Shown piece by piece: positions 1 to 64,000 of a DNA stretch of 64,000 bases (its first letter is position 1; each line of letters starts with the position of its first letter). The position numbers and the translations under genes are program-made. The stretch comes from Flagellimonas aquimarina (lineage in GTDB: Bacteria > Bacteroidota > Bacteroidia > Flavobacteriales > Flavobacteriaceae). The notes below the pieces were generated by a model. It had not been told where the DNA came from. It saw only the letters and a program-made list of their open reading frames with translations, and made no database searches. The stretch is taken from the NCBI RefSeq assembly GCF_003149745.1, contig NZ_QGEG01000002.1, forward strand, positions 372,001 through 436,000, given 5' to 3'.

Positions 1-66
1 TTGCAACGGCGCATTTTTTTCATCGTCCTTAATACAAACGACCAAAATACCAAATAACAGCTGCCC

Positions 67-609
67 ATGTTTCAAATTGAACTGGTAGAACAATGCAAGA
101 CTAACGACCGAAAGGCACAATTGAAGCTCTACAAGCAATATTGTGACGGCATGTTCTGTGTAGCGATGCGTTTTTTAAAAAATCCAGATGATGCGGAAGA
201 TGTATTGCAAGAATCATTCATCAAGGCGTTCCAAAGGATAGATCAGTTTAAGGGAGAAGTAACATTTGGCGCTTGGTTAAAAAGAATTGTAGTGAACAGA
301 AGTATTGATTTTTTAAAATCAAAACATCAAAAAACCGTGGAGTTGAATGAAGGGTATTTACATCTTGCTGAGGATGAAGACTGGACTGTAGAAGATGGTA
401 TCACTATTGAACAAGTAAAAATGGCAATTGAAGAATTACCGGACAAGTATAAATATGTTGTGAAATTATTTCTTTTAGAAGGTTATGACCATGGTGAAAT
501 TGCACAAATACTGGAAATTTCTGATACTGCATCCAGAACAAGGTTATTGAGAGGAAAAGCAAGGTTAAAAGAAACACTTAAAGACAAAGCTTATGGCACA
601 GGATCTTAG
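67..609 (+). CDS. ECF-type RNA polymerase sigma factor
   Basis: This 180-residue protein has the length and layout of an extracytoplasmic function sigma-70 factor. Region 2 spans about residues 14-80 and contains the conserved helix DAEDVLQESFIKAF near residue 42. Region 4 spans about residues 115-165 and ends in a helix-turn-helix (HGEIAQILEISDTASRTRL) that would read the -35 element. It directs core RNA polymerase to a small regulon. The next gene starts 17 nt inside its 3' end and encodes a single-pass membrane protein placed where the anti-sigma factor normally lies, so membrane sequestration is the likely control. The regulon cannot be told from the sequence. The family call is firm; the particular ECF group is not assigned. 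Confidence 0.93.
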   Translation: MFQIELVEQCKTNDRKAQLKLYKQYCDGMFCVAMRFLKNPDDAEDVLQESFIKAFQRIDQFKGEVTFGAWLKRIVVNRSIDFLKSKHQKTVELNEGYLHLAEDEDWTVEDGITIEQVKMAIEELPDKYKYVVKLFLLEGYDHGEIAQILEISDTASRTRLLRGKARLKETLKDKAYGTGS

Positions 610-1186
610 AGAATTGTTTGAAAAGGAACGTGAGCAGATCACTCACAAAATTAAAAGTGGACATGAAAATCGTTTCCTGTCCAAATTGGAAGTGGAAATG
701 CCGACTGAGAAAAAGTCCAGTTCTCTTATGTGGTTGTCCATTGCAGCATCTGTAGTTGTGATTGTTGGGTTGGGACTTTACTTTTTTTCTTCCACTGATC
801 ATGTAGGAACAAATTCAAACCCCACAGTGGTCGAAAACAATACTTCAAAAGAAGTACAAGAAACCATTTCTCTGGGTGATCTTTCTCCAGACTTGAAGAA
901 AATAGAAAGCTATTATGTTACCAATATTAATTTAGAACTGTCTGATTTGGAGTTTACCGGAGACAATAAAGTGATAATAGACGGCTATATGGAAAGACTT
1001 GGGGAACTTGACAAAGAGTACAATAGATTGAATATTGAACTTAATGAGATTGGGCCCAATGACCAGACTATAACGGCACTGGTTAAAAACCTGCAACTAA
1101 GATTACAGTTATTACAAAAATTAAAAACAAAGTTGAATCAATTAAAATCATCAAAAAATGAACAGAAATCATCAAATATTGTTTAA
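593..1186 (+). CDS. putative membrane-anchored anti-sigma factor
   Basis: This 197-residue protein has a charged cytoplasmic N-terminus of about 44 residues, one hydrophobic membrane segment at about residues 45-66, and a periplasmic part that ends in a Leu/Lys-rich predicted coiled coil (about 130-190). The N-terminal motif KSGHENRFLSKL is like the start of many flavobacterial anti-sigma proteins. The start codon lies 17 nt inside the sigma gene, which suggests translational coupling and a stoichiometric pair. The end overlaps the next gene by 29 nt. No enzymatic domain is visible. The anti-sigma role is inferred from position and topology, not from a recognised zinc-binding anti-sigma domain, since no HxxxCxxC motif is present. 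Confidence 0.7.
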   Translation: MAQDLRELFEKEREQITHKIKSGHENRFLSKLEVEMPTEKKSSSLMWLSIAASVVVIVGLGLYFFSSTDHVGTNSNPTVVENNTSKEVQETISLGDLSPDLKKIESYYVTNINLELSDLEFTGDNKVIIDGYMERLGELDKEYNRLNIELNEIGPNDQTITALVKNLQLRLQLLQKLKTKLNQLKSSKNEQKSSNIV

Positions 1187-2627
1187 TGTCTTTCTTTTTA
1201 CCATGGGGAGCATTATCTGCTATGGCCAAGAAAAATCTAAGACATACAAGGAGACTTTTAATGTAGGCAAAGATGCCGTATTGAACATTGATACCAGCCA
1301 TGCCGATATAGAATTTGAAACTTGGGACAAAAATCAAGTGGAAATTACTGCTACAGTTGAACTGGAAGAAGCGACAGATGAAGAAGCCAAGTCTTATTTT
1401 GAAAAAGACGCCATTAAAATTGTAGGAAACAGTAAAGAAATCACGGTAAGTACTGCAGGAGTAAATTTTGGAAATTCATTTGATTTTAGAGATTTGGACA
1501 TTGTGATTCCAGATGTGTCTTTTGTAGAGCCGCTCTTTGAAAGCTTAAGAATTCCGGAATTGCCAGAACTGGAAGCTGTTCCAAGAGTCCCGGAAGTGTT
1601 TGTAATTCCAGAATTACCGCCCATGCCTCCAATACCTTTTGTCCAGTTTGATTACGACAAGTACAAAAAGGATGGGGACAAATATCTTAAGGAATGGAAA
1701 AAAGATTTTGACAAAAACTTTGATAAAGAGTATAAAGACCGTTTTGAGGAGTGGAGCGAAGAAGTGGAGCAGAGGGCTGAGGAGAGAGAGAGAGAAATTC
1801 AAGAAAGACAAGAGGAAAGACAGAAACTTTTGGAAGAACGCAATGCCCTGCGCAAAGAAGCACGCGCTGTTCGGAACGAGGCTAGAATGCAAAGGGATGA
1901 GGCTAGGGCAGTAAGAAATGAGGCTAGGCACGAGGCAAGATCAGAAAGGTCCTTTACAATCACGAGGGACACTGATTCTGATACATTTTACTTTTCCTCA
2001 GATGGAGAGAATAAAAAATATAAGGTAAAAAAGAGCATAAAAATAAAGATGCCCAAATCGGTTAAACTAAAAATGAACGTTAGGCATGGAGAGGTGAAAT
2101 TGGCCGCTAACACCAAAAACATTAATGCAAGCTTGTCTTACGCAAGCTTGCATGCTTCTACCATTGATGGTGATCGAACAGACATAAGAGCATCATATTC
2201 GCCAGTGGTTGTTCAGAAATGGAATTTAGGGCAGCTAAAAACGGATTATTCAGATTTGGTCAATTTAAAAGAAGTGAAAGAACTTAAATTAAATGCTATT
2301 TCTTCTAACGTAGTCATTGATCATTTAGAGGGCAAGGTATTTGTCACCAATAACCTTGGTGATCTAAATATAAACTCTATATCCGATAACTTTTCCATCA
2401 TTGATATTACTGTGGAGAATGGAGAGGTTAATTGTAAAATTCCCTCAACTCCGTTTTCTGTGTATGTTAATGAAATAGCTTCAGAATTTAAATATCCTAA
2501 AGTTCTTGCAATTGGCTCATCAGATCACTATGGCGCTATTGTTCATAAAGGTTATCATATCAATAATAAACAGGGTAAATCCATCAAGATCAACTCTAAA
2601 TACAGCGAAGTAGTTTTACAAGAATAA
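1158..2627 (+). CDS. secreted protein with charged helical region and DUF4097-like beta region
   Basis: The 489-residue product begins with a signal peptide (about residues 1-24, ending near CYGQ). A first beta-rich section to about residue 100 is followed by a Pro/Glu-rich stretch (about 120-165), a very charged helical section (about 170-265) with repeated EAR and RNEAR units, and a C-terminal beta-rich section (about 290-489) resembling the repetitive strands of DUF4097 adhesin-like proteins. It overlaps the membrane anti-sigma-like gene by 29 nt, so the three genes are almost certainly one transcript. It could be the envelope sensor or the output of that sigma system. Family assignment of the C-terminal part is tentative; the function is unknown. 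Confidence 0.72.
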   Translation: MNRNHQILFNVFLFTMGSIICYGQEKSKTYKETFNVGKDAVLNIDTSHADIEFETWDKNQVEITATVELEEATDEEAKSYFEKDAIKIVGNSKEITVSTAGVNFGNSFDFRDLDIVIPDVSFVEPLFESLRIPELPELEAVPRVPEVFVIPELPPMPPIPFVQFDYDKYKKDGDKYLKEWKKDFDKNFDKEYKDRFEEWSEEVEQRAEEREREIQERQEERQKLLEERNALRKEARAVRNEARMQRDEARAVRNEARHEARSERSFTITRDTDSDTFYFSSDGENKKYKVKKSIKIKMPKSVKLKMNVRHGEVKLAANTKNINASLSYASLHASTIDGDRTDIRASYSPVVVQKWNLGQLKTDYSDLVNLKEVKELKLNAISSNVVIDHLEGKVFVTNNLGDLNINSISDNFSIIDITVENGEVNCKIPSTPFSVYVNEIASEFKYPKVLAIGSSDHYGAIVHKGYHINNKQGKSIKINSKYSEVVLQE

Positions 2628-2669
2628 AGGTTATTTAAGTATTAAAGTCCCAAAAACATCAATATTGAT

Positions 2670-2789
2670 TCATCCCTGATTCTTATCTTCTCTAGAAACA
2701 AATACGGATCCTATAAAGTTTTCTTTCACCGCACCAGTATCATTATCACCATAGTCTTCGGCAAAACTTATGGGTTTTTGCATCGCCAT
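2670..2789 (-). CDS. possible 39-residue protein downstream of msrA
   Basis: An ATG-to-TGA frame of 39 codons starts 19 nt after the msrA stop codon on the same strand. It reads as a hydrophilic acidic peptide with the motif FAEDYGDNDTGAVKENF, whose composition looks protein-like rather than random. There is no signal peptide or membrane segment. It fills most of the space between msrA and the convergent gene upstream. I do not recognise it. It may be a genuine small operon member, a remnant of a longer gene, or chance. Confidence 0.33.
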   Translation of the reverse strand: MAMQKPISFAEDYGDNDTGAVKENFIGSVFVSREDKNQG

Positions 2790-2808
2790 AAGAAACTTCC
2801 TCTACGTA

Positions 2809-3492
2809 TTAATGTGATCCCTCTTTCAAATAAGATTTGAAATTTTCCTTAAACCTATTGTACCTTGGAATTGACACGTTTCTTATATAGGAGTTGTTTG
2901 GGTTTCTTTTTTCAAAGTCTTGATGATAGTCTTCTGCTTTGTAAAAAACATCGAATTCCTTAACCTGTGTAACAATAGGACGGTCGTACACCCCTTTGGA
3001 TTCTAAAAGAGTCATATAGTTCGTTATGATTTTCTTTTCTGCAGCGTTTTTATAAAAAGCAATGGAACGATATTGAGCCCCACTATCAGGTCCTTGTCTA
3101 TTTAATGAGGTAGGGTCGTGAGAACCAAAAAACACTTGGACCAATTTGGTAAAGGATATAACCTCTGGGTCATAAAACACTTCTACTGCTTCTGCATGTC
3201 TGGTACGTCCATAAGCCACTTGCTCATAGGTGGGGTTTTTCTCAGTTCCACCGGAATAACCGGAAACGACTTCCTTAACGCCTTTTACACTCTCAAAAAT
3301 GGCTTCTACACACCAAAAACAACCACTTGCAAAATAAGCAGTCTCGTATTCTTGCAATACTTCAGAAGAGAGTTCAATTTTTTCTATGGCTTCTTGCTGT
3401 GCAAGAACGGGTTTAATTGAGGTATTTTTGGGTTGACAGCTTGCGGATGCCAACAAAACAGATACTAAAAAGGTAATTGTTGCTATCTTCAT
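2809..3492 (-). CDS. msrA: peptide-methionine (S)-S-oxide reductase, probable lipoprotein
   Basis: MsrA reduces the S-epimer of methionine sulfoxide in proteins. The catalytic motif GCFWC is present near residue 60 from the chosen start, followed by the family motifs VVSGYSGG, YEQV and the HDPTSLNRQGPDSGAQYRS region. The chosen ATG at 3492 gives a compact signal sequence ending LLASASC, so the mature protein is probably a periplasmic lipoprotein; a longer frame starts at 3519 but adds only polar residues before the signal. It repairs oxidised envelope proteins, likely with thioredoxin-like reductants delivered across the membrane. It is transcribed away from the M23-domain gene at 3580. Identity is clear; the lipid anchor is an inference. 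Confidence 0.95.
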   Translation of the reverse strand: MKIATITFLVSVLLASASCQPKNTSIKPVLAQQEAIEKIELSSEVLQEYETAYFASGCFWCVEAIFESVKGVKEVVSGYSGGTEKNPTYEQVAYGRTRHAEAVEVFYDPEVISFTKLVQVFFGSHDPTSLNRQGPDSGAQYRSIAFYKNAAEKKIITNYMTLLESKGVYDRPIVTQVKEFDVFYKAEDYHQDFEKRNPNNSYIRNVSIPRYNRFKENFKSYLKEGSH

Positions 3493-3579
3493 TTTGGTTT
3501 TAGTATTTAGTTGCATCAAGATAAGAAGTATTACTTGTGTAGCTGTTAAAAATTGTTAATCATCAATGTTTTGTGCATA

Positions 3580-4260
3580 ATGAATAGATTGGAAACATTC
3601 CTCCAAGAATATGATTCTGGCTCTATATCCATATTGGGTTCAGATATACCCCTTACGGATTATTGTCTAATAGACTTATCTTCAAACAATAAGAGTTTAG
3701 AAAGATTTGATATTACTTCGTCTGACTCCTGTCAAGAATATATAAATGAAGTTCTAAAAGACAAAAATGCAACCGTGGCTTTTGGCGGATATTTGGAACA
3801 GAGGTCATTATATGCCAAATCTGAACGTTTTCTTAGCACAGGCCAACGCAATATACATTTAGGTATGGATTTTTGGTGCAAGGCAGGTACTAAGGTGATT
3901 ACTCCAATAGAAGGAAAAGTTCATAGTTTTAAAAACAATTGTGATATTGGGAATTATGGCCCCACCATAGTTTTGGAGCATGATTTAAGAGGAATTACCT
4001 TTTACACACTTTATGGTCACCTTTCTTTAGAGTCGATAGAGGGACTTCAAATAGGTATGAAGTTTAAAAGAGGGCAAATGCTTGCAACTTTGGGGACTCC
4101 AGATATTAATGTGAACTATGCCCCGCATTTACATTTTCAATTAATATCAGATTTACAGGGGTGCCTAGGCGATTATCCTGGGGTATCTTCTAAGAACGAT
4201 TTAGATTTTTATCGGAAAAACTGCCCAAATCCCAACCTTTTATTGAAACTCTCTTTTTAA
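3580..4260 (+). CDS. stand-alone M23 metallopeptidase-fold protein without signal peptide
   Basis: This protein of about 226 residues carries the LytM/M23 zinc signature: HLGMD supplies the first His and Asp, and HLHF the later His pair, with the TLYGHLS strand between. The chosen ATG at 3580 begins MNRLETFL; an upstream TTG frame at 3553 is less plausible. No signal peptide or membrane segment is visible, unlike most M23 cell-wall hydrolases. The C-terminal CPNPNLLL motif resembles the M23-like domain I recall in multidomain proteins that combine a phosphotransferase-like domain and a class III aminotransferase. The substrate is unknown and could be cytoplasmic. Family membership is well supported; the localisation is inferred from the missing signal. 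Confidence 0.86.
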   Translation: MNRLETFLQEYDSGSISILGSDIPLTDYCLIDLSSNNKSLERFDITSSDSCQEYINEVLKDKNATVAFGGYLEQRSLYAKSERFLSTGQRNIHLGMDFWCKAGTKVITPIEGKVHSFKNNCDIGNYGPTIVLEHDLRGITFYTLYGHLSLESIEGLQIGMKFKRGQMLATLGTPDINVNYAPHLHFQLISDLQGCLGDYPGVSSKNDLDFYRKNCPNPNLLLKLSF

Positions 4261-4309
4261 AACATCGATGAAATGCACGTGGAATCGATAGGGTGTTTTT
4301 GACCTTAAA

Positions 4310-4339
4310 AACGTTTGTCGAGGATAAAATACACTTTAT
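4310..4339 (+). promoter_or_regulatory. candidate LytTR-type direct repeat
   Basis: AACGTTTGT at 4310-4318 and ACACTTTAT at 4331-4339 are spaced by 12 nt. The first matches the published LytTR/AgrA-type consensus (W-M-M-GTT-N-R-K) fully and the second at eight of nine positions. A 21-nt repeat period fits binding on one face of the helix. It lies about 100 nt upstream of the small secreted protein gene. No LytTR regulator is encoded in this window. Confidence 0.35.
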
Positions 4340-4442
4340 CTGAAAAAGGTTCCCACACCGAAAAAAAAAGAAGGTTAAACGAGTTAAATCCAGGCTACAT
4401 AGCATGTGAGGGTACATTTACATTGTAATAAAAACCCAAGTC

Positions 4443-4670
4443 ATGAAAGCAATTTTAACCATCATCGCAATAATCTTCTTCGGAACTCTAGCAATGGCAC
4501 AAGACACTGCTAAGGAAGTAAAAGTTGAAACTATTGCTATGGGTGTTGAATTGAATATTGAAATTCAGGAAACAGAAACTGAAGTTGCTAGACTTTATAT
4601 GTTCAAAAATTCTAGGATTAAAAAAGAGCTTTCTTTTAGAACTAAAAGAAACAAATCTAAATTGGCTTAA
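4443..4670 (+). CDS. small secreted protein of unknown function
   Basis: This 75-residue protein has a clear signal peptide (about residues 1-19, cleavage after LAMA before QDTAKE). The mature part is about 56 residues, acidic in the first half (VETIAMGVELNIEIQETETE) and strongly basic at the end (RIKKELSFRTKRNKSKLA). No known domain is recognised. A candidate LytTR-type direct repeat lies about 100 nt upstream. A second tiny membrane protein gene begins 2 nt after its stop codon, so the two are probably one transcript. It could be an exported regulatory or structural peptide. The gene call is supported by the signal peptide and codon pattern; the role is unknown. Confidence 0.75.
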   Translation: MKAILTIIAIIFFGTLAMAQDTAKEVKVETIAMGVELNIEIQETETEVARLYMFKNSRIKKELSFRTKRNKSKLA

Positions 4671-4672
4671 TC

Positions 4673-4819
4673 ATGATTATGGGAATAGCTATTCCACTTG
4701 CTCTATTTTTTAGTACTGCGTTTGTTATTGCATCCGTGGCTTTTTCATTTCGAAAAAAAAAAGATTCGGACAACACATCAAAGAAAATGGGCCATTTTAA
4801 CCAAAATGACCCACTTTAA
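4673..4819 (+). CDS. 48-residue single-pass membrane protein
   Basis: An ATG frame starts 2 nt after the stop of the preceding small secreted protein gene. It encodes MIMGIAIPLALFFSTAFVIA, a membrane segment of about 25 residues, followed by a basic RKKKDSD stretch and a short polar tail. The tight spacing and the clear positive-inside pattern argue for a real gene. The last codons overlap a hairpin at 4790-4813. I do not recognise a family. It may work with the secreted peptide encoded just upstream. Confidence 0.6.
   Translation: MIMGIAIPLALFFSTAFVIASVAFSFRKKKDSDNTSKKMGHFNQNDPL
4790..4813. terminator. hairpin at the end of the small-gene pair
   Basis: GGGCCATTTT and AAAATGACCC form a 10-bp stem with one mismatch around an AACC loop, inside the last codons of the 48-residue gene. 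No strong T-run follows on the plus strand, so it may be an attenuator or a protective 3' structure rather than a standard terminator. Confidence 0.35.
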
Positions 4820-4922
4820 CACTTAATCGGAAAAAACTGTAACGGGGCGATATTTAAGTGGTTCTTGGAACAGTTAGAATATTTTTGCCCATCTTAACCT
4901 TTAAACCTCTAAAATATGTACG

Positions 4923-6500
4923 CTATTTTAATCCCGGTTGCTTTATTTTGTAGTTTAATTTTTGTTTCTGCTGCTGTACTGTTGTTTTTACGTCTTGCAG
5001 AAGTGCCTTCGCGTCGTAAATAACACCATCTTTAATGGTGTAGGTAACACCTCCCACACGAACAACTTCATTGTCTTCCGTTAATTTAACGGCCCCAGTT
5101 CCGTACAAAACTTTTAAGTTTTTAAGTGGGTTTTCTGATACTACCACAAAATCTGCCAATTTCCCTACTTCTACTGTTCCAATTTTATCAGCCATTCCCA
5201 AGGCTTCTGCACCGTTTAAGGTTGATGATCTAATAATTTCCAGAGGGTGGAAGCCGGCTTCTCGAAGCAATTCCATTTCTCTGATATATGCAAAACCATA
5301 CAATTGGAAGATAAATCCAGAATCTGATCCAGTGGTCACTCTACCACCTCTGTTCTTGTATTCGTTAATAAATGTCATCCAAAGTTTATAGTTCTCTCTC
5401 CATGCCACTTCTTGCTCGGTACCCCAATCATGCCAATAGGAACCATGGGAGATTTTACTAGGTTGATAAAAGTCCCACAGGGAGGGTAATGTATAATCTT
5501 CATGCCATTCTGCCCTTCTTGCCCTATGTAAGTCACGACTGGCCTCATAGATATTAAAAGTTGGGTCAAGCGTAAAATCCAAACTTATTAGCTCATCCAT
5601 GACTTTGTTCCAATGATCAGAATAGGGCTTGGCGGCTTGTTTCCATAATTTTCCGGCTTCTTCAAACCTATGCTGTTCATTTTGGTAGTTGTAACCTAGA
5701 GGATAGTTTTGAACCGTTCTATCTTCAAACAAAGCCTCAGGTAAGCCATACCAATGCTCCATGCTTGTTAGCCCTGCTCTTGCTGAATGCAATACATTCC
5801 ATCGAGCAACATCCAATTGTGCATGGTGGCATGCGGAACGCAGCCCTAGTTTTTTGTTTTCGTCCAAGGCCGCCGCCATTATTTCTGGGGCTGCCCCAAA
5901 GAACTTAATGCCATCTGCACCTCTCTCGGCATTGGCCCTAACCCATTTTCTTGCCTGGGCGGGAGTGCTAATAGGTGCATCATTCAAAGGATTAAAATCT
6001 TTTGTTTTTTGCCCAAAACCTGTATATGCAAAGATTCTAGGTGCTATGATCTCATTTTTTGCGCTTTTTCGCTTCAAGTCCAAAGTCCAGTCGACCCCGC
6101 GCCCACTAGGTTCCCTAACGGTGGTGATTCCATGGCTCATCCATAGTTTAAAAACATAATCATAATCCGCCCCCTGTGCTATTCCTCCAATATGGCCGTG
6201 CATGTCCACAAAACCAGGTAAAAGGTACATGCCATTGCAATCAAGCTCTTTTCCTCCAGGTTTTAACTTGGGTCTTTTAGAATCATCTATTTTAACGCCA
6301 GGGTAACCTACCACCTGTATTTTTACAATTTTGTTGTTCTCGACCACTATATCAATTGGGCCGCGAGGTGGTGCACCATTTCCGTTGATCAGCGTAACAC
6401 CTCTAATAATAAGTTGAGGAAAAGGACCTTCACTCATTTTTTCCTGTCCATTACTGAAAAGAAATTGGAAAAGAAATAAAAAACAAAGTAATTTTTTCAT
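4923..6500 (-). CDS. secreted amidohydrolase-family protein
   Basis: This 525-residue protein starts with a signal peptide (FLFLFQFLFSNGQ) and has the amidohydrolase superfamily layout. The first metal motif GFVDMHGHIGG is near residue 100, later metal or catalytic positions are seen in CHHAQLD, SMEHWYG and TTGSDSGF, and the composite beta-sandwich closes at the C-terminus (MADKIGTVEVGKLADFVVV). All expected metal ligands look intact, in contrast to two relatives at 53-57 kb. It probably hydrolyses an amide or peptide-derived bond in the periplasm, like the prolidase and imidazolonepropionase-like branches. It lies 7 nt behind the M14 peptidase gene and is likely cotranscribed, suggesting joint peptide breakdown. 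The exact substrate is not predictable. Confidence 0.9.
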   Translation of the reverse strand: MKKLLCFLFLFQFLFSNGQEKMSEGPFPQLIIRGVTLINGNGAPPRGPIDIVVENNKIVKIQVVGYPGVKIDDSKRPKLKPGGKELDCNGMYLLPGFVDMHGHIGGIAQGADYDYVFKLWMSHGITTVREPSGRGVDWTLDLKRKSAKNEIIAPRIFAYTGFGQKTKDFNPLNDAPISTPAQARKWVRANAERGADGIKFFGAAPEIMAAALDENKKLGLRSACHHAQLDVARWNVLHSARAGLTSMEHWYGLPEALFEDRTVQNYPLGYNYQNEQHRFEEAGKLWKQAAKPYSDHWNKVMDELISLDFTLDPTFNIYEASRDLHRARRAEWHEDYTLPSLWDFYQPSKISHGSYWHDWGTEQEVAWRENYKLWMTFINEYKNRGGRVTTGSDSGFIFQLYGFAYIREMELLREAGFHPLEIIRSSTLNGAEALGMADKIGTVEVGKLADFVVVSENPLKNLKVLYGTGAVKLTEDNEVVRVGGVTYTIKDGVIYDAKALLQDVKTTVQQQKQKLNYKIKQPGLK

Positions 6501-6507
6501 AAGTATA

Positions 6508-9021
6508 TTAGTCTAGAATTCTGATTTTATCGCCCAAAAACAAGGCATTTAAAAATAACCGATTGGTGCCGTACCAAGACCCTCTAAAGTTTGGGTTATC
6601 TGCAAATAGAACCACTCTGCCGCTCCCCAATTTGCTTACAATTAAGGAAGCTGAAGGTTTTAGGTATTCTTCCATATTTTTCTTGGTAATAAATCCATCA
6701 ATATGTGGGTCTTTGGAATACTTTGCTACAGTAGCATATTCGTTTTTGCTGGGCGCCAACCAGACTGAGTTGTTTTTATAAATTGGAATGGAAGTATCAT
6801 TATAACCAAATGCAAGAGGATGGGTAATATCCAAATCCACTTTAAAAATTGCGCCGCCCACACTTTCTTTCCCTAGGTCTTCGGGTGCATTTACATATGC
6901 TTTGCGTTTAATGGCTTTTGTTGAATCCTTTTCTTTCTTGATTAATTTTTCATCGACTAATTTTTTGTCAACTGCCCATTTTGAAGCGGTTCCAATGGTA
7001 ATCAGGGTGTTACCCTTGCTTACCCAATTCTTTATTTTTTCTTGTTGTTTTTTGCTGAAATCGTAACCGCCCGAGACCATCACCAACGTGTTGTATTTGT
7101 CTAGGTTGGCTCTTCCAAAATTTCGAACCGGGATTTTGGTTATTGGCATATGCACCCTAGTGTCCAACAGATGCCATACTTCTCCAGCTTCATAAGAACG
7201 CACTCCGTCACCAATTATCATGGCGGCTTTAGGTTTTTTTAAAGGAGAAATCCACCTACTTCCTAAATCAATGCCTTGTAAACTGTATCCTGAATTAACA
7301 GTATAAATAGGAACATGATATTTCTCTTGCGCTTGTTTCACCAACTGATAAACCGCATTTGCATCCTTTTTTTGTAGACTTACTGGAACTACAAGCGCGC
7401 CATAGCCAAACTTTTGACTTCCGCTTGTGGTGTTCGCTGTAAAAGGTTTGGCGGAGGAAGAAATAACAAGTCCTTTAGACTGTAAATAATTCAGCGCTGC
7501 CACAGCATTGTAATCATCATAATCAATGATATAGGCATATTCAGATTTGCCAATAGACGTTGTCTTTACCAAATTATCCAATGATGTAACCTTCTCACCA
7601 AGATTTAGAGCAGTGGCTGGCTTGTACTTCATATTGTAAAAATTGGCTACGGACCAGGCAGATGCATCGTAATAAACGCTATCACGGTACTTCTCATAGG
7701 TCTCAAACATGGTTTGTACCATTCTATATTGTGGTTGTCTTGTAGGTACTACGAAACTGTTGCCTGATTTATAGACATCAATTTTATGAAGAAGTAGTTT
7801 GTCAACAAATGCTTTTACGCGGTTGGGATCATGTTCATCTTTGAATGAATATCCTTTTACCCTGGTTTTGGACGCATTTGCCATTCCACTTTTAAAGAAT
7901 TCTTGTTGGTACTTGCGCAAAACACCTTTATTTTCAACCGCTGCTTTAATGGTGGTTATACTGGATGTGTATTGGTTTCTTATAGTAAACGGAAACGTGA
8001 TTTCTCCAAAATCCGTGGTCTGTTTATGCCCTCTTGAACTTGCTTGTTCAAATAATAGCCCCAATCCACCTTGCAAATCTGGATAGGAGGAGCCATAGCC
8101 TGGATAGGTACCGTCAAACACTTCTTTTGTAAAATAAAATGAACCGATACTATCCAAAGCTTTAGAGAAATAATCACCAAATAAATTGTTGAGGTCTACG
8201 TAATTCTCCTTTGGCATTATCGGATTCAAGGAGCCATTATCTTTCATGGGCTCAAAAAAGTAGGAACTTTGGGTCCCCATTTCATGAAAATCTGTAACTA
8301 CGTTGGGATACCACTCATGATACCAGGTTAATTTGCCTCTACTCTCTGGATTGATGCCCAATAACCAGTCTCTATTCAAATCAAACCAATAATGGTTTGT
8401 TCTGCCTCTGGGCCAATACTCATTGTGTTCGGCATCTTGTGGGTCGGCTACTAGTGGGTTGCCTTGGTACATATTTGCCCATTGCGTATGTCTGTCTCTG
8501 CCATCTGGGTTTATAGTGGGATCAATGAACACTACCCCTTTATCAATGTATTTTAAAATCTCCGGACTGTTGGAAGCTGTTAAGGTATAGGCTGTTAACA
8601 AGGCAGCTTCTGAACTAGAAGGCTCATTGCCATGCACATTGTACCCCAGGTTTATGAATATGGGCACATCTTCATAGTTTGTAGGGTTTTTTGTTGGATC
8701 GGTAAATTCCAGATGCTGCGATTTTAACTGATCCAAATTTTGCAAGTTTTCAGGTGAGGTTATAGTAAGAATAACCAGCTTTCTACCTTCATGGGTTCTT
8801 CCGTATTCTTGAATAGAAGCTCTATCGGATACTTCAGAAAGTTTAGTGAGATAATTGACAATTAGGTCATGTCTGGTGTGCCTTTCTCCAATACCATATC
8901 CTAAGAATTCTTCTGGAGATGGAATGTTAGAGTTAAAGGGATGAAATTTTTTAAAGAAATAGTCCTGAGCTGAAAGAGAGGTACTTAAAAATAGTACTCC
9001 AAGGAGTAATTTTTTCAACAT
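6508..9021 (-). CDS. secreted M14 zinc carboxypeptidase with extra C-terminal domain
   Basis: This 837-residue protein has a signal peptide (residues 1-19, LSTSLSAQ). The M14 domain follows: the zinc ligands are H130 and E133 in NVHGNEPSSSEA and H246 in TDFHEMGT, with the substrate-binding region DLNRDW near 214 and a candidate catalytic Glu in GLLFEQASSRG near 329. The remaining 400-500 residues include a segment (about 595-690) resembling a class I glutamine-amidotransferase or ThuA-like fold (AAMIIGDGV, LVMVSGGYDF), usual in long Bacteroidota M14 proteins. It trims peptides in the periplasm. It is the first gene of a pair with the amidohydrolase 7 nt downstream. The peptidase call is firm; the role of the C-terminal domain is inferred. 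Confidence 0.92.
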   Translation of the reverse strand: MLKKLLLGVLFLSTSLSAQDYFFKKFHPFNSNIPSPEEFLGYGIGERHTRHDLIVNYLTKLSEVSDRASIQEYGRTHEGRKLVILTITSPENLQNLDQLKSQHLEFTDPTKNPTNYEDVPIFINLGYNVHGNEPSSSEAALLTAYTLTASNSPEILKYIDKGVVFIDPTINPDGRDRHTQWANMYQGNPLVADPQDAEHNEYWPRGRTNHYWFDLNRDWLLGINPESRGKLTWYHEWYPNVVTDFHEMGTQSSYFFEPMKDNGSLNPIMPKENYVDLNNLFGDYFSKALDSIGSFYFTKEVFDGTYPGYGSSYPDLQGGLGLLFEQASSRGHKQTTDFGEITFPFTIRNQYTSSITTIKAAVENKGVLRKYQQEFFKSGMANASKTRVKGYSFKDEHDPNRVKAFVDKLLLHKIDVYKSGNSFVVPTRQPQYRMVQTMFETYEKYRDSVYYDASAWSVANFYNMKYKPATALNLGEKVTSLDNLVKTTSIGKSEYAYIIDYDDYNAVAALNYLQSKGLVISSSAKPFTANTTSGSQKFGYGALVVPVSLQKKDANAVYQLVKQAQEKYHVPIYTVNSGYSLQGIDLGSRWISPLKKPKAAMIIGDGVRSYEAGEVWHLLDTRVHMPITKIPVRNFGRANLDKYNTLVMVSGGYDFSKKQQEKIKNWVSKGNTLITIGTASKWAVDKKLVDEKLIKKEKDSTKAIKRKAYVNAPEDLGKESVGGAIFKVDLDITHPLAFGYNDTSIPIYKNNSVWLAPSKNEYATVAKYSKDPHIDGFITKKNMEEYLKPSASLIVSKLGSGRVVLFADNPNFRGSWYGTNRLFLNALFLGDKIRILD

Positions 9022-9062
9022 GTATACGAAGATTGGTTAATCTTCTAAAGATATGAAAAGGA

Positions 9063-10289
9063 TTAAATGATTCCGTTGAAATCTTCCACTATTTCTTCAA
9101 ACTCAATACGATAATAAGTGCCCTTCTTTGCCATATCTCTTGCAATGGTTCCGCGCAACTGTCTTGTAAGATTATATATAAGTTTTAATCCTAGGGATTT
9201 TGAGTTTTTTGGATCAAAATTATGGGAGTACCCTACACCGTTATCACCTAGGTACAGTTCGTAACGATTATCTTTCAGGTTTTTGAACGAAATACTAATT
9301 TCACCACCATTGTCTTCGGTAATACCATATTTAAGGGCGTTGGTAATGGTTTCATTGATAATTAGTCCTAAGGGAATCACCGTGTCAATACTCAACTTGA
9401 AATCATCTATATCTAAGTCCAATTTTATATTATTAGTATTGCCCTTAACAGATCGCAGTAAATATTCGGTAAGTTCTTTTACATAAGGTCTTAGTTCTAT
9501 TTTGGATATGTAGTCATCACGTTTATAAAGCATTTCATGTACCATTGCCATAGAAACCACTCTATTTTGGCTACTCTTAATAATGCTGCTGATTTTTTCA
9601 TCTGCAATGGATCTAGATTGCAGGCTCAATAAACTTGAAACTGTTTGGAGGTTGTTTTTTACTCTATGGTGCACTTCTTTTAGGAGTGTTTCCTTTTCAT
9701 CAATTCGTTCTTGAATTTCCCGTCTGGATTTGTACAACTTATGATGCACCCTCAATAAATTCTTTCCAAAAACACCTCCCAATAAATAGACGGCAAAAAT
9801 TACACTAAAAAAGGCAAACCAATTCCTAGATGCCATGGGTACCGTATTTTCTGAAATCTTGAAATCACCTAAATCGTAAAGAAAAATTATTGAAACAACA
9901 ACTAGGTTAATAATAAGATAAACTTGGCCATAGATTTTTGTGGTTACGTAACCAGCAAATACTACAATGGCCAGTACAAAAATGAATGGACTTAGAATAC
10001 CTCCGCTGAACAGTGTTATGATAGTGGCTCCAATCATTGCAAGTATGGAGGTAATATTATACGTTGCCGTTAGGCTTTTATGCTTACTAAACAAAAAAGT
10101 GTTTAGTAGGTTTAGAGCCGCATAAACAAAGAATGTGTATGGAATTATTCCTTTAATATCTAAAAGAAACAAGCAGATTAGACCTATTACAACAGCAAAT
10201 AAAGAAGAATAATAGTTAACCTTGAGCACCAATTGAATTTTGTCCTGTAAACGATATTTGTCCTTATTAGGAATTTTCATATGTTGCAT
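9063..10289 (-). CDS. membrane histidine kinase of the HisKA_2/HWE-like type
   Basis: This 408-residue protein has about six hydrophobic segments in its first 180 residues, a short helical linker, then the HisKA_2 dimerisation motif with the phospho-accepting histidine in HHRVKNNLQ (residues 207-215). The ATPase domain follows, with an N-box INETITNALKYG near 315 and the G-box GDNGVGYS. It senses an unknown membrane or periplasmic cue and phosphorylates a response regulator. No response regulator gene is adjacent, so it is an orphan kinase. It sits alone between the M14 peptidase operon and secA, on the same strand as both. The family is certain; the signal and partner are unknown. Confidence 0.92.
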   Translation of the reverse strand: MQHMKIPNKDKYRLQDKIQLVLKVNYYSSLFAVVIGLICLFLLDIKGIIPYTFFVYAALNLLNTFLFSKHKSLTATYNITSILAMIGATIITLFSGGILSPFIFVLAIVVFAGYVTTKIYGQVYLIINLVVVSIIFLYDLGDFKISENTVPMASRNWFAFFSVIFAVYLLGGVFGKNLLRVHHKLYKSRREIQERIDEKETLLKEVHHRVKNNLQTVSSLLSLQSRSIADEKISSIIKSSQNRVVSMAMVHEMLYKRDDYISKIELRPYVKELTEYLLRSVKGNTNNIKLDLDIDDFKLSIDTVIPLGLIINETITNALKYGITEDNGGEISISFKNLKDNRYELYLGDNGVGYSHNFDPKNSKSLGLKLIYNLTRQLRGTIARDMAKKGTYYRIEFEEIVEDFNGII

Positions 10290-10393
10290 TGGTTGTCCTC
10301 CCTTACTACAGATTCTTGTTAAAATGAGGCAGTAAAAGTAGCTTATTAAGGAGTGTTTAAGCTATAAATCTAAATATGTTTTTCATATAATAA

Positions 10394-10421
10394 AAACGAC
10401 AACTCTAAAAAGCTGTCGTTT
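10394..10421 (-). terminator. terminator of secA
   Basis: AAACGACA and TGTCGTTT form an 8-bp stem about 22 nt past the secA stop codon. Read on the minus strand the stem is followed by a T-rich run, as expected of an intrinsic terminator. Confidence 0.75.
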
Positions 10422-10443
10422 AATTGTTTTCTGTTTATTGGGG

Positions 10444-13400
10444 TTAGTCTTCCACTAATACCCATTCACCTTTGAGTATGAGAGGTTCCGCTTGTTTGTA
10501 TTTAACAGTCTTACTTTCCCCCGACATTACATTTTTAATAGTGACCCGGTCATTTCTTCCAATTTTCGGCTTCTCTCTAACAATTGTTTCTGTCACGGGA
10601 GGTCTTCCTCTTTGAGTTTGCCCAGCTGCCCTATTTTGAGCGGCCAATTCATCGCTGTTGGGGATTTCTTCTTTTGAAGTTTGTATGTTTTCCTTTGGCC
10701 TACGAACATTTCTGGCCTCTTGAATCTGATTTGTATTTTCTGAAGGTAATTCTCCTTTGAACAAGAAGGAAATAATCTCTTTGTTCACCTTGTCAATCAT
10801 TTCTTTAAAAAGTTCAAAAGCTTCGAACTTGTATATTAAAAGAGGATCTTTTTGTTCGTGAACTGCCAATTGTACGGATTGCTTTAATTCATCCATTTTA
10901 CGCAAATGTGTTTTCCAAGAATCATCTATGATGGCCAAAGAAATATTCTTTTCAAAATCAGTGATCAATTGTTTTCCATTACTGGAATAGGCCCCTTCCA
11001 AATTGGTTACTACGTTGAGAGATTTAATGCCATCTGTAAACGGAACTACAATACGTTCAAATTTATTGGACTGATCTTCATATACCTTTTTGATTACCTG
11101 AAAAGCTACCGTAGCACTTCTCTCCATTTTTTGCTGATAGAAATCATAAGCGGCATTGTAGACACTAGTTGCAATCTCCTGAAAACTCAACCTTTTAAAT
11201 TCCTCTTCAGTTACGGGAGAAGTAATTGAAAAATATTTGATCAATTCAAACTCAAAATTTTTGTAGTCATCTGCGGCTTTGTTGGTATCGGCAATAACTT
11301 CAGACGTATCATAGATCATATTGGCAATATCCACTTTAAGGCGTTCTCCTTGTAATGCATGACGTCTTCTTTTGTAAACAACCTCACGCTGAGCGTTCAT
11401 TACATCATCATATTCCAGCAAACGCTTACGAATGCCAAAATTATTCTCTTCTACTTTTTTCTGGGCACGTTCAATGGATTTGGTCATCATCGAGTGCTGT
11501 ATTACCTCTCCGTCTTCCAAGCCCATGCGGTCCATCATTTTTGCAACCCTGTCCGAACCGAACAAGCGCATTAAGTTGTCCTCTAATGAAACATAGAACT
11601 GTGAGCTTCCCGGATCACCTTGACGTCCAGAACGGCCACGTAACTGTCTGTCCACTCGTCTTGAATCGTGGCGCTCTGTGCCTACAATGGCCAATCCACC
11701 AGCATCTTTTACCTCGGTACTCAGTTTAATATCGGTTCCACGACCTGCCATGTTGGTAGCAATGGTAACAATACCTGCATTACCGGCCTCTGCAACAATA
11801 TCTGCTTCTTTTTTATGAAGCTTTGCGTTAAGTACGTTGTGTGGAACTTTTCTAACGCTCAATAGTTTAGAAAGCAGCTCAGATATTTCTACTGATGTGG
11901 TACCTATCAATACAGGTCTCCCTGCATTTGATAATTGGGTAACTTCTTCAATAATGGCATTGTACTTTTCACGCTTGGTCTTGTAGATAAGATCATGTCT
12001 ATCATCACGTGCAATGGGCCTATTGGTTGGAATCTCCATTACATCCAACTTATAGATTTCCCAGAATTCACCGGCTTCCGTAACAGCTGTACCGGTCATC
12101 CCAGCCAGCTTGTTGTACATTCTAAAGTAATTCTGAAGAGTAATGGTAGCAAAAGTTTGGGTCATGGCCTCAATCTTTACACTCTCTTTGGCTTCAATTG
12201 CTTGGTGGAGACCATCGGAGTATCGTCTTCCGTCCATAATTCGACCAGTTTGCTCATCTACGATCATAACCTTGTTTTCCATGACCACATACTCTACATC
12301 TTTTTCAAAAAGGGTATAAGCCTTTAACAATTGGCTCATGGTATGGATTCGCTCACTTTTAACGGCAAATTCTTTAAAAAGCTCTTCTTTGAGTTCAGCT
12401 TCCTTTTCAATCTCTAAATTTTGATCTTCTATTTTTGCAATTTCGCCACCAATATCTGGCATTACAAAAAAGTCCTTGTCCTGATCTCCAGAAATGTAAT
12501 CAACCCCTTTGTCCGTTAGTTCAATTTGATTGTTCTTTTCATCAATTGTGAACAACAACTCTGCATCAACCTTGGGCATTTCACGGTTATTGTCCTGCAT
12601 ATAGAAGTTTTCGGTCTTTTGCAGCAACTGCTTCACACCTTCTTCACTTAAGAACTTGATAAGCGCCTTGTTTTTTGGCAAACCTCTATGCACTCGCAAT
12701 AGTTGAAACCCGCCTTCTTTTGTATCTCCTTCGTTAATCAACTTTTTGGCTTCTGCCAATACACCTGTTAAATATTGTCTTTGTTTTTGAACAATATCGC
12801 TAACTTTTGGTTTTAATTCATTGAATTCGTGTCTGTCACCCTCTGGAACCGGACCAGAAATGATCAAGGGCGTACGGGCATCATCCACCAAAACGGAATC
12901 AACCTCATCCACTATGGCATAATGATGCGGAGGCTGCACTAGGTCATCTGGTGTATGGGCCATATTGTCTCTTAGATAGTCAAAACCAAATTCATTGTTG
13001 GTACCATAGGTAATATCAGAGTTGTAAGCTGCTCTCCTTCCTTCGGAATTTGGTTGATGTTTATCTATACAATCCACGGAAAGACCATGAAATTCAAAAA
13101 TAGGAGCCATCCATGCACTATCCCTTTTAGCCAGATAATCGTTTACAGTTACCAAATGTGATCCTTTGCCAGGCAATGCATTCAAGTAGAGTGGAAGGGT
13201 GGCCACCAAAGTTTTACCTTCTCCGGTTTGCATCTCTGCAATTTTTCCTTGGTGCAGTGCTATACCTCCAATAAGCTGAACATCATAGTGCACCATGTCC
13301 CAGGTAACTTCTTTTCCGGCTGCGTCCCAAGAATTTTTCCATACGGCACTGTCCCCATCAAGGGTAACATAGTCTTTTGAACCAGAAAGTGACCTGTCAA

Positions 13401-13806
13401 ATTCAGTGGCGGTCACGGTAATGGTTTCGTTGGCCGCAAAACGTTTTGCGGTTTCCTTGACCACAGCAAAAGCTTCTGGAAGAATAGTATTTAGAGTATT
13501 TTCCGAAATTTTGTAGGCCTCTTCGTTCAGCTTATCAATTTCAGCATAGATTTCTTCATTGCGATCTATATCTGTTGAATTTTGAACTTCTTCTTTAAGG
13601 GCTTTGATTTTATCATCTAATTCCTTGCAATCATCTTGTATCTGAGATTTAAAGGAAATAGTTTTTTGTCTTAGTTCATCGTGGGACAATTCTTCAAGCT
13701 GTTTTTCAAAGGATTTTATCTCTTTGACCAAAGGCTGTAGCGATTTTACGTCTTTTTCTGATTTATCTCCAACAAAAACCTTAAGTACGGAATTAATAAA
13801 GCTCAT
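10444..13806 (-). CDS. secA: preprotein translocase ATPase SecA
   Basis: SecA drives protein export through SecYEG. This copy is 1120 residues, longer than the roughly 900 of the Escherichia coli protein. Walker A is MQTGEGKT (192-199), the Walker B DEVD is at 300-303, and the second nucleotide-binding domain shows GTSVEIS, NMAGRGTDI and RQLRGRSGRQGDPG. The extra length is mainly an insertion near residues 60-110 and one between about 320 and 500, as in other Bacteroidota. The C-terminus ends with a basic TVKYKQAEPL segment and has no CxCx8CH zinc motif, which in other bacteria binds SecB and lipid. A terminator hairpin lies just downstream. Identity is certain. Confidence 0.98.
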   Translation of the reverse strand: MSFINSVLKVFVGDKSEKDVKSLQPLVKEIKSFEKQLEELSHDELRQKTISFKSQIQDDCKELDDKIKALKEEVQNSTDIDRNEEIYAEIDKLNEEAYKISENTLNTILPEAFAVVKETAKRFAANETITVTATEFDRSLSGSKDYVTLDGDSAVWKNSWDAAGKEVTWDMVHYDVQLIGGIALHQGKIAEMQTGEGKTLVATLPLYLNALPGKGSHLVTVNDYLAKRDSAWMAPIFEFHGLSVDCIDKHQPNSEGRRAAYNSDITYGTNNEFGFDYLRDNMAHTPDDLVQPPHHYAIVDEVDSVLVDDARTPLIISGPVPEGDRHEFNELKPKVSDIVQKQRQYLTGVLAEAKKLINEGDTKEGGFQLLRVHRGLPKNKALIKFLSEEGVKQLLQKTENFYMQDNNREMPKVDAELLFTIDEKNNQIELTDKGVDYISGDQDKDFFVMPDIGGEIAKIEDQNLEIEKEAELKEELFKEFAVKSERIHTMSQLLKAYTLFEKDVEYVVMENKVMIVDEQTGRIMDGRRYSDGLHQAIEAKESVKIEAMTQTFATITLQNYFRMYNKLAGMTGTAVTEAGEFWEIYKLDVMEIPTNRPIARDDRHDLIYKTKREKYNAIIEEVTQLSNAGRPVLIGTTSVEISELLSKLLSVRKVPHNVLNAKLHKKEADIVAEAGNAGIVTIATNMAGRGTDIKLSTEVKDAGGLAIVGTERHDSRRVDRQLRGRSGRQGDPGSSQFYVSLEDNLMRLFGSDRVAKMMDRMGLEDGEVIQHSMMTKSIERAQKKVEENNFGIRKRLLEYDDVMNAQREVVYKRRRHALQGERLKVDIANMIYDTSEVIADTNKAADDYKNFEFELIKYFSITSPVTEEEFKRLSFQEIATSVYNAAYDFYQQKMERSATVAFQVIKKVYEDQSNKFERIVVPFTDGIKSLNVVTNLEGAYSSNGKQLITDFEKNISLAIIDDSWKTHLRKMDELKQSVQLAVHEQKDPLLIYKFEAFELFKEMIDKVNKEIISFLFKGELPSENTNQIQEARNVRRPKENIQTSKEEIPNSDELAAQNRAAGQTQRGRPPVTETIVREKPKIGRNDRVTIKNVMSGESKTVKYKQAEPLILKGEWVLVED

Positions 13807-13894
13807 GAATAATTTTTCTTTTGGATTGCAAAAGCTGTTCCATTGTCCAGAGAAGGGTAGAAACCTTTTGCTAGGCTGTCAAAATTACATAAAA

Positions 13895-13916
13895 AAAAGC
13901 CTCAAAAGAGACTTTT
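13895..13916 (-). terminator. terminator of the DUF2795 gene
   Basis: AAAAGCCTC and GAGACTTTT form a 9-bp stem (one G-U pair) with an AAAA loop, 24 nt past the DUF2795 stop codon, followed on the minus strand by eight T residues. Confidence 0.75.
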
Positions 13917-13939
13917 TAGTAGTGTTTGTTTTTCTAAAA

Positions 13940-14164
13940 TTAATACTCGTCCTCATTCCAGAGGTAATCTTCCTCAGTGGGATAATCGGGCCATATTTCC
14001 TCGATGGACTCGTAAATTTCACCACCCTCTTCCTCCATTGATTGAAGATTTTCAACAACTTCCAATGGCGCTCCGGTACGGATAGCATAATCTATTAATT
14101 CGTCTTTGGTGGCTGGCCAAGGCGCATCACTTAAATATGAAGCTAATTCTAATGTCCAGTACAT
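13940..14164 (-). CDS. DUF2795 domain small acidic protein
   Basis: This 74-residue protein matches the DUF2795 pattern: YWTLELASYLSDAPWPATKDELIDYAIRTGAP with the later EVVENLQSM, followed by a very acidic tail (EEEGGEIYESIEEIWPDYPTEEDY). DUF2795 is a short helical domain of unknown function found widely in bacteria. It is a monocistronic gene: a good Bacteroidota-type promoter lies 28-57 nt upstream and a terminator hairpin follows. The acidic tail suggests a cytoplasmic protein that contacts a basic partner, but no partner is evident. The family call is confident; the role is not known. Confidence 0.88.
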   Translation of the reverse strand: MYWTLELASYLSDAPWPATKDELIDYAIRTGAPLEVVENLQSMEEEGGEIYESIEEIWPDYPTEEDYLWNEDEY

Positions 14165-14191
14165 AGTAACGGTTTGATTTTAAATTTTTTG

Positions 14192-14221
14192 CAAAAATAA
14201 TTTTTAAACTCAATTTGCCAA
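14192..14221 (-). promoter_or_regulatory. Bacteroidota-type promoter of the DUF2795 gene
   Basis: On the minus strand TTG (14221-14219) is followed after 19 nt by TATTTTTG (14199-14192), which matches the -33/-7 consensus TTG-N19-TAnnTTTG. Transcription would start near 14185, about 20 nt before the start codon. Confidence 0.7.
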
Positions 14222-14288
14222 GCAAAATTGACATTATTTAAAAAATATTTTCAACTTGTTAATCTGTAACGCAGAAAATAGGGATTTA

Positions 14289-14846
14289 TTAGTCCAATTT
14301 TTCAGGAATCCACTTGACCTCTTCTGCATGCAAATCTTTTGACAACTTCCGTGCCAAGACAAAAAGGTAATCGGAAAGACGGTTTACGTATGCAAGAAGA
14401 GTGTCTGGTATTGGCTCATTTTCGTGTAGGTACGAAATCATACGCTCTGCCCGTCTGCAAATTGTTCTGGCAATATGACAGTATGACACGGTTGTATGCC
14501 CTCCAGGAAGTATAAAATGGGTCATCTCTGGAAGTTTTTCGTTCATTTGATCAATTTTCTCCTCTAAAAGTTGAATATCGTCCAGAGTTATTTTGGGGAT
14601 TTTCAAACGGTTTTCTTTTTTTGGCTCGGTCGCCAAAATAGCACCCACGGTGAAGAGTTTGTTTTGGATCAAGGCAAGAATTTCTTTCGAATCTGAATCA
14701 ATCTCTTGGTCTCGCAACAATCCCAAAAAGGAGTTCAACTCATCTACAGTGCCATAGCTTTCAATTCTAATATGGTGTTTGGGTACTCGTTTGCCTGTAA
14801 AAAGAGCTGTGGTGGCCTTATCGCCGGTTTTGGTATAAATTTTCAT
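14289..14846 (-). CDS. PduO-type corrinoid adenosyltransferase
   Basis: This 185-residue enzyme transfers the adenosyl group of ATP to cob(I)alamin to make coenzyme B12. The PduO-type signature is clear: the N-terminal KIYTKTGDKATTALFTG nucleotide loop, SYGTVDELNSFLG, and the helix RTICRRAERMISYL with the conserved Arg residues, followed by NRLSDYLFVLAR. It is the MMAB/PduO family, not CobA. Its start codon overlaps the stop of a 44-residue membrane protein gene (ATGA), so the two are translationally coupled. No other cobalamin gene and no cobalamin riboswitch is seen nearby, so it most likely serves salvaged corrinoids for a B12-dependent enzyme elsewhere. Confidence 0.94.
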   Translation of the reverse strand: MKIYTKTGDKATTALFTGKRVPKHHIRIESYGTVDELNSFLGLLRDQEIDSDSKEILALIQNKLFTVGAILATEPKKENRLKIPKITLDDIQLLEEKIDQMNEKLPEMTHFILPGGHTTVSYCHIARTICRRAERMISYLHENEPIPDTLLAYVNRLSDYLFVLARKLSKDLHAEEVKWIPEKLD

Positions 14847-14977
14847 TTTTCATGTCTACGTTTACCGTCCATAAATTTACGGGACTTTCTATTTCTTGTA
14901 CCTCGTCTATTTTTAAAAAGTATTACTAGATAAATGATGGCCAAAACCCCTAAAATGTAATAAATAGTATCACTCAT
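14843..14977 (-). CDS. 44-residue single-pass membrane protein coupled to the adenosyltransferase
   Basis: An ATG-to-TGA frame of 44 codons encodes a polar N-terminus of five residues, one membrane segment (YILGVLAIIYLVILF, about residues 7-21) and a very basic tail (KNRRGTRNRKSRKFMDGKRR). The stop codon overlaps the start codon of the corrinoid adenosyltransferase gene as ATGA. The basic cytoplasmic tail and the coupling support a real gene. I do not recognise a family and no function is known. Confidence 0.65.
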   Translation of the reverse strand: MSDTIYYILGVLAIIYLVILFKNRRGTRNRKSRKFMDGKRRHEK

Positions 14978-15011
14978 GATAGAAGTGTTTTTGATACATA
15001 AAATTACTTTT

Positions 15012-15512
15012 TTAAATCCGGATGGTGAAATGTTCTTTTACTTGTTCCTTTCTGATAAAAAGAACTCCGCAATGGAACATATCTATGCTTACCGTGACTA
15101 TTGGCAGTTCAACAAGTTTTCTCCAAAGCTTTTGTTTTTTGGCAGTTTGATGAATTGAGTTGATGAAAATCATGCTGTTATTGTGGAGTTTGCCTTCAGA
15201 AAACAACTGCTTCAGCGTATCAATTTCCAATTCTTCGGCATAAACTAAATCAATCGTATTTCCCCCTATGACAGTATTTGGAAAATGGATTCGTAACAGG
15301 CTATTAAGATCTTGATTTCCATCAAGCTCAATGTGTTTATAGTTAAAGTATGCAATACTTTTTAGGAGTATGTTGATTGATTTTGCTTTGCCCCATTTTT
15401 GCTTTGAGTACAGGCATTTAGTAACATAATTGAAAACAAAAGGGGAGTGGACACCATGCTGATTAGTTGATTTAATAAGGAATTTAAGGAATGAAATAAA
15501 TTTAAAATACAT
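15012..15512 (-). CDS. reduced class I methyltransferase-like protein
   Basis: This 166-residue protein begins with the motif NQHGVHSPFVFNYVTKCLYS, which I know from a Bacteroidota family of class I SAM-dependent methyltransferases of about 240 residues. Here the middle part that should carry the glycine-rich SAM-binding loop is short and degenerate (HIELDGNQDLNSLLRIHFP), and the protein is about one third shorter. Later strands (IDLVYAEE, NNSMIFINSIH, VTVSIDMFHCGVLFIRKEQ) still fit the fold. It may be a non-catalytic relative or a gene in decay, though the frame is open. It sits 4 nt downstream of the ABC-F gene, so it is probably cotranscribed with it. Confidence 0.62.
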   Translation of the reverse strand: MYFKFISFLKFLIKSTNQHGVHSPFVFNYVTKCLYSKQKWGKAKSINILLKSIAYFNYKHIELDGNQDLNSLLRIHFPNTVIGGNTIDLVYAEELEIDTLKQLFSEGKLHNNSMIFINSIHQTAKKQKLWRKLVELPIVTVSIDMFHCGVLFIRKEQVKEHFTIRI

Positions 15513-15516
15513 TTGA

Positions 15517-17394
15517 TTATCCCTCTAAAATGGCAGAAAGTTCAAACCAGCGTTCGGTTTTGGTTTCAATTGAGTCTGATATTTTCTTCAACTCAATAGA
15601 TAACTGTGCAATTTCATCTCCAGTTAAAGCAGGGTCAGTAAAATTAGTATGCAATACTTTTTTTTGTTCTTCTAATTTTTGTATTTCCTTTTCTAGCTGT
15701 TTATGCTCCTTTTGTTCTGAATAAGAAAGCTTTTTAGAAACTCCTTTTTCTTTCCAACTGGTTTTTTCGATTTTTTCTGAGCTGTGGTTTTTAGCCTCTC
15801 GCTCTGCTATTACCTTGCTACTTTCATAGGTTCTGTAATCTGAGTAATTTCCAGGAAAGTCTTCTATAATCCCCTTTCCTTTAAATACAAACAAATGATC
15901 CACAATTTTATCCATAAAATAACGGTCATGGGAGACTACGATCAAGCACCCAGGAAAGTCCAATAAAAAACTCTCTAAAACATTCAAGGTAACAATATCC
16001 AGATCGTTGGTGGGTTCATCCAAAATTAGGAAGTTTGGGTTTTGGATAAGAACAGTACAGAGATATAAACGTTTACGTTCTCCACCACTTAGTTTTTCAA
16101 CAAAATCATACTGTTTTTTTCGGTCAAAAAGAAAGCGCTCCAATAATTGTTGTGCCGAAATCTGTTTTCCCTTTTTTAAGGGAATGTAATCTCCAAATTC
16201 CCTAATAACATCAATAACCTTTTGTCCTTCCTTTGCATGTATTCCTTTTTGAGTGTAGTACCCAAATTTTAGGGTATCACCCACTACTACTTTTCCTCCA
16301 TCAACAGTTTCTTTTTGGGTAATGATGTTTAAGAATGTGGATTTTCCTGTTCCATTTTCACCAATTATCCCAACACGTTCTCCTTTAGAGAAGTTATAGT
16401 CAAACTTTTCTAAAATAATCTTATCATCGAATGATTTGGAAACATTGTGCAGTTCTAAAATTTTACTTCCTAAGCGCTCCATGTTTAACTCCAATTGCAC
16501 TTGATGATCGCTTCTTCTTTGGTGTGCCTTTTGTTTTATTTCTTTAAAATCATCAATTCTGGATTTGGATTTGGTAGTACGGGCCTTTGGTTGTCTGCGC
16601 ATCCAATCCAATTCTTTTTTAAAAAGCAATTTTGATTTGTGCTGTTCAACAACTTCACGCTCCATTCGCGCTTCTTTTTCCCTTAGATAATAGGAGTAAT
16701 TACCTTTATAGCTGTACAATTGATTATTGTCCAGTTCTATGATTTCATTACAAACGCGCTCTAAGAAATAGCGATCATGCGTAACCATGAAAAGGGTTAT
16801 GTTTTCTTTAGTGAAATAAGCCTCTAACCATTCGATCATTTCTAAATCTAAATGATTTGTTGGTTCATCTAGAATAAGTAAGTCTGGCCTGTTCAGGATA
16901 GCGTTGGCTAGAGCCAGGCGTTTTTTTTGTCCACCAGATAGCGTTCCTACTTTTAAATGAAGCTTATCTAAATGTAATCTAAAGAGAATCTGTTTGTATT
17001 GGGTCTCAAAATCCCAAGCGTTATGCCGCTCCATAGCTTCAAAAGCTTTTTGGTATTGTTCTGCATTATCAGGATTTTGAACGGCCTGCTCATAGTTGGA
17101 GATAATTTTTAAAACTTCATTATCCGTACTGAAAATGGTTTCCTCAATGGTTAAATCTGGATTTAGATTAGGTTCTTGTTCCAAAAAGGCAATTTTTATT
17201 CCTTTTCTGCTTGTCACTTGTCCAGTTTCTGAGCTGTCCTTGCCAGAAATGATATTGAGAATGGAAGTTTTTCCGCTTCCATTTTTGGCAATTAGCGCAA
17301 TTTTTTGGTCTTTGTTTATTCCAAAGGAAATGTCGGAGAAAAGAACCAGCTCTCCATAAGATTTAGATATATTTTCTACGGTCAATAAATTCAT
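15517..17394 (-). CDS. ABC-F family ATPase, Uup-like
   Basis: This 625-residue protein has two ABC ATPase modules and no membrane segments, the mark of the ABC-F class acting on ribosomes. The first module shows Walker A AKNGSGKTSIL, signature LSGGQKKRLALA and Walker B LLILDEPTNHLD. The second shows GENGTGKSTFL, LSGGERKRLYL and LILDEPTNDLD. The linker (about residues 240-310) is rich in Arg and Lys. The C-terminal extension (about 550-625) is a coiled coil like that of Uup. Roles known for relatives are rescue of stalled ribosomes and suppression of transposon excision. A methyltransferase-like gene follows closely. The class is certain; the Uup assignment is based on the coiled-coil tail. 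Confidence 0.93.
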   Translation of the reverse strand: MNLLTVENISKSYGELVLFSDISFGINKDQKIALIAKNGSGKTSILNIISGKDSSETGQVTSRKGIKIAFLEQEPNLNPDLTIEETIFSTDNEVLKIISNYEQAVQNPDNAEQYQKAFEAMERHNAWDFETQYKQILFRLHLDKLHLKVGTLSGGQKKRLALANAILNRPDLLILDEPTNHLDLEMIEWLEAYFTKENITLFMVTHDRYFLERVCNEIIELDNNQLYSYKGNYSYYLREKEARMEREVVEQHKSKLLFKKELDWMRRQPKARTTKSKSRIDDFKEIKQKAHQRRSDHQVQLELNMERLGSKILELHNVSKSFDDKIILEKFDYNFSKGERVGIIGENGTGKSTFLNIITQKETVDGGKVVVGDTLKFGYYTQKGIHAKEGQKVIDVIREFGDYIPLKKGKQISAQQLLERFLFDRKKQYDFVEKLSGGERKRLYLCTVLIQNPNFLILDEPTNDLDIVTLNVLESFLLDFPGCLIVVSHDRYFMDKIVDHLFVFKGKGIIEDFPGNYSDYRTYESSKVIAEREAKNHSSEKIEKTSWKEKGVSKKLSYSEQKEHKQLEKEIQKLEEQKKVLHTNFTDPALTGDEIAQLSIELKKISDSIETKTERWFELSAILEG

Positions 17395-17417
17395 TGAAAT
17401 AATTTACGGTGATTCTC

Positions 17418-18587
17418 CTACTTCTTCATGAATTTTAAGAGATAGAAATAGCGGGTTGCCAAAGTTAAAAGTAAAGGAATTACTATTGGAGAAAAAACTT
17501 GAACCCCTAAAATCCACAATAAGATCAAAACACATAGAAGCGCTAAAGCAAACCAAATATATTTAGGCAACCAAGTGGGCAATTGATTTTGAAACACAAA
17601 AACAAAAGCAACAACTAAATTTAAAGGTAGGGCCCACAAAGAATTAAAATTTTTTGGGGTGGAAGTGTGGTCAGTGGCGAACCATAGCAATAGTATGCAG
17701 GTGCCAATAATCCCAGTTATCAAAAACAATGAAAAGTCTAGCCAACGGCTTCGAGTTTTATGTTTGTGGTCAAGATATGTTACTATGCCCGTGAACAAAA
17801 ACAATAAAGTGAACCAAAATAGCGGAGACATTGGAAAGAAACCATTTCTGGTATGTTCGCTGTAGTCTAGGATGGTACGTTCCCTTTCTAACAGAGGTTT
17901 GCCACTCTTTGTTGTATTTCTCATCTGTTCCATGGCATAATAAGGCAAAAACATGTGCTCTTTTACAGTTGCCTTTCTATCCACTACAGCTCCAAAAGCT
18001 AAATCAATACCAAAAGAGGACCATGAATTAATGTCCAAATTTTGTCTTACAAGCTCCCTAAAAGAGTATAACCTATCTAAATGTGAACCGTCAAAAACGA
18101 TGGCATCGCCAAATTGCTGTACTAAGATATCTCCTGTAATACTAGAGCAGTTGTTCAGTAAGGGGTCGTATAGATAATCCCTGTTTTCTGGTAAATAATT
18201 ATTCTCGAAAAAAATGAGCAAGTTGTTTTTTTCCGCTAAACTCAGGTCCAAAATCTGCTCTTTTACCCATCTCTTTTCCATTTCATATTCAAACAGAAAT
18301 CTATCAAAACTTCTTCTGGAAAGTGAATAAATCAATTTTCCTTTGGCAAAGTTTAAATAGAAGTTGGGTCTGTTAAAGTCAAAAGTTCCATAATTGTAGA
18401 CCACGTCAATGCCTAAAACAGAATCTTGAACGCGAAAAGCGCTATGGCCAAAAGCAGAAAAGAGCTGATCTCCTGATGCACAGGTAAGAAAACTGATTTT
18501 GGAATTTTCGGTTAGGGTAGGGGTTTGGGAAAAACTACTTTTCCCAACTATAAAAAGCATTACCAAAAAGAAAATGTAATGTCTCAT
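17418..18587 (-). CDS. DUF4105 domain membrane protein
   Basis: The 389-residue product starts with a signal peptide (VGKSSFSQ) followed by the DUF4105 domain (about residues 25-200), with the family motifs ASGDQLFSAFGHSAFRVQD, YNYGTFDFNRPNFYLNFAKGKL, and NCSSITGDIL. Five hydrophobic segments fill the C-terminal 150 residues, ending in a basic KFMKK. DUF4105 is a periplasmic papain-like-looking domain (conserved Cys, His) of unproven activity, often tied to lipoprotein or envelope functions. It is transcribed away from pssA and lies 23 nt before the ABC-F gene on the same strand, perhaps in one operon. The family call is sound; catalysis is not shown. Confidence 0.88.
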   Translation of the reverse strand: MRHYIFFLVMLFIVGKSSFSQTPTLTENSKISFLTCASGDQLFSAFGHSAFRVQDSVLGIDVVYNYGTFDFNRPNFYLNFAKGKLIYSLSRRSFDRFLFEYEMEKRWVKEQILDLSLAEKNNLLIFFENNYLPENRDYLYDPLLNNCSSITGDILVQQFGDAIVFDGSHLDRLYSFRELVRQNLDINSWSSFGIDLAFGAVVDRKATVKEHMFLPYYAMEQMRNTTKSGKPLLERERTILDYSEHTRNGFFPMSPLFWFTLLFLFTGIVTYLDHKHKTRSRWLDFSLFLITGIIGTCILLLWFATDHTSTPKNFNSLWALPLNLVVAFVFVFQNQLPTWLPKYIWFALALLCVLILLWILGVQVFSPIVIPLLLTLATRYFYLLKFMKK

Positions 18588-18688
18588 TTCTGACTTTATC
18601 AGCGCAAATATCTAAATAAATACCACAAGGAGGAACATGAAAACCCAACACTTTGTTTTTTACCTTATTTTTACGAAAATCGAAGCAT

Positions 18689-19420
18689 ATGAGGCGATAC
18701 ATTCCCAACTTTTTAACACTTCTCAATCTATTAAGTGGTTGTGTAGCAACCGTCTTTGCTGTGCTGAACCATCTAGAACTGGCTGCACTTTTTGTGTTTA
18801 TAGGAATTTTCTTTGATTTTTTTGATGGATTGGCAGCTCGTCTTTTAAACGTTCAAAGCGAGATAGGCGTTCAACTAGATTCTTTGGCGGACATGGTTAC
18901 AAGTGGATTGGTGCCTGGGATTGTAATGTTCCAATTATTGCAAATGTCGGAAACCGGTGGTTGGAATCTTGGGTTCTTTGGCCACGAAACGGAGATGACC
19001 ATACTTCCTTTTTTCGGATTTATTATCACTTTGGCCTCTGCATATAGATTGGCTAAATTCAACTTGGATGAAAACCAAGTTTCTTCTTTTATTGGATTGC
19101 CCACACCTGCAAATAGCCTTTTTATCCTTGCGTTACCCTTGATTTTGCTATATCATAACAGTAATGAATTGAACGAGGTTATTCTAAATCAATGGTTTTT
19201 AATGGGCTTAACTTTGGTAAGCGCTTATTTACTGAATTCTAAAATAAAACTGTTTGCACTGAAGTTCGATAACTGGAGTTTTAAGGATAACTCGGTCCGC
19301 TATCTTTTTTTGATTGGAAGTTTGGTTATGCTGCTTACTTTAAAATTTCTGGCAGTCCCCCTTATTGTGGTATTTTATATTTTAGCTTCACTGTTAACTA
19401 CAAATAGCAAGAAAGCCTAA
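18689..19420 (+). CDS. pssA: CDP-diacylglycerol--serine O-phosphatidyltransferase
   Basis: PssA makes phosphatidylserine from CDP-diacylglycerol and serine, the step before phosphatidylethanolamine. The CDP-alcohol phosphotransferase motif is complete: DGLAAR, eight residues, G, three residues, D, three residues, D (inside residues about 45-75). About eight hydrophobic segments cover the rest. The ATG at 18689 gives the family start MRRYIPNFLTLLNLLSGC; the longer frame from a TTG at 18653 is unlikely. The stop codon interlocks by 4 nt with that of the convergent lptB gene. The identity is clear from the motif and the N-terminus. Confidence 0.95.
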   Translation: MRRYIPNFLTLLNLLSGCVATVFAVLNHLELAALFVFIGIFFDFFDGLAARLLNVQSEIGVQLDSLADMVTSGLVPGIVMFQLLQMSETGGWNLGFFGHETEMTILPFFGFIITLASAYRLAKFNLDENQVSSFIGLPTPANSLFILALPLILLYHNSNELNEVILNQWFLMGLTLVSAYLLNSKIKLFALKFDNWSFKDNSVRYLFLIGSLVMLLTLKFLAVPLIVVFYILASLLTTNSKKA

Positions 19421-20157
19421 AAATCCAATTTCTTTTTTCTGAGCTCAAAATTTTGACCTAGGTACACTTTTCTTACCATTTCGTCTTGTGCCAAATCTTC
19501 TGGGATACCCGCTTTTAATATGCCTCCTTCAAACATTAAATAAGACCGTTCTGTTATAGCCAAGGTTTCCTGTACATTATGGTCTGTGATCAAAATACCA
19601 ATATTCTTGTTTTTTAGTTGGGCAACTATTCGTTGAATATCTTCTACAGCAACAGGGTCAACACCGGCAAAGGGTTCATCTAAAAGTATGAATTTAGGGT
19701 CGGTTGCCAACGCACGTGCAATTTCTGTTCGTCTACGCTCACCACCTGATAATAGGTCCCCTCTGTTTTTTCGAATATGGCCTAAACCAAATTCATCAAT
19801 CAAGGATTCCATTTTCATATGTTGTTCTTTCTTGCTTAATTTGGTAAGCTGCAGAACGCTTAAAATATTTTTTTCAATGCTCAACTTTCTAAAAACTGAA
19901 GCTTCTTGGGCCAAATAGCCAATTCCGTTTTGAGCTCGTTTATACATGGGGAAATTGGTAATTTCCATGTTATCCAAGTAGATTTTTCCGCCGTTTGGTT
20001 TTATTAGACCAACAATCATATAAAATGAAGTGGTTTTTCCAGCACCATTTGGCCCTAATAGGCCAACGATCTCCCCTTGATTTACTTCAAGAGAAATTCC
20101 TTTTACAACTTTTCGGCCTCTATAGGCCTTCATAATGTTTTCAGCTCTTAGCTTCAT
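19417..20157 (-). CDS. lptB: LPS export ABC transporter ATP-binding protein LptB
   Basis: LptB powers LptFG, which extracts lipopolysaccharide from the inner membrane for transport to the outer membrane. The 246-residue protein has Walker A GPNGAGKTT, the signature LLSGGERRRTEIARAL, Walker B FILLDEPFAGVDP and the switch His in LITDHNV. It is of the usual length. The gene is the last of the minus-strand run kdsD, tatC, AhpD-like, lptB, which suggests shared expression with KDO synthesis. It converges on pssA with stop codons that overlap by 4 nt. Identity is very well supported. Confidence 0.96.
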   Translation of the reverse strand: MKLRAENIMKAYRGRKVVKGISLEVNQGEIVGLLGPNGAGKTTSFYMIVGLIKPNGGKIYLDNMEITNFPMYKRAQNGIGYLAQEASVFRKLSIEKNILSVLQLTKLSKKEQHMKMESLIDEFGLGHIRKNRGDLLSGGERRRTEIARALATDPKFILLDEPFAGVDPVAVEDIQRIVAQLKNKNIGILITDHNVQETLAITERSYLMFEGGILKAGIPEDLAQDEMVRKVYLGQNFELRKKKLDF

Positions 20158-20213
20158 AAGAATTCGTCAAAACTAAACATAATCCAGATCAGGCATTGGA
20201 CTTTGTGAATTTT

Positions 20214-20564
20214 TTATGTCTCCATATTTTCCAATTCTTCCCAGTATTCAAACGCTCGCCTTAGGTGCGGGATAACTATAGTACCTCCTATCAAAGTTGC
20301 AATACCGAGGGTTTCCATAACTTCTTCCTTGGTTACACCTTCGTTCTTGGAGCTTTCTAAATGGTATTTTACGCAATCATCACAACGCATTACCGCTGAA
20401 GCCACGAGTCCCAAAAGTTCTTTTGTTTTTACGTCCAATGCTCCTGCCATGAAAGCGTTGGTATCTAAATTAAAAATCCTCTTGATTAGTTTATTGTTTT
20501 CCGCCAATAATTTGTCGTTCATTTGAGAACGATAGGTATTGAACTCTTCTACTTTATTTTGCAT
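20214..20564 (-). CDS. carboxymuconolactone decarboxylase / AhpD-like protein
   Basis: This 116-residue protein has the AhpD-like fold signature: RCDDCVKYHLESSKNEGVTKEE, where the CxxC and nearby His form a redox-active site, followed by the helix EEVMETLGIATLIGGTIV. Members act as peroxide-linked disulfide reductases or remain uncharacterised; a true gamma-carboxymuconolactone decarboxylase role is unlikely without an aromatic degradation cluster. It overlaps tatC by 11 nt and so is cotranscribed with it. Its substrate is unknown. The intact CxxC argues for a thiol redox function in the cytoplasm. Confidence 0.9.
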   Translation of the reverse strand: MQNKVEEFNTYRSQMNDKLLAENNKLIKRIFNLDTNAFMAGALDVKTKELLGLVASAVMRCDDCVKYHLESSKNEGVTKEEVMETLGIATLIGGTIVIPHLRRAFEYWEELENMET

Positions 20565-21387
20565 TCCTTTTTGCCTTTTTTGCCTCTTTTTTTAAAACCA
20601 CTTTTGAAATATAAATACTGATCTGATATAAAATAAGTACTGGAACGGATACCACAATTTGACTTGCCACATCAGGAGGGGTTATTACCGCAGACAGAAT
20701 AAGGACAACAACCAGAGCTATTTTTCTGTATTTTTTTAAGATTTCTGGGGTTACCAATCCAACTTTGGTTAAAAAGTAAATGATGATGGGAAGCTCAAAC
20801 ATTATTCCGCAAGCAATGACCGAGGCTCTTACAGTGGCAATAAAAGAACTAATATCGATCTCATTGAGCACCTCTTTGCTTACTTGATAGGTCCCCAAAA
20901 AATTAATGGACAAAGGGGCCACTACGTAATAGCCAAATAGCACCCCCATAAAAAAGAGTGCTGATGCCACAAGAATAAAACCTCTAGAATGTTTGCGTTC
21001 ATTTTCATGGAGTCCTGGGCTAATAAATCGCCAAACTTCCCATAAAACATATGGAAATGCAATGATGAAACCAGCCCAAATAGATGTCCAAATATGAGCA
21101 GAAAACTGCCCGGCCATTGTGCGGTTCTGTATGGTAAACGGTAATGAATCTGAACAAAATTCAGAGTTGATTCCAAAGAAGGTGGCTATTTTACAAAAAA
21201 ACTGGTAGGTTGGAAAATCCATTTTTTTGGGACCAAAAAGAACTGTATCAAAGATGAAGTCCTTCATAAAAAAAGCAGCACAGGCTACTAAAACAATTGC
21301 AACTACAGACCTAATTAAGTGCCACCTTAATTCTTCCAAATGGTCTAAAAAAGACATTTCGTCAGGGTTCTCTAACTTTTTTGCCAT
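20554..21387 (-). CDS. tatC: twin-arginine translocase subunit TatC
   Basis: TatC is the receptor of the twin-arginine pathway, which exports folded proteins. The 277-residue sequence opens with the family motif MSFLDHLEELRWHLIRS and carries about six membrane segments, with the conserved cytoplasmic and periplasmic loops (FISPGLHENERKHSRGF; SLPFTIQNRTMAGQFSAHIW). An insert of about 40 residues between the first two segments (KKMDFPTYQFFCKIATFFG) is usual in Bacteroidota TatC. Its start touches the end of kdsD by one base and its end overlaps the AhpD-like gene. No tatA gene is next to it. Identity is certain. Confidence 0.97.
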   Translation of the reverse strand: MAKKLENPDEMSFLDHLEELRWHLIRSVVAIVLVACAAFFMKDFIFDTVLFGPKKMDFPTYQFFCKIATFFGINSEFCSDSLPFTIQNRTMAGQFSAHIWTSIWAGFIIAFPYVLWEVWRFISPGLHENERKHSRGFILVASALFFMGVLFGYYVVAPLSINFLGTYQVSKEVLNEIDISSFIATVRASVIACGIMFELPIIIYFLTKVGLVTPEILKKYRKIALVVVLILSAVITPPDVASQIVVSVPVLILYQISIYISKVVLKKEAKKAKRNAK

Positions 21388-22352
21388 TATAGAATTCCTT
21401 CGTTTATGAGGTTATGAATATGAACCACACCTGCATATTGGCCTTTGTCAAAAGCCAGAAGCTGTGAAATCCCTTTTCCCTGAAGTATAGCCAATGCCTT
21501 AACTGCCAATGTATCAACATCTACTGATTTAGGATTTGAGGTCATAATATCTTTTGCCGTAAGACCATTTATATTATCATATTTACTCAGCATTCTTCTA
21601 ATATCTCCATCCGTTACGATACCAACAACTGCATTGTTTTCCATTACGGCAGTTACACCTAACATTTTCTCAGATATCTCAACAATAACCTTTTTTACAC
21701 TTGAGTTAGCATCAACAAGAGGTTTCTGATTGTTTATAACAATGTCCGCAACACGTAGGTATAGTTTTTTGCCCAAAGCGCCACCTGGGTGGTACTTGGC
21801 AAAGTCTGAACTACTAAATCCCCTAAGCTCCAAAAGGCTTATTGCAAGGGCATCTCCCATTGCCAATTGTGCGGAAGTACTTGTGGTGGGAGCCAGATTG
21901 TTTGGGCAAGCTTCTTTCTCAACATAGGTGCTTAGAGCAAAATCTGCCTGTTTAGCCAACACAGAATCCATGTTTCCGGTAATGCCTATTAATTTGTTCT
22001 TTCCAATCTTTATCAAAGGGAGTAGTGCCTTTATTTCGGGGGTGTTTCCACTCTTAGAGATGCATACTACAACATCATTTTCTTGGATGGTTCCTAAATC
22101 TCCATGAATGGCATCAGCAGCATGCATAAAGATGGCTGGCGTGCCCGTAGAATTAAGGGTAGCAACAATTTTAGATGCTATTATAGCACTTTTGCCGACT
22201 CCGGATACCACAACCCTTCCTTCGGATGCTAGAATATATTGTACGGCATGGGCGAATTGTTCATCAAGTAGGTTGACCAAATTTTGTATGGCCTTACTCT
22301 CAGTTTCAATGGTTCTTTTCGCAATGGATAAAATAGACTGGATGTTGTTCAA
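21387..22352 (-). CDS. kdsD: arabinose-5-phosphate isomerase, KpsF/GutQ family
   Basis: This enzyme interconverts ribulose 5-phosphate and arabinose 5-phosphate, the first step to KDO for lipopolysaccharide. Its 321 residues hold a SIS domain (about 30-180; GVGKSAIIASKIVATLNSTG, HGDLGTIQENDVVVCISKSGNTPE) and two CBS domains (about 205-320; IVTDGDIRRML). No upstream ATG is available before an in-frame stop, so TTG at 22352 is the likely start (MNNIQSILSIAKRTIETE). It is the first gene of the run toward lptB, in keeping with LPS synthesis, and is divergent from recQ. The function is well supported. Confidence 0.94.
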   Translation of the reverse strand: MNNIQSILSIAKRTIETESKAIQNLVNLLDEQFAHAVQYILASEGRVVVSGVGKSAIIASKIVATLNSTGTPAIFMHAADAIHGDLGTIQENDVVVCISKSGNTPEIKALLPLIKIGKNKLIGITGNMDSVLAKQADFALSTYVEKEACPNNLAPTTSTSAQLAMGDALAISLLELRGFSSSDFAKYHPGGALGKKLYLRVADIVINNQKPLVDANSSVKKVIVEISEKMLGVTAVMENNAVVGIVTDGDIRRMLSKYDNINGLTAKDIMTSNPKSVDVDTLAVKALAILQGKGISQLLAFDKGQYAGVVHIHNLINEGIL

Positions 22353-22541
22353 TGTAATAAACAGATTATCTAATTGTATTCCTAAAAGAATATGTTATAT
22401 TTAAGATTACAAAACTAAACAAACTATCTTTTACTAACCATTTATGGAGGATAGAATACTTCTTCCTTAAAATTGATATTCAAAATTAAAAATTTGCAGT
22501 CTTATAATTTAGATTGCCAGATTTAAATCGAAAATACGGAA

Positions 22542-24743
22542 ATGGGTCTTACTAATACCGATTTGCACTCCTCACTAAAAAAATATTTTGGTTTTTCAAA
22601 ATTTAAGGGGCTACAAGAAAAAGTAATACAAAACATACTAGAGAACAAGGACACTTTTGTAATAATGCCTACAGGTGGAGGCAAGTCTCTTTGTTATCAA
22701 CTGCCGGCAATTATGAAAGAGGGTACCTCTATCGTGGTTTCTCCCTTAATTGCGCTTATGAAGAACCAAGTTGATGCCATTCGCGGTGTATCCGATGAGC
22801 ACGGCATTGCCCATGTTTTAAATTCTTCACTAACAAAAACTGAGGTAAAACAGGTAAAAGAAGATATTACCAATGGGATCACGAAATTATTATACGTTGC
22901 TCCGGAGTCTTTGACAAAGGAGGAGAACGTGGAGTTTTTAAAAGGTGTTCCACTATCCTTTGTCGCGGTGGACGAAGCACACTGTATCTCAGAATGGGGT
23001 CATGACTTTAGGCCAGAGTATCGCAATCTAAAAAGTATAATTAATCGTTTGGGTGAAAACATTCCCATTATTGGGCTTACTGCAACGGCTACGCCAAAGG
23101 TGCAGGAAGATATTATCAAAAACTTAGGAATGACAGATGCCAAGGTTTTCAAGGCATCTTTTAACAGACCCAATTTGTTTTATGAAGTACGCCCTAAAAC
23201 ACAAAATGTTGATGGCGATATCATTCGTTTTGTAAAACAGAACCAAGGAAAATCTGGGATTATCTATTGTCTTAGTAGAAAAAGAGTAGAAGAACTGGCC
23301 CAAGTTTTACAGGTTAATGGGGTTAGTGCGGTGCCATATCATGCCGGTTTTGATGCTAAAACACGGTCAAAGTACCAAGACATGTTTTTAATGGAAGATG
23401 TTGATGTGGTAGTTGCCACAATTGCCTTTGGCATGGGCATAGATAAACCAGATGTGCGTTTTGTGATTCATCATGACATTCCAAAAAGTATTGAAAGTTA
23501 CTATCAAGAGACAGGAAGAGCAGGAAGAGATGGTGGTGAGGGACATTGTTTGGCGTTTTATTCTTACAAGGACGTTGAAAAATTAGAAAAGTTCATGTCT
23601 GGAAAACCAGTGGCTGAGCAGGAAATCGGGAATGCTCTCTTACAAGAAATTGTAGCATATGCAGAAACTTCTATGTCTCGCAGAAAATTCATCCTCCATT
23701 ATTTTGGGGAAGATTTTGATGGGGAAAAGGGAGAAGGTGCGGATATGGATGATAATGCAAGAAACCCCAAGAAAAAAGAAGAGGCTCAAGATGATGTAAT
23801 TAAACTTTTGACCGTTGTTAAAGGAACCAACGAAAAATTTAAGACAAAAGAAACCGTAAAAATATTGGTTGGCAAAGTAAATGCCATGATATCATCACAC
23901 AAAACAGACGAAAAGGATTTCTTCGGAATTGGCTCTGAAAGGGATGAAGCTTATTGGATGGCATTGACTAGGCAGGTGCTGGTGGCAGGCCTGTTAAAAA
24001 AAGAAATTGAGCAATACGGTATTTTACATTTAACCGAAGCAGGCAGGAATTTTTTAATTGAACCCTGCTCTTTTCTAATGACCAAAGACCATATTTATAG
24101 CGAGGAGAATAATGATGCCATCATAACAGCAAGTAAATCGGGAGGTGGCTCTACAGATGATAAATTGCTGAAATTGTTGCGTGATTTGCGAAAAAATGAA
24201 GCAAAAAAGATTGGTGTACCACCTTTTGTGGTGTTTCAGGATCCATCTTTGGAGGATATGGCCCTAAAATATCCTATTAACAATGAAGAGCTCCTTACCA
24301 TTCACGGGGTTGGAGAAGGAAAGGCCAAAAAGTATGGCAAACCATTTTTAAATCTAATTGCCGGTTATGTGGAAGAGAACGATATCATCAGACCAGATGA
24401 TCTTGTGGTTAAAAGCACTGGTGCCAATTCTGGTTTAAAACTGTACATCATCCAAAATGTTGACAGAAAGTTGCCTTTAGATGATATTGCTTCGGCAAAG
24501 GGTTTGGAATTGCCATCTCTTATTAAAGAAATGGAACAGATTGTATTTAGCGGAACAAAGTTGAACATTGGGTATTGGGTTGATGAAATACTTGACGAAG
24601 ACCAACAAGAAGAAATCCATGAATATTTTTTAGAAGCAGATTCAGACTCCATATCTCAAGCAATTGATGAGTTTGATGGCGACTATGAAGATGAAGAATT
24701 AAGGCTCTACAGGCTCAAATTCATTAGTGAAGTGGCGAATTAA
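22542..24743 (+). CDS. recQ: ATP-dependent DNA helicase RecQ, zinc-ligand cysteines absent
   Basis: RecQ unwinds DNA with 3'-5' polarity in recombination repair. The 733-residue protein has Walker A PTGGGKS (43-49), DEAH (144-147), the aromatic-rich loop CISEWGHDFRPEY and motif VI QETGRAGRDGG. An HRDC domain with GVGEGKAKKYG lies near 585-625. In the RecQ zinc subdomain (about 370-410) every cysteine expected to bind zinc is replaced: AETSMSRR stands for the first pair and DMDDNARNPKK for the CDNC pair. The flanking HYFGE motif is kept. A winged-helix region follows. The gene starts in the space divergent from kdsD and its stop interlocks with a convergent DUF2752 gene. Confidence 0.96.
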   Translation: MGLTNTDLHSSLKKYFGFSKFKGLQEKVIQNILENKDTFVIMPTGGGKSLCYQLPAIMKEGTSIVVSPLIALMKNQVDAIRGVSDEHGIAHVLNSSLTKTEVKQVKEDITNGITKLLYVAPESLTKEENVEFLKGVPLSFVAVDEAHCISEWGHDFRPEYRNLKSIINRLGENIPIIGLTATATPKVQEDIIKNLGMTDAKVFKASFNRPNLFYEVRPKTQNVDGDIIRFVKQNQGKSGIIYCLSRKRVEELAQVLQVNGVSAVPYHAGFDAKTRSKYQDMFLMEDVDVVVATIAFGMGIDKPDVRFVIHHDIPKSIESYYQETGRAGRDGGEGHCLAFYSYKDVEKLEKFMSGKPVAEQEIGNALLQEIVAYAETSMSRRKFILHYFGEDFDGEKGEGADMDDNARNPKKKEEAQDDVIKLLTVVKGTNEKFKTKETVKILVGKVNAMISSHKTDEKDFFGIGSERDEAYWMALTRQVLVAGLLKKEIEQYGILHLTEAGRNFLIEPCSFLMTKDHIYSEENNDAIITASKSGGGSTDDKLLKLLRDLRKNEAKKIGVPPFVVFQDPSLEDMALKYPINNEELLTIHGVGEGKAKKYGKPFLNLIAGYVEENDIIRPDDLVVKSTGANSGLKLYIIQNVDRKLPLDDIASAKGLELPSLIKEMEQIVFSGTKLNIGYWVDEILDEDQQEEIHEYFLEADSDSISQAIDEFDGDYEDEELRLYRLKFISEVAN

Positions 24744-25138
24744 GGTGCCAGATACTCAAAAGGAAAACCTTTTAAATTTCGCAATACCATAAAAAGAAGG
24801 ACTATACCTAAAATAACCAATGGAGAATATCTATGGTTAAGAAGACTTTCCTGCTTTAAAATTCCCAATTTTGAGGTTACATGTTGCCCAATAACGAACA
24901 TGGCTGGAAGGAACAATAGATTATGGCTTATGGCATCTTTGATTCTTAAATGCAGTAAATCATGAATTGCCCTTTGGCTCCCACATCCGGAACAGTAAAT
25001 TCCAAGGTATGTATTAAAAGGGCACTTTGGAAATAACAGTCCTCTTTCCGGATTGAAAGAAAAGTAAAGGAGTATTGCCAAAACAGACAATACTCCTAAA
25101 AATACTATTACGGATATTTTTTTAATAGCTTCCGGCAT
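24740..25138 (-). CDS. DUF2752 membrane protein, second copy in the cluster
   Basis: This protein of about 132 residues (from the ATG at 25138; a frame from 25168 adds ten polar residues) has three hydrophobic segments. The DUF2752 signature is seen in KCPFNTYLGIYCSGCGSQRAIHDLLH, with three Cys residues in CP and CSGCG and a conserved QR. The function of DUF2752 is unknown; the Cys arrangement could bind a metal or form disulfides at the membrane face. The start overlaps the end of the CD225-family gene by 17 nt. It is the last gene of a four-gene operon that opens with another DUF2752 protein. Its stop overlaps that of recQ by 4 nt. Confidence 0.83.
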   Translation of the reverse strand: MPEAIKKISVIVFLGVLSVLAILLYFSFNPERGLLFPKCPFNTYLGIYCSGCGSQRAIHDLLHLRIKDAISHNLLFLPAMFVIGQHVTSKLGILKQESLLNHRYSPLVILGIVLLFMVLRNLKGFPFEYLAP

Positions 25139-25409
25139 TTGCCATACCTCCAAGAATTGCAAATCCAAATATTGCGAAATAGATGATCCAAATCAAAACT
25201 GAAAGGCCAGCACCTATCAACGCCCACATTTTTGCGTTTTTAGATGCTTTTTGAGCTTCTTCATATTCACCTCTGGCATATGCTTCATTAACTTTAGAGG
25301 CGTAAATAATACTTGCAATTCCCGTAGCAATACAACAGAATATTGTGCTTAAAATGGCCCAGACCAAATAATTATCTGGTTTAGGCGGCATGTTTGAATT
25401 GTTTTCCAT
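25122..25409 (-). CDS. CD225/dispanin family small membrane protein
   Basis: This 95-residue protein has the CD225 layout: a Pro/Asn-rich N-terminus, a first half-membrane helix in NYLVWAILSTIFCCIATGIASIIYA with a CC pair, the conserved charged link SKVNEAYARGEYEEAQKASKNAKMW, and a second hydrophobic segment. Eukaryotic relatives (IFITM) modify membrane fusion; bacterial members have no settled role. It is in the middle of the operon with two DUF2752 genes and a CCC-motif gene, 24 nt after the latter. A role as a membrane-shaping or scaffolding factor is conjecture. Family assignment is confident. Confidence 0.86.
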   Translation of the reverse strand: MENNSNMPPKPDNYLVWAILSTIFCCIATGIASIIYASKVNEAYARGEYEEAQKASKNAKMWALIGAGLSVLIWIIYFAIFGFAILGGMANAGSY

Positions 25410-25433
25410 TATAGTTGATTAAATATTTAGTTA

Positions 25434-25766
25434 TTAATTATATTGTTCCATTGCTTCTTGATAAGCAGACTTGAATTCTTCAATGAACTCCCCAAATCCA
25501 CCTGCGTTATAAATAATGTAAATCCATCTTACCACCATCAACACACTTAAAATAAGCGCTATTAGCGATATTATTTTCCCAGTTTTTATCTGACTGTAAT
25601 TATCATATTCATCCGGGTTTTCCTTATACAGTTTTTCAGATTTTGTAGCCAGGAAAAAACCAATTCCTGATGAAATTGTACCAAAAATACCGGTACAGCA
25701 ACAAATGAATCCGAAAATACCAAGGACAATACTCAATACCCCATTTGGCAGCTTTTTTTGTTCCAT
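25434..25766 (-). CDS. CCC-motif membrane protein
   Basis: This 110-residue protein starts with a short polar segment (MEQKKLPNG) and a hydrophobic region with the striking CCC triplet in IFGFICCCTGIFGTISSGIGFFLA, then a charged acidic loop (KSEKLYKENPDEYDNYSQIKTGK) and a second membrane helix, with an amphipathic C-terminal tail. The arrangement resembles that of CD225 proteins, to which it may be distantly related, and both lie side by side here. The cysteines near the membrane could be lipidated or metal-binding, as S-palmitoylated cysteines are in IFITM, but this is only a comparison. Function unknown. Confidence 0.8.
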   Translation of the reverse strand: MEQKKLPNGVLSIVLGIFGFICCCTGIFGTISSGIGFFLATKSEKLYKENPDEYDNYSQIKTGKIISLIALILSVLMVVRWIYIIYNAGGFGEFIEEFKSAYQEAMEQYN

Positions 25767-25776
25767 AATTTTAAAG

Positions 25777-26145
25777 TTATTGTAAAAGTTTAAATAAATA
25801 ATTGGTTAAAATAGTTGCTACGCTAACAATACCTAGGGTAATAATAATTTGATTGGCGTGTTTAATTTTACGAAAGTTATTTACCAATAAAAAACTGAAC
25901 AGTAAAAATAACGGATAAATAGCCGGATACATTGTAAATGCAGCTAAAAACTCACCCTGAAAAATTAAACTGACTGAACGTTGCATACCACATCCAGGAC
26001 ATTCAAAGCCAAACAGTTTCTTGTTTAGGCAAGGCAACATATAGTTCTTTGCATAAAGCAAGAAAATAGTCGGTTGTAGATACATAATAGCAATTACTGC
26101 CAAGAAAAATACTACTATTTTTGCTATTGATATTAAACTTTTCAA
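25777..26145 (-). CDS. DUF2752 membrane protein, first copy in the cluster
   Basis: This 122-residue protein has three hydrophobic segments and the DUF2752 core motif LFGFECPGCGMQRSVSLIFQGE, with CPGCG and QR matching its paralogue at 24740-25138 (YCSGCGSQRA). The rest of the two sequences differs, so the duplication is old or the genes were brought together separately. It opens the four-gene operon; the CCC-motif gene follows after 10 nt. Only 26 nt separate it from the divergent Smr gene, so the promoter of each gene must lie largely inside the other. Its role is unknown. Confidence 0.84.
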   Translation of the reverse strand: MKSLISIAKIVVFFLAVIAIMYLQPTIFLLYAKNYMLPCLNKKLFGFECPGCGMQRSVSLIFQGEFLAAFTMYPAIYPLFLLFSFLLVNNFRKIKHANQIIITLGIVSVATILTNYLFKLLQ

Positions 26146-26171
26146 AATATTTTCAGCAAAGAATTTTAAGG

Positions 26172-26714
26172 ATGGCGGTCTTTAATATAGGTGATCAAGT
26201 GGCAGTGTTGGACGAAACCATATCCGGTATGGTCAAGGCAAAGGATGGGGATGTGATTACCCTTGTCACCTCTGACGGTTTTACGCTGAAGTATGCTACC
26301 AAAGAACTTGTAAAGGTAGAAGGGGGTATAAATGTTACAAATTTTGAAGCTGCACAAGGCCAAAAAGCCAAGGAGCTTACCAAAAAGAAACCAATTCCTG
26401 TTTTAAAGCCAAAAGAGCGAAATGCACCTAAAATGGAGGTGGATTTGCATGTGAATCAGTTAGTAAAATCGACAAAGGGCCTTTCCAATTTCGAAATGCT
26501 AAACTTACAGTTGGAGAGTGCCAAAAGACAGTTGCACTTTGCAATGGACAAACGTATTCAAAAAGTGATTTTTATACATGGAGTGGGTGAAGGCGTCCTT
26601 AAAGAGGAACTGTATTATCTATTTAGGAAATATGATAACATCAAGTTTTATGATGCGGACTACCAAAAATATGGGCTAGGTGCAACAGAGGTCTATATAT
26701 ATCAAAATTCTTAG
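26172..26714 (+). CDS. Smr domain protein with N-terminal beta domain
   Basis: From the ATG at 26172 the protein has about 180 residues. The N-terminal 60 residues (VFNIGDQVAVLDETISGMVKAKDGDVITLVTSDGF) look like a KOW/Tudor-like beta barrel. A linker rich in Lys and Pro follows. The Smr domain takes up about residues 95-180, with its first motif VDLHVNQL and the HGVGEGVLKEEL turn, which in relatives forms the nuclease or nucleic-acid-binding site. Without the MutS ATPase part it is a stand-alone Smr protein, a class linked to RNA cleavage on stalled ribosomes or to DNA nicking. An upstream frame from 26121 is not needed. Its stop interlocks with the convergent lipoprotein gene. Confidence 0.88.
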   Translation: MAVFNIGDQVAVLDETISGMVKAKDGDVITLVTSDGFTLKYATKELVKVEGGINVTNFEAAQGQKAKELTKKKPIPVLKPKERNAPKMEVDLHVNQLVKSTKGLSNFEMLNLQLESAKRQLHFAMDKRIQKVIFIHGVGEGVLKEELYYLFRKYDNIKFYDADYQKYGLGATEVYIYQNS

Positions 26715-27226
26715 TTGGGAATTACCGTTGTAACTTCCCCGAATTCATCAATGGTCAAATTTGTAATGCGTTCACCAGCGGCGGTTACAAAGGAAACACC
26801 GCTCAGACTTATGGTGTGAACAAAATTTGTGCTGTCCGCATCAGCAGTGGTCTGTACAGTGACCAATCCGTCCTCTGCCACTATTTCTTGAACAACTGTA
26901 GGGGTAACAGGTGGAATCTCATCGCAAAAATAGTTGTTGCTGACATCACCTGAAAAAATACGGTAAGTTATGCTGGTTTGACCTGGCACAGTGCTCTCGG
27001 TAGTAACAGTTTCTCCAACCACACCATTGTTCAAAACACTACTTTGTAAATCCAAGATTAAAGCCTCATCAACGTTGATCTTGAACAAAACATTTGTTGA
27101 TGAAGCCTCAAGATCATTGCAAGATTGTGGCAAAACATTGTCAAAATCTATTGTTTCAATTTGTAAATCACCATCACTACAAGATAGCACCAACATTAGC
27201 AAGATTGGGAGCGATAATTTTCTCAT
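26711..27226 (-). CDS. hypothetical lipoprotein
   Basis: The 171-residue product has a lipoprotein signal (LPILLMLVLSC with Cys near residue 16), followed by a polar mature part rich in Thr, Val, Asp and Glu with alternating beta-like segments (TVQTTADADSTNFVHTISLSGVSFVTAAGE). No recognised domain is visible. It is transcribed toward the Smr gene, with a 4-nt stop overlap, and is divergent from the cysteine desulfurase gene. It is probably attached to the outer or inner membrane facing the periplasm or surface. Real gene status is supported by the signal and length; the function is unknown. Confidence 0.8.
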   Translation of the reverse strand: MRKLSLPILLMLVLSCSDGDLQIETIDFDNVLPQSCNDLEASSTNVLFKINVDEALILDLQSSVLNNGVVGETVTTESTVPGQTSITYRIFSGDVSNNYFCDEIPPVTPTVVQEIVAEDGLVTVQTTADADSTNFVHTISLSGVSFVTAAGERITNLTIDEFGEVTTVIPN

Positions 27227-27336
27227 ACGCCAAATTTAAAAGAATTCCGTTTTAATACACCAAGACTAATAAATACTTTAAAAGAAATTAACTTTATTTG
27301 GCTTATTTTTGAGCTAGTTAAAATGATAGCTAAATC

Positions 27337-28485
27337 ATGCAAAAAGTGTATTTGGACAATGCGGCAACTACCCAAGTAAGAGAAGGGGTTATTGCTAAAA
27401 TGCAAGAAGCTTTGGCCTTGTATTATGGAAACCCATCTTCAACCCATAGTTACGGAAGATCTGCAAAGACAGCCGTGGAAAAAGCGCGAAAAACCATTGC
27501 AAAAACTTTAAATGCCCAACCTTCGGAGATTATTTTCACATCTGGCGGTACGGAAGCTGACAATATGATCTTGCGTTGTGCTGTACGGGATTTAGGAGTG
27601 AAAACAATAATTACCTCAAAAATTGAACACCATGCCGTTTTGCATACAGCTGAGGAGCTGGAAAAGGAATATGGTATTTCGCTTGATTATGTTGATTTAG
27701 ATGCCAAAGGTAATCCGGTTCTTGCTCATCTTGAGGAGTTATTGGCTAAAGATGCCTCAAAGAAATTGGTTAGTTTAATGCATGTTAACAATGAAATTGG
27801 GAATATAACTGACATTGCGGCTATTGGAGAGATATGCAAAGAGAACGATGCGTTTTTTCATTCAGATACCGTTCAATCCGTAGGGCATTATCCTTGGGAT
27901 GTAGAAAAGATACCTATTGACTTTTTTACAGCTGCTGCCCATAAATTCCATGGCCCTAAAGGAATTGGGTTTGCATTCATTAGAAAAAACTCAGGATTAA
28001 AACCCATGATTTTTGGGGGTTCGCAAGAACGCGGTTTTAGGGCTGGTACAGAACCTTTTCATAACATTGTTGGTTTAGAAGAGGCCTTTGTGAGTTCTTA
28101 TGAAAATCTAGAGGAAGAGGTTAAACTTGTAAGGGGTTTAAAGCAACATTTTGTAGAAAAAATAAAGAAGGAAATTCCAGAAGTAGAGTTTAATGGCTTT
28201 TCGGGAGATATGGATAAAAGCACCTACACCTTGGTGAATGTGCGATTGCCCTTTGACAAACAAAAGGGATTGATGCTACTTTTTCATTTGGATATAAAAG
28301 GAATAGCCTGTTCTAAAGGAAGCGCATGCCAGTCTGGAAGCAATATGGGGTCGCACGTACTTACAGAAATATTGGATGATACGGAATTGGAAAAACCTTC
28401 TCTTCGTTTCTCTTTCTCTAAGTACAATACCATTCAAGAATTGGATTATACCATAGAAATACTCAAAGAATTTGCCCAGAGCTAA
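27337..28485 (+). CDS. cysteine desulfurase, IscS/NifS type
   Basis: This PLP enzyme removes sulfur from cysteine and hands it to Fe-S cluster or thiolation pathways. The 382-residue sequence shows YLDNAATTQ at the N-terminus, TSGGTEADN near 70, the PLP lysine K203 in AAHKFHGPKG, and the persulfide Cys in CSKGSACQSGS (C331). The active-site loop is of the short group I type (IscS/NifS). No iscU or iscR gene lies next to it, so its direct partner is not given by the context. Divergent promoters must lie in the 110-nt gap before the gene. The stop codon overlaps that of the convergent gene by 4 nt. The enzyme class is certain. Confidence 0.95.
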   Translation: MQKVYLDNAATTQVREGVIAKMQEALALYYGNPSSTHSYGRSAKTAVEKARKTIAKTLNAQPSEIIFTSGGTEADNMILRCAVRDLGVKTIITSKIEHHAVLHTAEELEKEYGISLDYVDLDAKGNPVLAHLEELLAKDASKKLVSLMHVNNEIGNITDIAAIGEICKENDAFFHSDTVQSVGHYPWDVEKIPIDFFTAAAHKFHGPKGIGFAFIRKNSGLKPMIFGGSQERGFRAGTEPFHNIVGLEEAFVSSYENLEEEVKLVRGLKQHFVEKIKKEIPEVEFNGFSGDMDKSTYTLVNVRLPFDKQKGLMLLFHLDIKGIACSKGSACQSGSNMGSHVLTEILDDTELEKPSLRFSFSKYNTIQELDYTIEILKEFAQS

Positions 28486-29135
28486 CTCTTGTTTTTTCGT
28501 TGCTTTTTTTCTTTGTCGTATGGAAACTTACGGGACGCTAATTTCATCATTCTGTCAATAAGCTCCGTTGTATTTTTGCCTGTTTTTTTAGTGATGGCTT
28601 TTTCATATTTCCAAAGAAGCTTTCCAGAATTTCCGTCACTGACTTTCACTCCAATCCTTCCATAGTTGGCATCTCCACTAAAGTAATCTAAAAGGTTAAA
28701 ATCTGTAGGTACGCCTTTGGAAAGCAGAATGTTCAAACTAAGGTTGCCGCTAATAATGCCGTCAACTTTTAAGATTTTGCACAGCTGGGTAATGGTGTAA
28801 ATGTCCAGATTGTCATACTTGATTCCATTTTGACTAAGAATGGCATTGGTATCCTCTATATTCTGGAATTCTACATTGAACTTTTTACGTTTTTTTCGTT
28901 TGGAAAAGTAAGTTTCCAAGGCGTTTTGTACAGCATAGCCTTCTCTTTTCGCCAAACTTTTTAGTTCTTCTTGGTTTACGTCCCTTTTAAGGTCCAAGTT
29001 TGCTATGAAAGGAACTATGGCCAATACCTTGTGGTTTTCACTTAGCTCATCAAATTTCCTGTTTTCATAAATGTTTTTTTGAGCGTACCCCAGAGTAACG
29101 ATCAAAAAGGCAAAAAGGGGAATGATTTTTTTCAT
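28482..29135 (-). CDS. secreted protein with LpoB/CsgG-like fold features
   Basis: This protein of about 217 residues has a signal peptide (MKKIIPLFAFLIVTLGYA) and ends in a Lys/Arg-rich tail. The central part has the order VLAIVPFIANLD, a helix with AVQNALETYF, NVEFQNIEDTNAIL, and LCKILKVDGIISGNLSL, which resembles the LpoB/GNA1162/CsgG N-terminal type of fold in which a regulator of the envelope is recognised. This is a pattern judgement and not proof. It is the last gene of an operon with an M23 peptidase and a TonB-dependent receptor (3 nt gap), which is consistent with a cell-envelope role. Its exact function is not known. Confidence 0.72.
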   Translation of the reverse strand: MKKIIPLFAFLIVTLGYAQKNIYENRKFDELSENHKVLAIVPFIANLDLKRDVNQEELKSLAKREGYAVQNALETYFSKRKKRKKFNVEFQNIEDTNAILSQNGIKYDNLDIYTITQLCKILKVDGIISGNLSLNILLSKGVPTDFNLLDYFSGDANYGRIGVKVSDGNSGKLLWKYEKAITKKTGKNTTELIDRMMKLASRKFPYDKEKKQRKNKS

Positions 29136-29144
29136 CAACATATT

Positions 29145-31613
29145 TTAAAATCGCATTCCAAATTTTACATTAAGAATACGGCTTGTCAAAAAATTGGGTA
29201 CAGCAAATTGTCTTTGGGAATCCACGTCCCTGACCCAAGTGTTTGTTATGGAGTTTTGATTGTTGAACATATTAAAGATTTCAAAACCAAAACTAAATTC
29301 TTTAAACTTATGCAACCAATGCCCTTGTGGATATTGATTCTTACTGTCGGCAAAAATATAGGAAATTCCCATATCCGCCCTTCTATAATCTCTTAATCTA
29401 TTCTGAAATTGATACGGATCTGCGTTATTTGGTGAACCTCCGGGAACACCAGTGTTATAAACAAGGTTAAGATATAGCTTAAGGTTTGGAATTGTTGGCA
29501 CATAATCCTGAAACAATACGGCAAATTTTAAACGTTGGTCCGTTGGTCTAGAAATAAACCCTCTATTATCAATATTTTCTTCTGTTTGCAGGTATCCTAA
29601 ACTTACCCAAGATTCTGCACCCGGAACAAAAGTTCCAGTAAGCCTGAAATCGAACCCATAAGCGAAGGCCGTTGCATTGTTTTGGGCAGCATACCTAACT
29701 CTAACATCTTCTACTGTATACGTATTTACGTTGGTCAGGTCTTTGTAATAGGCTTCACTGATTAAGGTAAAAGGCCTGTCCCAAAGATTAAAACTGAATT
29801 CACTTCCCAATACATAATGGACGGATTTTTGAGCTTCTACGTTTGGGTTTATGGTTCCGGTTAAATCCCTTAATTCTCTATAAAAGGGAGGTTGTTGGTA
29901 ACTTCCCATTGCAAACCTGAAAAGAATGTCTTTTTTCCAATCTGGTTTTATGGAGAACTGCCCTCTTGGACTAAAAAGTGTTTGGGAATTATCATCAAAC
30001 GCCTCTCCACTTAAAACCCAATGTTGTGCCCTTAAGCCCAAATTGAAATAAACATCATGTGGCCCTAATTTGGTCTGTTGACTGTATTGCGCAAATCCGG
30101 AGAATCGATTGGTTTTTACAAAATTGGTGGCTTGAACGCTTTCAAAGGCAACAATATTTCCCGTAAATGGTTCTTCTGGTTGATTGTTGACAAATTCAGG
30201 TTCGTTAGGACGGATAAAAAAACCTGCGGAATCAATAAATTCACTTTCTCTAAGTTGGTCACGAATGTCTTCATGGGTAAATTTGACTCCCCATTCCAAA
30301 GATTTTCCCTCTTTGTTGAATTTACCACGATGAGAAAAATTAAAAATTAGGGCATCCAATTGGTTTCTGGCTCTATTAATTTGTGATCCAATACCTCTAG
30401 AAGTTGTTACCTCGCCTAAATTCTCGCTACCCAAACCAGTATCTATTTCACCTAGTTCATATGATGCTATGACATCTGAGAATTCTTCTTCTTGGGCATG
30501 GTAAATAGAAGTGATGATATCGATTTTGGTGTTGTCATTCACAACATAATCAGCTTTTAAGGCACCAAGAGCATTATTATACTTGCTGTTTTCTTGCCCC
30601 TCGTAAAAAACAAGTAATGCTCTAGGGTCATTAATGGTTCCAAAATTAGTTTGGCGTGTAAGAGGTTCGTTTTGATAATCATTAATTGAAAAAGCTCCTA
30701 AAAAACTTAAATGATACTTCTTGGAAAATCTGTAGGTAAGATAACTTTGGGCATCTACAAATTTTGGATTGAAGTTGGTCTCTGTCCGTTGCGTATTTAC
30801 GAACAAGCTGTTATCTCTATAACGAACGCCAGTGATACTGCTAAATTTTTTGTTTTTTGAAATGGTCTCCAAAGTGGTGCCAGCTCCTAAAAGACTTCCT
30901 TGAACACGTAATGAAAAATCAACAGGATTTTTATAAGTGATATCCAAAACAGAGGATAGTTTATCCCCATATTTTGCTTGAAATCCTCCAGAAGAAAATT
31001 CCAGGCCGGTAATCATATCACTGTTCACGAAACTCAAGCCTTCTTGTTGGGCAGATCTTACAAGAAAAGGCCGATAGACCTCAATACCATTGACATAAAC
31101 TAGATTTTCATCAAAATTGCCACCGCGAACGTTGTATTGGGTGCTCAATTCGTTGTTAAAAGAAACACCTGGTAAAAGTTTTAGAATGTTTTCCGCCCCT
31201 GCATTGGCCCCAGGTATTTTACGCACCACTTCTGGAGAAATCGTTGTAATACCTTCAATACTCTTTTTTCCTGTAGCGGTAACATCAACTCCAGCAACTT
31301 GAATTGCATCCCTTTTCATTACCGGATTAAATTCAAAAGTTTCGTTTGTGGTCAAAACTAGGTTTTCAAGAATCACGTTTTCATGACCTAAATGAGAAAA
31401 AGTAATGGTGTTCTTGGTTTCCGCGGTTAATTGAAGAATATAGTACCCATTATTGTCGGTGGTGGTCCCTAAATTCCCGGATACAATATTTACATTGGAA
31501 ATTGGAAGATTGTTTTGATCTAAAACTGTCCCTGCAACCGAGGCCGTCTGACTTTTGGCAGCGAACATCCCAAAAATCAATAGTATTACAATTATGGGTT
31601 TTGTAACGGTCAA
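29145..31613 (-). CDS. TonB-dependent receptor with carboxypeptidase-like regulatory domain
   Basis: This protein of about 822 residues starts with a signal peptide and a carboxypeptidase D-like beta domain (TASVAGTVLDQNNLPISNVNIVSG). The plug domain follows (NAGAENILKLLPGVSFNNELSTQYNVRGGNFDENLVYVNG in pieces) and a 22-strand type barrel ends in LNVKFGMRF with the C-terminal Phe. The substrate is not evident; there is no SusD partner, which argues against glycan uptake and for siderophore, cofactor or peptide import. The frame extends upstream to an ATG at 31664 inside the M23 gene, but the TTG at 31613, 4 nt after the M23 stop, gives a normal signal peptide and is preferred here. Confidence 0.88.
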   Translation of the reverse strand: MTVTKPIIVILLIFGMFAAKSQTASVAGTVLDQNNLPISNVNIVSGNLGTTTDNNGYYILQLTAETKNTITFSHLGHENVILENLVLTTNETFEFNPVMKRDAIQVAGVDVTATGKKSIEGITTISPEVVRKIPGANAGAENILKLLPGVSFNNELSTQYNVRGGNFDENLVYVNGIEVYRPFLVRSAQQEGLSFVNSDMITGLEFSSGGFQAKYGDKLSSVLDITYKNPVDFSLRVQGSLLGAGTTLETISKNKKFSSITGVRYRDNSLFVNTQRTETNFNPKFVDAQSYLTYRFSKKYHLSFLGAFSINDYQNEPLTRQTNFGTINDPRALLVFYEGQENSKYNNALGALKADYVVNDNTKIDIITSIYHAQEEEFSDVIASYELGEIDTGLGSENLGEVTTSRGIGSQINRARNQLDALIFNFSHRGKFNKEGKSLEWGVKFTHEDIRDQLRESEFIDSAGFFIRPNEPEFVNNQPEEPFTGNIVAFESVQATNFVKTNRFSGFAQYSQQTKLGPHDVYFNLGLRAQHWVLSGEAFDDNSQTLFSPRGQFSIKPDWKKDILFRFAMGSYQQPPFYRELRDLTGTINPNVEAQKSVHYVLGSEFSFNLWDRPFTLISEAYYKDLTNVNTYTVEDVRVRYAAQNNATAFAYGFDFRLTGTFVPGAESWVSLGYLQTEENIDNRGFISRPTDQRLKFAVLFQDYVPTIPNLKLYLNLVYNTGVPGGSPNNADPYQFQNRLRDYRRADMGISYIFADSKNQYPQGHWLHKFKEFSFGFEIFNMFNNQNSITNTWVRDVDSQRQFAVPNFLTSRILNVKFGMRF

Positions 31614-31617
31614 TACA

Positions 31618-33309
31618 CTATTTTCTGAAAAAAGAATGCTCAAAGGTACTGGAATTGCCGACATTATCGGTTACAATCACCTTGAGTTTGCATTGTGTCT
31701 TATTTAGAATCTTATCATCAAAGTTGTATGTAATGGTCTTTGTTTTAGGTTCATATTCCATTAAAATCCATTCTCCATTGAGGGTTGCTGTATAACTTTG
31801 TATTCCACTTAGGTCATCACTTATTCCTAAACTTAAATAGCTATAATTGCTCAACCATTGCTTCTCTTTAAAATTTCTGGCCGTAATCGTTGGAGAAATA
31901 CTGTCCTTGACCAGAGTGTAGGTTCCCAATGTGCGTGTGCGTGTTGTAAAAGAACCGTCTCGTTTGTAGGTTTTAGAATGCCTTGGCTCCATGTCTTTAT
32001 CAAGACGGGCTATAAAGAGTTGTTTTCTATTGCCGGGGGCATATTTGGAAACATCAAAGCTAATCGTAAAATTCCTATGAGCAGCGACACTATTGTTATG
32101 AATTGTAACAGTGTCACCGCCTTTTTTTAAGTCAATGTAAAAGTCTTCATAAAATGTGTTTGCCGGAAAATAAACTTTAGCCGCACCTAAATCAAAATTG
32201 TTGGGTTTGTCCGCAATGATATAATCATCGGTCTTATTATCATTTCTTTTTATTTTAATTGCCTCCCTTTTTCCTTCCACTGGGATGATAAGTTTTGTTT
32301 TATTTCCCTCAATATCCGAAATCAATAACTCAATATTGTAGGATAATCCCTCTTTGATGGTTATTTTTCCATTGTTGTAGAGGGTTTTATAAATAGCTAA
32401 GCGGTTGTAAGGTTCTTTAAAGCACTTTTGTATACGTTGTCTGAATTTTCCAAAATGTTCATAATCAATTAAAGTATTGATATACCTTGTTTCTCCAAAA
32501 GAGAAGGTTTCAAAGTGATATTCAGAGTACGTTTTTCCATTTACGGTTTGCTTTACGGAATAAACCCCATTTTTGTTGGCTGCCATATCTTGACGGTCAA
32601 ATCCATTAAAGCCAAACCCAATTGTACCTATCGCATTTATTTTGTCTGCCAAAAAGGTACCGTCTGGTTGTTTGGAGAAGTTGAGCTGTATCTTTTTTGC
32701 ACTTTGGTTTACAATGGCATCATTAGACAAAGGATATCCAAAAAGCCCTACTAAAGATGGGTTTGTGGCATCTCTGATCTCATAGCCATATAACAATGGA
32801 TTGGTAGGTTTCTCGGTAACGCTGCTTCTTATTTCAAAATGTAGGTGAGGTCCGGATGAACCTCCGGTATTACCAGAGTAAGCAATAGTACTTCCTTTAA
32901 GTACTTTTAATTCCCCATAATCCGGAAACACTTCAACTTCATAAGATTGTTTTCTGTATTGAATCTTTTTTATGAAATCCTCGATCTCTGGACCAAATTT
33001 TTGAAGGTGGGCATACACAGAAGTATATCCGTTAGGGTGGGCAACGTAAAGTGCTTTACCATAACCCCATTGCGATATTTTAATACGGGTAACAGTGCCG
33101 TCTGCAATGGCGAGGACAGGTAGCCCCTGCCTTCTTTGGGTCTTAATGTCTATTCCAGCATGAAAATGGTTGGAACGCAGTTCACCAAAAGTTCCGGCTA
33201 AAATTAAGGGAATGTCCAAAGGGGATTGAAAAACATCTTGTGGGTATTTTTCTTGTGCGATAAGAATTTGAGAAAATACTAAAATGGCTCCAAAAAAATA
33301 TAAGCGCAT
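31618..33309 (-). CDS. secreted M23 family metallopeptidase
   Basis: This 563-residue protein has a signal peptide (FSQILIAQ) and an M23/LytM domain in its first 170 residues: HFHAGID supplies His and Asp (H50, D54), and GPHLHFEI the later ligands. The rest (about 180-563) is a set of beta-rich modules ending in YNFDDK and DNVGNSSTFEHSF, typical of long flavobacterial M23 proteins. It most likely cuts or remodels peptidoglycan cross-links in the periplasm. It is the first gene of an operon with a TonB-dependent receptor and an LpoB-like protein. Catalytic residues look intact. It differs from the signal-less M23 gene at 3580. Confidence 0.93.
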   Translation of the reverse strand: MRLYFFGAILVFSQILIAQEKYPQDVFQSPLDIPLILAGTFGELRSNHFHAGIDIKTQRRQGLPVLAIADGTVTRIKISQWGYGKALYVAHPNGYTSVYAHLQKFGPEIEDFIKKIQYRKQSYEVEVFPDYGELKVLKGSTIAYSGNTGGSSGPHLHFEIRSSVTEKPTNPLLYGYEIRDATNPSLVGLFGYPLSNDAIVNQSAKKIQLNFSKQPDGTFLADKINAIGTIGFGFNGFDRQDMAANKNGVYSVKQTVNGKTYSEYHFETFSFGETRYINTLIDYEHFGKFRQRIQKCFKEPYNRLAIYKTLYNNGKITIKEGLSYNIELLISDIEGNKTKLIIPVEGKREAIKIKRNDNKTDDYIIADKPNNFDLGAAKVYFPANTFYEDFYIDLKKGGDTVTIHNNSVAAHRNFTISFDVSKYAPGNRKQLFIARLDKDMEPRHSKTYKRDGSFTTRTRTLGTYTLVKDSISPTITARNFKEKQWLSNYSYLSLGISDDLSGIQSYTATLNGEWILMEYEPKTKTITYNFDDKILNKTQCKLKVIVTDNVGNSSTFEHSFFRK

Positions 33310-33420
33310 ACTGTAGTTTATAATTACTTACGAAAATAACCAATGTTTTGATCTGTAAAAGGCTTTTATTATGCAATAAATAACCTTGAAGCAATACTTG
33401 AAGAATAAATACCAAAAGTA

Positions 33421-33451
33421 TTGCGAGGTTAGGTTAGGTTGGTTAACTTTG
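33421..33451 (+). promoter_or_regulatory. promoter of the coiled-coil / zapA operon
   Basis: TTG at 33421-33423 and TAACTTTG at 33444-33451 are separated by 20 nt and match the Bacteroidota consensus. The spacer contains three copies of AGGTT in tandem. Transcription would start near 33458, about 18 nt before the gene at 33476. Confidence 0.6.
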
Positions 33452-33475
33452 TGTAATACGCATTGGTGTTTGCAT

Positions 33476-33766
33476 ATGGGCGAACTAGTTGAGATTGTTG
33501 ATTCTTTAGAGAATAAGGTAAGTAAGCTGTTGCACAAACTAGAGTTGTTGCATAAGGCTAATTCTAAATTAAAAGAAGAATTGAACCTTGCAAAAGAAGA
33601 AAACCAACTTGCACAGAGCGCTGTTTTAGAATGGGAAGAAAAATATGATTCCCTAAAAATGGCAAACACGATGTTGGGTAGTAATACTAATAAAACCGAA
33701 GCTAAGCTCAAGATAAATACATTAATCCGCGAACTGGATGTTTGCATTGCTAAACTTGCGGATTAA
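33476..33766 (+). CDS. small coiled-coil protein upstream of zapA
   Basis: From the ATG at 33476 this is a 96-residue, wholly helical protein rich in Leu, Lys and Glu (IVDSLENKVSKLLHKLELLHKANSKLKEELNLAKEENQ) with a heptad pattern along its length, as in a coiled coil. It has no membrane segment. It lies 14 nt before zapA in the same transcript, so a role at the division site, similar to ZapB, is a reasonable guess; no sequence family is recognised. A longer frame from 33386 would add basic residues with no plausible start context and would run through the proposed promoter. Real gene status is well supported by position. Confidence 0.8.
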   Translation: MGELVEIVDSLENKVSKLLHKLELLHKANSKLKEELNLAKEENQLAQSAVLEWEEKYDSLKMANTMLGSNTNKTEAKLKINTLIRELDVCIAKLAD

Positions 33767-33780
33767 TTTGTAATTAAAAT

Positions 33781-34074
33781 ATGGAGGAGAAGCTCAAAAT
33801 AAAGCTTTCCATTGCAGATAGGGTGTATCCATTGACCATAGATCCTAAGCAAGAGGAGGGATTGCGAAAAGCAGCCAAGAGTATTGAAAACTTAGTAAAA
33901 AAGTTTGAGCAAAACTATGCTGTACGTGATAAGCAAGATGTATTGGCCATGTGTGCCTTACAGTTTGCTTCTAAAATTGAGCAAGGCGGCATAGACCGCT
34001 CAGAAAATACCAGCGCTGCATTTGAACGCCTTCGGGCCTTAAATGACTTGGTACACTCCAAGCTAGGGGAATAA
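33781..34074 (+). CDS. zapA: cell division protein ZapA
   Basis: ZapA binds FtsZ filaments and bundles them at the division site. The 97-residue protein shows the N-terminal ZapA domain (KIKLSIADRVYPLTIDPKQEEGLRKAAKSIENLVKKF in pieces) and a helical C-terminus with DKQDVLAMCALQFASKIE, close to the family's usual length of about 100. It is coupled to a small coiled-coil gene upstream, and the 6S-like RNA and rny follow it. A zapA gene next to 6S RNA is also found in Escherichia coli, so this is a recurring neighbourhood. Identity is well supported. Confidence 0.93.
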   Translation: MEEKLKIKLSIADRVYPLTIDPKQEEGLRKAAKSIENLVKKFEQNYAVRDKQDVLAMCALQFASKIEQGGIDRSENTSAAFERLRALNDLVHSKLGE

Positions 34075-34121
34075 GTTCTTTTAAATAAAAATATTGTTAC
34101 TGCCCACATTGGTAATTATTT

Positions 34122-34149
34122 TTTGACAAACTCAACACTATTATATTTG
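34122..34149 (+). promoter_or_regulatory. promoter of the 6S-like RNA
   Basis: TTTG (34122-34125) and TATATTTG (34142-34149) fit the -33/-7 elements of Bacteroidota, with a 16-nt spacer that is a little short. Transcription would start near 34155. Confidence 0.55.
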
Positions 34150-34154
34150 AAAAG

Positions 34155-34273
34155 GGTGAGTTTAAGTTGTAAAAGCAGGCCCTACCTGTATAGGGATCCT
34201 TGAGCAGCTTGTTAGCCCTAAACCTGTAATTTGGAGTTTGTACAAAACTTCGGCTAATGTGGGCTTTTTTTTT
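34155..34273 (+). ncRNA. ssrS: 6S-like RNA between zapA and rny
   Basis: The 216-nt gap between zapA and rny carries its own strong -7 element (TATATTTG) and ends in a T-run of nine (34265-34273). Between these lie pairable segments: CCCTA with TAGGG closing a short hairpin inside 34180-34196, TTAGCC (34212-34217) with GGCTAA (34252-34257), and GGAGTTT (34233-34239) with AAACTTC (34245-34251) nested within the latter. The size (about 119 nt) and the zapA neighbourhood fit the 6S RNA family known in Flavobacteria (6S-Flavo), which binds RNA polymerase holoenzyme. This is inferred from position and pairing and not from a covariance search. I do not see any coding frame. Confidence 0.65.
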
Positions 34274-34290
34274 AACCAAACACAATCAAC

Positions 34291-35862
34291 ATGGATAACA
34301 CTATAGTAATTGTTGTAGCTGCAGTTGTTGGGTTGGCGATAGGATTTGTAATTGCCAAGATGATGGAAAAAGGTAAAGCTGCAAAAACCATTTCCAATGC
34401 TAAACGAGAAGCTGCGGATATATTAAAAGAAGCAAAAAAAGAAGGAGAGAATATAAAGAAAGACAAAATATTTCAGGCCAAGGAAAAGTTTTTAGAATTG
34501 AAAGCGGAACACGAAAAGGTCATTATAAACAAAGACAAAAAGATTGTTGAAGCTGAGAAAAGGACAAGAGATAAAGAATCCCAAATCAGCAATGAGCTTT
34601 CCAAAAGCAAAAAACTAAACGAGCAACTTCAGGAACAAATCAAGGAAGTTACGCACAAGGGGGAAATCCTTGACAAAAAACAATCAGAAACCGAAAGACT
34701 TCACAAGAGCCAAGTACAGCAGTTAGAGGTAATCTCTGGACTTTCTGCTGAAGATGCCAAAAGTCAGTTATTGGAATCTCTTAAGGAAACTGCAAAAACA
34801 GATGCTATGGCATATTTGCAAAGTACTTTGGAGGAAACAAAGTTGACAGCGCAGCAAGAAGCCCGAAAAATAGTAATCAATACTATTCAGAGAATTGGAA
34901 CTGAGGAAGCTGTAGAGAACTGTGTATCTGTATTTAATTTAGAATCTGACGATGTGAAGGGCCGAATAATCGGAAGAGAGGGTCGTAACATTCGAGCCAT
35001 TGAATCTGCAACTGGAGTAGAGATTATAGTGGATGATACACCAGAAGCAATAATACTTTCATGTTTTGACTCCGTTAGAAGAGAAGTGGCCCGACTTTCT
35101 TTGCACCGCTTGGTTACTGATGGAAGAATTCATCCCGCACGTATTGAGGAGATCGTTAAAAAGACGGAAAAGCAAATCAACGAAGAGATTGCGGAAATTG
35201 GTAAGCGCACCGTTATAGACCTTGGAATTCACGGATTACATCCAGAATTGATAAAAGCTGTAGGTAGAATGAAGTATCGTTCTTCTTATGGGCAAAATTT
35301 GTTACAGCATTCAAGAGAGGTTGCCAAACTTTGTGGTGTAATGGCAGCAGAATTAGGACTTAACCCCAAAATTGCTAAACGTGCTGGGTTATTGCATGAT
35401 ATTGGAAAAGTGCCAAACACAGAAGTAGAGGTAGAAACCCCGCATGCAATTCTTGGAATGCAGTGGGCCAAAAAATTTGGGGAGAATAAGGAAGTGTGCA
35501 ATGCAATTGGGGCTCACCATGACGAAATTGAAATGAACACCTTAATTTCTCCAATTGTACAGGTATGTGATGCAATAAGTGGAGCACGCCCTGGTGCAAG
35601 AAGACAGGTTTTGGATTCATATATTCAACGCTTAAAGGACTTAGAGGATGTTGCCTTCGGTTTTAATGGTGTTCAAAAGGCGTATGCCATACAGGCAGGT
35701 AGGGAACTTCGCGTAATTGTTGAAAGTGAAAAAGTAAGCGATGATAAGGCGGCTGAGCTATCTTTTGAGATTTCTCAAAAAATACAGACAGACATGACCT
35801 ATCCTGGGCAGGTGAAAGTTACGGTTATTCGCGAGACAAGATCAGTTAATGTTGCAAAGTAG
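34291..35862 (+). CDS. rny: ribonuclease Y
   Basis: RNase Y is a membrane-bound endonuclease that starts mRNA decay. The 523-residue protein has one N-terminal membrane helix ([17 protein letters not shown]), a long charged coiled coil (about 30-190), a KH domain with [19 protein letters not shown] near 228, and an HD domain with the metal-binding HSREVAKL and LLHDIGKV motifs near 345-375. The length of about 520 is standard. It is downstream of the 6S-like RNA gene, so both lie in the same region as zapA. Identity is certain. Confidence 0.97.
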
Positions 35863-35866
35863 CCCC

Positions 35867-35878
35867 TGATAATTATCA
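35867..35878. promoter_or_regulatory. palindrome TGATAATTATCA
   Basis: A perfect 12-nt palindrome lies between rny and the CBS-domain gene. The sequence is akin to half-sites seen in Fur-family operators, and a Fur-like gene exists at 47 kb, but the match is short and AT-rich, so it may be chance. Confidence 0.2.
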
Positions 35879-35933
35879 TTATTTTCTAAAAAGAAACTAG
35901 GTAATTTCATTGATAGATTAAAACCTATCAAAT

Positions 35934-36353
35934 ATGAAAAAGCGTGTACCAGTTTTAGAAATAATGTCCAGAGACCTAATCACATTGACCACTAATGATG
36001 ATCTTGTAACTGCTGAAGAACTTTTTAAGAAACACAATATAAGGCACATTCCAGTGATCAGTGGGAATACTATTGTGGGCATGTTGAGCTATACTGATTT
36101 GTTGAGAATTAGTTTTGCAGATGCTGTTGATGAGTATGAAGAAAGAGTGGATACTATGGTTTATAATATGTTCACTATTTCTCAGGTAATGGCAAGAGAT
36201 GTAGTTAGTGTTCCTTCCCATACCACTATAAAAGAAGTCGCCCAATTTTTGGCAAAAAAGGAATTTCATGCTTTGCCAGTTGTGGATGACGGAAAACTTG
36301 TTGGCATCGTTACTACAACAGATTTAATAAATTACCTTCTAAAGCTATATTAA
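35934..36353 (+). CDS. tandem CBS-domain protein
   Basis: The 139-residue protein is two CBS modules and nothing else. The first (about residues 8-70) contains EIMSRDLITLTTNDDLVTAEELFKKHNIRHIPVIS in parts, the second (about 80-139) VMARDVVSVPSHTTIKEVAQFLAKKEFHALPVVDDGKLVGIVTTTDLI. Such stand-alone pairs sense adenine nucleotides or related ligands and control partner proteins. It follows rny by about 70 nt on the same strand, with no visible terminator in between, but the link to RNA decay is not established. The domain call is certain; the partner is unknown. Confidence 0.92.
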   Translation: MKKRVPVLEIMSRDLITLTTNDDLVTAEELFKKHNIRHIPVISGNTIVGMLSYTDLLRISFADAVDEYEERVDTMVYNMFTISQVMARDVVSVPSHTTIKEVAQFLAKKEFHALPVVDDGKLVGIVTTTDLINYLLKLY

Positions 36354-36377
36354 ATAGAACAGATTCAAAAAAGTTTA

Positions 36378-36411
36378 AGCCTGGTACATTGAGGAATTAA
36401 TGCACCAGGCT
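36378..36411. terminator. hairpin between the convergent CBS and DUF349 genes
   Basis: AGCCTGGT and ACCAGGCT form an 8-bp stem, extended inward by CATT/AATG with one mismatch, in the 81-nt gap between the convergent stop codons. There is no clear T-run on the plus strand, so its effect on each strand is uncertain. Confidence 0.5.
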
Positions 36412-36434
36412 CATCTATTAAATAAAATGTTGTT

Positions 36435-38561
36435 TTACTCTTCTTCGCCACTGTTTTGTGCATTCTCCTCTTCAATCGCCTTATTGCGATTGTTTTCCAT
36501 GATATTTAGCTTTTTAATTTTGGCTTTCCAAGTTTCAAGCGCTTCCTTGTGTCTATTTATATTTTTAACCACGTCCTTTACAAGAGGGTTGTCTTCAGAG
36601 GCATTCGAAAAGAATTGAAGATTGTTTTCTAACTGTCTTATCTCTGATTTATTTTCTTCTATTTTCCTTCGTATAAAGATTCGTTCATTTCCAATTGCCC
36701 TATTGTCGTCAGTTTTTGCAAGTTGCTGCATTTTATCTCCATACCTGAGCAATTCTGATTCTTGTCTGCTTACTCCCAATTTTGTGAACAAGGCATCTAC
36801 AATTTTGTTGAACTTACCGTTTATGTGCTTTTTATTATAGGGAATTCGCCCGTATGTTTTCCACTCGGAAATAAACTTCTTTAATGTGGTAAGGTCTTTT
36901 TCGTTATCTCCGCTTAATTGAAAGGCTTTTAGGCGTTCCAGACATGCATTTTTCTTCTCAAGATTTTCGTACTCTTCTTTTTGACTTTCATTTCTTTCAG
37001 AATGTAGTCTGTTAAAATAATGATTACAGGCATTTTTAAATTCGTTCCAAATCTTATCGGAATATTTTCTTGGTACGTGGCCAATTTTTTTCCATTCGCT
37101 TTGTATGCGCTTCATTTCAGGAGTAGCCATCTCCCTATCGTCACTATCTTTAAGTGCTAGAGCAAGTTCCAAGAGAGCCTTTTTCTTTTCTAAATTCTCA
37201 TGCTGCTCCTTTTTTTGATTTTTATAAAAAGAATTTTTATTGCGATTAAATTTACGCACGGCATCTTTGAAGGTACTCCAAGTTTGTTCATTCACTTTTT
37301 GAGGTACTTTACCCGCTTTAAAAAAAGTATCTCGGAGAGCTTCTACCTCTTTTATCTGTAACTGAAGAGCTTTGTGATTGTCTGTAACATTTTCCGAAAT
37401 TTTCAATATGGATGCTATGACCTCCTGTTTTTTTTCTAGGTTCTTTTCATAATCCTTTTCTAGTTCTTGGTAATGCTCTTGCCTTCTCTCGTGCATGGCT
37501 TTGGTGGCACTGCTAAAACGATTCCAGACTTCCTCCCGTTGTTCCTTTGCAACCGGGCCTATATCTTCTTTCCAAATCTTGTGAAGCGTTTGTAGCTCCC
37601 TAAAAGCCTTTCCTAGATCAGGTTCATTGACCAGTGCTTCTGCACGTTGTACTAGTTTTAATTTTTCTTCTAGGTTATGCTTAAAATCAAGATCTCTTAA
37701 TTCTCGGTTAAGATGGAGAAAATCATAGAAGATCTCCATATGGTGGTGGTATGTTCTCCAAACATCGTTATAATTGTTTCGCGGAACAGGACCAGCGTTT
37801 CTCCAGTTTTCTTGTAATTCCTTAAAATTCTTATATGTGGTATTAATATCCTCTTCTACATTAATAAGACCCTTAAGTTCTTCAATAATTTCCAAGCGCT
37901 TATTAAGATTGCCTTTAAGGTTTTGTTCCAGTTGTTTGTAATATTGGTCTCGTTTTTCACGATATTCTCCAAATACTTCATTGAACTGTCTCTTGGATAC
38001 GGAATTATATCTAAAATCTATTTCATTACCGCCATTGGCTATAAACTCTTCTTTTTTGTGTTCTAAAAACTCCTGAAATTTTTGGTCAAATTCATATTTA
38101 ATAGAACTGACATGTTTATTTATGGCTTGGATTTTTTCATTCTTGACCAAGCGTTGCAACTCTCCAACCAAGTTCTCAATGGACATGGAGTGATAATCCA
38201 ACATTGGAATATGATGACGTTTGTGGTTATCTACATCTTCGGCATCTTCAGCATTGGATTCTTCAATTTCTTCAATAACTTCATCTGGTTTCTCAGGTTT
38301 TGAAGATTCGTTTTCTAAATCTTTGGCATTGGATTCTGAAGTCGCCTTTTCCGGTTTCTCATCGTCGGAAGCTGGGTTTTCTTCAGAAGATTGAGATTCC
38401 TTTGGAGGTTCAATATCTGTATCTGTGTTTTCTTGTACTGGATTATCGGCTGTTTTTGGTTCAGAAATGGGGCTTTCTTCTACAGTAGTTTTTATAACAT
38501 CCGCATTATGCTCAGTACCACCACCTTCAGTTTCCTGAAGTTTTTGTTCGTTGTCCTGCAT
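36435..38561 (-). CDS. DUF349 repeat protein
   Basis: From the ATG at 38561 this protein has about 708 residues. A low-complexity, acidic N-terminus (about residues 1-115, rich in Glu, Pro and Ser) is followed by several DUF349 repeats of about 75 residues with the recurrent patterns FKELQENWRNAGPVPR, LQTLHKIWKEDIGPV, WSTFKDAVRKFNRNKN and IQSEWKKIGHVPRKYSDKIWNEFK. The repeats form long helices. The family's function is not known; members are common in Bacteroidota and actinobacteria. A frame from 38630 starts with unrelated hydrophobic residues and is not preferred. It follows aroE on the same strand but with the aroE end 142 nt away in the opposite order of transcription, so it is likely independent. 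Confidence 0.86.
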   Translation of the reverse strand: MQDNEQKLQETEGGGTEHNADVIKTTVEESPISEPKTADNPVQENTDTDIEPPKESQSSEENPASDDEKPEKATSESNAKDLENESSKPEKPDEVIEEIEESNAEDAEDVDNHKRHHIPMLDYHSMSIENLVGELQRLVKNEKIQAINKHVSSIKYEFDQKFQEFLEHKKEEFIANGGNEIDFRYNSVSKRQFNEVFGEYREKRDQYYKQLEQNLKGNLNKRLEIIEELKGLINVEEDINTTYKNFKELQENWRNAGPVPRNNYNDVWRTYHHHMEIFYDFLHLNRELRDLDFKHNLEEKLKLVQRAEALVNEPDLGKAFRELQTLHKIWKEDIGPVAKEQREEVWNRFSSATKAMHERRQEHYQELEKDYEKNLEKKQEVIASILKISENVTDNHKALQLQIKEVEALRDTFFKAGKVPQKVNEQTWSTFKDAVRKFNRNKNSFYKNQKKEQHENLEKKKALLELALALKDSDDREMATPEMKRIQSEWKKIGHVPRKYSDKIWNEFKNACNHYFNRLHSERNESQKEEYENLEKKNACLERLKAFQLSGDNEKDLTTLKKFISEWKTYGRIPYNKKHINGKFNKIVDALFTKLGVSRQESELLRYGDKMQQLAKTDDNRAIGNERIFIRRKIEENKSEIRQLENNLQFFSNASEDNPLVKDVVKNINRHKEALETWKAKIKKLNIMENNRNKAIEEENAQNSGEEE

Positions 38562-38702
38562 CAGTAGTTTCTTTTCCTTTGAATTGATGATAATTATAGC
38601 CAAGTTAACAACTAAATTACCTAATAACAAAAGTAGCGCTTCTTCTTTTGTTTAAGTTTTACGATGTGTGGATTAATCAAAATGAAGTGTTCCTGACCTT
38701 TT

Positions 38703-39455
38703 TTAGGTTGAATTCCAAATTTCCCAGCTCTTTTCAGCTTGTAATTGCAACATTTTCAAGCCATTACATATTTTAGTTCCTTTAGACTCCCCTTCAATTA
38801 AAAAAGCCGTTTTATCAGGGTTGTAAATAAGATCAAACAAAAGGTGTTTCTCGTTCAAGTGCTGATAGGGAAGGTCAGGTTTGTCATTTATATTGGGAAA
38901 CGTGCCTTGCGGAGTACAGTTAACAATGATGGAATGAGCCAACATAACCTCCTTACTTAGCTCTTTATAGGTAAATTGATGCTCTTTTTTGGTTCTAGAA
39001 ACATAGGTATATTCAATACCCAACCTTTCTAAAACAAAACAAATAGCTTTTGATGCCCCACCAGTTCCTAAGATCAGTGCTTTCTTATGATGTGGTTTTA
39101 AGAATGGTTCTATGGATTTCTGAAAGCCATAGGCATCGGTGTTATATCCCTTTAATCCTTTTTTGGTAAATTTTATGGTGTTTACCGCTCCAATTTTTTT
39201 TGCATCAGCATCTAAATCATCCAAATACGTGATGACCTGTTCTTTATATGGAATGGTAACGTTAAGCCCTTTTAAGTGCCTTTGGGTTACAAGTGCTTTA
39301 AATTCCGATATTTCTGGAATATCAAAATTTTCATAACTATGATCATTCAGCTTTAGTTCTACAAATTTTTTTGCAAAATAGCCTTGAGAAAAAGAATAGG
39401 AAATATCTTTACCTAGCAGTCCGTATCTGTTTTCTTTCTTTTCTGTTTTTTCCAT
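38703..39455 (-). CDS. aroE: shikimate dehydrogenase
   Basis: AroE reduces 3-dehydroshikimate with NADPH in aromatic amino acid synthesis. The 250-residue protein has YGLLGKDISYSFSQGYF at the N-terminus with the substrate-binding Ser pair, LKGLNVTIPYKEQV with the catalytic Lys, GAVNTI, the nucleotide-binding loop LILGTGGASKAICF, and NCTPQGTFP. The start codon lies 47 nt inside the upstream DUF368 gene; the first conserved motif needs a start near this position, so the overlap seems real. No other aro gene is adjacent. Identity is certain. Confidence 0.95.
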   Translation of the reverse strand: MEKTEKKENRYGLLGKDISYSFSQGYFAKKFVELKLNDHSYENFDIPEISEFKALVTQRHLKGLNVTIPYKEQVITYLDDLDADAKKIGAVNTIKFTKKGLKGYNTDAYGFQKSIEPFLKPHHKKALILGTGGASKAICFVLERLGIEYTYVSRTKKEHQFTYKELSKEVMLAHSIIVNCTPQGTFPNINDKPDLPYQHLNEKHLLFDLIYNPDKTAFLIEGESKGTKICNGLKMLQLQAEKSWEIWNST

Positions 39456-40446
39456 ACCAATCTAAAAGCAATAATACCAAAATTCCAAGAACCACAAAAA
39501 ATATGGCCCACCAGGTTTCTGGAGTTGCCAGATTTGGTAGATAGCGCTCATAATTAAGAACTATTTTATCTCCGTTGGAATCCAGTAATATGTTACCAAG
39601 GGCATCCATTTTGTACATGGTTCTTTTCCACGGCCATAGCACTCCTAAAGAACCCGTTATAAAGCCTAGGATAACAGCAGTGGAACTTGCTTTGTAATGT
39701 TTGAGCACATAACTGAGTAAATGACTAAAAGTTACCAAACCGGTTGCGGAACCCAAGGTAAAAACCGATAAAATCTTGAGTGTTTGCATCCGTTTAGGAT
39801 TGTCCATGAAACCAAAATCCCCTGAAAATACTTCCGAAAAAGTATCATAAAGGGCATTTACAGAATCGACTAATAAGAGTACATAGTTTCCTAAAAGAAT
39901 TAGAATAAAAGAACCCGAAAGCCCTGGCAATGTCATTCCAGAAACACTAATAATACCGCAAAAGAAAATAAAAAAGAGATTGTCATTTTCTTTGGCAGGG
40001 CTTAAAAAACTGATTGAAATACCTATAATTAGACCAAGTACTCCTAAAGGAACGGTCCTTTTGTTCCAATGGTCAAAATCTTTGGATATGTAATAGATTG
40101 AACCTAAAATCATACCAAAAAAGCTTGCCCATACGAACAGTTCTTTTTGTTCTAGAAAAAAGTCGAGCACTCTGGATATGCTAAAATAACTAACAAGCAT
40201 ACCGAAGATGAGCAATAATAAAAATTGTCCATTTGTATACCGATAAAAACTCTTGAACCTTCCATTGAGCAGTAGCTTTAAAGCTTTGGAATTTACTTTT
40301 TGAAGAGAATAGATAAACTCTTCATAAAAACCACCTACAAAAGCAACTATACCCCCAGAAACTCCAGGCACTTTGTTGGCAGCGCCCATGCAAAGGCCTT
40401 TTATCACCAAAAAAAAGTTATCCAGAAATGTTCTAGGCTGATGCAT
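39409..40446 (-). CDS. DUF368 membrane protein, putative polyprenyl-phosphate translocase (copy A)
   Basis: This 345-residue protein has about nine hydrophobic segments and the DUF368 signature near its N-terminus, GLCMGAANKVPGVSGGIVAFVGG, repeated inside as MTLPGLSGSFILILLG. DUF368 proteins (PopT) were recently linked to flipping of undecaprenyl phosphate back across the inner membrane. A paralogue lies 18 nt upstream in the same direction, so the two are probably cotranscribed. A Lys/Arg-rich tail (YGKNRKERKQIRTAR) lies in the cytoplasm and its coding sequence overlaps the aroE start. The transport role rests on family knowledge. Confidence 0.88.
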   Translation of the reverse strand: MHQPRTFLDNFFLVIKGLCMGAANKVPGVSGGIVAFVGGFYEEFIYSLQKVNSKALKLLLNGRFKSFYRYTNGQFLLLLIFGMLVSYFSISRVLDFFLEQKELFVWASFFGMILGSIYYISKDFDHWNKRTVPLGVLGLIIGISISFLSPAKENDNLFFIFFCGIISVSGMTLPGLSGSFILILLGNYVLLLVDSVNALYDTFSEVFSGDFGFMDNPKRMQTLKILSVFTLGSATGLVTFSHLLSYVLKHYKASSTAVILGFITGSLGVLWPWKRTMYKMDALGNILLDSNGDKIVLNYERYLPNLATPETWWAIFFVVLGILVLLLLDWYGKNRKERKQIRTAR

Positions 40447-40464
40447 ATATTGGGTAAGTTTCGC

Positions 40465-41382
40465 TTATTTTTTGGAAGCAAGTTTTTCCAAGATAAAAAT
40501 AAGCGAAAAACCTATTATAGCTAGGATTATGGCAAGTATTAACTGATTGTCACCATCAAATGCCCAAGGCAGCACATTTATATCATCAATAACTATTGTT
40601 TTATCGCCAAAAGTTTTGGTCTCCAATACTTTTTTCCATGGCCATATTTTGTTCAATGATCCTAATATAAAACCTGTTAACAGGGCCAGGGTAATGTTTT
40701 TGTAATGGCTGAACATCCATTTTAATAGCCTAGCAAAGCTTAAAAGCCCAAATACGGCTCCTAGGGCAACAGTAATGACGATTTTGACATCTCGTTCATG
40801 AACGGCATCTAAAATGGTTTTATAGGAACCTAAAAGGACTAGTATAAATGCTCCTGATATTCCTGGTAAAATCATGGCGCATACCGCCAAGGCACCAGAT
40901 AAGAAGAGATAGGGAAGACTATTCACATTTTCGTTGGGAGGGAGTTCGGTAATAAAATAAGCCATTGCCGCACCAATAATAAAAATGATGATAGTGCCAG
41001 CTGACCATCTCTTAATTTCTTTTCCCACAAAAAAGATGCTGGCGAGCACTAATCCAAAGAAAAATGACCATAACAAAATCGGTTGATTTTCTAACAACCA
41101 ACTTAGAAATTTAGCGAGTGAAAGTACACTTATAAAAATACCAGAGAATAAAGCAAGCAAAAAATTACCGTTGACCTTGTCCCAAAACACTTTTGCCCCT
41201 TCTTTTCTTAACGTGATAAAAAGAGAAAGATTTATGTTGTTGATGGAGCTTATGAGTTCTTCATAAATACCAGAGATAAAGGCTATAGTACCTCCCGAAA
41301 CGCCTGGAACCACATCAGCAGCACCCATGGCAATTCCTTTGAGCGTGATAAACACGTAATCTAGCAGTTGACGTCCTTTCAT
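40465..41382 (-). CDS. DUF368 membrane protein, putative polyprenyl-phosphate translocase (copy B)
   Basis: This 305-residue paralogue of the neighbour at 39409-40446 carries the same pair of motifs, GIAMGAADVVPGVSGGTIAFISG near residue 15 and MILPGISGAFILVLLGSY in the second half, which suggests an internal inverted repeat in the fold. About eight to nine hydrophobic segments are visible. Its first motif (MGAADVVPGVSGGT) is closer to the standard DUF368 form than the neighbour's (MGAANKVPGVSGGI). It is likely to recycle undecaprenyl phosphate at the inner membrane. It follows the TPR gene by 24 nt and so lies in the long minus-strand run. The call rests on the motifs. Confidence 0.9.
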   Translation of the reverse strand: MKGRQLLDYVFITLKGIAMGAADVVPGVSGGTIAFISGIYEELISSINNINLSLFITLRKEGAKVFWDKVNGNFLLALFSGIFISVLSLAKFLSWLLENQPILLWSFFFGLVLASIFFVGKEIKRWSAGTIIIFIIGAAMAYFITELPPNENVNSLPYLFLSGALAVCAMILPGISGAFILVLLGSYKTILDAVHERDVKIVITVALGAVFGLLSFARLLKWMFSHYKNITLALLTGFILGSLNKIWPWKKVLETKTFGDKTIVIDDINVLPWAFDGDNQLILAIILAIIGFSLIFILEKLASKK

Positions 41383-41406
41383 AAATTTTAGGGGTAAAAA
41401 CTTAGG

Positions 41407-42807
41407 CTATGTAGATGTTTTTTTGATTTCGGAAACTAAGGTCTGTAGCCACTTTACCTTGTTGAACTCGGGAAATTCTTCTTCAAACAGCTGCAATTTT
41501 TCAATATTCAATTGCATGGCCTCTGCCAATTTCTCCCTGGTATTTAAAACTTCATCGTTCTTAAGGTATACCCCGGCCAGTTTGTATAGGAGTTCTGCAC
41601 TTTCGGGATAAAATTCAAGTCCTTGGATCAGCACTTGGATTGAGGAACCAAAATCTCCAGTTTTTTTTAAAACATCTGCCCAATTTTTCCAAGTATCGAG
41701 TTCATAGTTACCTAAATCAACAGCTTGTTTGTATGCAAAATCTGCTTCGTCAAAATTATTGAGGGCAAAATAGATTTTTGCGCATTTTTTCCAATACAAC
41801 GGATTTTCGCCATCAATGTTTATAGCTTTATTGATATAGTACAACGCTTTTTCGTAGTTCTCTAACTTGTAGTGAAAATCTGTTATTGCCAACCATCCTT
41901 TATCAAGTAAGGGGTCTTCATGAACTGTATTGTAATAGTAGTATTTTGCTAGGTCGTTGTTTCCTAATTTTTCATGGCACCTTCCTATTCTGAGGTAGGC
42001 ATGTGACGTTGGATCCTCTATTGAAATAGTGGTTTCGTAGTTTTCAATGGCTTCGTTATACTTCCCTAGCTTTTCTAGAACCTTTCCTTTTTCAAAGTAA
42101 GCTCCAATGAAAGAATCATCAGATATTATTGCAAAATCAAAAGAAGTCAATGCTTCTTGGAACATATCCATACCTAAGTACATCTTGCCTAATTGATGCC
42201 ATGCTACCTCGCAATATGGGTTCCGCTCTAAATAGTCGTTCAAATAGTGAATTGCACCATCAAAATCTTCTAAAAATTCAAAACAGTAGATTACGTTGTA
42301 GAGGGAGGAATAGTCTCGATCATCAAACTCCACACATCTCATAAAACTACGTTTTGCACTTTCAAAATCATCCATGAACAGGTATTCCATTCCTAAAAGT
42401 GAATAGATATCAAAACTATCTTCGGTTCTATGTAATGCTTCCAAAAGTAGATTTACCGCTTCTTGGTGATTATCCTGTTTGGATTGAATGTTGGCTCGTT
42501 GTATATATATTTCTTCGTTGTGAGAGTCTATGTTTTGAAGTTCATCCAACAGTTTTTCTGCAGTTTCAAACTTATCTTCAAAAACTAAAATCTCAACACG
42601 TAATAATTTTAATTCCAATGAGTTAGGGTGTTGTTCTAAGCCTATTTGAATCGCTTTTTTACCTAATGAGACCTTTCCGTTATTTAAATAATAATGAATG
42701 ATTTCCTCAAAGTCCTCCGCATCAAAAAAGTAGACATCATCTGTCTTGAGCATGGACTCAAATTTACTTATGGATTTGTCAGGATATTCGTTAGAATCTA
42801 ACGCCAT
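41407..42807 (-). CDS. tetratricopeptide repeat protein
   Basis: The 466-residue protein has at least ten TPR units from about residue 30 to 440. Examples are AIHYLNDYLERNPYCEVAWHQLGKMYLGMD, ALTSFDFAIISDDSFIGAYFEKGKVLEKLG and AIENYETTISIEDPTSHAYLRIGRCHEKLG. It has no signal peptide and no enzyme domain, so it is a cytoplasmic scaffold for protein contacts. It lies 24 nt before the tandem DUF368 genes on the same strand and could share their transcript. No specific partner can be named. The repeat call is certain. Confidence 0.92.
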   Translation of the reverse strand: MALDSNEYPDKSISKFESMLKTDDVYFFDAEDFEEIIHYYLNNGKVSLGKKAIQIGLEQHPNSLELKLLRVEILVFEDKFETAEKLLDELQNIDSHNEEIYIQRANIQSKQDNHQEAVNLLLEALHRTEDSFDIYSLLGMEYLFMDDFESAKRSFMRCVEFDDRDYSSLYNVIYCFEFLEDFDGAIHYLNDYLERNPYCEVAWHQLGKMYLGMDMFQEALTSFDFAIISDDSFIGAYFEKGKVLEKLGKYNEAIENYETTISIEDPTSHAYLRIGRCHEKLGNNDLAKYYYYNTVHEDPLLDKGWLAITDFHYKLENYEKALYYINKAINIDGENPLYWKKCAKIYFALNNFDEADFAYKQAVDLGNYELDTWKNWADVLKKTGDFGSSIQVLIQGLEFYPESAELLYKLAGVYLKNDEVLNTREKLAEAMQLNIEKLQLFEEEFPEFNKVKWLQTLVSEIKKTST

Positions 42808-42893
42808 AGGAACGAGTTTGGTTTAACTATGGACTTAAAATTAGCCCTTTGCAGCTATCTTTAAGCCTCTGTTTTGGGTATGTTATCAACAAA

Positions 42894-44090
42894 TTAGTTA
42901 ACAGCAGTGGGTTTATAATCGTTTAAAATGCCAATGATTTGGTCGCATCCTTTAGTTATTTCTTTCATTGAAATGGTCAAAGGCGGTGATATTCGAACTG
43001 CTTTAGGTTCAAAAAGCAACCAGAAAAGAATAAGCCCTTTTTTGGATGATGTCAACACTAAATAATTGGCAATTACTTCATTATCAAAAAGCAGAGCAAG
43101 CATTAAACCCTTACCTCTTACTTCCTTAATCAAAGGATGTACCAAAAGGGTTCTAAATAGTTTTTCTTTCTCTAGAGTCTGTTGAATAAGTTGTGTTTCA
43201 GTGATTTCCCGTAAAGTTGCCAGGCTGGCAGCTGCAATTACCGGATTTCCGCCAAATGTGGTAATATGACCAAGTTTTGGACTGATTTGTAAGCTGTCCA
43301 TTATTTTTTTTGAAGCAACAAAACCTCCCACAGGAAGTCCTGAAGCCATTCCCTTGCCAATTACCAAAATGTCTGGAATACAATTAAAATGTTCAAATGC
43401 AAATAGTTTACCCGTTCTTCCAAAACCGGGTTGTATCTCATCTAAAATCAATAGGGCGCCTACTTGATCGCAGCGTTGTCTTACTTTTTCCAAGTACCCT
43501 TTTTCTGGTAGTATGAATCCAGCCCCTCCCTGAATGGTTTCTAGAACAACAGCTGCGGTTTTTTCAGTTATTTTTTCTAAATCTTTTTCAACATTAAACT
43601 TGATAAAGGAGACATCTGGCATTAATGGTCTAAACGCACTTTTGCGTTCTTCGTACCCCATTAGGCTTAAACTGCCAATAGTGTTACCGTGATAGGCATG
43701 GTGTGCAGCAATGAGCTGTGATCGCCCGGTATACCTTCTTGCCATTTTTATGGCGCCTTCTATAGCTTCGGTTCCAGAATTGACCAAATATGTGGTTTCT
43801 AGTTCTTCTGGGAGTTTAGAGGCCAAGAGCTTTGTAAATTCCACCGCAGGTTGCTGAATGTATTCACCATATACCATTACATGCATATATTTTTCGAGCT
43901 GCTCTTTTACTGCATTTACTACTCTTGGGTGGCAATGGCCTAAGCTGACTGCAGAAACACCTGCTACAAAATCTAAATGGCCCCTACCTTGATTATCATA
44001 AACGTAGCTGCCCTTTGCATGTGAAACTTCTATACCCAAAGGGTGAGGAGTGGTCTGGGCCTGATATGTGAAAAAGTTATCTTTAAGCAT
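42894..44090 (-). CDS. class III (acetylornithine/ornithine-type) aminotransferase
   Basis: This 398-residue PLP enzyme has the class III fold pattern: the N-terminal substrate region SYVYDNQGRGHLDFVAGVSAVSLGHCHP, the phosphate-binding NSGTEAIEGAIKMARRYTGR, the Asp of LLILDEIQPGFGRTG and the Schiff-base Lys of LVIGKGMASGLPVGGF. It transfers an amino group between an omega-amino acid and a keto acid. The arg operon is not next to it, so the substrate is open (acetylornithine, ornithine or 4-aminobutyrate are possible). Its start codon shares one base with the OstA-like stop (TGATG), showing coupling. The class is certain and the substrate is not. Confidence 0.9.
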   Translation of the reverse strand: MLKDNFFTYQAQTTPHPLGIEVSHAKGSYVYDNQGRGHLDFVAGVSAVSLGHCHPRVVNAVKEQLEKYMHVMVYGEYIQQPAVEFTKLLASKLPEELETTYLVNSGTEAIEGAIKMARRYTGRSQLIAAHHAYHGNTIGSLSLMGYEERKSAFRPLMPDVSFIKFNVEKDLEKITEKTAAVVLETIQGGAGFILPEKGYLEKVRQRCDQVGALLILDEIQPGFGRTGKLFAFEHFNCIPDILVIGKGMASGLPVGGFVASKKIMDSLQISPKLGHITTFGGNPVIAAASLATLREITETQLIQQTLEKEKLFRTLLVHPLIKEVRGKGLMLALLFDNEVIANYLVLTSSKKGLILFWLLFEPKAVRISPPLTISMKEITKGCDQIIGILNDYKPTAVN

Positions 44091-45790
44091 CAGGGACTTT
44101 GTACTTTCTTTATGGCGACTTTTTTAGGTTTTATAGCCTTTGCGGTAGATATTTTGTTCACTGGGTCGTTTTCATTCTCCTGACGTTCTTTTTCCTCCGC
44201 ATCTATATCTATGGGATTATCTATGCCTCGTATTTTCACAAGTTCTATATTGTTGTCATCTTCATCAAAAATGTCATCCTTACTTAGGATCCGTTCATCT
44301 CCACGCCATATGAATCCTTTTAATTTTCTACTTTCAATTGGTAAATCCTTGTCAGGAAAAATATCGCCATCCGGATTTACAAAAAACGTTATATCCTCAA
44401 TATCGCTATTGGCCATTAGCAGCCTTATCTTACTGCAAATAGTTTTATTAATTCCTATTAGTTCATCGTCGTCATTGTACATGTAATAAATGACTTCGGT
44501 ATTTCTAATCAAATCAATGATTTTAAGTTCATTTTCGATGAACTTTCCAAAAAGATCTTTCCCTTTGGCTTGGTTGTAGCCAGTTTTACCAATAGTATCC
44601 AATGAAATGATAAAAGCATTCCCCAATACTTTAAGGGAGTCTAATTTTTCGGTCTCTAAGTCCGAAATTAAATGGATACTATCACCTGTGATTTGATTAT
44701 CTACATTCCATAAGATTGGATTTTTGATAAGTTGGGTGATTCCGGTTTTTTCCTCGGAATGTATAGAATCACATTTTCCGCTTAAATCCGTTTTGTAGAA
44801 TTTGGCATTTCTAAAAGCACGAAGAATACGAGCTTCTGGTTTTCCGGTAACCATTAGTGTATCACCATGCATATAAAGTGAATCTTGTTGCACCAGATTT
44901 ATTGAAACAGCTCTTTTTGTGGCAAAAACGGAATCTTTTGCTTTGAAGACTTCGGCATAATGTGCTCTAATAACCCCATTGTTTATGGTATCCGTTATCT
45001 GGATGTTATTGGTGGCAGATGCAAATTCAGATGTCTTATCAAAATAAAGACTGTCACCCTCTATGATTTTATTGTCATAATCGATCCTAGTGTTTTTTAT
45101 GCCATATCCTTGTTCAATCTTGGTGTCGTAAAAACCACGTTCACAATAAATTTTGTATTCTTCGCCGGTTATGGTAGATGGCCCATACATGTAAGCATTT
45201 TTAGAGATGCGATAGTAATCCAGTTGTTCGGAATCTATGATATATTCTGGATTGTCGATATGGACATCGTTTCGAAACTGTACTTTTTTCAACTCGGTAA
45301 AATAGGTACCGATCTTACTTGTAAGCACATTGACGGAGTCAACCACTTTTCCCCCAGAATTGTAGAAAGATTCTTGTTTTTCTCTATTAAAATATAGAGT
45401 GTCAGTGGTCAGGGTCATTTGGCCGTCGGTAAGATCCACTTTTTCCCATGCCTTTGCCAATTTTGAGTCACCATTATAACTCATATAGCTACTGTTCATT
45501 TCAATAGAATCACCCTGTTGTAACCTAACATTCCCTATTGCTTTTAAACGGTTTTCTTGGGAATAAAAAATAGCTATATCGCACCACAAATCTGCCCCTT
45601 GGTGTTCAAATTGTACTTGCCGTTCATCATCCTTGCTAAAAATAGAAGCTCCTGGAAATTGGACCTCATCTTTAGTGAAATTGGCACCGTAAACAATATT
45701 GATTTGCCTGCCTTCAGGGGTTTCAATTTGCGCTGAAGAAAAGAAAAATGAAAAGGCAAAAATGAAAAACGAAATTCTTTTCAAATCCAT
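44090..45790 (-). CDS. OstA-like protein (LptA-type beta-jellyroll)
   Basis: From the ATG at 45790 the protein has about 566 residues and a signal peptide (FIFAFSFFFSSAQ). The rest repeats beta strands of the OstA/LptA type, for example GADLWCDIAIFYSQENRLKAIGNVRLQQGDSIEMN and LYMHGDTLMVTGKPEARILRAF. Proteins of this kind bridge LPS across the periplasm between LptC and LptD. This long Bacteroidota form is consistent with the presence of lptB and kdsD in the window. The C-terminus is acidic and then basic (PKKVAIKKVQSP). It is 34 nt after purA and is coupled to the aminotransferase by a one-base overlap. Its LPS role is inferred from the fold. Confidence 0.83.
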   Translation of the reverse strand: MDLKRISFFIFAFSFFFSSAQIETPEGRQINIVYGANFTKDEVQFPGASIFSKDDERQVQFEHQGADLWCDIAIFYSQENRLKAIGNVRLQQGDSIEMNSSYMSYNGDSKLAKAWEKVDLTDGQMTLTTDTLYFNREKQESFYNSGGKVVDSVNVLTSKIGTYFTELKKVQFRNDVHIDNPEYIIDSEQLDYYRISKNAYMYGPSTITGEEYKIYCERGFYDTKIEQGYGIKNTRIDYDNKIIEGDSLYFDKTSEFASATNNIQITDTINNGVIRAHYAEVFKAKDSVFATKRAVSINLVQQDSLYMHGDTLMVTGKPEARILRAFRNAKFYKTDLSGKCDSIHSEEKTGITQLIKNPILWNVDNQITGDSIHLISDLETEKLDSLKVLGNAFIISLDTIGKTGYNQAKGKDLFGKFIENELKIIDLIRNTEVIYYMYNDDDELIGINKTICSKIRLLMANSDIEDITFFVNPDGDIFPDKDLPIESRKLKGFIWRGDERILSKDDIFDEDDNNIELVKIRGIDNPIDIDAEEKERQENENDPVNKISTAKAIKPKKVAIKKVQSP

Positions 45791-45857
45791 TAAATTTTGC
45801 CCAAAAGTAGGATATTTAAGCAAAGTATAGCTATAGATTTAGAAAGGTTTAGTATTC

Positions 45858-47126
45858 CTAACGATGAATAGTCTGCGTTCTGTCCGGGCCTACCGAAACA
45901 ATTTTAATGGGAACGTTCAACTGTTCTTCCAAAAATGCAATGTAATCGTTTAAGGCAGGAGGTAACTCTTCAGCTTTAGTCAATTGGGTTAAGTCTTTTG
46001 CCCAACCTTTCATCTCTTTATAAACTGGAGTCACATTTTCACTTTCAATATTGTAGGGTAGATGTTGAATTTCTTCTCCTTTGTATTTATAAGCAGTACA
46101 TACTTTTAGGGTTTTAAAGCCGCTAAGCACATCTCCTTTCATCATCATTAACTCCGTTACACCGTTGATTTGTACTGCATATTTTAGTGCCACCAGATCA
46201 AGCCAACCGCATCGCCTAGGTCTACCAGTAGTAGCACCAAATTCATTACCAACACGACCCATGGTTTCGCCGTCATTATCGAACAGCTCAGTAGGGAAGG
46301 GGCCACTACCTACTCTAGTGGTATATGCTTTAAAAATCCCCAATACTCGACCTATTTTATTGGGCGCTACTCCCAAACCTGTACAGGCTCCAGCAGCTGT
46401 TGTATTAGAAGAAGTCACAAAAGGATAGGTGCCAAAATCAATATCCAATAAAGACCCCTGTGCTCCTTCCGCCAATATTTTCTTGCCTTGTTCCTGTGCC
46501 TTGAAAATATACTCTTCGCTATCAATAAACTTCAATTGTCTTAGTGTAGCTACTCCTTCATAAAATTCTGCCTCCAATTCTGCCAGGTCATATTGGATAT
46601 CCACGTTATAAAACCCGATCATGGCCTCATGCTTGTCCGCTAAAGCTCTATATTTCTCTTCCCAGTTGTCAAACTCTAAATCTCCAACTCGCATACCATT
46701 TCTGCCGGTTTTATCCATATAGGTTGGTCCAATACCTTTTAAGGTAGAACCAATCTTGGCTTTTCCCTTTGCAGCTTCTGACGCTGCATCCAGTAAACGA
46801 TGGGTGGGTAAAATAAGATGTGCTTTTCTTGAGATAAACAGTTTTGATGTAATATCAATTTCAAATTTTTCAAGATTGTCCAATTCTTTTTTGAAAATAA
46901 CAGGGTCTATCACTACTCCGTTACCAACAATATTTAATGCGTTTTTGTGAAAAATTCCTGAAGGGATGGTATGCAGCACATGTTTTATGCCGTCAAACTC
47001 CAGGGTGTGTCCTGCATTTGGACCTCCTTGAAATCGTGCAATAATGTCATAGTCTTTAGTAAGTACATCAACAATTTTCCCTTTTCCTTCATCTCCCCAT
47101 TGGAGTCCAAGCAATAAATCTACCAT
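45858..47126 (-). CDS. purA: adenylosuccinate synthetase
   Basis: PurA makes adenylosuccinate from IMP, aspartate and GTP in AMP synthesis. The 422-residue protein shows the GTP-binding loop QWGDEGKGKIVD at residues 9-20, GGPNAGHT, the catalytic region ISRKAHLILPTHR, IGSTLKGIGPTYMDKTGRNGMR, and the ending KIVSVGPDRTQTI. The length is standard. It starts 12 nt after the fur-like gene and is followed by the OstA-like gene, a gene order I recall in other Flavobacteriaceae. Identity is certain. Confidence 0.97.
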   Translation of the reverse strand: MVDLLLGLQWGDEGKGKIVDVLTKDYDIIARFQGGPNAGHTLEFDGIKHVLHTIPSGIFHKNALNIVGNGVVIDPVIFKKELDNLEKFEIDITSKLFISRKAHLILPTHRLLDAASEAAKGKAKIGSTLKGIGPTYMDKTGRNGMRVGDLEFDNWEEKYRALADKHEAMIGFYNVDIQYDLAELEAEFYEGVATLRQLKFIDSEEYIFKAQEQGKKILAEGAQGSLLDIDFGTYPFVTSSNTTAAGACTGLGVAPNKIGRVLGIFKAYTTRVGSGPFPTELFDNDGETMGRVGNEFGATTGRPRRCGWLDLVALKYAVQINGVTELMMMKGDVLSGFKTLKVCTAYKYKGEEIQHLPYNIESENVTPVYKEMKGWAKDLTQLTKAEELPPALNDYIAFLEEQLNVPIKIVSVGPDRTQTIHR

Positions 47127-47138
47127 GAAATGTGTTGG

Positions 47139-47594
47139 TTATTCTGTTAGGTTTTCTTCTTTGTTTCTGGTTCCGTAGAAATATAATGAGTGGTTGTTGA
47201 TTTTAATATCAAAAACTTCCTCAATGGTTTTTTTTATAGATTGAATGCGAGGGTCGCAAAACTCAACAACTTCTCCAGTGTCTGTTAAAATCACATGGTC
47301 GTGCTGACGATCAAAATATGATTTTTCATATTGTGCCTGATTTTTTCCAAATTGATGCTTTCTAACCAGTTTGCAGTCCAGCAAAAGTTCTATGGTGTTG
47401 TATAGCGTGGCACGGCTTACCCTATAATTCTTTGTTTTCATTTTGATGTACAAGGATTCCACATCAAAATGGTCATCGCTATTATAAATTTCTTGTAGGA
47501 TGGCGTAGCGTTCCGGGGTTTTGCGATGCCCCTTTTCTTCTAGGAAAGAAGTGAACACATTTTTTACAATTTCCTGATTCTTATTGTTCCCCAT
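47139..47594 (-). CDS. Fur-family transcriptional regulator
   Basis: From the ATG at 47594 this is a 151-residue protein with the Fur N-terminal winged helix (about 10-85; [31 protein letters not shown] in parts, [15 protein letters not shown]). The metal-binding section has [21 protein letters not shown]. In many Fur proteins a CxxC pair follows the HDH; here the positions read TDT, so the structural zinc site of that type is absent. The start in the longer frame at 47624 is not preferred, as it adds residues unlike the family. It is between spoT and purA with gaps of 45 and 12 nt. It may respond to iron, zinc or peroxide; the ligand set does not decide. Confidence 0.9.
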
Positions 47595-47639
47595 AGCTGC
47601 TTTCTCACCAAAACTAAAGGACAAAGGTACAGCTAAAAA

Positions 47640-49844
47640 TTAAATTCTGGTTACTTTGTCTATCCCCTCTACCTGCTTCAAATTATTGATTAGTTTTTTA
47701 AGAATACTGTTGTTTTTTACAACCAACGTGATTTTGCCAGTAAAGGTGCCGCCCTCTGCATTAAAATTAAGGTTACGCATATTAACATGCATATTATCTG
47801 ATATGATATTAGTGATATCGTTAACAAGACCTAAATTATCTATTCCAGTAATTTGAACATCTACCGTAAAATCTTCTTGAGAGGAATCTATCCATTTGGC
47901 GGACATAATTCTATATGCGTAATTGGATTGCAAAGAAATGGCATTGGGGCAGTTCTTTTTATGAACTTTGATGCCATCATTTACACTTACAAACCCAAAA
48001 ACATCATCCCCAGGGATCGGATTGCAGCACTGCGAAAGTTTGTAGGACAATTTTTCCTCTTCCTTACCAAATACGAGCATATCATATTTAGTAGTGATTT
48101 CTTCTTTGTCAACGTCTTTTGGAGCAGGATTTCTACGAATCCTGTTTTTAAAGAAATTTAAGAAGGCATTGTGGTACGAAGAAGCAAACTCCTTTATCCG
48201 CTCATTGTCAATAACGCCAATCCCAACTCTATAGAACAAGTCCAAACTGGTTTTGAGTTTAAAGAATGTTACTAATTTGTTTACGGTATCCTCGTTAAGA
48301 TTTATTTTTTGGGATTTTAGCTTTCTTCTAAGGATTTCTTTTCCGTCAGCCGCAATACTCTTTTTTTCTTCGCTTAATGAGGATTTAATTTTTGCCCGTG
48401 CCCTTGCGGTTTGCGCATAGTCCAACCAACTTTGACTGGGTTTTGCACTTTCAGAGGTTATGATCTCTACTTGATCACCACTATGGAGTTCTGACCCCAA
48501 CGGAACCAATTTTCCATTTACCCTTGCTCCACGAGTTTTCATTCCAACCTCTGTGTGTATGTGAAATGCAAAGTCTAAGGGTGTAGCACCTTTTGGCATT
48601 GATTTTAATTCACCTTTTGGTGTAAAGACAAAAATCTCTTTAGAATACAGGTTTAGTTTAAACTCTTCTACAAAGTCAACCGCATTGCTGTTAGAAGTTT
48701 CTAACGCCTCTTGCAGTCTGTTGAGCCAATCTTCTATACCTTGTTCTTTTTGTTCTCCGTGCTTATACTTAAAATGCGCAGCATAGCCTTTTTCCGCAAT
48801 TTCATGCATTCGCTCACTTCGAATCTGTACTTCAACCCATTTGCCTTTTGGTCCCATTACGGTAATATGAAGCGCTTCATAACCTGTGGATTTTGGAGAA
48901 GTAATCCAATCCCGCAATCGGATTGGGTTTGGAGTAAAGTGATCTGTTACAATGGAGTAGATTTTCCAAGCCAAAAACTTTTCGTTCTTTTTGTCGGACT
49001 TGTAAATAATTCTAATGGCAAATTTGTCGTAGACCTCATCAAAAGAAACATTTTGGGCCTTCATTTTTCTACGGATAGAAAAAATGGATTTCATTCGCCC
49101 TTTGATATTATAATTTAAACCTTCCTTATCAAGGGAATTTCTAATAACATTGGAAAAATCCTCAATGTATGCCAGCTGCTCTTCTTCAGTATTGTCAATT
49201 TTGGCTTGAATATCTTTATACACCTCGGGCTCGGTATACTTTAGACTAAGGTCTTCCAGATGGGTTTTAATATTGTACAGGCCAATTCTGTGCGCTAATG
49301 GAGCATAGATGTAAAGCGTTTCCGAAGCTATTTTCACTTGTTTGTGCTCAGGCATGGAATCCATGGTGAGCATATTATGATATCTGTCTGCAATTTTGAT
49401 GATTATTACCCTAACATCATCATGCAGTGTCAACAGCATTTTTCTGAAGTTCTCAGCCTGTTGACTTATGTCCTTATCTTTTTTTAAATGGGATATTTTG
49501 GTCAGGCCATCTACAATACGAGCAACACTTTCCCCAAACATGCGCTCAATATCATCTAAAGTATAAGGTGTGTCTTCTACAACATCATGTAAAAGGGCAG
49601 ATGCTATGGAGACCGCATCCAACCCAATTTTTGAAGCTACAATTTTTGCTACGGCAATAGGATGAAATATGTAGGCCTCTCCAGACTTTCGGCGTTGTTC
49701 TTTATGGGCATCTACGGCAACATCAAAAGCAGAGCGTATCAATTTCTTGTCCTTATCGGACAAGGTTTGATAACTGATACGAAGCAATTCTTTGTACTGC
49801 TTCGCAATCTCTTTGTTCTCTTTTTCAATAGCAGCCTCCGTCAT
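47640..49844 (-). CDS. bifunctional (p)ppGpp synthetase/hydrolase of the RelA/SpoT family
   Basis: This 734-residue Rsh enzyme sets the alarmone level in the stringent response. Domains in order are the hydrolase HD domain (about 45-190; metal-binding LLHDVVEDT at 85-92), the synthetase domain (about 240-370; KSTGYEALHITVMGP), a TGS domain (about 395-455; VFTPKGELKSMPKGATPLDFAFHIH in parts), a helical and CC domain (about 570-610; SQCCNPIPGDDVFGF) and a C-terminal ACT domain (about 655-734). The HD residues look intact, so both activities are likely. It opens the unit spoT, fur-like, purA, with about 45 nt between the first two. Identity is certain; the bifunctional nature is inferred from motifs. 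Confidence 0.95.
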   Translation of the reverse strand: MTEAAIEKENKEIAKQYKELLRISYQTLSDKDKKLIRSAFDVAVDAHKEQRRKSGEAYIFHPIAVAKIVASKIGLDAVSIASALLHDVVEDTPYTLDDIERMFGESVARIVDGLTKISHLKKDKDISQQAENFRKMLLTLHDDVRVIIIKIADRYHNMLTMDSMPEHKQVKIASETLYIYAPLAHRIGLYNIKTHLEDLSLKYTEPEVYKDIQAKIDNTEEEQLAYIEDFSNVIRNSLDKEGLNYNIKGRMKSIFSIRRKMKAQNVSFDEVYDKFAIRIIYKSDKKNEKFLAWKIYSIVTDHFTPNPIRLRDWITSPKSTGYEALHITVMGPKGKWVEVQIRSERMHEIAEKGYAAHFKYKHGEQKEQGIEDWLNRLQEALETSNSNAVDFVEEFKLNLYSKEIFVFTPKGELKSMPKGATPLDFAFHIHTEVGMKTRGARVNGKLVPLGSELHSGDQVEIITSESAKPSQSWLDYAQTARARAKIKSSLSEEKKSIAADGKEILRRKLKSQKINLNEDTVNKLVTFFKLKTSLDLFYRVGIGVIDNERIKEFASSYHNAFLNFFKNRIRRNPAPKDVDKEEITTKYDMLVFGKEEEKLSYKLSQCCNPIPGDDVFGFVSVNDGIKVHKKNCPNAISLQSNYAYRIMSAKWIDSSQEDFTVDVQITGIDNLGLVNDITNIISDNMHVNMRNLNFNAEGGTFTGKITLVVKNNSILKKLINNLKQVEGIDKVTRI

Positions 49845-49888
49845 AGTATATTAAAATTACCACAATCTTTAAAGGTAACCAACAAAAA

Positions 49889-51121
49889 TCATGCCTTTAG
49901 GTTTCTAATGCGCTCTACTAGAGGAGGGTGGGAGTAATGCACAAATACATAGGCGGGGTGTGGCGTCAAGTTACTTAAATTGTTCTTAGAAAGCTTTTTT
50001 AACGATGTTACCAAAGGTGTTGCATCAAAGGTTTTCTTGGCATAATCATCTGCTTGGAACTCAAACTTTCTTGATAGATAGTTCATAGCAAGTCCGGTAA
50101 CTTCGGAAATTGGACTATAGAGCAATACAAAGCCGACAAGTCCTGCATGAAAGCTTGGTGTTGATACCCCAATTGCCAACGATATTTCTGGACTGTTTAT
50201 GAACAGGGACAGTATGAAAAGTGTAAACCCCGTTAACCCTAAAGAAACCAATAGGTTAAAAATTATGTGTTTTCGTTTGTAGTGCCCCACTTCATGTGCC
50301 AAAACTGCCACAATTTCTTCTTCACTTAAATCATTGATAAGGGTGTCAAACAATGTGATGCGTTTTTCCTTTCCAAATCCAGAAAAGTAAGCATTGGCTT
50401 TGGTAGATCTTTTGGAACCGTCAATCACAAAAATGTTTTTAAGCTCAAAGCCCACTTTCTTGGAGTAGTTTTCAATAGCACTTTTTAAACTGCCATCTGT
50501 TAACGGTGTTTGTTTATTAAAAAGAGGCACAATCAATCTGCTATAAAACAAATTCATGAACAATATGATGGAACCAACAAGGATCCAAGTATAAATCCAA
50601 AAGTCCGCTCCCGTCCATTGATAAAAAAGTATGAATAGGGATAGCACTCCTCCTCCAAAAACTATAGAAAGCACCCAGCCCTTAATTTTGTCCAAGAAAA
50701 ACAGTTTTTTGGTTGTTTTGTTAAAGCCATACTTTTCCTCGATGACAAAAGTCTGGTAATAAGAAAAAGGCGTTCCCAGAATACTACTCCCTAAAAGCAT
50801 AAACCCAAAGAAAATCAAGGCCATGGGAATTGTTTTGTCCGTTATTGAACGGGTAATGGTATCAATCCATTCAAATCCTCCAAAAAATAGGAAGCAAAGG
50901 GTCAGAATCAACGAAAACCCATCAGAAAACAATCCAAATCTGTAATTGGTTCTTTTATATTTCTGCGATTTTTGGTATTCTACATCATCAAAAACATCGC
51001 TCAGTTCAGATGGAACGTTGGATGTGAAACGCTTTGCGTTAAGGTGCTCCAGTACTTGATGGACTAAGTACTGAATTACCAAAATAAAAATGATGGTGTA
51101 AAAGAGAGTAGTTTTTTCCAT
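49889..51121 (-). CDS. M48 family integral membrane zinc protease (Ste24-like)
   Basis: This 410-residue protein has about seven hydrophobic segments and the zinc motif HEVGH (276-280) in VLAHEVGHYKRKH, with the third ligand Glu probably in FEFQADDYAKK near 355. The segment FVIDGSKRSTKANAYFSGFGKEKRI is characteristic of the Ste24/CAAX protease branch of M48. It likely handles membrane protein quality control, since bacteria lack prenylated CAAX substrates. It begins 3 nt after the TrmH-like gene and so is cotranscribed with it. The family call is certain. Confidence 0.94.
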   Translation of the reverse strand: MEKTTLFYTIIFILVIQYLVHQVLEHLNAKRFTSNVPSELSDVFDDVEYQKSQKYKRTNYRFGLFSDGFSLILTLCFLFFGGFEWIDTITRSITDKTIPMALIFFGFMLLGSSILGTPFSYYQTFVIEEKYGFNKTTKKLFFLDKIKGWVLSIVFGGGVLSLFILFYQWTGADFWIYTWILVGSIILFMNLFYSRLIVPLFNKQTPLTDGSLKSAIENYSKKVGFELKNIFVIDGSKRSTKANAYFSGFGKEKRITLFDTLINDLSEEEIVAVLAHEVGHYKRKHIIFNLLVSLGLTGFTLFILSLFINSPEISLAIGVSTPSFHAGLVGFVLLYSPISEVTGLAMNYLSRKFEFQADDYAKKTFDATPLVTSLKKLSKNNLSNLTPHPAYVFVHYSHPPLVERIRNLKA

Positions 51122-51124
51122 AGG

Positions 51125-51928
51125 CTAATATCCGCGTTGCCGCTTCGCTTCAAATATAAGTATTGCCGCCGATACGGAAACGTTCATAGAATCTATTTCA
51201 CCTTGCATCGGGATAATTAGGTTTTGGTCGGAACTTTGAAGCCAAGTATCGGTAAGACCAGATGCTTCCGTGCCTACAACTATGGCTATACCTCCTTTAA
51301 AATTGCATTCTACATAGTTTTTAGATGCCGTAAGGGCTGCACAGTATATTTTAATCTCTTTTTCTTTAAGAAAATCAATGATGTCCTCCGTGGCGCCCAT
51401 GCCAATTTGGTTGGTGAATACACAGCCTACACTAGAACGAATGATGTTGGGGCTATAGATGTCTGATTTTGGGTTGGCAATAAAAACGGCATCAACCGCA
51501 GCAGCATCAGCTGTTCTTAAAAGCGCCCCAATATTACCGGGTTTTTCAGGAGCTTCGGCAACTAAGACCAGAGGATAGTCATTTTTAAATAGGATTTTTT
51601 CCAATCCATGCTCTTTACTTTTTACAATAGCCAATATACCTTCAGTAGTTTCTCTATGTGCAATTTTTTCATAAACGGGCCTGGATATTTCAATAACTTC
51701 AATCTTGGAGTTTTGTATGAGAGGATTTAAAGCAAAATCCTTTAAAATCTCTGGGCAAAACAGGATGGTTTTTAAAGTGAAACTTCCTTTTTGTGCCAGT
51801 TCAATTTCACGTTTCCCTTCCACAACAAAAAGCCCAGTTTTCTTTCGTTCTCTCGACTTTTCTTTAAGGAGCAATATCTTCTTTACCAGAGGGTTTTGGA
51901 TACTGCTGATTAATTTGGCTTCCTTCAC
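51125..51928 (-). CDS. TrmH-family RNA 2'-O-methyltransferase
   Basis: This 267-residue SPOUT-class enzyme adds methyl groups to ribose 2'-OH in RNA. The N-terminal substrate-binding part (about 1-100) is of the SpoU_sub_bind type with KKILLLKEKSRERKKTGLFVVEGKREIELA in parts. The catalytic knot is at about 110-265: LVLVAEAPEKPGNIGALLRTADAAAVDAVFI, VGTEASGLTD and the closing IPMQGEIDSMNVSVSAAILIFEA, which binds SAM. It is divergent from the DUF6503 gene. Its RNA target (23S rRNA or tRNA) is not told by the sequence. The family is certain. Confidence 0.93.
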   Translation of the reverse strand: MKEAKLISSIQNPLVKKILLLKEKSRERKKTGLFVVEGKREIELAQKGSFTLKTILFCPEILKDFALNPLIQNSKIEVIEISRPVYEKIAHRETTEGILAIVKSKEHGLEKILFKNDYPLVLVAEAPEKPGNIGALLRTADAAAVDAVFIANPKSDIYSPNIIRSSVGCVFTNQIGMGATEDIIDFLKEKEIKIYCAALTASKNYVECNFKGGIAIVVGTEASGLTDTWLQSSDQNLIIPMQGEIDSMNVSVSAAILIFEAKRQRGY

Positions 51929-51995
51929 ACATCAAAAATACGTAATCTTGTAATCTTAAGAAGGAATTTCCGACGAAGCGGCAAACTATACAACT

Positions 51996-52799
51996 ATGAA
52001 GAAAGCAACTATCCTATTTCTTGCACTTGCTATTGGGGCGTGCAAACCTGCTACAAAAAAAGAAGAAACCATGAAGGCCGTTCAAGAGGAAACTGTTGAA
52101 CCCAACCCAAAGTTTCCAGAAGCTATGGAAAAAATCTTTGAGGCCCACGGTGGTTTGGCGGTCTGGAAAGAGCAGCGCACCCTCACATATGACATGCCAA
52201 AAAAAGATTTTACAGAGACGCACACCATAGATTTATGGTCCAGAAAAGATCGTGTAGATTCTGAGCAGTTCTCTTTGGGGTCCGATGGTAAAGAGGTTTG
52301 GTTGCTGGATACTGAAAAAAACTACAAAGGAGATGCTGGGTTTTACCATAATCTAATGTTTTACTTTTATGCCATGCCATTTGTTTTGGCCGATGATGGT
52401 ATAATCTATTCTGAGACAGAAGATTTGGTATATGATGACAAAAGTTATCCAGGTATTAGAATCTCATACGAATCTGGAGTAGGTACCTCCTCCAAAGACG
52501 AATACTTCATTTATTTTGATTCAAATACTCACCAAATGGCTTGGTTGGGATATACGGTGACCTATAGAACAGGGGAGGTGTCAGAAACTGTTAAATGGAT
52601 CAGGTACAATGATTGGCAGACCATTGATGGGGCAGTGCTTCCAAAATCAATAACCTGGTATAATTTTGAAGGTAAAAAAATATTGGATGCTAGAAGTACC
52701 GTTCAGTTTGAGAACGTTACCTTGAGTAAGGCTTCATTGCCCAATGAGTTTTATGCAAAGCCTGAAAAGGCTGAGTTTGTAACAGTAAAAAAGAACTAA
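51996..52799 (+). CDS. DUF6503 family lipoprotein
   Basis: The 267-residue product has a lipoprotein signal (ILFLALAIGAC, Cys at residue 16) and a beta-rich mature part (about 40-260) with PKFPEAMEKIFEAHGGLAVWKEQRTLTYDM and later WSRKDRVDSEQFSLGSDGKEVWLLD in parts. It resembles the family now named DUF6503, broadly like the outer membrane lipoprotein sorting (LolA/LolB-type) half-barrels. Its function is unknown. It stands alone between two minus-strand genes and ends at a strong bidirectional hairpin. The lipoprotein call is well supported; the family name is from memory. Confidence 0.8.
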   Translation: MKKATILFLALAIGACKPATKKEETMKAVQEETVEPNPKFPEAMEKIFEAHGGLAVWKEQRTLTYDMPKKDFTETHTIDLWSRKDRVDSEQFSLGSDGKEVWLLDTEKNYKGDAGFYHNLMFYFYAMPFVLADDGIIYSETEDLVYDDKSYPGIRISYESGVGTSSKDEYFIYFDSNTHQMAWLGYTVTYRTGEVSETVKWIRYNDWQTIDGAVLPKSITWYNFEGKKILDARSTVQFENVTLSKASLPNEFYAKPEKAEFVTVKKN

Positions 52800-52804
52800 A
52801 AAGT

Positions 52805-52840
52805 AATAAGGGCGGCGTTCCTAGGAACGCCGCCCTTATT
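52805..52840. terminator. bidirectional terminator, perfect 36-nt palindrome
   Basis: AATAAGGGCGGCGTTCC and its exact complement surround the central TAGG step to give a perfect inverted repeat. A T-run follows on the plus strand, and an A-run (T-run on the minus strand) precedes it. It sits between the convergent DUF6503 and amidohydrolase genes and can stop transcription from both sides. Confidence 0.92.
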
Positions 52841-52845
52841 TTTTC

Positions 52846-54141
52846 TTATTTTCCTTCGTACTTACCCATATATCGTTTCCAGAGTTTAGTTTGATGGGTT
52901 TCCAAAGAAATGTCCCTTCCATCTATAAAAGCTCTTGAAAGCCTATTGGTTCTCATGTCCAGAGCATCTCCTTCAGAAATAAACAAAGTGGCACTTTTTC
53001 CAACTTCCAACGTGCCGTAATCTGAATCGATTCCTAAAATTTTAGCTGTATTTCCCGTTAACATTTGTAACGCTTTTTCCTTTTCTAGCCCTTGCGCAAC
53101 TACTTGACCGGCATAAAAAGGAAGATTTCTAGTCTGAAAATTGGATGCAGATGCATTCTGAAGACCTACCAGCAAACCGGCTTCCAACAACAATTTTGGC
53201 AATTTGAAAGTGAAATCATAATCGTCATCATCAAACTTAGGGAGGGTATGGGTGAAATTGACCAAAACAGGGATATTATGTTCCTTTAAGAAATCACTGA
53301 TTTTATGTGCATGATACCCGCCGACAAGGACAATGTTTTCTGCTCCAGATTTCTTTGCCGTGGTGATGGCATCCATCATTTCTTTTTCACCATCGGCATA
53401 GATGTATAAACGTTTTGTGCCATTAAAAACACCTTGCATAGCAGCAAAAGCGGCATTCCTTTCTTTTACTTTGTCTTTACCATAGGCATTGGCATTGTTC
53501 ATAAAGGATTTCACTTCGTCTGCTTGTTTTTGATAGTCTTTATTAGGGATAAAGCCACTTGGCTCTCCCATCCACCATCTACCTCTTCTGAAAATGGCTG
53601 GCCAGTTCAAGTGAATTCCATCATCCATTTTTACGGCAGCATCTTCCCAGTTCCAAGCATCAAATTGCACAATTGAAGATGTGCCTGAAATTCTTCCTCC
53701 TTTAGGGGTTATTTGCCCTAGCAATACTCCATTGGGCCTCATGCTTTCCACAACTTTAGATTCCGCATTGTAGGCTATAATGCTTCTTATATGTGGAATA
53801 ATGTCTCCAATTTCATCCTGATCATTACTTGCCCTTACTGCATTTACCTCAACCAAGCCCAAAGACTTTCCCGGAGCTATAAAACCAGGGTAGATGTGTT
53901 TTCCCTCCGCGGTAATAATTTGACCTTTGTTTTCTACCTCAGGCCCACCTATTGCAGTTATTTTTCCATTTTCGAATACTACTGTACAGTTTTCTACAAT
54001 GGTACCGTTACCAATATGGGCGGTAGCTCCTGTTATGGTAATTATCTCTTTCTGAATGGGAGCAGGAGTTTGTTGCGCCGTCACCGCAAAAATGCCCATC
54101 AGCCCTAATAATATGAATTGTGATATAATTTTTTTCATCAT
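52846..54141 (-). CDS. secreted amidohydrolase-family protein without first metal motif
   Basis: This 431-residue protein has a signal peptide (LMGIFAVTAQ) and the superfamily outline, including the beta-sandwich ends (IGNGTIVENCTVVFENGKITAIGG; DYGTLEVGKSATLFISEGD). At the point where active members have a HxH metal motif after GFID, this protein reads YPGFIAPGKSLGLVEV (about residues 85-99) and has no HxH. The later part AHKISDFLKEHNIPVLVNFTH keeps a few His residues. It is therefore a degenerate or altered amidohydrolase, probably catalytically weak or working with its partner, whose gene starts 8 nt upstream. The family call is good; activity is doubtful. Confidence 0.86.
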   Translation of the reverse strand: MMKKIISQFILLGLMGIFAVTAQQTPAPIQKEIITITGATAHIGNGTIVENCTVVFENGKITAIGGPEVENKGQIITAEGKHIYPGFIAPGKSLGLVEVNAVRASNDQDEIGDIIPHIRSIIAYNAESKVVESMRPNGVLLGQITPKGGRISGTSSIVQFDAWNWEDAAVKMDDGIHLNWPAIFRRGRWWMGEPSGFIPNKDYQKQADEVKSFMNNANAYGKDKVKERNAAFAAMQGVFNGTKRLYIYADGEKEMMDAITTAKKSGAENIVLVGGYHAHKISDFLKEHNIPVLVNFTHTLPKFDDDDYDFTFKLPKLLLEAGLLVGLQNASASNFQTRNLPFYAGQVVAQGLEKEKALQMLTGNTAKILGIDSDYGTLEVGKSATLFISEGDALDMRTNRLSRAFIDGRDISLETHQTKLWKRYMGKYEGK

Positions 54142-54149
54142 TTTATCTT

Positions 54150-57092
54150 TTATAGGCTTTCGCAGTGAAACTTTGGTTTTTTGTTTTCTTTAGGACCTTG
54201 CATTTTTGCTCCATTTGCTTTTTCGTTCAACATCATGCTAATAAGTTGACTTCGCTCCTTTTTTACAGATTCGCGAAGTGATTTGTCTTTTTCTAAATCG
54301 AAATAAACCACACCTTCTATCATGGTTTTTTCCGCTTTGGCGTATACAGAAAGAGGATGATCGTTCCATAGCACCAAATCTGCATCTTTACCTATTTCAA
54401 TGCTTCCTACCCGATCATCAATGTGCAATAGTTTAGCTGGATTGAGAGTAACTGTTTTCCATGCCTCAATTTCTGACATTCCTCCGTATTTTACGGTTTT
54501 TCCAGCCTCTTGGTTCAATCTTCTTGACATTTCCGCATCATCACTATTTATGGCTACGGTTACTCCTTGAGCGGCCATGATTGCAGCATTGTAGGGGATT
54601 GCGTCATTTACCTCGTATTTGTAAGCCCACCAGTCACTAAATGTGGAACCACCTACACCATGTTCGGCCATTTTGTCCGCTACTTTGTAACCTTCCAAAA
54701 TATGAGTGAAGGTATTTACACGGAAATTGAATTTTTCCGCAACCTTCATCAGCATATTGATTTCACTTTGAACATAGGAATGACAGCTAATAAAGCGCTC
54801 TCCATTTAAAATCTCTGCCAAGGTTTCCATTTCCTCATCATATCGGAAAGCCTGTCCACTTTTCTTTTTTGTATCATATTCCTTGGCACGCTGAAAGTAG
54901 TCCACAAAGAGTTGTTCCACTCCCATTCTGGTTTGTGGAAAACGTGAAAAGCTTTGCCAGTTAGATTGTTTTACATTTTCTCCCAAAGCAAATTTTATGA
55001 ATTTAGGAGAGTTTTGAAATATGAGTCCATCTGCGCTTTCACCCCATTTTAAACGTAAAATGGCTGAACGTCCACCAATTGGGTTTGCTGAGCCATGAAG
55101 CAGTTGAATGGTAGTTACTCCTCCGGCTAAGTTTCTATAGATGTCCATGTCCTTGGGATCTACCACATCTGTCATTTTTACTTCTGCAGTGGAATTATGA
55201 CCCGCTTCATTTACGGCAAGAGCTCCAATATGGGAATGTTCATCAATAATGCCCGCGGTTAAGTGTTTTCCAGTGGCATCGACCAATTTGGAATTTCCGG
55301 CGTTAAGCCCTTTTCCAATTTTGGTGATCTTACCGTTTTTGACCAAAACATCCGTAGTTTCCATTATGGTTTCACCGGTCCAGACCGTTGCATTTTTAAA
55401 AAGGAAGTTTTCTTGTTTTGGCATTACCTTGTAACCATAGCCCACGTTTGGATAGGTTAGAGGCATCAACTTGGGGCTATCGCCTTTGGAGTGTGTTTTT
55501 TCCTTTTCTTCAAAAGAAGCAGTTTTTTGAATGTTTACTGAAGATTCATTTCCATTAGGTAATGTAATTCTACCCTTAATGTTTTCTCTGTCTTCGGTAA
55601 TCAAAGCTATCAATCTATAGGATTCCCCATCGTTATTGGAAAAGGACAGGTTCAGCCAATCTGTCTTGTATTCAATTTTGGAGTCAAGTTTTACGGTATC
55701 TCTTTTTACAACTGCCTTGGGTTTGCTTGATTCGCCAGTTATGGATAAGGCATATGTGATGCCGTTTATGACAAGATTGTAATCTCCACGAATGTCTTCA
55801 TGATCTTTAGAATTGATGACATTTTTTTCTCCTTGCACCCAATTCTCATACAACGTTGCTCCTTTTTCGAAAATATCTCCAGAAGCAATCAACAAATTTG
55901 CTTGTCTACCTACCTGTAAGGAACCTATCTCATTGGATTTTCCTAAAATGTTTGCTGGAACAGTTGTCAATGCTTCCAATGCTTTAGTTTTGGAAAGTCC
56001 ATGGTCAATGGCCTTCATCAGCTTCGATTTAAATTCCGATGGCGACTTTAAATTTTGTAAAGTGAATGAAAATTGAATTGAATTCTCTTCTAGTGCCTTA
56101 GGGTTTGAGGGGGCCAGATTCCAATGTTTCATATCTTTTAGGGTAACATAGTGTGCTTCATACGGATTTGAAACGTCATATGCTTTAGGGAAGTTGAGCG
56201 GTACTATTAATTTGGCATTGGTAGCTTTTACCTCTTGTATGTATTCGTATTCATCCCCGCCAGCTAAAATGGCATATTGAACTCCAAATTGATCACCAAT
56301 TTTATCGGCCCTCAAAACATTTCCATTGTTGCCAGCAGCAAAAATCTGAGTCATTCCTTTATTTTCTAACAAGGCTTCTATTGAGCGGTCTTTTGTATCT
56401 ACATTACCTTTGCTGTACCAGGCCATATCATAATACAACTGGCGCATTAAAGCAGTGGCACCCATTAATGAGGTTGGATAGGATTGATTTTTTGCAATGC
56501 TTTTTTTGAAAGAAAAATATTGAGCCGATCTATCTTCCAAGATTCTTTTGGATTCACTTCCGTGGTCGTTTAGTGCAACTAAAACCCCAGAACCTCTGGC
56601 AATACCATCTTGGATATGAGAATTGACAACCCCAAAACCTGCTTTTCTGAGTTCTTTGGCCTTTTTATCGTCATAATTGAAGCTTGAAATGGCATCGTTT
56701 TCAGGCATTATATGATCGTTCCAGTAAAACCCTTCACGAGAAGCATTGTATTGGGCGGATCTACCTCGACTCTCGGCCTTTTTAGGTTTTTTTACACCAA
56801 AGCTTGAGAACACATCAATAAATGAGGGGTAGATGTATTTTCCCTCTAAATCTTCCACCACGGTATTTTTGGGAATACTTACCGTGTTTCCTACCTGAAT
56901 AACTTTTCCATTTTGGATAAGCAGTGTTCCGTTTTCGATAATCTGGTTAGGAGTAACATAGATCTTGGCATTGGTAAATGCCATGTAATTGTTGTTTTTT
57001 GTTTTGACACCATCATTTTTTGGGAAATAATCTTGTGCGAACAAAGAGACACTTCCCCAAAGTAGGGTTAGTGCTAGCAGTCTCATTTTCAT
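54150..57092 (-). CDS. double-domain amidohydrolase-family protein
   Basis: At 980 residues this is two amidohydrolase modules in series, about twice the family's size. A signal peptide (LLWGSVSLFAQ) precedes the first module (about 35-440), which has the FIDVFSSFGV sequence (90-99) instead of HxH and so lacks the metal pair. The second module (about 560-965) keeps the catalytic motif GIIDEHSHIG (HSH at 619-621), with later His and Asp in FISCHSYVQSE, TFTHILEGYK and AINSDDAEMS, and looks active. It is the first gene of a pair; the shorter HxH-less gene follows after 8 nt. The two may form a complex that handles a cyclic or dipeptide amide. Substrate unknown. Confidence 0.87.
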   Translation of the reverse strand: MKMRLLALTLLWGSVSLFAQDYFPKNDGVKTKNNNYMAFTNAKIYVTPNQIIENGTLLIQNGKVIQVGNTVSIPKNTVVEDLEGKYIYPSFIDVFSSFGVKKPKKAESRGRSAQYNASREGFYWNDHIMPENDAISSFNYDDKKAKELRKAGFGVVNSHIQDGIARGSGVLVALNDHGSESKRILEDRSAQYFSFKKSIAKNQSYPTSLMGATALMRQLYYDMAWYSKGNVDTKDRSIEALLENKGMTQIFAAGNNGNVLRADKIGDQFGVQYAILAGGDEYEYIQEVKATNAKLIVPLNFPKAYDVSNPYEAHYVTLKDMKHWNLAPSNPKALEENSIQFSFTLQNLKSPSEFKSKLMKAIDHGLSKTKALEALTTVPANILGKSNEIGSLQVGRQANLLIASGDIFEKGATLYENWVQGEKNVINSKDHEDIRGDYNLVINGITYALSITGESSKPKAVVKRDTVKLDSKIEYKTDWLNLSFSNNDGESYRLIALITEDRENIKGRITLPNGNESSVNIQKTASFEEKEKTHSKGDSPKLMPLTYPNVGYGYKVMPKQENFLFKNATVWTGETIMETTDVLVKNGKITKIGKGLNAGNSKLVDATGKHLTAGIIDEHSHIGALAVNEAGHNSTAEVKMTDVVDPKDMDIYRNLAGGVTTIQLLHGSANPIGGRSAILRLKWGESADGLIFQNSPKFIKFALGENVKQSNWQSFSRFPQTRMGVEQLFVDYFQRAKEYDTKKKSGQAFRYDEEMETLAEILNGERFISCHSYVQSEINMLMKVAEKFNFRVNTFTHILEGYKVADKMAEHGVGGSTFSDWWAYKYEVNDAIPYNAAIMAAQGVTVAINSDDAEMSRRLNQEAGKTVKYGGMSEIEAWKTVTLNPAKLLHIDDRVGSIEIGKDADLVLWNDHPLSVYAKAEKTMIEGVVYFDLEKDKSLRESVKKERSQLISMMLNEKANGAKMQGPKENKKPKFHCESL

Positions 57093-57156
57093 ATAATACT
57101 TATTGGATTAGTCGCTTTAAAGGTAGCGGAAGTAAGAGTATTGTACAAGCTACAAT

Positions 57157-58227
57157 TTAGAATATATACTTGTCATGATAATTGATCAAAAGTCCCACCA
57201 CCGAATTATAACTATTGATGCCCTCTTCTTGATTATTTGCTTTTAAAAAGGTGTTGAAAATAGACTTGAACACAGGTTCCAAAGGATTTTCATATTGTTT
57301 CCAAAACTCGGAAACCTCTTTGAAATTTTTTTTGACCCCAGGATTTAGTTGTTCAGCAATTTCTTTAAACCTTACATCATCTTTTCTTGATAAATCAGAT
57401 AGGCAATAGGCCAAGGCGTGCGAGTAAGCGGCGTACTTAAAGTACATGTCTTCGTTTTTGGCGGTGACCAAAAACCCTATAAAATTAGTTGCATCTTCTG
57501 CAGAATAACCTAGTTGATGCCCTATTTCATGCCCACTTACTGTGGGTAATCTATGAAGAGGGGTTATTCCGTTTACCTGTGCTTCATTGGAAAATGGATT
57601 TAAATACCCCCCATATCCCATATAGGTTAAGGGAAGACTAAAAAGAGATGATTTAAGACTGGGTTTTTTATATTCAAAATTCGGGTAGTTCTCCTTCAAC
57701 AATTCATAACCGGCTTTTGTTTTTTTAAATATTTCTTTTTTTGAGTATGGAATTTTTACCGGATCAATACTGTCTCCGGTAATTTTGGTTTGGTAATGAT
57801 TGGTTTTTTCTGCCAAATACTGTGTGAAAGAGCCAAGTTCATCCTTGGTGTATTCTTTTTCTATATCCAATTTCCATGTAATAGGTTGTCTGTAGTAGTT
57901 CATTCCCCAAAGTAGATGGAATGCAAAATACGCAATGGACAATACCACTATTATATCCTTCAAAAAGAGCAATGGCTTCTTTTTAATAGATTTCCAATGC
58001 ATATACAAATACCTTCCGGCCAAAATGAAAAGTGTTAGATAAAAAAGATCGCCCATAGAAAACGGCACCCAGCCAAAAAGCGTTCTTAAGACCCACGAGA
58101 TACCTTGATAGAATCCGTTGCTGTAATATTCTTCAATAAACTCAGGATAACTACCAACCCATTTTACCAGAATTATTTGCAATGGTAGAGCAATGGCAAT
58201 AATTGTTTTAATTTTCTGTCCCATCAA
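57157..58227 (-). CDS. DUF3810 membrane protein, putative zinc protease
   Basis: The 356-residue protein has three N-terminal hydrophobic segments (about 8-25, 60-75 and 92-110) and a soluble C-terminal part containing HEIGHQLGYSAEDATNF (HEIGH at 233-237). HEXXH followed by a Glu/Asp about ten residues later is the zincin signature, so a metallopeptidase role is likely though not shown for DUF3810. It is about 64 nt downstream of the double amidohydrolase gene in reading terms, on the same strand but upstream of it in transcription. No terminator separates the two. The family call is confident; catalysis is inferred. Confidence 0.87.
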   Translation of the reverse strand: MMGQKIKTIIAIALPLQIILVKWVGSYPEFIEEYYSNGFYQGISWVLRTLFGWVPFSMGDLFYLTLFILAGRYLYMHWKSIKKKPLLFLKDIIVVLSIAYFAFHLLWGMNYYRQPITWKLDIEKEYTKDELGSFTQYLAEKTNHYQTKITGDSIDPVKIPYSKKEIFKKTKAGYELLKENYPNFEYKKPSLKSSLFSLPLTYMGYGGYLNPFSNEAQVNGITPLHRLPTVSGHEIGHQLGYSAEDATNFIGFLVTAKNEDMYFKYAAYSHALAYCLSDLSRKDDVRFKEIAEQLNPGVKKNFKEVSEFWKQYENPLEPVFKSIFNTFLKANNQEEGINSYNSVVGLLINYHDKYIF

Positions 58228-58333
58228 AAATTAAAAAATATTGGATAATGTATAAAAGCTTCTAATCTAACTTTTAATTCTTAGATGGACAATAAGGTTT
58301 TGTGTGTTAACAAAGCTTTGGGCAAAAGCATAA

Positions 58334-58363
58334 AAAAAGCCGCATTGGTATATGCAGCTTTTT
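58334..58363 (-). terminator. terminator of the nrnA-gldI-PPIase operon
   Basis: AAAAAGC-GCAT and ATGC-GCTTTTT form a stem with one mismatch and a six-nt loop, 16 nt past the PPIase stop codon, with a seven-T run on the minus strand. Confidence 0.8.
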
Positions 58364-58379
58364 CCTTTATAGTGCGGGT

Positions 58380-59489
58380 TTACTCTTCAATTCCTGTAAT
58401 TTCCAAATCAAAAACCAAATCAGAATTTGGAGGTATGGGGCCACCGCCCTGAGCTCCATACCCTAAATGAGGAGGAATAAACAAGCGGATCTTATCTCCA
58501 ACTTTCATTGTTTGAAGACCTTCTTTAAAACCTGGAATGAGTCTGGCTTCTGGACTATACTCCATTAATACGGGTGAATATCCATTGCCTTGTTTTCTTT
58601 TAGCATCAAACTTGTTGTGTTTGGTCGCTACTTCTTCATAGTTGCTGTCAAACAAATCACCATTAGATAACCAACCTGCATAGTTGACCAACACTCTTTG
58701 TCCTATTTTTGGCTGTTCCCCATCTCCTTTGACCAAAGAAAAGATTTTAAGCCCAGAAGCAGTTCCTTCTGCATCTTCCTTTTGTTTATTAAGCTCCGCA
58801 ACAAAATCCTCTTTCATTTTCTTGAAAGCGGCCACAGCAGCTTCTTCCTCGGCAAAGTAATCGGTCATGATTTGAATGGCATCAAATTTCCTGGCCTCTT
58901 TGCCATTTCTTACTATTTCCACCTTGTTCATTACCACGTCCACTTTGGGTTTGTTTGCGGGAGCAATGACCTCAACATTTGCAATTGTGTCCACTACCTC
59001 AATACCCATTACTACTTCGCCAAAAACAGAATGCCTTCCATTTAGCCAAGGAGTTTCCTTATGTGTAATAAAAAATTGGCTTCCATTTGTTTTGGGGCCT
59101 GAATTGGCCATCGATAGAATTCCTTTTTTAGAATGTGAAAGAGAGTCATGGAACTCGTCCTTAAACTTATACCCCGGACTCCCGCTTCCTGTTCCGGTAG
59201 GATCTCCACCTTGTATCATGAAGTCTTTGATTATTCTGTGAAAAACAATACCGTCATAATATTTTTTTCCTTTAAGGGTATCAGCTACAAAAGGGTTGTT
59301 ACCTTCCGCCAGTGATACAAAGTTGGCCACTGTAACAGGTGTCTTTTCGTGTTCTAGTTTTACAATTATGTCACCTTGACTGGTCTGTATATCCGCAAAA
59401 ATTCCATCACCTAAGTCAGCATATTTGCCAGACTTGCATCCAAAAAATACTATTGAAAGTAGAGTGATTAAAACAAGTGATTGTTTCAT
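58380..59489 (-). CDS. lipoprotein fusion of cyclophilin and FKBP peptidyl-prolyl isomerases
   Basis: This 369-residue protein carries a lipoprotein signal (LLSIVFFGC, Cys at 18). The first domain (about 28-195) is a cyclophilin: KTPVTVANFVSLAEG, FHRIIKDFMIQGGDPTGTGSG, NGSQFFITHKETPWLNGRHSVFG. A helical linker (about 200-250) precedes an FKBP domain (about 255-368): GQRVLVNYAGWLSNGDLFDS, LIPGFKEGLQTMKVGDKIRLFIPPHLGYG. Each domain isomerises prolyl bonds, so this single protein holds two unrelated folding catalysts in the periplasm. It starts 5 nt after gldI and is the last of the operon, with a terminator following. Domain calls are certain; specific clients are not known. Confidence 0.94.
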   Translation of the reverse strand: MKQSLVLITLLSIVFFGCKSGKYADLGDGIFADIQTSQGDIIVKLEHEKTPVTVANFVSLAEGNNPFVADTLKGKKYYDGIVFHRIIKDFMIQGGDPTGTGSGSPGYKFKDEFHDSLSHSKKGILSMANSGPKTNGSQFFITHKETPWLNGRHSVFGEVVMGIEVVDTIANVEVIAPANKPKVDVVMNKVEIVRNGKEARKFDAIQIMTDYFAEEEAAVAAFKKMKEDFVAELNKQKEDAEGTASGLKIFSLVKGDGEQPKIGQRVLVNYAGWLSNGDLFDSNYEEVATKHNKFDAKRKQGNGYSPVLMEYSPEARLIPGFKEGLQTMKVGDKIRLFIPPHLGYGAQGGGPIPPNSDLVFDLEITGIEE

Positions 59490-59494
59490 TGTTG

Positions 59495-60052
59495 TTATGG
59501 TTTTAGATTTAAACTATCTTGATTAATAATAATGGTATGTAATTCGATTGTTGATTTTAAAGGTGTTTTTGGTCCAATGTCATTTCCGTCACCATGATAG
59601 CCGTATGCCTGCAAAGAAGGGAACAAAAATGTTGCACGCTCACTGATTTTAAGCAATTTGACCGCATTTTGCAAACCAGGAAACAGCTGTTCTTTGTCCA
59701 CAACATATGAAGTGGGGCCAATTTCCTTCATGGAATAGATGGTATCATTGTCAAGAGTAACAAGGTTATAGGAAAATAATATCTGGTCATTGGTTCTTGG
59801 CAAATAGGTAGCCGTATCGTTTTTGAATTCAAAAAAGTACATAAACCCACTTGGACTGGCCAAATAATCATGAACGGTATCCTGTTCAATAATATTGGCA
59901 ATGATTTTTTCTTCTAGTTCTAATAGTTGTTTATTCCGTTCCACGGATTCTTTAAAAAAACTGCCAGATTTTACCTCTACGGGTCTTCTGGGTTCAGGAC
60001 CTCCACAGTTGACGAATAAGATTGCAGCAAAAATTAAGAAAAGACCTTTCAT
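59495..60052 (-). CDS. gldI: gliding motility-associated peptidyl-prolyl isomerase GldI
   Basis: GldI is a lipoprotein of the FKBP type needed for the gliding machinery (type IX secretion-linked) in Flavobacteria. The 185-residue protein has a lipobox ILFVNC (Cys at 16) and an FKBP core with LASPSGFMYFF, QLFPGLQNAVKLLKISERATFLFPSLQAYGYHG and GPKTPLKSTIELHTI. It overlaps nrnA by 4 nt (ATGA), so the two are coupled, and the fusion PPIase lies 5 nt downstream. Folding of surface-adhesin or secretion components is the presumed task. Identity is well supported by the length, lipobox and neighbourhood. Confidence 0.92.
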   Translation of the reverse strand: MKGLFLIFAAILFVNCGGPEPRRPVEVKSGSFFKESVERNKQLLELEEKIIANIIEQDTVHDYLASPSGFMYFFEFKNDTATYLPRTNDQILFSYNLVTLDNDTIYSMKEIGPTSYVVDKEQLFPGLQNAVKLLKISERATFLFPSLQAYGYHGDGNDIGPKTPLKSTIELHTIIINQDSLNLKP

Positions 60053-61065
60053 GGATTTAACTGACTTTTATAAGCTTTTAGGATAGTCTTAAATTGTTCA
60101 ATGGTTTCTTCTATGCTTATTTCGCTTCTTCCTCCAGCGGCGTTGTCGTGACCACCACCGTTAAAATGGTTTCTTGCAAATTCATTAACCGAAAAATCAC
60201 CTACCGAACGGAATGATATTTTTATAATGCCCTCTTCTCTATTTTCAATAAAAATCACTGCAAAAATAATTCCTTCGAGTGTTAATCCATAATTTACAAA
60301 ACCCTCTGTGTCTCCTTTCTTATAATCATGTGCATCAAGTTCTTCCTGCGTCAATGTAATATAAGCGGTGTTATATTCTGATAGAATCACCATGTTGCTT
60401 AATGCAACCCCCAACAAATGGAGCCGAGCAGGAGCATTGTTATCGTAAATGTTTTGATGAATCATCATGTTTTCTGCTCCATTATCTATTAGGTCCGCAA
60501 CTACCCGGTGCGTTCTGCTGGATGTTGATCTGTATTTAAACGACCCTGTATCGGTCATAATTCCTGTATATAGATTAGTTGCAATAGCCTTGGTCATGCT
60601 ATTCAACTCTCCCAAGTACTCTATAAAATTGTAAACCATCTCGCAAGTGGAACTCATGCTTACATCTGAGTAGGCCACTCTTGCATAATTACCGGGTTGT
60701 TGATGATGGTCTATCATAATAAAATCCGCCTTTTTGTCTTTTAAAAAAGCTTCTAACTGACCAGTACGGGATAGATCATTAAAATCTAAGGTGAAAATTA
60801 CAGTGGCTTCTTCAAGTATTTTTTTGGATTGTGAGTTTTCCTTTTCAAAATTTAAGACAGCATCACTTCCGGGCATCCATTTTAGAAACTTGGGGTAATC
60901 ATTTGGAGAGATTATGGTAGCTTCCAATCCTTTACCTTTTAAAAAGCCCAACAGTCCAAGGCATGAGCCTATGGCATCACCATCAGGGTTCTTATGGGGT
61001 ATGATTACGATTTTTTGGGGCTGGGAAAGAATAGACTTGATCGTCGTGATATCCTCTAAATTCAT
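60049..61065 (-). CDS. nrnA: bifunctional oligoribonuclease/pAp phosphatase NrnA
   Basis: NrnA degrades short RNA oligomers and 3'-phosphoadenosine 5'-phosphate. From the ATG at 61065 it has about 338 residues: the DHH domain shows VIIPHKNPDGDAIGSCLGL near 20, FTLDFNDLSRTGQ and DFIMIDHHQQPGN, and the DHHA1 domain ends with FNGGGHDNAAGGRSE near 310. These carry the metal ligands. A longer frame from 61092 adds nothing family-like. It is the first gene of the operon with gldI and the fusion PPIase, to which it is joined by a 4-nt overlap. Identity is certain. Confidence 0.94.
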   Translation of the reverse strand: MNLEDITTIKSILSQPQKIVIIPHKNPDGDAIGSCLGLLGFLKGKGLEATIISPNDYPKFLKWMPGSDAVLNFEKENSQSKKILEEATVIFTLDFNDLSRTGQLEAFLKDKKADFIMIDHHQQPGNYARVAYSDVSMSSTCEMVYNFIEYLGELNSMTKAIATNLYTGIMTDTGSFKYRSTSSRTHRVVADLIDNGAENMMIHQNIYDNNAPARLHLLGVALSNMVILSEYNTAYITLTQEELDAHDYKKGDTEGFVNYGLTLEGIIFAVIFIENREEGIIKISFRSVGDFSVNEFARNHFNGGGHDNAAGGRSEISIEETIEQFKTILKAYKSQLNP

Positions 61066-61276
61066 GCGGGCAAAGATACAATAATATAACATAGAGGTAA
61101 ACCACGATCATCTATATTTTGTTCACCTGAAACTTAAAATTATTGAATGCACAAGGTGACCTCCTTTCTTGGTTTTGGAGTTATTGTGTTGGATTTCAGC
61201 AATAAAGAAGCTCAGATAAAAAATAATAGGAGAAAACAGGAAGGTATTTCAAGAGTTAAAACAGGCATGTTAAGCC

Positions 61277-61306
61277 TTGCTCGTTGGTCGAAAAAACGTA
61301 AGTTTG
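61277..61306 (+). promoter_or_regulatory. promoter of ndk
   Basis: TTG (61277-61279) and TAAGTTTG (61299-61306) are separated by 19 nt and match the Bacteroidota consensus. The predicted start site near 61313 leaves a very short leader before the ATG at 61322. Confidence 0.6.
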
Positions 61307-61321
61307 CGCAAAATTTAAAAA

Positions 61322-61741
61322 ATGACTGGAAATAGAACATTTACCATGATCAAACCAGATGCTGTTGAAAACGGACATATTGGTGCAATTTTGGAAAAAA
61401 TAACTGCTGCTGGATTCAGAATTGTGGCAATGAAATATACTCAGCTAAGTAAAAGAGATGCTGAGGAATTCTATGCTATACACAAGGAAAGACCTTTCTT
61501 TGGAGAATTGGTTGAATTTATGACGAGGGGGCCTATTGTGCCAGCTATTTTGGAAAAAGATAATGCAGTTGATGATTTTCGTGCATTGATCGGAGCAACC
61601 AATCCTGCAGAAGCTGCAGAAGGAACTATTCGTAAATTGTTTGCTACAAGCATAGGTGAAAATGCTGTTCACGGCTCTGATAGTGATGAAAATGCGGCAA
61701 TAGAGGGAGCTTTCCATTTTTCCGGTAGGGAAGTATTCTAG
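61322..61741 (+). CDS. ndk: nucleoside-diphosphate kinase
   Basis: Ndk transfers phosphate between nucleoside di- and triphosphates. The 139-residue protein has [21 protein letters not shown] at the start, the motif [16 protein letters not shown], and the catalytic His in [15 protein letters not shown] near 116. The length and motifs are standard. It stands alone: its promoter lies just upstream and a terminator just downstream, so it is monocistronic. The tail after EREVF-like ending is normal for Bacteroidota. Identity is certain. Confidence 0.97.
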
Positions 61742-61773
61742 CTCGTATTAAGCAATTTTTTTTAAAGTATCTA

Positions 61774-61793
61774 AGCCACTCATTGCAGTGGCT
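61774..61793 (+). terminator. terminator of ndk
   Basis: AGCCACT and AGTGGCT form a 7-bp stem with a six-nt loop, followed by a T-run. It lies in the gap between ndk and the convergent GNAT gene. Confidence 0.88.
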
Positions 61794-61795
61794 TT

Positions 61796-62302
61796 TTAAG
61801 TTGAAAACAAAAGGAGTTCTTCGTTGCCTCCTTTAGGTGTTATTTTCCCGGTCTCTTGAAGTCCAATTTTGCTAAGAAGATGACGGGATTTGCTGTTTTT
61901 TTGAGTGGTAATTCCTAATATGGGGCTCAGCTTTAGTTCTGATTTTCCATATGTCATTGTTGCCATGCAGGCTTCTGTGGTGTAACCCTTTCCTTCATGC
62001 TCTGGCAGAATTGCAAATCCTATATCTGGGTTATCCAAATAGTCTCGTTTTACAAAACCACATATGCCAATGGGTGTTGAGGATTTTTTAAGGCACATTT
62101 TATAGAGCCCATAGCCATTCTCATTATAAGAATCAATTAAACTGGACTTTATATACTTTACAGCCTGTTTATCTGTTCTTACACCTCTATCTCCAATGAA
62201 TTCTATCCAATTTGGGCTGTTCAATAATTTTTTAAAGAACTTGGAATCTTCAATCTGTGCTTCGCAGATTATTAATCGTTCAGTTTCAATAATTCTTTTC
62301 AC
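61796..62302 (-). CDS. GNAT family N-acetyltransferase (RimJ/RimL type)
   Basis: This 168-residue protein has the GNAT layout of ETERLIICEAQIEDSKFFKKLLNSPNWIEF, the acetyl-CoA binding region ILPEHEGKGYTTEACMAT near 100-115 and the final NSKSRHLLSKIGLQETG. The early TERLI motif points to the RimJ/RimL branch that modifies the N-terminus of proteins or small amines. It ends close to the ndk terminator and starts 28 nt after DUF721 ends, on the same strand. The substrate is not known. The fold call is confident. Confidence 0.91.
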   Translation of the reverse strand: MKRIIETERLIICEAQIEDSKFFKKLLNSPNWIEFIGDRGVRTDKQAVKYIKSSLIDSYNENGYGLYKMCLKKSSTPIGICGFVKRDYLDNPDIGFAILPEHEGKGYTTEACMATMTYGKSELKLSPILGITTQKNSKSRHLLSKIGLQETGKITPKGGNEELLLFST

Positions 62303-62329
62303 TTGATTTTAGAATAATAAGTAATACTA

Positions 62330-62626
62330 TTAACGGAGCACCAACTTTTTTACCAACTCTTTTCCCAATTCTTCATTGAGCATAGCGATGATTTTGGTTT
62401 TTCCCAAACTCAACTCTTCCCTAAGTACCGAGGAGGAAAGGGATATGAACAGGGTTTCATTCCTAAGTTCAATCGCGGTAGTATAATTATTGACCCCATT
62501 CCCCATCAATTTTACCCAAGCATCTTTTGCGTTCACCTTGTCCATGCCTTTTTGAAGCTTATTTTCTTTGATAAATTCGCCGAGGGCATCACTTAAAGGA
62601 ATATGGGAGTTGTGTCTTTTTGCCAT
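62330..62626 (-). CDS. DUF721 domain protein
   Basis: This 98-residue protein shows the DUF721 pattern: SHIPLSDALGEFIKENKLQKGMDKVNAKDAWVKLMG in parts and FISLSSSVLREELSLGKTKIIAMLNEELG. DUF721 proteins lie beside recF or DNA replication genes in many bacteria and have a fold related to nucleic-acid binding KH-like folds; actinobacterial relatives load the replicative helicase. Here the gene shares one base with the lipocalin-like gene (stop and start overlap) and belongs to the recF operon. A role in replication initiation is plausible by context but not proved for this group. Confidence 0.87.
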   Translation of the reverse strand: MAKRHNSHIPLSDALGEFIKENKLQKGMDKVNAKDAWVKLMGNGVNNYTTAIELRNETLFISLSSSVLREELSLGKTKIIAMLNEELGKELVKKLVLR

Positions 62627-63048
62627 TATTTTGGTATTGAAATGGGTTCAAACCTTTTGTAGGAATATAATATTCCATCTTCACTGCGCACTGAAAAAGA
62701 TATTGAATCCAATTGAACCAGTTTTTCTTCCCGTTCACTTAAACTATTCTTGTATTGCAATGTAAAACCTTTGTTTATGGCAAAAACCTCAAAGACCTCA
62801 GCATCATCGGAAGTACTAAAAGTACCGTCAAATTTAGGTTGAACTTTTTTCCGGTAGCCTTTGGTTCCTTTTAATTGTATAAAGTCAACACTTGGATTTA
62901 CGGTGTAGTTTTTTTCTGCACCATCTTGAAAAGTAACTTCTGTAATTTCCCAATACCCATTTAAATGATGCAGATCTTCTTCTACTAAGGAGGTTTCTTC
63001 ACATCCCCAGAAAAAAAGAATTAAAAAGAACAACAAGATTTCTCTCAT
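62626..63048 (-). CDS. lipocalin-like lipoprotein
   Basis: The 140-residue product has a lipoprotein signal (LFFLILFFWGC, Cys at about 16) and a beta-barrel-like pattern with LNGYWEITEVTFQDGAEKNY, IQLKGTKGYRKKVQPKFDGTF and VFAINKGFTLQYKNSLSEREEKLVQLDS. This is the short lipocalin-like type frequent in Bacteroidota (a GxW near the first strand is seen as NGYW). It sits between recF and DUF721 in one transcript, with 1-nt gaps or overlaps, though an envelope protein in a DNA-repair operon is unexpected. Ligand unknown. Confidence 0.82.
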   Translation of the reverse strand: MREILLFFLILFFWGCEETSLVEEDLHHLNGYWEITEVTFQDGAEKNYTVNPSVDFIQLKGTKGYRKKVQPKFDGTFSTSDDAEVFEVFAINKGFTLQYKNSLSEREEKLVQLDSISFSVRSEDGILYSYKRFEPISIPK

Positions 63049-63049
63049 G

Positions 63050-64000
63050 CTACAAGTTAAATATTTTATAACTCTGTCTTATATTTTTAACTACATTTTC
63101 GGTACGTTCAGCGTGAGTATCGCTAATAAATATCTGTCCAAAATTATCATTGTCAACTAACGCCACAATCTGGGATACTCGTTTTTCATCCAGTTTATCA
63201 AAAATATCGTCAAGCAGAAGAATTGGTGTGGTCTTAGCTTGTTCCTTTATAAAATGGAATTGAGCCAGTTTTAGGGCAATCAAGAAAGATTTTTGTTGGC
63301 CTTGGCTACCAAATTTTTTAATGGGATGATTGGCAATGGTGAAATTGAGGTCGTCTTTATGGATGCCAACACTGGTATATTGTATTGCTTTGTCCTTATC
63401 AATGGCAGTTTCTAAAAGCCTTAACAATTTGTTGTTTAAAAGTTGACTTTCATAAGAAAGCATGATCTCTTCTTCCTTTTCTGAAATGTGCGCATACTGT
63501 TCCTTGAATATTGGAATAAAAGAGGTTATAAACTCGACTCTTTTTTGGTGAATTTCTGTTCCCAACGAATGTAATTGCTCGTTGTAAATGGCCAATGTAT
63601 TGGAATCAAAAGTATTGTTGGCTGCAAAGTACTTGAGCAATGAGTTACGCTGTACCAAAACTTTGTTATACTTGATCAGAGTTTTAAGGTATTCTTTATC
63701 TGATTGTGAAATAACACCGTCCATAAATTTTCTTCGGGTATCACTTCCTTCTGTAATAAGGTCCCTATCTGAAGGGGATATTATGACCAAGGGCAAAAAA
63801 CCAATATGCTCAGAAAACTTTTCGTATGCCTTTCCGTTTCTCTTAATGACCTTTTTCATTCCTCGTTTAAAGCTGCAGATGATTTTTTCTACCCTTCCAT
63901 CTTTTTCAAATTCACCTTCAATTACAAAAAAATCGGTTTCATGTTTTATGTTTTGAGTAGAAACCGGATTAAAATAACTTTTCCCAAAAGAAAGATGGTA
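63050..64000 (-). CDS. recF: DNA replication and repair protein RecF, truncated by the window edge
   Basis: The open frame runs to the last base of the window and is the C-terminal 316 residues or so of RecF. Visible are [56 protein letters not shown], the signature [20 protein letters not shown] and the Walker [14 protein letters not shown]. An ATG at 63859 lies inside the conserved domain and is not the start; the N-terminal Walker A is outside. RecF loads RecA at gaps. It heads an operon with a lipocalin-like lipoprotein and DUF721. Identity is certain. Confidence 0.95.

Follow-up and report, generated by a model that had tools for sequence, protein, structure and literature searches.

What do four genes for very small membrane proteins, lying side by side in Flagellimonas aquimarina, have to do with one another? 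The earlier note on this window (the whole stretch of 64,000 nucleotides that was analysed) had described four adjoining minus-strand genes, D1 (DUF2752), CCC, CD225 and D2 (DUF2752), and all four are indeed present, with intergenic gaps of 10 nt and 24 nt. The membrane character of their products was borne out, as were the family names by Pfam and NCBIfam profile matches. The two DUF2752 genes scored 57.5 and 65.3 bits against PF10825 (cut-off 27), the CD225 protein 93.1 bits against PF04505 (cut-off 27.1), and the CCC protein, whose CCC occupies codons 22-24, 114.8 bits against NF040945 (cut-off 65); the latter also exceeded the cut-off of PF07666. The start of D1 is the one point where a correction seems due. 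Instead of the TTG at 26145 (122 aa) we prefer the ATG at 26085, which is probably the true start because the orthologues at loci L150-L156 measure 100-106 aa and an A/T-rich element, a putative promoter, falls inside the longer reading.

Features of the four-gene cluster, in window coordinates
Feature	Position	Strand	Basis
D1, short-type DUF2752, 102 aa	25777..26085	(-)	PF10825 E 5.2e-18, scanned from 26145
D1 motif C-x9-C-P-G-C-G-x2-R	25978..26031	(-)	read directly; conservation by profile
CCC motif membrane protein, 110 aa	25434..25766	(-)	NF040945 E 1.9e-33; MpPF26 PF07666 E 4e-12
CD225/dispanin-family protein, 95 aa	25122..25409	(-)	PF04505 E 1.1e-26
CD225 double cysteine, codons 25-26 (C25 C26)	25332..25337	(-)	read directly
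D2, long-type DUF2752, 132 aa, 17-nt overlap with CD225	24740..25138	(-)	PF10825 E 1.5e-15
D2 motif C-x9-C-S-G-C-G-x2-R	24971..25024	(-)	read directly; conservation by profile
A/T-rich promoter-like element	26104..26124	(-)	similar sequence upstream of D1 here and in L150, L152, L153, L154

The cluster is two abutting two-gene units, a short DUF2752 gene followed by CCC, and CD225 followed by a long DUF2752 gene. We sampled 120 genera of the Flavobacteriaceae and called genes adjacent when they lay within 1.5 kb on the same strand. By this measure 121 of 132 DUF2752 matches adjoined CCC or CD225, 32 of 33 CD225 matches adjoined DUF2752, and so did 107 of 111 CCC matches, a count that leaves out ten rows of low score (eight being CD225 genes caught by the CCC profile) and includes two pieces of one broken gene in G061 and a gene in G060 also counted as CD225. 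Such numbers point to clustering far beyond chance. DUF2752, CCC and CD225 shared one cluster in 11 of the 120 genomes (in G010 as two units on opposite strands). All three families also occurred at 32 of 80 CD225 loci found by a CD225 search of genome contigs, a sample thus chosen by CD225, so that the families do meet outside the genus. The short DUF2752-CCC pair stood on its own in 60 clusters of the 120-genera sample, and the CD225-DUF2752 pair lacked CCC at 34 of the 80 CD225 loci, 74 of which carry DUF2752; both unit orders were found, including the swapped arrangement CD225-D-D-CCC. The proposal of one four-part module therefore holds for the link of DUF2752 with CD225 and CCC and fails for the single system, since the two halves are conserved independently.

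The two units are nevertheless alike. An hhalign comparison of CCC with CD225 (probability 95.8, E 7.5e-9) makes it probable that the two are homologous, distantly related hairpins, and for this reason we read the cluster as the same kind of pair present twice. By profile, the window CD225 protein is a member of the CD225/dispanin family (IFITM, PRRT), and a profile of its relatives matched PRRT1 chains in the PDB (E 2.4e-16). A double cysteine and an A-x6-A loop motif are described for dispanins (PMC3282796). In the window protein the double cysteine sits in the first hydrophobic segment, A52 and A59 are present in the loop, and G47 is followed by Glu rather than by the Asp of the G-D motif. 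Relatives usually, though not universally, keep the double cysteine. Of 42 rows from family loci (Pfam-found CD225, some rows being CCC proteins), a script scored 40 as having it; the two rows scored without it were L035, where CC lies just beyond the tested stretch, and the second CD225 of L030. Among Actinomycetota CD225 proteins beside DUF2752, 9 of 16 rows have it, the exceptions including L392, L394, L401 and L402 with one cysteine, L395 with one elsewhere, and the partial or weak L397 and L398. The papers that we consulted consider the CD225 protein by itself; in this cluster it belongs to a gene pair that is conserved.

The pairing of DUF2752 with a hairpin protein is strong and recurs in distant bacteria. 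In 198 Bacteroidota genomes, 91 of 116 DUF2752 matches had TM2, CD225 or CCC adjacent and 25 had none of the three; these counts use 21 CCC rows, drop 14 under the cut-off, and include two DUF2752 and three TM2 rows below the cut-offs of their own profiles. Most often it is TM2 that adjoins DUF2752 in this phylum, although 70 of 141 TM2 matches came without DUF2752. TM2 (PF05154) and Brain protein I3 (PF10164) are small membrane proteins that elsewhere occupy the same place beside DUF2752; they are absent from the window cluster. CD225 adjoining DUF2752 recurs in Actinomycetota, where the loci of 6 of 17 CD225 matches had no DUF2752 and where, at 19 of the 29 best-scoring DUF2752 loci, none of TM2, CD225 and CCC lay alongside. 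Several of these partnerless loci have other small membrane proteins beside DUF2752 (the neighbour survey took in 43 of 55 neighbours plus two added by hand). CD225 lies upstream of DUF2752, and CCC and most Bacteroidota TM2 genes lie downstream, a difference suggesting that the genes came to lie side by side, or were reshuffled, on more than one occasion. It is very unlikely that these are small membrane genes of unrelated roles brought under common promoters: many linked loci do come from one phylum, and adjacency can be inherited, but the same partner families recur in two phyla, Bacteroidota and Actinomycetota, and in a single MAG with the label Pseudomonadota (L220), with gene orders and hairpin families that vary among the loci.

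Partner type tracks the DUF2752 tree. With 163 of 200 rows labelled, it changed 6 times, against 60-75 changes in 200 shuffles; when the remaining 37 rows, for which no partner is named, were added to the count, there were 20 changes against a shuffled mean of 99.5. The TM2 proteins themselves also differ with linkage. A cysteine is present in each of the 49 DUF2752-linked TM2 segments compared, drawn from 71 linked matches, and in 35 of the 69 unlinked segments compared, drawn from 70. Corrected for phylogeny, this contrast is largely that of one lineage, with only 3 independent supported pairs, and is not significant. A TM2 hinge pattern defined after viewing the linked sequences separated the groups further (49 of 49 linked versus 12 of 69 unlinked; in Actinomycetota 4 of 4 versus 1 of 22, L367 fitting only through a pattern added for it). 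Because this pattern was written post hoc, our conclusions on TM2 rest on the any-cysteine count.

The locus L207, considered as a natural CD225-DUF2752 fusion, was rejected, its six-frame reading yielding two overlapping frames.

DUF2752 proteins have conserved cysteines of their own, in the pattern C-x(9-10)-C-x2-C-G(-x2-R). In counts on profile-based rows, family loci retained all three without exception (28 of 28), as did the rows of L235-L270 (36 of 36; all Actinomycetota except L237, from Bacteroidota), and rows of phylum loci did so in 77 of 79 instances; the profile itself was built from alignment A1. In A1, A2, A3 and three later alignments the "invariance" of the cysteines concerned is partly circular, because the rows were picked via cysteine patterns or lists so made. 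In the two exceptional phylum rows an acidic residue, Glu or Asp, takes the place of the third cysteine, a replacement compatible with a metal ligand. Positive-inside counts predict that the cysteine loop lies on the outer side of the membrane. Conserved cysteines on both DUF2752 and the hairpin, together with this predicted outer location, would suit a thiol-disulphide relay in which the two proteins swap disulphides on the outer side of the inner membrane; we consider a relay quite unlikely, given the Glu/Asp replacements, the odd number of cysteines and, as weak evidence, the fold of D2, whose model (mean pLDDT 95.4, pTM 0.82) found no match in the PDB at E 0.001 or better. The same D2 model found no match in BFVD, a joined CD225-DUF2752 model (pTM 0.75) none in the PDB at E 0.001 or better, and sequence comparison of DUF2752 with the PDB nothing credible.

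Could DUF2752 instead be an enzyme that modifies the hairpin cysteines, such as an S-acyltransferase, the bacterial counterpart of the DHHC enzymes that act on animal IFITM? The hairpin cysteines are placed where animal IFITMs are acylated, DUF2752 has its own conserved cysteines, and mycobacterial IFITMs are S-palmitoylated when produced in human cells (PMC4488726). In that case, however, the human cells did the acylation. Neither D1 nor D2 has a DHHC motif or a Pfam DHHC match, the sole DHHC match being that of the CD225 protein at E 0.061, under the cut-off, and an outer-face loop would lie away from acyl-CoA, which counts further against such an enzyme. We regard it as rather improbable; S-acylation and a role in membrane fusion might extend to bacterial CD225 only by analogy with the animal proteins.

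By the same analogy with animal IFITM, the four genes might form an anti-phage or anti-injection defence module. What speaks for this is membership in the CD225 family only. PADLOC returned only ZorA for D1 (E 0.068, 10 bits), the sole PHROGs match was of CCC to a function-unknown family (E 0.039), the viral contigs searched contained no CD225 relative, and the one plasmid record with CD225 was an 11.85-Mb Nonomuraea record. A single unannotated 7.5-kb phage record does carry both genes of the pair. Of the 120 genera, 106 have DUF2752 and 93 have CCC, a spread unlike that of a patchy defence gene. Phage defence is thus not supported, and we hold it to be highly improbable.

The account that we favour, tentatively but as one quite possibly right, is that the paired genes encode a dedicated membrane complex with a housekeeping role in the envelope. 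The window would hold two divergent copies of one kind of unit, a DUF2752 protein with a small two-segment membrane hairpin, CD225 or CCC, and both products of a unit would most likely join in a dedicated inner-membrane complex. At the membrane surface, next to the hairpin cysteines, DUF2752 would supply its C-x(9-10)-C-x2-C-G-x2-R loop, most likely as a thiolate site that perhaps binds metal. It may stabilise or assemble the hairpin, which in turn would organise the membrane.

A bolder and doubtful extension makes DUF2752 the ancestral bacterial partner of the whole class of cysteine-bearing hairpins (CD225, CCC, TM2, BRI3-like), its three cysteines and one of the hairpin forming a single metal site across two proteins, with animal IFITM, TM2 and BRI3 as hairpins that lost the partner. 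Bacteria reportedly do not palmitoylate the dispanin double cysteine; a shared metal site, if real, would account for bacterial dispanins so often keeping it.

The literature that we searched contained no paper naming DUF2752, and nothing on a DUF2752-hairpin pairing in work on bacterial IFITM and phage, TM2 and CD225, dispanin gene neighbourhoods or bacterial TM2. As of 2015, the function of bacterial IFITMs had not been studied, according to PMC4488726. In conclusion, our analysis gives a first context for DUF2752, a family present in 106 of the 120 genera sampled, which is likely a partner for those bacterial proteins that are related to the antiviral IFITM proteins of animals. With a near-constant neighbour that carries conserved cysteines of its own, these relatives become open to direct tests in laboratory bacteria.

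The four consecutive minus-strand genes described in the earlier note were borne out by our reading of the sequence and by strong profile matches for all of them: a short-type DUF2752 gene (D1), a CCC motif gene, a CD225 gene, and a long-type DUF2752 gene (D2), with gaps of 10 and 24 nt and a 17-nt overlap between CD225 and D2. D1 probably begins at the ATG listed in the table, because its orthologues at loci L150-L156 have 100-106 residues and because a longer reading would span an A/T-rich element common to the upstream regions of L150, L152, L153 and L154. The cluster lies between RecQ and an Smr-domain gene. Judged from first residues, four close relatives (L150, L151, L152, L154) keep this flank order, with desulfurase-like, small lipoprotein-like and Smr-like genes at one end and a RecQ-like gene at the opposite end; the flanks of L155 and L166 are unlike these. 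The nearest CD225 loci among the matches listed are labelled Allomuricauda. A small lipoprotein-like gene also lies near the window cluster; in relatives, small genes like it adjoin a desulfurase-like gene close to the cluster.

Coordinates of the features discussed
Feature	Sequence	Positions	Strand	Remark
Cluster D1, CCC, CD225, D2	window	24740-26145	minus	
Probable ATG start of D1	window	26085	minus	
Small lipoprotein-like gene	window	26711-27226		no Pfam match
Zinc-ribbon membrane protein by DUF2752	L043 (Bacteroidota)	2664-2828		55 residues
Zinc-ribbon membrane protein by DUF2752	L049 (Bacteroidota)	1535-1699		55 residues
Zinc-ribbon membrane protein by DUF2752	L130 (Bacteroidota)	1522-1686		55 residues
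CD225-side DUF2752 split between two frames	L167 (Flavivirga)	3245-3626		likely pseudogene or sequencing error
Adjacent CD225 and DUF2752 genes	MT839860.1	3049-3729		unannotated

Profiles for DUF2752, CD225 and CCC, run on 120 genera of Flavobacteriaceae, found these families in 106, 31 and 93 genera, respectively (90 above the cut-off for CCC). Within 1.5 kb on the same strand, CCC or CD225 was linked to 121 of 132 DUF2752 matches, and DUF2752 to 32/33 CD225 and 107/111 CCC matches. The most frequent arrangements were short-DUF2752 followed by CCC (60 clusters), CD225 followed by long-DUF2752 (17), and short-DUF2752-CCC-CCC (13). All three families met in a single cluster in 11 of the 120 genomes, one of which has the units on opposite strands. 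Thus, the proposed clustering of the three families stands, and the single four-part module gives way to two two-gene units, each pairing DUF2752 with a small membrane hairpin.

The hairpins themselves appear related. The CCC and CD225 profiles, both of which include rows picked with CC, aligned with an hhalign probability of 95.8 (E 7.5e-9), and the window CD225 protein matched the CCC model (E 4.1e-6) and MpPF26 (E 1.1e-5) weakly, below the cut-offs. This sequence comparison makes a distant homology of CCC and CD225 proteins probable, and the window would therefore hold two instances of one kind of pair.

A wider sample selected by CD225 (the best 80 of 529 loci) had DUF2752 at 74 loci and all three families at 32. 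CD225-DUF2752 without CCC inside 3-kb flanks accounted for 34 loci, the order D-CCC-CD225-D for 25, and CD225-D-D-CCC for four, plus L167. This swapped order suggests that the halves of the cluster move as units. Six CD225 loci lacked DUF2752, namely L186, L188 and L201 from Bacteroidales-type MAGs or isolates and three from Mycobacterium; DUF2752 does occur in the genomes of all six (9/9 genomes searched). In two of the Mycobacterium genomes, one DUF2752 copy adjoins CD225 and a second adjoins TM2 (L236/L240, L238/L241); for the third, CD225 was the sole DUF2752 neighbour found (L235; L239 without). Bacteroidales CD225 proteins (L186, L188, L199, L201, L232, L234) carry a long N-terminal extension, which we take to resemble a GYF_2 domain.

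Beyond the family, the hairpin partner varies. Among 198 Bacteroidota genomes, DUF2752 was found in 104, TM2 in 113, CD225 in 3, and CCC in 26 (16 above cut-off). Within 600 nt on the same strand, 91 of 116 DUF2752 matches lay by TM2 (71), CCC (18) or CD225 (4), two being near two partners; conversely, DUF2752 was linked to 71/141 TM2, 3/3 CD225 and 19/21 CCC matches. A scan of 45 neighbours of DUF2752 genes lacking CCC or CD225 returned TM2 (8), DUF4234 (6), DUF4870 (4), DUF5684 (3), Brain protein I3 (3), CorA (3), Pmp3 (2), SPFH/Band 7 (2, presumably the genes next to DUF2752 at L141 and L279) and others, several once only. The three Brain protein I3 (PF10164) matches are presumably the zinc-ribbon proteins of L043, L049 and L130. 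By eye, a triplet of TM2, DUF2752 and a DUF4870-like gene recurs (L039, L040, L041, L042, L044, L096, L102, L105).

In 149 Actinomycetota genomes, DUF2752 occurred in 40, TM2 in 21 and CD225 in 14. Eight of the 29 best-scoring DUF2752 loci adjoin CD225 and two adjoin TM2, and 11 of 17 CD225 matches share a locus with DUF2752, these loci partly overlapping the 29. At L220, a MAG labelled Pseudomonadota, a CD225 protein whose sequence suggests a zinc ribbon lies 6 nt before DUF2752. Gene order depends on the partner family: CD225 is upstream in 84/85 labelled rows, CCC downstream in 41/44, and TM2 downstream in 20/34. Across a tree of DUF2752, the type of partner switches 6 times, versus 60-75 in 200 shuffles, given thin support (29/197 inner branches starred) and near-copies that favour clustering of partner type.

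By profile, the three cysteines of DUF2752, C-x(9-10)-C-x2-C-G, are present in 28/28 rows from family loci, 77/79 from Bacteroidota loci, 36/36 from L235-L270 (35 Actinomycetota, one Bacteroidota), and all filled rows of the CD225-locus set (106-107 of 108; two partial). At L147 and L138, CPGEG or CPGDG replaces CPGCG, the third cysteine becoming Glu or Asp. Rubredoxins and zinc ribbons have C-P-x-C-G as their knuckle. The hairpin proteins likewise bear cysteines. The Pfam-found CD225 double cysteine is near-constant in family loci and present in 9/16 Actinomycetota rows, the remainder having one or none there. All 49 DUF2752-linked TM2 segments compared contain cysteine versus 35 of 69 unlinked ones (Fisher p 1.5e-10), usually close to where the second helix begins, a post hoc pattern; with phylogeny considered, the any-cysteine test gave 3 independent supported pairs and none opposed, which puts significance out of reach and leaves the association suggestive only.

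We propose, at slightly less than even confidence, that DUF2752 and the hairpin form a dedicated pair in the membrane: DUF2752 would hold or assemble the hairpin through a thiolate site, most likely metal-bound, and the hairpin would organise the membrane. The cysteines of both proteins might instead serve a disulphide relay, or those of the hairpin might be acylated; PMC4488726 reports that human cells acylate mycobacterial IFITMs, and one in PMC3282796 notes the double cysteine of bacterial dispanins as unexplained.

The D2 model (mean pLDDT 95.4, pTM 0.82) has a long N-terminal helix, a short-helix region with the cysteines, and two more helices; charge counts suggest that the DUF2752 N-terminus is inside and the cysteine loop outside. 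In a joined CD225-DUF2752 chain from L078 (pLDDT 86.5 and pTM 0.75 for the whole chain, no proof of contact), the CC at residues 25-26 sits at a break between helices. Fold searches gave no match at E 0.001 in PDB for either model, and none in BFVD for D2. A search of PDB with the bacterial CD225 profile finds PRRT1 chains (E 2.4e-16), and the animal domain is read as SNARE-like in PMC11730294.

Phage defence is the least likely reading of the pair. The sole PADLOC match was ZorA at E 0.068, PHROGs gave one unknown family at E 0.039, viral contigs held no CD225 relative, and the plasmid search returned only an 11.85-Mb Nonomuraea record. The phage search yielded one unannotated 7.5-kb record only (MT839860.1, 'Bacteriophage sp.', human faeces), which may be bacterial DNA.

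Our searches of the openly available literature for DUF2752, PF10825 and 'CCC motif membrane protein' found no paper, and PMC4488726 describes the function of bacterial IFITMs as not studied to that date. The families were already known; their conserved pairing, and the recasting of the cluster as two pairs, appear to be new within the literature searched. The two genes of one unit very likely work together.
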